NCBI GenBank assembly: GCA_016932965.1
Contig: JAFGBW010000123.1
Location: forward strand, 1 to 17,979
Direction of reading: 5' to 3'
Length of the DNA stretch: 17,979 bases
From: Candidatus Auribacterota bacterium
GTDB lineage: Bacteria; Auribacterota; JAFGBW01
Positions 1 through 17,979 of the stretch are shown one piece after another (the stretch's first letter is position 1; each line of letters opens with the position of its first letter). The position numbers and the translations under genes were made by a program. The notes below the pieces were generated by a model. The model worked only from the letters and a program-made list of their open reading frames with translations, was not told the DNA's origin and did no database searches.

Positions 1-396
1 AGGCAGAAAATGAACCGGCAAAACCAGGTCCACCTCCACGCTTTGATCACGAAGGTACCGGGTTTCAACTACCTGGGCCCCCTGGATAAACCCTTCAAAT
101 TGAAGCAATCCGTTTCCGTCCACAAGATAGGCGTTATTGTCCTGAATGAGTTTAACCATGTTGCGGTAGCTATCTACGATCGCCGAGCGCTGGGCGAACA
201 GTCTGGCCTGATTCGTATTTAATCCTGACCTGGCTGGAGGCAGGCCTTTGCCGGTGACCCTCAAAATCCCGCAGATGTCCTTTTTTCCTGGTTCAGCCGC
301 TTCAGTCAATTCAATTTGAGCGTGCTGAGCAGAAACGGAAAAAAGCAGACCGCATATCACCGCTGTCATGGATGGAAGGAATGTCTTGATTTTCAT
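1..396 (-). CDS. LPP20/FlgT-N-like secreted protein, N-terminal part (cut by window edge)
   Basis: This is the 5' part of a minus-strand gene; 132 codons are visible and the reading frame is still open at base 1. The start is an ATG at 394-396 with a good ribosome binding site (AGGAG at 405-409, 8-nt spacer). Residues 1 to about 26 form a Sec signal peptide, with a hydrophobic core TAVICGLLFSVSA and likely cleavage near SA|Q or HA|Q. No convincing lipobox is present, so it is probably not a lipoprotein. The mature part contains GKGLPP and then NQARLFAQRSAIVDSYRNM, which resembles the LPP20 / FlgT N-terminal family pattern (QAR..A.RAA..DAYR). Members are periplasmic or envelope proteins, some linked to the flagellar basal body, but many have no known role. 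The C-terminal half is not visible, so any fused domain is unknown. Confidence 0.75.
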   Translation of the reverse strand, partial: MKIKTFLPSMTAVICGLLFSVSAQHAQIELTEAAEPGKKDICGILRVTGKGLPPARSGLNTNQARLFAQRSAIVDSYRNMVKLIQDNNAYLVDGNGLLQFEGFIQGAQVVETRYLRDQSVEVDLVLPVHFLP

Positions 397-427
397 TTTC
401 AATACTCCTCATGAATCAGCCGGCCGC

Positions 428-436
428 ATTATCCCA
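428..436 (-). promoter_or_regulatory. possible extended -10 promoter of the LPP20-like gene
   Basis: Read on the minus strand this is TGGGATAAT: an extended -10 TG, one base, then GATAAT (5 of 6 to TATAAT). No good -35 box lies 16-18 bp upstream. Transcription would start about 25 nt before the ATG at 396, leaving room for the AGGAG site. It suggests the gene can be transcribed apart from the 580-1251 gene, 183 bp upstream. Pattern reading only. Confidence 0.3.
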
Positions 437-579
437 TACAAGGAACCGGATCAGGCTGAAAATAAAAAAATTATGGATATCAATCCCCTTTGGCAAGGGA
501 AATTTCCATTCATCTTTTTGACGATGCCGGATCAGTTTTATTCATCAGAAAAAATGGACTAAAACTATCCTTTTCCTGA

Positions 580-1251
580 TCAGAATTGATAATTTATCCC
601 GACGGATATGACAGGATACAATTTAAAATCTTCGAGTTCGTTCTCCAATTCGTCTTCTTCTTTCGATAATTCCTGTTGAAATACAGGAGTATTGACAATC
701 GTTCCTTTTGTTGAAGATAAATCCACTTTTGGGGAACCCTGCATCACCACACCCAGATCCAGACAAACCGATAAACCGGACCCTTTCATGACTGGATTGC
801 CCCAGCCCAGGCCCCAGTAAAGGGCTGTTTTATTGAAAGTAATGTTTCCAGCCAGTTCCTCCACTTCCTCATATGTGTAACGTCCGTCTCCGATTTCGGT
901 GTACATCTTGGACGATGTCAATACACCGACGGCGTTCAGCTCATTATTATTGAAAAGAATTCCTCCGGTGACATGGAATATACCCTCAAAAGGAAGCCAG
1001 TCCACCAGCGCATTCACCGAGCTCAACTTGAGCTCGATGTCATACTCCATGTCTGTTTCCACTCCGTTATAATCATAAGTCAAATAATTCAGCCCGACCC
1101 GTCCGTTAAAATACTTTGAAAAGCTTTTCGTCACTTCCAAACCTGCTCCGAGTGTGGACAGCTTCACTCCAGCCGAGACTCCTTCAGCTCTGATTTCAGG
1201 GCAACTCACCGACAACGCTAATAATAAAAAAATTGGGCTTACAAATTTCAT
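580..1251 (-). CDS. predicted outer-membrane beta-barrel protein
   Basis: A 223-aa protein with a clear Sec signal peptide (MKFVSPIFLLLALSVSCPEIRA, likely cut after A22). The mature part is built of alternating beta-strand-like segments (VSAGVKLSTLGAGLEVTKS, NGRVGLNYLTYDYNG, YWGLGWG, LSVCLDLGVVMQG) and ends in YPVISVGINYQF. A terminal aromatic Phe is the usual outer-membrane-protein C-terminal signature recognised by the BAM machinery. The layout (AG.K.STLG.G.E followed by R.G.NY..Y.Y.G) resembles a common small barrel family of unknown function in Gram-negative bacteria. A charged insertion (LSKEEDELENELEDFKLYP) lies before the last strand. The ATG start is supported by GAGGA about 9 nt upstream. 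It sits 107 bp after the protease pair and 183 bp before the LPP20-like gene. Exact function unknown. Confidence 0.8.
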   Translation of the reverse strand: MKFVSPIFLLLALSVSCPEIRAEGVSAGVKLSTLGAGLEVTKSFSKYFNGRVGLNYLTYDYNGVETDMEYDIELKLSSVNALVDWLPFEGIFHVTGGILFNNNELNAVGVLTSSKMYTEIGDGRYTYEEVEELAGNITFNKTALYWGLGWGNPVMKGSGLSVCLDLGVVMQGSPKVDLSSTKGTIVNTPVFQQELSKEEDELENELEDFKLYPVISVGINYQF

Positions 1252-1290
1252 GATTCAATTCCTCATGTTATCGCGGTTAATATTTGTAAC

Positions 1291-1319
1291 AACATACACA
1301 ACTCGGCATGATAAAGCAA
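1291..1319 (-). promoter_or_regulatory. possible sigma70-type promoter of the 580-1251 barrel gene
   Basis: On the minus strand, TTGCTT (1314-1319) and TATGTT (1291-1296) are separated by 17 bp, about 40 nt ahead of the ATG at 1251. The boxes match consensus at 3 of 6 and 4 of 6. The support is weak, but it lies in the only spacer (107 bp, AT-rich) between this gene and the protease pair. Confidence 0.25.
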
Positions 1320-1358
1320 AAGTTTATTTTAATTTATGAATTTGATTTTCTGAGCCGA

Positions 1359-2861
1359 TCAATCATAGCCCCGGTGTTCATCGGGTATTTTCGACAGGGT
1401 GAAGATGGAGTAGTTTTTCTGGATTTCCAGGTTAGCCTGCTTCAATGGGTTAACGGGTATCACGACAGTAGGGACAGAAGGGTCCTCGAAATCAACAGAT
1501 AGATAAGGGGCTTGATCTTTTGTGCCCGAAGACAGCATGTCAAAAGCATCCTTGAAATTCCTGATTTTTTTTCCATTTATACTTGAAAGAATTTTGTCTT
1601 TCAGATGAAAATATCCCTGATTGAGAGGATGAGGCAGTACTCGGGTCAGAAGCACCATCCGCTCCCGGTCCTTAAAAACATGAAAACTGTTTTTTACTAG
1701 GAAATCAAATATCAAGGGATCCAGATTGGTTTTCCATTCCTTGTCCTGGCCTATGGTGCGCAGATAATTCAAATTCAGCTCCTGAAATAAAAATCCACCC
1801 TCCAGGATGTATGCAGGTTCCCCTTCAGGGTGATAAGGAATCGGCAGATCCTGAGTATGAAAAGAAAGCATCACCACATCGATCGTCTGCTTTTGACCGT
1901 CTCTCCACAAAGTGACTTTTACTTTATCTTGTGTTTTGCTTCTGCTAAAGAGATAAGTGAATGAAAGTTTGCCCCATTTGTCATCCTCGACCATTCCTTG
2001 CGGGTCTATATCTTTTCCGTCCCAATTCAGGAGCACGTCCCCTTCCTTCAGTTCCGTAGAACCTGTGCCGAAATCAAAGACTTCGGATAGATAGACACCC
2101 CGCTTTTCCTGATCGGGTATTTTTAAAAATCGGCGGCTGTCAGGTTGATCCCAGGCAGAAAAGGTGAAGCCGGCTTTGGGAATAGATTGTGCCGGTTTTT
2201 CTTTCATCCGTTTGAGAAAAGAATCAAGAATTAAAGCAGGAATGAGAAAATTGATCTGGTTTTTAGAGGGGTAAACCAGACCCAGGACTCGATTGTTTTC
2301 AGCACAGACCATTTGTCCTGTTTCAATCTGGGATGAAGATGAGGAGAGCCTGAAAAATAAAAATGAGGCCCCAGACAAGGGATTGTAATAGACTTCAGGA
2401 CTTTCGATTTTCCCTTCAACAGGAAGGAGTTGTCTGCCTTCCGTGAGACGTACAAAAAAAAGTTTTTCTCCGGTTTGAATGTCCTTGGTAAAGGACACGG
2501 GTTTTAAAGGCTGATCGAGAGCTGCAGGATCAATGGATAAAATCGCCAGATTCAAATCCCAGTCTATTTGCGCGGCTTTTGCCTCAATGAAGGTGCTTTG
2601 AAATGAAGTTTGAACCTGGATCAGTGTATGATATTGAATGAGGGAAGCCAGCGTCAGGATTTCGTATGGCCCCACGGCGATTCCCTGTCCTGTCTGCGTC
2701 TCAGAACTGTAATTTTGCCAGGGTCGCCTGTAGTCCGGGATCAATGAGTCGGTTTTGATGAAAACAACGGAATTTTTGAAGGGTTCTCTAGATGCCGCTC
2801 CGCATATTCTCAGGCATGAAAACAAGACAAAAAAAATACAATAGACCCAATATTTGCTCAT
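1359..2861 (-). CDS. Deg9-like PDZ protein, predicted catalytically dead (pseudoprotease)
   Basis: A 500-aa exported protein (signal peptide MSKYWVYCIFFVLFSCLRICGA) with the architecture of Deg9/HtrA-type proteases: trypsin-like fold at about 30-215, PDZ-like region at about 225-335 (GVYLSEVFDFG...LKEGDVLLNWDGKDID), and a C-terminal Deg-PDZ-like region at about 395-470 (LLTRVLPHPLNQGY...DKILSSINGKKI). Two of the three catalytic positions are lost. The TNAHVV box reads TLASLI (His replaced by Ser73), and the GNSGGP box reads IETGQM (Ser replaced by Thr181). The Asp box is kept (D102 in WDLNLAIL). It is a paralogue of the next gene upstream (2858-4378) and overlaps it by 4 bp (ATGA), with its own AGGAG site inside that gene, so the two are probably translationally coupled. 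I infer a scaffold, substrate-binding or regulatory partner. Reading frame intact, so not a decayed pseudogene. Confidence 0.85.
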   Translation of the reverse strand: MSKYWVYCIFFVLFSCLRICGAASREPFKNSVVFIKTDSLIPDYRRPWQNYSSETQTGQGIAVGPYEILTLASLIQYHTLIQVQTSFQSTFIEAKAAQIDWDLNLAILSIDPAALDQPLKPVSFTKDIQTGEKLFFVRLTEGRQLLPVEGKIESPEVYYNPLSGASFLFFRLSSSSSQIETGQMVCAENNRVLGLVYPSKNQINFLIPALILDSFLKRMKEKPAQSIPKAGFTFSAWDQPDSRRFLKIPDQEKRGVYLSEVFDFGTGSTELKEGDVLLNWDGKDIDPQGMVEDDKWGKLSFTYLFSRSKTQDKVKVTLWRDGQKQTIDVVMLSFHTQDLPIPYHPEGEPAYILEGGFLFQELNLNYLRTIGQDKEWKTNLDPLIFDFLVKNSFHVFKDRERMVLLTRVLPHPLNQGYFHLKDKILSSINGKKIRNFKDAFDMLSSGTKDQAPYLSVDFEDPSVPTVVIPVNPLKQANLEIQKNYSIFTLSKIPDEHRGYD

Positions 2862-4378
2862 TGGCTTTTCTCCTGATCCATGGCCATGGGAACGGCATAT
2901 TTTTTCAATAAATGGGATTGTCTGGCAGAAGATTTTTCCGCGTTCAAAATGAGCGGGGTGGAATTTTCGAAGAATCGCAATACATGGAAGGATCCTTTTG
3001 ATTTGGAAAAGGCGGTTTTCACATCATCGAGGCAGTGGATGGGGACATCATTGATGGTCTGGAGAATTTCATTTTGAAAGGGGGCTGCGTGCGCGTTGAA
3101 GAAATCCTTTAAGACCGCCGAAAGGACAACGTAATATTTTCTTTCAGGGTCCTGGTTGAAACGGGTCTGATAATAATAGAGCAGACGGAAAGGGTGGGGC
3201 ATCTGGGTCCACCAGTCTTTTCCAAAAAAATGCATGTATTCGCCGTTCAATTTGACAAAGACCAATCCTGCACAAATGACATAGCCTCTATGAGTTTCAT
3301 AAGTCATTCCCACGTCAAGCACGAATGGAATTTTTGTCAGCCGGACCGTTTGATTATTTTTTTCCCCGTTGCGATACCATTCCAGCGAAATAGACTCATT
3401 CATCTGGCTTCGTTCAATGATTTCATAAAAGGCAACTTGGAGTCCTTCCAGCGTGATGCTCCCGTCATCTAAGATTGGATATCCGTTAATGGAAGTGAGG
3501 ATGTCATTTTTTATTAGGATTTGATGGCAGGGCCCCAGGGGGTGAACATCATTGATCAGAATTCCGGATTTTTCTTGCGGCAGTCTCAAAAATTGGCGCA
3601 TGACAGGCGGAAGAGGCAAAAAATTGATCCCCAACTCAGGAACTCCATCAACATGGCCGTCCTGGATGTCTTGTAAAAAATGTTTGATCAGGGTGGAAGG
3701 AATCAGATAACCGATATTATCTCCTGTGCCTAGCCCCTGGAAGGCCATCCCCACGACAAGGTCGTTTTGAATGACCGGTCCGCCGCTGTTTCCCAGGTTC
3801 AACGCGGCGTCCGTTTGAATAACGAGATGTTCGTCAACCCCTGAATGGGAATAAATGATGCGGTCAATGCGGGAAACAATGCCGTTGGTAATGGAAAGTT
3901 TTTCACCGCCCAGAGGGAACCCGGCGGCTTTGACTATGGAATTCAGCTTAGGGATAGGTCCCAGACTCAAAGGAGTCAGATTGTCATAAAAGGTGGAAGA
4001 GGATACTTCCAATATGGCCAGATCCGAGACATGCGAAATCCACTTGATCACGGCAAGATACCGTTTTGCCTCGTTCTGCTTTTTGACTTCAATGTATTTA
4101 GCCTGGCTGACCACATGGGCATTCGTCAACAACAGATTGCCTTCCAGGACGAAACCGCTGCCGGAGGAAGCATTCAAAGGCGAAGAGAGCCACGGCAGGG
4201 CTGGATTGAAAACCTGCTCATGAGAAAAAATTTGAATTACGGCGTTCGGAATCGTAAAAGTGTCGGCCGGTGCCTGGCCCAGGAAAAAGACACAACAGAA
4301 TATAAAAAGCAGAGATAAGAAATCTTCCCTATTAGGGCCATTGTGCCATTGTGCTTTTGTGTCTTTTACTTTAACCAC
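2858..4378 (-). CDS. Deg9-like trypsin-type serine protease with PDZ domains
   Basis: A 506-aa HtrA/Deg-family endopeptidase, predicted to act in the periplasm. All three catalytic motifs are present: His88 in LLTNAHVV, Asp119 in VSDLAILEV, and Ser198 in LGNSGGPV. The protease domain covers about 45-240. PDZ1 is at about 248-350 (SGILINDVHPLGP, NDILTSINGYPILDDG), and a second, Deg9-type PDZ-like region is near 420-480 (YYVVLSAVL, NEILQTINDVPI). The NDILTSINGYPI-DDG pattern resembles plant and bacterial Deg9-type proteases more than DegP/DegS. The start is a GTG at 4376-4378 with AGAGG (4384-4388) 5 nt upstream. This gives a rather long polar n-region before the hydrophobic core LSLLFIFCCVFFLG; no ATG start is available in frame nearby. 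It follows the membrane-enzyme gene by 54 bp and overlaps the pseudoprotease gene by 4 bp. Confidence 0.9.
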   Translation of the reverse strand: MVKVKDTKAQWHNGPNREDFLSLLFIFCCVFFLGQAPADTFTIPNAVIQIFSHEQVFNPALPWLSSPLNASSGSGFVLEGNLLLTNAHVVSQAKYIEVKKQNEAKRYLAVIKWISHVSDLAILEVSSSTFYDNLTPLSLGPIPKLNSIVKAAGFPLGGEKLSITNGIVSRIDRIIYSHSGVDEHLVIQTDAALNLGNSGGPVIQNDLVVGMAFQGLGTGDNIGYLIPSTLIKHFLQDIQDGHVDGVPELGINFLPLPPVMRQFLRLPQEKSGILINDVHPLGPCHQILIKNDILTSINGYPILDDGSITLEGLQVAFYEIIERSQMNESISLEWYRNGEKNNQTVRLTKIPFVLDVGMTYETHRGYVICAGLVFVKLNGEYMHFFGKDWWTQMPHPFRLLYYYQTRFNQDPERKYYVVLSAVLKDFFNAHAAPFQNEILQTINDVPIHCLDDVKTAFSKSKGSFHVLRFFENSTPLILNAEKSSARQSHLLKKYAVPMAMDQEKSQ

Positions 4379-4390
4379 GTTTGCCTCTGA

Positions 4391-4405
4391 AGCCTTTGGC
4401 TGTTT
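4391..4405 (-). other. short hairpin in the 54-bp spacer before the active protease gene
   Basis: The minus strand reads AGCC, AAA, GGCT, a 4-bp stem with a 3-nt loop, shortly before the ribosome binding site of the 2858-4378 gene. It has no T-run after it, so it is not a terminator. The short spacer fits one operon from 8191 to 1359. Confidence 0.2.
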
Positions 4406-4432
4406 GCGTTTTTTTAGAAATCCTTCGTCATT

Positions 4433-7400
4433 CTAATTATTTTCCGTTTCCGTTTTCCATCGGAGCGTGCCGTCGGAGCGCTGAAATACTCCAAGGGAAT
4501 TCTCCCATGTTTCTTCCTGGCTTTCTGTTTCATAAAGGGTTGCTGGCGAACAAAAACACCAGGGCATGAACGCACAATAACCCCTTTCTCTTGCTTTTGT
4601 CAAAGAAGAGAATAAATATTTTTTCTGGCTTTCTGGAGAGAGCCGTTCTCCAGGCAGACCAATCCAGTATTCTTCAATGATAACAGGCTTATCCTGAAAG
4701 GGAAGCACAGGGATAAGATGCGTGTGGATGGAGTGGAAATCCAGGTCTTTTATTGCATAAAAAGGGGTTTTTAAACCCGCTGTGATAAGCAGTTCTGGTC
4801 TTTTATCCCGGACGATCTGGACTTTTTCCTGCACCCAGTTTTTAAAATCAGACAGGTTTTCATCAGTCAAATGCGGCTCATTGATAAGATCAATGACGAG
4901 ATTGGATTGAAAACGGGTGGCTTCAAGAAACCGGATGAGAAAACGGTTTTGATTTTCGATTTTTTCAGGATCCCTGAATCGTTCCGGGTCTTTTTCCCAT
5001 CCTTGGGGATCGCCCATTTTTTTTCCGACAAGGCTGAAAAGATCCAGACAGACAATCAGCCCTTTTGATTGGGCCAAATCCAGAAGACATTGAACCAGAG
5101 TAAAAACATCAAAACGCGGCAGGGTTTCTTTTAAGTGATTATGACAGACGGTTTCATTGAAATCCTGTGCCCATTCAGGATGGATGAAATGAATTCTGAC
5201 CATTTTTATATCCAGCTTTTTCATGGTTTCAAAATCCCTCTCCACTTCCGACAAATCCGGAGTCATCCAGAAGCGGTCATAACTGGAAGAAGGATAATAA
5301 TTAACGCCTAGAAAAAAAGAATCACCGTCAAGGGTCATTTTATTTTCCTGGATCCGTGGATAGGGAACGTCCTTGTGTTCATCTGGAGAAGCCCGGTTGA
5401 TCAAGCCGCATTGAAGATGTTGAAAAATGGTTCGGTCTTTCGGAGTGATGGTAAAGGAGATAAAACGTTTTTTAAGCGGTACAGACGGAAGAAGGATCTC
5501 AAGATTCGTCATTGTTTTAGGCGGAAATTCCCCGGTTTTTTCCATGATTTGATTTCCGTCTGATTCAATGACAAAATGCTCGGAAACCTTTTTTTCCGAG
5601 AGATTCCGCACAAGAAGATTAAGAGAAACGGATTCATCCGCAGAAGACACATAAAGAGCCGAGGGATAAAAATCAGCGAGGCTCAAAGGATATCGAAAAT
5701 TGTTCACAATCATGGGGAACAGTTCTTCTTCTGTATTGGCTTGAAGGGAACCGGGATAAGCCGGAAACCCCCAGAAAAAGATACGGGAACAAAACAGTTT
5801 GCCGTAAGGATTTCGATGGAAGTAAGAAAAAGAAGCCGGTTTTCCTATCACAAATCCCGCTGAGTCTTCCGCCTCAATCAAAGGAAAAGAATGTCCGAGG
5901 GGGATCCGGAATGGAAATACATTGCCTGCAGAAGGAAAACAATTGAATTCCCTGCTGCCGGTTGAAACGGTCAGACCGTTAAAATAAAAAGATCCGGCTG
6001 GCTGAAGGTTTTTGGGGCTGGAATAAAATCGGATTGTTTCAGACGGGGAACAAACATACGGCTTCATTCCCATTTGACGCATGATATATTGATGAAGGTC
6101 ATTGGCTCTTTTAGCCGGGGGCCAGGGATTGGAAAAAGGCGCGCTTCCGGTAAACCAAAAGGATCCGCCTCCTTGGTAAAACAAAATCAATTCTTGAAGA
6201 CAATGTTCCGGATAAAAAGGCCCATACGGCAGAATCAGAGTTTCAACTCTGTGTTCCAGAAGGGCTTTTTTTAAATCACGGGCAGTTAATTTCACAAATG
6301 GAACCTTATTTTTGAGCAGTTCTTTTTCAAACCAGTCTTTTTGATCCTGCCAAAGAGCAACAGGAATTTGTTTCTCCTGCCATAGTCCAAAAGGAACAGG
6401 CTGTATAGAGGGGGGAACCTGTATGGCTTTTTTCAGATAATCCGGCTGGGTGAACTGATTTTTGTATAACCGGATTTCCATATCGTTTTTGGATTCAAAA
6501 ATCAGCTGATATTGGTCTGAAACAGCGGCAAAATGCTTTTCAAGAAGATCCAAAAAGCCGGTGACAGCCGGTTCTTCCAAAGACCGATCTCTCTGGATAA
6601 GAACAAAATCACTTTGACGGAGAAACAGCGGCGTGTTTCGCAATGATTCATATGCAGGAACATTGATCCGGAGCATATTCAATTCATTCTGAATAACAGG
6701 CGGAATCCATGGATTATTCTGGTCCCCCAGAATAAATCCCCTGATATTATTTTGAAGGAAAATCGAGGAAAGCGTGGAAGGCCATTTTTCATCCGAGACA
6801 ATACAGCTCATCCAGAAAGGAAAGGATTGGGGTTCGTGCTTTTTCAAGGCCTTGATGATAAGCAGGGAGAGGGAACCATGAGGCTCAAAAAAAGGATCTG
6901 CCTTGGTTCGTGCGCCGCCGGAGACGATTTGATTTGAGGCGTCAAACAGGGTGATTGTGCCGTCCCAGTTGAGAGACGATTTGATGGTTTGTGAAGAGGA
7001 GAGTTTGAACGTCAGACGGAAACCAGGCAGCATTTTTTCAGGCAGGGATTGGAACAGGCTTTGCATGAATAAGATAGGAATAAATAAACACAGGATTGCT
7101 GTAATAATCTTGAATGGCTTACCGGCAAGGCATGCTCCGCATAAACCTGCGAACAAAAAAACAAGGGGTATTTGATACCGGATTCCAGTTACATAAAAAT
7201 CCCTTCCCAATGTGGGCCTCAACCACGCTAAAACGGCCATGACTCCAATAAGATAGAGCAGTGCGCTGTATTTTGTTAACGGTTTTATTTCATCAGATTT
7301 CCATGAAAAACAAAGCACTCCTAATGCCATCCAGGAAAAACCCCCTGTCTGATTGATGAACCCAAGGATTTGCCAGAAAAGCATTTTGACATACATGGAA

Positions 7401-8191
7401 AAGCTGACCGCATGAAAAAGGTTCCAGCTGCCTGACACATCAGGGGAAAGAATCAGGGATCTGAATTTGGGGAGAGAAAAAGGCATACAAAGCATCAAAA
7501 AGAAAAGGATCATGAAAGCAGGCTTTTTTATTTCAGACGGCCTGATACAGAAATAAAGGATCAAGCTGATCCAGGGATAGATCAAAACAGAATGATTTGT
7601 AAACGCCATCAGAAAGAGGAAGAAGATAAACAGGTATAGCCGGAGAAAACGTTGAGGATGAAGAATCAAGGAACGTAAAACCAAAAGAGAGGCGAGAAAA
7701 AGCGTCCATGAAAAAACCTCTGGCAAAAGCACTTTGCCCGGATGAAAAACACTAGGGGAAACCGCCAGGAGAAGAGTGGCAATCCGCGCTGCTTTGGCTG
7801 AAAAAAAACTGCGGTTCAGGAAATAAAACAAAAGAAAAAAAGGCGGATAAAAAAGCATATCATTGAGGAGGATCAGGTTTTTAATATTCATGGGGGGCAG
7901 CAGATAGGCGGCCAGAGACAGAAGAAAACTCCACAACGGTGAGGCAAAGGCATATAAAGACTCCAAAATTTGACCGTTAAATCTGAATGATTCCCTCCAG
8001 GAATCTGACACATATCTTATTTGCTGGAAGTAACGTACACTGTCATGGGAAGGCATGGCGATATTGGTCTGATGCCACAAGAACAGGGCTCCGAGACAGA
8101 CAAAGACCGCGGCAAATGGGAAAAGAGGAAATGGACGGGGAAACGAGTTGTGATGGAATTTTGTCAACAAGGCGAGAAATTTCCTATTCAT
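4433..8191 (-). CDS. giant membrane protein: GT-C glycosyltransferase-like N-terminus fused to GH5-like hydrolase
   Basis: A 1252-aa protein. Residues 1 to about 380 contain roughly 11-13 hydrophobic segments, starting with TM1 (about 24-42). TM1 is followed by a loop with an acidic residue (IAMPSHDSVRYF, Asp50), as in lipid-sugar-dependent GT-C enzymes (PMT/ArnT type) with their catalytic Asp in the first outer loop. Residues 390-595 are a soluble region. Residues 600-830 look like a GATase1-like alpha/beta fold (VALWQDQKDWFEKEL, TLILPYGPFYPEHCLQEL, YQGGGSFWFTGSAPF). Residues 840-935 look like an Ig-type beta sandwich. Residues 955-1250 resemble a GH5 clan-A TIM barrel: FLGVNYYPSS, acid/base Glu1105 in IDLINEPH, His in HSIHTHL, and nucleophile Glu1173 or Glu1174 in VIIEEYWIG. 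The tail should face the periplasm. The ATG at 8189-8191 is preceded directly by an in-frame TAG, and no Shine-Dalgarno site is seen. Activity and sugar are unknown; the membrane part could be a non-enzymatic relative. Confidence 0.75.
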   Translation of the reverse strand: MNRKFLALLTKFHHNSFPRPFPLFPFAAVFVCLGALFLWHQTNIAMPSHDSVRYFQQIRYVSDSWRESFRFNGQILESLYAFASPLWSFLLSLAAYLLPPMNIKNLILLNDMLFYPPFFLLFYFLNRSFFSAKAARIATLLLAVSPSVFHPGKVLLPEVFSWTLFLASLLVLRSLILHPQRFLRLYLFIFFLFLMAFTNHSVLIYPWISLILYFCIRPSEIKKPAFMILFFLMLCMPFSLPKFRSLILSPDVSGSWNLFHAVSFSMYVKMLFWQILGFINQTGGFSWMALGVLCFSWKSDEIKPLTKYSALLYLIGVMAVLAWLRPTLGRDFYVTGIRYQIPLVFLFAGLCGACLAGKPFKIITAILCLFIPILFMQSLFQSLPEKMLPGFRLTFKLSSSQTIKSSLNWDGTITLFDASNQIVSGGARTKADPFFEPHGSLSLLIIKALKKHEPQSFPFWMSCIVSDEKWPSTLSSIFLQNNIRGFILGDQNNPWIPPVIQNELNMLRINVPAYESLRNTPLFLRQSDFVLIQRDRSLEEPAVTGFLDLLEKHFAAVSDQYQLIFESKNDMEIRLYKNQFTQPDYLKKAIQVPPSIQPVPFGLWQEKQIPVALWQDQKDWFEKELLKNKVPFVKLTARDLKKALLEHRVETLILPYGPFYPEHCLQELILFYQGGGSFWFTGSAPFSNPWPPAKRANDLHQYIMRQMGMKPYVCSPSETIRFYSSPKNLQPAGSFYFNGLTVSTGSREFNCFPSAGNVFPFRIPLGHSFPLIEAEDSAGFVIGKPASFSYFHRNPYGKLFCSRIFFWGFPAYPGSLQANTEEELFPMIVNNFRYPLSLADFYPSALYVSSADESVSLNLLVRNLSEKKVSEHFVIESDGNQIMEKTGEFPPKTMTNLEILLPSVPLKKRFISFTITPKDRTIFQHLQCGLINRASPDEHKDVPYPRIQENKMTLDGDSFFLGVNYYPSSSYDRFWMTPDLSEVERDFETMKKLDIKMVRIHFIHPEWAQDFNETVCHNHLKETLPRFDVFTLVQCLLDLAQSKGLIVCLDLFSLVGKKMGDPQGWEKDPERFRDPEKIENQNRFLIRFLEATRFQSNLVIDLINEPHLTDENLSDFKNWVQEKVQIVRDKRPELLITAGLKTPFYAIKDLDFHSIHTHLIPVLPFQDKPVIIEEYWIGLPGERLSPESQKKYLFSSLTKARERGYCAFMPWCFCSPATLYETESQEETWENSLGVFQRSDGTLRWKTETENN

Positions 8192-8206
8192 GAACTAGTG
8201 ATATAC

Positions 8207-8235
8207 ATTAAACCACAATAAATTAATCCGGTAAA
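8207..8235 (-). promoter_or_regulatory. possible promoter of the 4433-8191 operon
   Basis: On the minus strand, TTTACC (8230-8235), a 17-bp spacer, and TTTAAT (8207-8212) preceded by TGG as an extended -10. Only 15 bases separate the -10 box from the ATG at 8191, so the predicted leader is about 9 nt and has no Shine-Dalgarno site, meaning near-leaderless translation. The -35 box lies at the edge of the outer inverted repeat (8221-8231). Confidence 0.35.
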
Positions 8236-8297
8236 CCACAGGCACAGTCTTTGGACTGGCTAAGTTTGACAATTCCGGAAGTATTTAAAAGAATTAA

Positions 8298-8486
8298 TTC
8301 ACCATGGAGGATACGGAGAGCACGGAGTTTGTCATCATGCCTTAAAGGCATGATGACTATCCGATGACAAATTTCAAATCTCAAATTCCAGGCATCCGCC
8401 TGTTCGCCTTCCTTTCGCTATTGACCATGTTTCCATTCTCAATTCTTAATTCTAAATTTTCAATTCCTTCCCCCCTCCATGGTGAA
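8298..8486. repeat. 189-bp MITE-like element with 13-bp terminal inverted repeats
   Basis: TTCACCATGGAGG (8298-8310) and its exact reverse complement CCTCCATGGTGAA (8474-8486) bound a non-coding segment. Inside are a GGATACGGAGAGCACGGAG stretch, the perfect hairpin at 8331-8357, and AT-rich degenerate simple sequence. No transposase gene and no clear target-site duplication are visible. It could be a small non-autonomous element or a degenerate intergenic repeat of the sort often seen in environmental genomes. Copy number cannot be judged from one window. Confidence 0.5.
8331..8357. repeat. perfect hairpin, 11-bp stem and TTAAA loop
   Basis: GTCATCATGCC, loop TTAAA, then GGCATGATGAC. Counting the symmetric loop bases, the palindrome is 13 bp on each side of one central A. 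TTTGTCATC just left and GATGACAAA at 8363-8371 give an alternative, larger pairing. No T-run follows on either strand, so it is not a standard intrinsic terminator. Confidence 0.7.
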
Positions 8487-8672
8487 AAAATAATTATTAT
8501 ATTAAAACAAACCGCGATGAAGGGGTTCACATTTCAACCCGCCGGCTTTCCGGATTAATTATCAAGGATAGTAGTAAGAATTGCTGTGAATGGAAAATAA
8601 AATTGATCATGGCAACCGACTATTGGTGACGGATGTCTTTGGTGGGGCGTTGAAGGATTAGGTCAAAACAAT

Positions 8673-8840
8673 TCAGGCCATGATATCCAGGAGGGCTTTG
8701 ACAGCCGTGGCCATCTTTTCAGCTTCCATTTCCTGTTCCATGTTGATTTTAGCCAGTTTTTCCAGTTGTTCAGTCTGGACCCGCACTGCCTGAGCGTAAA
8801 CGTCTATAATAGAATTGGATGATATACCGGAAATATCCAT
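8673..8840 (-). CDS. YjfB-like putative motility protein
   Basis: A 55-aa protein that begins MDISGISSNS and continues as one amphipathic helix (VYAQAVRVQTEQLEKLAKI...AEKMATAVKALLDIMA). Length, the MDI start, the Q-rich middle and the short hydrophobic end match the YjfB-like family, described as putative motility proteins. No biochemical role is firmly known. I chose the ATG at 8838-8840 because GGGGAGG (8846-8852) lies 5 nt upstream. A longer frame starting at 8867 would put that ribosome binding site inside the gene. It follows orn by 45 bp in the same direction and may be co-transcribed with it. Its presence hints that the organism is, or was, motile. Confidence 0.75.
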   Translation of the reverse strand: MDISGISSNSIIDVYAQAVRVQTEQLEKLAKINMEQEMEAEKMATAVKALLDIMA

Positions 8841-8845
8841 GGTAG

Positions 8846-8852
8846 CCTCCCC
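8846..8852 (-). promoter_or_regulatory. ribosome binding site deciding the YjfB-like start
   Basis: GGGGAGG on the minus strand, 5 nt before the ATG at 8840. It is among the strongest Shine-Dalgarno sequences in the window and supports the 55-aa over the 64-aa reading. Confidence 0.75.
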
Positions 8853-8885
8853 TGTACTTATCGGCATATTTCCTGAAAGACTTTA

Positions 8886-9515
8886 TTATAAATCGAGCAG
8901 AGCCGATACATTTTCCCTGAGGGGGGTACGGTCTTTCAGAAATGTATTTTTGTAATAAAGGAGTTCCCTGATGGATTCATGGATATCTGCCACGGCCTTA
9001 TGGGTACCTCCTTTTTTGGGGGGATCAAAATGTTCCGGATACCACCTGGCAATCAATTCTTTAAGTGTGCTCACGTCAATATTACGGTAATGGAGCCAGT
9101 TTTCCACTTTGGGCATGTATTTTCTTAAAAAACGGCGGTCCTGGCCGATGGTGTTGCCGCAGAGAGGGGCCTCTCTTTCCTTGCAATGAAGCTGAATGAA
9201 CTTCAAAGTGGTTTCTTCCGCTTCTTCGAGAGTGGTTGTTGAAGTTTTGACTCTTTTGATCAGCCCGGATGCTTCGTGATGGATTTTATTCCAGTCGTCC
9301 ATGGTTTCAAGGATGGTATTGGTCTGATGGATCACCAGGTTGGGTCCTTCGGCAACCAGTTGAAGATGATTGTCCGTGATCACCGACGCAATCTCCAGGA
9401 TCACCGAGTGTTCCGGGTCCAGACCGCTCATCTCCAAATCCATCCACACCAGGAGGCTGGTATGGTTCACGGATTCGATTTTTTTTGCCGGTTTAATGGA
9501 ATTTGGTATGGTCAT
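8886..9515 (-). CDS. orn: oligoribonuclease (DEDDh 3'-5' exoribonuclease)
   Basis: A 209-aa protein very close to E. coli Orn throughout. Orn degrades the last 2-5-nt RNA pieces, including the c-di-GMP breakdown product pGpG, to mononucleotides in the cytoplasm. The DEDDh active site is complete: Asp26 and Glu28 in VWMDLEMSGLDPE, Asp126 in GNTIGQDRRFLRKYMP, His172 and Asp177 in GTHKAVADIHESI. The stretches MDDWN, HEASGL and DVSTLKEL are also conserved. The N-terminus carries about 19 extra residues and the C-terminus about 15 beyond the usual 180. The ATG at 9515 has no Shine-Dalgarno site; the next Met (residue 25) would cut into the first catalytic motif, so the first ATG is kept. The gene is divergent from the 9766 gene. 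Confidence 0.95.
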   Translation of the reverse strand: MTIPNSIKPAKKIESVNHTSLLVWMDLEMSGLDPEHSVILEIASVITDNHLQLVAEGPNLVIHQTNTILETMDDWNKIHHEASGLIKRVKTSTTTLEEAEETTLKFIQLHCKEREAPLCGNTIGQDRRFLRKYMPKVENWLHYRNIDVSTLKELIARWYPEHFDPPKKGGTHKAVADIHESIRELLYYKNTFLKDRTPLRENVSALLDL

Positions 9516-9535
9516 AAAAAAATGATTGTCTTAAT

Positions 9536-9565
9536 TTTATATGGGTATGGAAAAAACTTTATGAA
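9536..9565 (-). promoter_or_regulatory. possible promoter of orn
   Basis: Minus strand: TTCATA (9560-9565), an 18-bp spacer, and TATAAA (9536-9541), matching consensus at 4 of 6 and 5 of 6. The predicted leader is about 14 nt, without a Shine-Dalgarno site. Confidence 0.35.
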
Positions 9566-9649
9566 TTCGCTGGCCGCAAACTACTTTGCTTGCTGCAGGG
9601 AACTTAAATAATAGTTTTTTCAATGCTTTTCCCAAACGGTTTTATCGGT

Positions 9650-9681
9650 CGATCCGGTTTTTTGTATCAAAGACCGGATCG
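9650..9681. repeat. strong hairpin in the orn / 9766 divergent intergenic region
   Basis: CGATCCGGT (9650-9658) pairs exactly with ACCGGATCG (9673-9681). The stem extends inward by a G-U and three A-T pairs to about 13 bp around a 6-nt loop. Neither strand has a T-run after it, so it is not an ordinary terminator. It lies upstream of both genes of a divergent pair, which fits an operator or an mRNA leader structure. A smaller palindrome, CTTAT-CGA-ATAAG, follows near 9691-9703. Confidence 0.55.
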
Positions 9682-9765
9682 TAACTAAGTCTTATCGAAT
9701 AAGGAATGGGTTTAGTTAAGCTAGAGAGTTAAAACATTTTAAGCAAGGAAAATAATGAAGGTACC

Positions 9766-10116
9766 ATGATAAAAAATGTGAAAAAAACACAGGATGATTT
9801 CATTCAATTGAAGAAATGGGCGGAACTGGCAAAAAGCCATGTTGAAAAATTTTCCGATGCAGGGTGGTTGATAGACCTCTTAACATGGCTTGAAAAAAAT
9901 CCGGAAATGAACAGTCCCTCTTATTCCTCTTCTGAAAAGGAAAATGCCCTTGAGCCTATTCATCTGTCTAAAGAGGGAACCAGTGAATTCGTATTCAAGG
10001 CGCTGATTGAAGATGAAATTGAATATTATCTGTCCTCCCTCATGAATTCACAGGACAAAAATCTGGACAGGGAATCCTTAAAAGTCATTTACGAAAAATG
10101 GAAGGATAGGGATTAG
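9766..10116 (+). CDS. hypothetical protein, small, helical, acidic
   Basis: A 116-aa protein that I do not recognise. The N-terminal half (DDFIQLKKWAELAKSHVEKF, WLIDLLTWLEKNP) and the C-terminal half (FVFKALIEDEIEYYLSSLM, ESLKVIYEKWKDRD) look like amphipathic helices joined by a polar Ser/Glu-rich linker (about residues 49-68). There is no signal peptide, membrane segment or cysteine cluster, so it is probably cytosolic. The ATG has GAAGG 4 nt upstream. It ends 61 bp before the U32 gene in the same direction and may be co-transcribed with it. The reading frame, ribosome binding site and codon use look real; function unknown. Confidence 0.6.
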   Translation: MIKNVKKTQDDFIQLKKWAELAKSHVEKFSDAGWLIDLLTWLEKNPEMNSPSYSSSEKENALEPIHLSKEGTSEFVFKALIEDEIEYYLSSLMNSQDKNLDRESLKVIYEKWKDRD

Positions 10117-10177
10117 ATCTTTCATAATTATTTTCGTATCATTCCTGCCATTCGCGGATTAAGGACTAAATATATTC

Positions 10178-12205
10178 ATGACTCATCATCAAAAAATCGA
10201 ACTGCTAGCACCTGCCGGTAACTTGGACTCTTTTTACGCTGCCATTCAAGCCGGAGCGGATGCGGTTTACCTGGGCACACAGGATTTCAATGCCAGATTG
10301 AGAGCCAAAAATTTTACCGTCAAAACTCTTTCCTATCTGATCCCGTATGCCCATGCCAGGTCTGTTAAAATATACGCGGCGCTGAATATCCTCAATAAAC
10401 AGAACGAACTGGAAAGGATACTGCATCTGCTCTACCAGTTTTCCCAGATAAAAATGGATGCCGTGATTATTCAGGATTTGGGGCTATTGAGAATCATCAA
10501 AAATCATTTTCCTGCCCTTCCTGTTCATGCCAGCACACAGATGCTGATGCATAATTCTTTGAGTCTGAAACAATGTAAAAAAATGGGAATTAAAAGAGTG
10601 ATCTTGTCCAGGGAATTGACGCTCAAGGAGATAGCAGCCATACGAGAAAAAACAGATCTGGAATTGGAAGTCTTTGCGCACGGAGCGCTTTGCTATTCCA
10701 TCTCCGGAGCCTGCCTGGCGAGCAGTTATCTCGGGGGAAAGAGCGGAAACAGGGGGTTGTGCACGCAGGTATGCCGCCGGAGTTTCATGAAAGGTCATGA
10801 GAGCGGATATTATTTTTCTCCCAAGGATTTTTGTACCATTGAAATGGTTCCGCAATATATCTCAATGAGGATCACGAGCCTGAAAATCGAAGGCAGAATG
10901 AAAAATGCGGAATATGTCTATCAGATTGTATCAGCATACCGGAAAGCTCTCAACACTCCTTCACTCACTTCCTCTTTAAGAAAAGAATTGGAGCATGATC
11001 TGGGCAGCAGAGAAAAAACCTCTTTTTTTCTCAAGGGTCAGAGCAAAGAAGCCATCATTGTCTCTGACAGGCCCTTGGGCATAGGATGGTACCTTGGCCA
11101 GGTAACAGATGCAAATGAGGAAGAAATCGGGATTCTGTTTTCTTCTTTATCCACGGTCATTCATTCCGGGGACTGGATCCGGATTCATCCTCAGGACGGA
11201 TCAGAGGGCAGACCTTATCAGGTCATTCATGTTTCCATGGGTCAGAATAACCCATGCCGCATCCGGGTCAAAGACACTTCCATGATTGGCATGGGTGATC
11301 ACGTTTACCTTACCGGAAAAAAATCGATTTTTCATAAATTTAAAAAGAAGAATAGGACTCGGATTCAACCTGTTTTTTACAAACCGGTTTATCCCTGGGT
11401 GAAAAAAGTTCTTAGGAAGGAGGATTCATTCCGGCTCGATTCCAATGAAGAACTGATAATACAAATCAGCCATTGTGGATGGCTGGGCCTCTTAACCCAG
11501 ATTCCATTTCAAGGCATGATACTGGATTTTGAGAAGGACCTTTTGCATGAATTTCTGGAAAACAGGATTGGGACCCTCTCTATGTCGCTGAGATCTAAAT
11601 GTAAAATCTCCCTGCCTCCTTTTATTCCTGAAGAGGAAATTTCAGGATGGAAGAACTGTATTGAACTGGCAAGGAAAAATGGAATCAGGAAATGGGTATG
11701 CAATCAGATCGGCCAGCGTTCCTTGTTTGATGGAGAAGTATTTGAGCTGACAGCCGGCTCTTTCATCCCGGTCATGAATGACCAGGCCCAAAGAATGCTT
11801 AAGGAAAACGGGTTCACTTGTTTTTTTTATTCTTTCGAAGATGATTTTCTCAATTTGAAAAAAATATCGCATCCCAGCGGCCTCTTTTCGGTTTTTACCC
11901 GAGTGAGGCTTTTTGTTTCCCGGATAAGGCCTGCCTTGAATTGCGGGATCACGATCAGGGACAATAATCAGAATTTGTTTCAGGTTCATGAAAAACACGG
12001 ATTGTATTATCTTGTTTCTGAAACGCCTCTTTGTCTGACCCATCAAAAAGAGAAGGTAGCCAAAATCGGGATTAAAAAATTTGTTCTGGATTTGAGTTTT
12101 TTTCAGCCTGATGAAAAATTTCTTTCTGATGTAATAGGGGCGTACCAGGCAGGAACCCGGCTACATCCTTCAACGATGTTTAATTTCAAAACAGGACTGG
12201 CCTGA
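10178..12205 (+). CDS. peptidase U32 family protein, RlhA/TrhP-like RNA hydroxylation factor
   Basis: A 675-aa member of the U32 family. The family is historically labelled collagenase-like protease. E. coli members TrhP (YegQ) and RlhA (YdcP) are needed for tRNA U34 and 23S rRNA C2501 hydroxylation. The N-terminal TIM-barrel-like domain begins KIELLAPAGNLDSFYAAIQAGADAVYLG. The family signature spans about residues 164-201: VFAHGALCYSISGACLASS and then GNRGLCTQVCRR. It holds four Cys (172, 179, 195, 199) suited to an Fe-S cluster. SLKIEGRMK at about 234-242 is also typical. The length fits the long RlhA-like type with an extra C-terminal half rather than the roughly 450-aa TrhP type. The substrate RNA cannot be told from sequence. 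The only Shine-Dalgarno-like site (AAGGA, 10161-10165) is about 12 nt before the ATG, which is long. Confidence 0.88.
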   Translation: MTHHQKIELLAPAGNLDSFYAAIQAGADAVYLGTQDFNARLRAKNFTVKTLSYLIPYAHARSVKIYAALNILNKQNELERILHLLYQFSQIKMDAVIIQDLGLLRIIKNHFPALPVHASTQMLMHNSLSLKQCKKMGIKRVILSRELTLKEIAAIREKTDLELEVFAHGALCYSISGACLASSYLGGKSGNRGLCTQVCRRSFMKGHESGYYFSPKDFCTIEMVPQYISMRITSLKIEGRMKNAEYVYQIVSAYRKALNTPSLTSSLRKELEHDLGSREKTSFFLKGQSKEAIIVSDRPLGIGWYLGQVTDANEEEIGILFSSLSTVIHSGDWIRIHPQDGSEGRPYQVIHVSMGQNNPCRIRVKDTSMIGMGDHVYLTGKKSIFHKFKKKNRTRIQPVFYKPVYPWVKKVLRKEDSFRLDSNEELIIQISHCGWLGLLTQIPFQGMILDFEKDLLHEFLENRIGTLSMSLRSKCKISLPPFIPEEEISGWKNCIELARKNGIRKWVCNQIGQRSLFDGEVFELTAGSFIPVMNDQAQRMLKENGFTCFFYSFEDDFLNLKKISHPSGLFSVFTRVRLFVSRIRPALNCGITIRDNNQNLFQVHEKHGLYYLVSETPLCLTHQKEKVAKIGIKKFVLDLSFFQPDEKFLSDVIGAYQAGTRLHPSTMFNFKTGLA

Positions 12206-12246
12206 TTTTTAATTTTCCCTTTACAAATTTTTCAGGAGTCATTAAA

Positions 12247-12268
12247 TGTTTGCGGTTCTTCGCAAACA
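12247..12268 (+). other. hairpin in the pckG upstream region
   Basis: TGTTTGCG, loop GTTCTT, CGCAAACA: an 8-bp perfect stem about 56 nt before the pckG start. An A-run follows on the plus strand, so it does not look like an intrinsic terminator for the U32 gene. It may be a leader structure of the pckG transcript or a protein-binding palindrome. Confidence 0.45.
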
Positions 12269-12311
12269 CAAAAAAATATTTCAACAGATTAAAGTCGACA
12301 AGATCACACCT

Positions 12312-12316
12312 GGAGG
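12312..12316 (+). promoter_or_regulatory. ribosome binding site of pckG
   Basis: GGAGG, 7 nt before the ATG at 12324. A strong match that fixes this start. Confidence 0.8.
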
Positions 12317-12323
12317 GAGTTAG

Positions 12324-14108
12324 ATGACGACAAATAAGAGATTAAAAAACTGGGTTCAGGAAATGGCTGATTTATGCAAACCGGATCAGATCCACTGGTG
12401 CGACGGCTCACAGGAGGAATATGATTCCTTGTGCGAACTGATGATCAAAAACGGAACCTTTACCAGACTCAATCTCCAGAAAAATCCGGGAAGCTACCTT
12501 TGTCTTTCTAATCCGGAAGATGTGGCGCGTGTGGAAGACCGTACCTTTATCTGCTCGGTAAAGAAAGAAGACGCTGGTCCTACCAATAACTGGAAAGATC
12601 CTAAAGAAATGAAGGAGATCCTGGAGAAGTTTTATAACGGTTCCATGAAAGGCAGAACCATGTATGTCATTCCTTTCAGCATGGGACCGTTGGGTTCCCC
12701 CATTTCTCAGATTGGCATCGAACTGACAGATTCTCTGTATGTGGTTTGCAATATGCGTATCATGACCAGGATGGGAAAAGCGGTCCTGGATGTTTTGGGG
12801 GACAATGATTTCGTGCCATGCCTTCATTCTGTCGGCATGCCGTTGGAAAAAGGACAGAAAGATGTCCCCTGGCCCTGCAACGCAGAAAACAAATACATTG
12901 TTCATTTTCCTGAAGAACGGATGATCTGGTCCTATGGCAGCGGGTATGGCGGAAACGCTCTTTTGGGGAAAAAATGTTTTGCCTTAAGGATCGCTTCCTG
13001 CATGGCGCGCGATGAGGGATGGCTCGCTGAACACATGCTGATCCTGGGGATAGAATCCCCCAAGGGAGATAAAACATATATTGCTGCGGCTTTTCCAAGC
13101 GCCTGCGGAAAAACAAACCTGGCCATGCTGATCCCCCCAACTCATTTCAAGGGATGGAAAATCTGGACTGTGGGCGATGATATCGCCTGGATCAAACCAG
13201 GTCAAGACGGCAGACTCTATGCCATCAATCCAGAGGCTGGCTATTTTGGCGTCGCTCCCGGTACTTCTATGGATTCTAACCCAAATGCGATGCATACGAT
13301 CAGTAAAAATACTATTTTCACGAATGTGGCATTGACTCCGGATGGAGATGTCTGGTGGGAAGGAATGACAGAAAAGCCCCCTGAAAAACTGACAGACTGG
13401 AAAAGGCAGGAGTGGACACCCGGCTGCGGGAGACCTTCGTCTCATCCCAATGCCCGTTTCACGGTGCCTGCAAGGCAGTGCCCGTCTATTGATCCCTCCT
13501 GGGAAGACCCGAACGGAGTACCAATCAGCGCCTTTATTTTCGGGGGAAGAAGAGCCAGTCATGTTCCTTTGGTTTTTGAAGCCTTTGACTGGATTCACGG
13601 AGTTTATGTGGGGGGAACCATGGGATCAGAAACAACAGCCGCAGCAGCAGGAGCCACAGGTTTAGTCAGACGTGATCCCATGGCCATGCTGCCGTTTTGC
13701 GGATACCATATGGGGGATTATTTCACGCATTGGATCAGAATGAGAAAGAGAATAAAGAATCCTCCGCGTTTTTTTCATGTGAACTGGTTCAGAAAGAACA
13801 AGGACGGGAAATTTTTATGGCCCGGGTTTGGAGAAAACATCAGGGTTCTGAAATGGATTGTTGAACGGTGTCAGGGTCTCGGCGGTGCGGAAGAGACACC
13901 GTTAGGTCTGATGCCTCGATTCAAGGACTTGGACCTTACCGGGCTTAAAGACATGGATCAGGAAAAATTCGATGAATTACAGTCCATTGATCTCGCGGAA
14001 TGGAAAAAAGAAGTCATTTCCCATACTGAGTTTTTTTCCAGGATCTATGATCGCCTGCCTAAAGAAATGGTGTTTCAGAAAGAACTATTGTTGTCCAGAC
14101 TGGGATAA
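12324..14108 (+). CDS. pckG: phosphoenolpyruvate carboxykinase (GTP)
   Basis: A 594-aa cytosolic enzyme interconverting oxaloacetate + GTP and phosphoenolpyruvate + CO2 + GDP, at the head of gluconeogenesis or, in some anaerobes, in anaplerosis. It is the GTP-type family rather than the ATP-type PckA. Visible motifs are [19 protein letters not shown] (about 201-219), the P-loop with the GTP-type reactive cysteine [13 protein letters not shown] (257-269, Cys261), the metal-binding VGDDIAWI (Asp285/286), the substrate-binding [14 protein letters not shown] (302-315), FIFGGRR and [15 protein letters not shown], and nucleotide-pocket residues in FHVNWFRKN...[15 protein letters not shown]. Length is normal and no key residue appears missing. 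It stands 118 bp after the U32 gene, with its own strong ribosome binding site, so it is probably a separate transcription unit. Confidence 0.97.
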
Positions 14109-14111
14109 TAA

Positions 14112-14250
14112 AGAGAAATCAGAATCCAGAATTCAGAAGTCAGGAGTTAGAAGGGAACGCTTTTAGGCATTTTTAAATCAGGCAAGAAATCAACAAATGG
14201 GTTGAGGTTGTTTTACTGACTTCTGGATTTCTATTTAGAATTATTGGACA
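14112..14250. repeat. inverted pair of CAGAAGTCAG-type simple-sequence repeats
   Basis: The left arm has degenerate tandem units (AGAATCC, AGAATTC, AGAAGTC) ending in CAGAAGTCAG (14134-14143). The right arm has the exact reverse complement CTGACTTCTG (14216-14225), followed by GATTTCT, which matches AGAAATC at the left arm's outer end. The arms are about 72 nt apart. It resembles degenerate 7-8-bp intergenic repeats seen in many environmental bacterial genomes. Confidence 0.5.
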
Positions 14251-14297
14251 AGATTATTCATATATGTTACGATAAAAAGAATAAAAAAGTTTAATTT

Positions 14298-14326
14298 TTG
14301 TTTACTTTCGGTAATTTAACTATTAA
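14298..14326 (+). promoter_or_regulatory. possible smc promoter
   Basis: TTGTTT (14298-14303), a 17-bp spacer, and TATTAA (14321-14326) in an AT-rich stretch, giving a leader of about 27 nt. The matches are 3 of 6 and 4 of 6, so the support is weak. No Shine-Dalgarno site follows before the ATG. Confidence 0.22.
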
Positions 14327-14359
14327 TCTTTACCTAAAGTAATCATTATAAAAATATCC

Positions 14360-17300
14360 ATGTTATTAAAAAGAATCACATTACTGGGTTTTAAGTCTTT
14401 TGCTGATAAAACCGATCTGGTTTTTACCAAAGGAGTTACCTCTATTGTTGGTCCTAACGGGGGCGGTAAAAGCAATATTGTGGATGCGATCCGCTGGGTT
14501 CTGGGTGAACAAAGTATCAAGACTCTTCGTGGTGCTAAAATGGAGGATGTCATCTTCAATGGCTGTGAATCCAGACAAGCAGCCGGTATGTGCGAAGTAT
14601 CCATCACTTTTGACAATGAAGACGGAATCCTGCCCATAGATTTTAAAGAGGTGACTGTCACCAGGCGCCTTTTTAAATCCGGCGAGAGCCAGTATCTCAT
14701 CAACAAGACCCAATGCCGTCTGAAGGATGTCCATGAATTATTCATCAACACCGGCATCGGTACCTCCTCATATTCCGTGATCGAACAGGGGGAAATGGAT
14801 CGGATCATCAATTCCAGGCCGGTTGACAGAAGGGAAATTTTCGAGGAAGCTGCCGGTATCACTAAATATAAATCCAAAAAAAAGGAAGCGGAGAGAAAAC
14901 TGAAATTCGCTGAGGATAATCTGCTTCGTTTGAAAGACATCATCGTTGAACTGGCCAAGCAGAAAGACAGCCTGTCCAGACAAGCCAGTAAAGCCAGACG
15001 GTATAAAAATTTGTCCCAGGAATTAAAAAACCTGGATTGCCAATACGCCAGACACAGGTATCAATTGCAGCTTTCTGAGATAGAATCAGTCAAAACCGCC
15101 CTTCGTAAGGCGGAAGAAAGTATTCTTAATGAAAAAGAAAATATCCGCAATCTGGAACAGGAACACAAAGAATATCAGGATAAACTGGCTCTTTTAGAAT
15201 TCCATGGGAAAGAACTGGCTGAAAAGAAGCATGCCATTGAAAATAGTCTGAATCAACACAGGCAGTCCATTGAGCATAATGAGTCGCGTATGGCTGATAT
15301 CCGCTCCAGAATTGAGGAGGACAACAGTGCAACGGTTGTCCATCAGGAAAAGAAAGATGAGCTTCATTCAGTTCTTCAACAAATCCAGCTTGAGAAAGAG
15401 CAGTTCATCCGTCTTTTTACGGAGAAGAAACAGGCTCTGGAGACTAGATCTGCTTCCATCAGCGGTATTTTTGTTCATCTGGAAGAAACGAAAGCCAGGA
15501 TTGCTTCCAGCAAAGAACAAATCGAATCCATCAAGACCTTGTATGCCGAGGCCCAGAACAAACTGGTGGAAAATCAGACTCATGAAAAGAACCTTGAAGA
15601 CCAGATGGAAAAATTGAATGAGGAAATAGAGGATATCAAGCTTTCCCTTTCATTTGAGGAAGAACAATTCGAGCGCATGAGGATATCCCTGGATTCGGCA
15701 AAATCCAGAAAGCTTGAATTATCCAAACGGATCGAGGAAAAGGAAAAGGAAATTCAGGAAAAAACCCAGGCTCTTTCTGACCTGGAAGCGGAAATGATAC
15801 GTATTTCTTCAGAACTGACTGAAAAAGACTCCAGAAAAAGCGTTCTGGAGGATATGAAAAATTCATACGAAGGCTTTTTTGCCGGTGTTCGCGGCATCAT
15901 GTTAAAAAAACAGGAGGACCCGGATTTAATGACCGGCGTGATCGGAGTGATTTCCGATGTGATCAAGGTTCAGCCTGAATATGAAGTCGCCGCGGAAGTC
16001 GCTCTGGGCACCCGTATTCAAAACATTCTTGTAGAAAAAGGTGAAGATGCCCAAAGAGCCATTGGATTTTTAAAAGATCACAAACTGGGACGTGCCACTT
16101 TTTTGCCGTTGGATATGGTCAAAATCAGGGAATCGAAAAAAGAGAAACCAACAGATCCTAGAATCCTTGGCTGCCTTCTGGATTTTATTCATTACGATTC
16201 TTTATATAAGGAAATCATGGAATCGTTGTTGAGTCATTTCCTGGTTGTCAGGGAATTGAAAGATGCCATGGATTTGATCCGGGAAGGGAAAAGCGGATTC
16301 AATTTCGTCACAATAGGCGGTGAATTGGTTGCTGGAACCGGCGCGATCACTGGCGGGGAAACCAAAGCTGCTGTCCGGGGATTTTTGAACAGGGAAAATG
16401 AAATCGTGGAATTGGATCAAGAGGTGAGGAATCTTAGGCAACTCCTTTTGGAAAAAAACGAACTCAGAAATGAACATAAGTGCAATATCCAGACAGAAAG
16501 GGAGAAAATCGAGGAATTAAAGATAAAGGCTGATTCAGCCTCTTCCGAACTGCATGATGTGGAGAGGGATTTTCAAAAAATCGTTTATACAAAGGAATCC
16601 TATCAAAAACGTCTGAATCAGCTTTACACCGAACTGGAACAGCTTTCCGGACATAAGAATTCACTGGTCCAGACCCGGGACGAGCTCAATCAGAAACTGA
16701 TGAGCAGCAGCAACCAGGATCAGAATTTGAATCAGACCCTTCTTACTGAGGAATCGGAACTGGAACAGATTCTCTCTTCGCTGACTGAGCAAAAGGAGAT
16801 CTCAGCAAGGGAAAAGGCCGAGATTGAAAGTCTGAATGAAAAAATCCTGTCATTGGATTCCCGGATCGCAGACGTAAGGAAGGAATTAGAAGAACGGGAC
16901 CAGTGGCTCAAGAATTTCGAACTCAATCAGAATCAGGCCAGAGAACTGATGCAAGACCTTCAAAAAGAAATCCAGGATTCCCAAAGGGCCATTGAATTAT
17001 ACCTTTCTCAGCAATCCCAGTTGTTCATCCTCCAGAAACAATTTGAAGAGGAATTGACCGCTTTAAAGAATTCCATTGATTCTTTTGACGGCAATCGTCA
17101 GGCCTTGCAGGAAAAAATTGACGGTTTGAATGAAAGTAATACTGCCTGGAAGGTGCAAATCGCAGAAATGGAGGGGAAAATCCTTTCATTGAGGGAACTC
17201 ATTTTTTCAAAATACCAGATTCGGATCGAGGAAATAGTCCAAGACAGCGCTTTAGAGTCTTTTTCATGGGACCAGGCATCTCAAAGAATCGAGGAACTGG

Positions 17301-17979
17301 AAACAAAAATCCGTCATTTGGGTCCGGTGAACCTGGCCGCCATTGAAGAACTGGAAGCCTTGCAGAAAAGGCTCACCTTCCTGACCGAGCAGGAACAGGA
17401 TCTGGTTGCAGCCAAAACGCAATTGATCGAAGTCATCGAAAAGATCAACATTTGCGCCACAAAAATGTTCCAGGAAACTTTTGAAAAAATCAAGGTGTAT
17501 TTCGGGGATATTTTCAAAGAGTTGTTCGGAGGCGGAAAATGCGAGATCACTATTTTAAATGAGCAGGGAATAGATTATCTGGAACAGGGAATCGATATTG
17601 TCGCCATGCCGCCTGAAAAACGGCCTCAAACCATCTCCCTTCTTTCAGGCGGAGAAAAAGCCCTGACGGCTGTGGCTCTTTTATTTGCCCTTTTTAAAGT
17701 CAAGCCATCGCCTTTCTGCGTGGTGGATGAGTTGGATGCCCCTTTAGATGAAGCGAACGTGATCCGATTTACCAGGCTGTTGAAATCTTTTACGGAAAAT
17801 ACCCAGTTCATCGTGATTACCCATAATAAAATCACGATCCAGATGGCTGATCTTCTATATGGAGTAACCCAGGAGGTGAAGGGAATTTCAAGGCTGATCT
17901 CCATGAAATTCGTGGATGAAGAACTGGAAGCCTTTCTCGCAGATATGCCTCATTCGGAAGAAGCGGTTTCAAGAATCAA
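14360..17979 (+). CDS. smc: chromosome segregation/condensin ATPase Smc (3' end cut by window edge)
   Basis: 1206 codons are visible, open at the right edge. Smc is the ATPase core of bacterial condensin (with ScpA/ScpB) and loads on the chromosome to fold and separate it. The ATG at 14360 gives MLLKRITLLGFKSFADK. Walker A is GPNGGGKSN (31-39), where most homologues have Ser or Cys in place of the middle Gly. The Q-loop region (ITFDNE...SVIEQGEMDRIINSRPVDRR) and EEAAGITKYK are present. A long coiled coil runs from about 170 to 510. The hinge is at about 515-680 (GVIGVISDVIKV...GGELVAGTGAITGG). A returning coiled coil runs from about 690 to 1010. The C-terminal head has the ABC signature LSGGEK (from 1095) and Walker B FCVVDELDAPLDEAN (Asp1123, Glu1124). 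Only a short tail should be missing. No Shine-Dalgarno site is seen upstream. Confidence 0.96.
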   Translation, partial: MLLKRITLLGFKSFADKTDLVFTKGVTSIVGPNGGGKSNIVDAIRWVLGEQSIKTLRGAKMEDVIFNGCESRQAAGMCEVSITFDNEDGILPIDFKEVTVTRRLFKSGESQYLINKTQCRLKDVHELFINTGIGTSSYSVIEQGEMDRIINSRPVDRREIFEEAAGITKYKSKKKEAERKLKFAEDNLLRLKDIIVELAKQKDSLSRQASKARRYKNLSQELKNLDCQYARHRYQLQLSEIESVKTALRKAEESILNEKENIRNLEQEHKEYQDKLALLEFHGKELAEKKHAIENSLNQHRQSIEHNESRMADIRSRIEEDNSATVVHQEKKDELHSVLQQIQLEKEQFIRLFTEKKQALETRSASISGIFVHLEETKARIASSKEQIESIKTLYAEAQNKLVENQTHEKNLEDQMEKLNEEIEDIKLSLSFEEEQFERMRISLDSAKSRKLELSKRIEEKEKEIQEKTQALSDLEAEMIRISSELTEKDSRKSVLEDMKNSYEGFFAGVRGIMLKKQEDPDLMTGVIGVISDVIKVQPEYEVAAEVALGTRIQNILVEKGEDAQRAIGFLKDHKLGRATFLPLDMVKIRESKKEKPTDPRILGCLLDFIHYDSLYKEIMESLLSHFLVVRELKDAMDLIREGKSGFNFVTIGGELVAGTGAITGGETKAAVRGFLNRENEIVELDQEVRNLRQLLLEKNELRNEHKCNIQTEREKIEELKIKADSASSELHDVERDFQKIVYTKESYQKRLNQLYTELEQLSGHKNSLVQTRDELNQKLMSSSNQDQNLNQTLLTEESELEQILSSLTEQKEISAREKAEIESLNEKILSLDSRIADVRKELEERDQWLKNFELNQNQARELMQDLQKEIQDSQRAIELYLSQQSQLFILQKQFEEELTALKNSIDSFDGNRQALQEKIDGLNESNTAWKVQIAEMEGKILSLRELIFSKYQIRIEEIVQDSALESFSWDQASQRIEELETKIRHLGPVNLAAIEELEALQKRLTFLTEQEQDLVAAKTQLIEVIEKINICATKMFQETFEKIKVYFGDIFKELFGGGKCEITILNEQGIDYLEQGIDIVAMPPEKRPQTISLLSGGEKALTAVALLFALFKVKPSPFCVVDELDAPLDEANVIRFTRLLKSFTENTQFIVITHNKITIQMADLLYGVTQEVKGISRLISMKFVDEELEAFLADMPHSEEAVSRI

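Follow-up and report, generated by a model that had tools for sequence, protein, structure and literature searches.

Introduction

Can a single polypeptide carry both a glycosyltransferase of the GT-C type and a glycoside hydrolase, with the two active sites on the same outer face of the membrane? This question is raised by a gene of Candidatus Auribacterota bacterium (GCA_016932965.1), located on contig JAFGBW010000123.1, which in its entirety of 17,979 nucleotides constitutes the window analysed here. Overall, we consider an inner-membrane GT-C transferase joined to an outer-face GH5 enzyme in one chain the best reading of this locus, with a probability of roughly 0.6.

Results and Discussion

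Integrity of the gene

The preliminary description of this DNA had placed an open reading frame at 4433-8191 and had left out its strand. The frame is present on the minus strand, where it starts with ATG and comprises 1252 codons; the plus-strand frame over the same positions is riddled with stops. The gene is present in one copy in its 3.14-Mb, 300-contig genome and encodes the following features:

4433-8191, minus strand: single-chain protein with GT-C-like membrane domain, GATase1-like domain, sandwich and GH5 barrel (uninterrupted frame; single copy in the genome)
7022-8191, minus strand: residues 1-390, about 13 hydrophobic helices, GT-C-like (hydropathy; helices in the model; GT-C rows in VIA-align; PMT_2-containing homologues)
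8042-8044, minus strand: codon of Asp50, putative outer-loop Asp of GT-C type in HDSxxY (near-invariant column in a ten-sequence alignment with PMT_2 proteins)
7163-7180, minus strand: RYQIPL motif, residues 338-343 (R338 near-invariant in the same alignment)
6452-7021, minus strand: residues 391-580, soluble tail that belongs to the GT-C part and closes with ...EIRLYK, compared to ...LRLYE in relatives (alignment)
6380-6451, minus strand: linker, residues 581-604 (free of in-frame start codons)
5687-6379, minus strand: residues 605-835, GATase1-like domain with GGGSFWFTGSAPF in place of the Cys nucleophile (match to Paenibacillus proteins)
5342-5686, minus strand: residues 836-950, beta-sandwich-like region (equivalent position in Paenibacillus relatives; strands in a low-confidence model)
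4436-5341, minus strand: residues 951-1252, GH5 (clan A) barrel (PF00150, E 4.2e-6, 26.9 bits against a cut-off of 23.5; Foldseek E 1.8e-9; VIA Z 20)
4877-4879, minus strand: Glu1105, acid/base, in LINEP (invariant in 18 sequences)
4670-4672, minus strand: Glu1174, nucleophile, the second Glu of VIIEEYW (invariant in 18 sequences)

The 1252-aa fusion is a real, intact single chain. Its frame holds no stop over 1252 codons, compared to 52 and 62 stops in the other two frames of the same strand, and the junction between the two halves (residues 572-632) is free of in-frame ATG, GTG and TTG codons, so that an erroneous join of two genes, which the preliminary description had allowed for, looks unlikely. 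An assembly or sequencing error that fused two neighbouring genes could account for the presence of the fusion in just one genome among the collections searched, and for the drop in GC3 from 0.48-0.49 in residues 1-600 to 0.40-0.42 afterwards. It would nevertheless require the second gene to start within residues 572-632, or in another frame with an additional indel, and given the stop-free frame and the start-free junction we regard such an artefact as very improbable.

The surroundings of the gene contain no glycan gene cluster within this window, which, like the occurrence of the fusion in a single genome, counts against the reading preferred here. Two adjoining HtrA-like proteins are encoded at 1359-2861 and 2858-4378 on the minus strand. 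The latter retains TNAHVV and GNSGGP, while the protein at 1359-2861 may, judged from its sequence, be a pseudoprotease because both motifs are missing. Upstream of the 1252-aa gene lies a short open reading frame, MDISGISSNSIIDVYAQAV..., at about 8673-8840 on the minus strand, followed by some 470 bases without a long open reading frame.

The N-terminal membrane domain

The multi-spanning N-terminus and its D50, both already noted in the preliminary description, are evident from hydropathy and sequence. The Pfam search suggested at that time gave a divided answer for this part: the N-terminus itself reaches no curated threshold, but its homologues carry GT-C domains. No curated family scores above its cut-off in residues 1-940, residues 1-580 are without any family match, and PMT_2 (PF13231) gave no match at E<1 in the Pfam scan and thus stays below its curated threshold. 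A single-sequence search with the N-terminus returned weak matches, from the phylum itself as well as from distant genomes, that fall on open reading frames with Pfam GT-C domains. All ten intact frames submitted to Pfam (L003-L006, L223, L224, L228-L231) proved to be GT-C proteins, nine by PMT_2 above the cut-off and one by an Alg9-like match slightly below its own; the scan left aside the short or interrupted matches L007, L009, L225-L227 and L232 as well as the radical-SAM-like frame L008.

Controls with altered sequences are consistent with a genuine relationship. The best phmmer score was 19.0 bits; among 300 window-shuffled copies the highest score was 9.8, and the reversed sequence gave 3.1. 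A profile built from nine of the N-terminus matches scored 43.8 bits, a value biased by the choice of members for having matched the query, and a profile from 25 PMT_2 proteins chosen independently of the query gave 1.3 bits, which exceeds all shuffles (best -0.9) without being significant. In a ten-protein alignment with PMT_2 proteins, D50, Y123, P146, P206, P237 and R338 are near-invariant, and both D50 and RYxxP line up with GT-C enzymes. By this alignment D50 corresponds to the outer-loop Asp that follows TM1 in GT-C enzymes, which would place it on the outer side. Aligned by hhalign to a profile of three GT-C proteins, the N-terminus reached a probability of 51 over 54 columns.

The AlphaFold2 model of the N-terminus, built on the ten-protein alignment, has a mean pLDDT of 48, with values of about 50-77 in residues 20-200. 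When this low-confidence model was compared to the PDB with VIA-align, the best 24 rows were all GT-C enzymes or their relatives (Z 15.4 to 7.9), among them STT3, Pmt4, ALG6, PglB, AftA/B, ArnT (Z 9.8) and PimE, and the first unrelated row followed at Z 5.9, a match that is partly circular as PMT_2 proteins sat in the input alignment of the model. Foldseek ranked STT3/PglB in the top three places at a non-significant E of 0.1 at best. The identity of the weak homologues, the shuffle controls and the structure comparison support the GT-C-like character claimed for this domain, and the resemblance is to GT-C proteins and not to a transporter, the contrary outcome considered in the preliminary description. 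We judge it likely, short of proof, that residues 1-390 have the GT-C fold.

A GT-C fold may have outlived its activity, serving now only to anchor an outer-face GH5 glycosidase in the membrane. The sub-threshold PMT_2 score and the D-S pair in the first-loop motif would fit such a loss, as would the length of the C-terminal module, which keeps all its catalytic residues. The retention of D50, R338 and other positions across distant relatives argues against it, the PMT_2 proteins of the phylum display the same D-S or a D-N pair, and a polytopic domain of 390 residues with a soluble tail of 190 would make a costly anchor. Taken together, we consider the anchor unlikely and an active transferase the better reading.

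Large proteins with PMT_2 matches were also encountered elsewhere: L122-L125 are open frames of 1759-1979 codons with a PMT_2 match and about 20 or more hydrophobic segments.

The C-terminal module and its soluble relatives

Residues 951-1252 form a GH5 barrel with its catalytic pair. The Pfam Cellulase (GH5) match spans residues 972-1139, and the motifs LINEPH and VIIEEYW occupy residues 1102-1107 and 1170-1176, respectively. As expected for GH5, E1105 provides the acid/base Glu within NEP and E1174, located where strand 7 ends, the nucleophile; both are invariant in 18 aligned sequences together with N1104, H1156 and R999. The model of the C-terminal half has a mean pLDDT of 46, with the barrel part being better; for this barrel alone, the rest of the model being poor, the (beta/alpha)8 fold is recovered with a VIA Z of 20.3 to a GH5 mannanase over 249 residues at an rmsd of 3.4. 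The GH5-like barrel with two Glu motifs described earlier is thus borne out by Pfam, structure comparison and the conserved catalytic pair.

As to the substrate, many of the GH5 structures matched at VIA Z 18.4-20.3 are mannanases or mannosidases, and Foldseek (E 1.8e-9) placed GH5_18 and other mannan-active GH5 enzymes at the top. GH5_18, a group of beta-mannosidases, is nearest by sequence, weakly so (E 0.056), and among the top folds it is tied with other GH5 subfamilies. A mannose substrate for the GH5 module is only a lead.

The barrel might also serve mainly to bind glycan or position the acceptor, with little hydrolysis, similar to the carbohydrate-binding modules (CBMs) of other GT-C enzymes, and GT-C enzymes with acceptor-binding outer-face CBMs are indeed known (PMC11127046). 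A pure binder, however, could lose its catalytic residues, whereas both catalytic Glu, the adjoining Asn and the His are invariant here; we consider this role improbable, and a catalytically competent GH5 module remains our preferred reading.

The matches of a search with the barrel include soluble proteins about 1050 aa long. In a pairwise comparison with one Paenibacillus protein, the GATase1-like segment 656-689 and the barrel segment 961-1157 both match with their order kept. A pattern scan of genome contigs revealed 80 such loci (L142-L221), titled Paenibacillus and Cohnella apart from one Bacillus and one Lederbergia, and the GGxxxxGxAPF signature was present in 68 of the 80. A simple hydropathy scan detected no membrane segment in 79 of these loci and one in the remaining locus. 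The C-terminal module shares ancestry with these soluble Paenibacillus proteins, which resemble residues 605-1252 in their domain order (GATase1, sandwich, GH5/42) and signature. They differ in lacking the polytopic membrane domain and in having a longer barrel with inserts as well as an additional C-terminal part. The GATase1-like and sandwich domains proposed earlier draw their support from this common order and sequence, their folds being poorly modelled. The GxCxG Cys that acts as nucleophile in class I glutamine amidotransferases is absent from residues 605-835, where the segment reads GGGSFWFTGSAPF; the likeness to GATase1 is one of fold only.

Proposed function

In the following scheme, the topology, the two activities and how they are coupled, as well as the choice of mannose as sugar, are inferred. 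The protein would act as a single-chain enzyme of the inner membrane, in which the GT-C-type domain, its active site around D50 facing outside, most likely would use a polyprenyl-phosphate-linked sugar as donor and extend an envelope glycan with it. With D50 outside, as in GT-C enzymes, and the odd number of membrane helices in the model (about 13), the soluble tail and the GATase1-like, sandwich and GH5 module would come to lie on the same face as D50, and hence the GH5 module outside too. The latter, a predicted retaining barrel that comes closest to the beta-mannoside-active group of GH5, may act on this glycan or on a neighbouring one, by cutting or by transglycosylation. That the two parts cooperate as a bifunctional outer-face enzyme, with GT-C adding possibly mannosyl residues and the attached GH5 trimming or transglycosylating the product from an active site on the same side, is a tentative proposal to which we give somewhat less than even odds. 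If true, the coupling of both steps would be testable in one gene with two point mutants.

Search for the same architecture

The search for this architecture in other genomes, as suggested in the preliminary description, returned no match in the collections covered. No close homologue of the entire protein was detected in viral contigs, genome contigs or 98 relatives, nor, when the two halves were searched separately, in 44 genomes of the phylum at E 1e-3, and the barrel had no match in plasmids. A second GT-C/GH5 chain was likewise absent from the collections searched, at limited sensitivity and by non-exhaustive searches, of which one GH5 family run found the GH5 of the window itself and a larger, looser run missed it. 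When 20 GH5 loci of other genomes, most of them long frames, were screened for membrane helices, one GH5-GT2 chain and no GT-C-like chain came up, and no GT-C/GH fusion was found in the open-access papers searched.

Giant multi-spanning proteins with a C-terminal GH5, split by contig ends, were observed at L056 (3280-6375, minus strand), L236 (2-5290, minus strand) and L035. Their GT2-like motifs (AEDY, QMSRW) hint at a GT2 identity, to which Pfam, NCBIfam and PDB sequences lent no support for the proteins at L056 and L236.

Comparison with known systems

PMT_2 enzymes of the GT39-GT83 type, such as ArnT (5ezm), share with our protein the multi-helix layout, the first-loop Asp, RYxxP and a soluble tail; they lack a GH module, and our protein misses the Pfam threshold. 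EmbA-C, AftD and GT136 ORF12 (PMC11127046) also extend a GT-C core by a carbohydrate domain on the outer face, which is a CBM there and a catalytic GH barrel here. Within the same phylum, L126, L128, L130 and L131 hold GT-C (PMT_2) proteins that carry an NHL propeller at the C-terminus.

Closer in concept are chains that unite a membrane glycosyltransferase with a glycosidase. A 1052-aa chain (P0005; L251, 2189-5344, plus strand) combines an N-terminal GH5 (E 1e-56) with a cellulose-synthase-like GT2; it equals our protein in joining GH5 to a membrane GT, and differs in the position of its GH5 and in the family of its GT. In the GH17-GT2 cyclic beta-glucan synthases (NdvB and BcsA-like orphans), a membrane GT and a GH are also part of one chain, and isolated GH17 domains were reported to transglycosylate beta-glucan (PMC10237404). 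These synthases share with our protein an outer-face GH-family domain joined to a membrane glycosyltransferase, but employ GT2 and GH17 instead of a GT-C-like domain and a C-terminal GH5. In such published single-chain glycan synthase-hydrolases the GT2 domain is cytoplasmic and the GH domain lies outside, whereas both sites of the GT-C/GH5 chain would face outward, making and breaking bonds on one face. The union of a membrane GT and a GH in one chain is thus known in kind from GT2-GH17 and GH5-GT2 proteins; what our protein adds to this kind is its GT-C partner.
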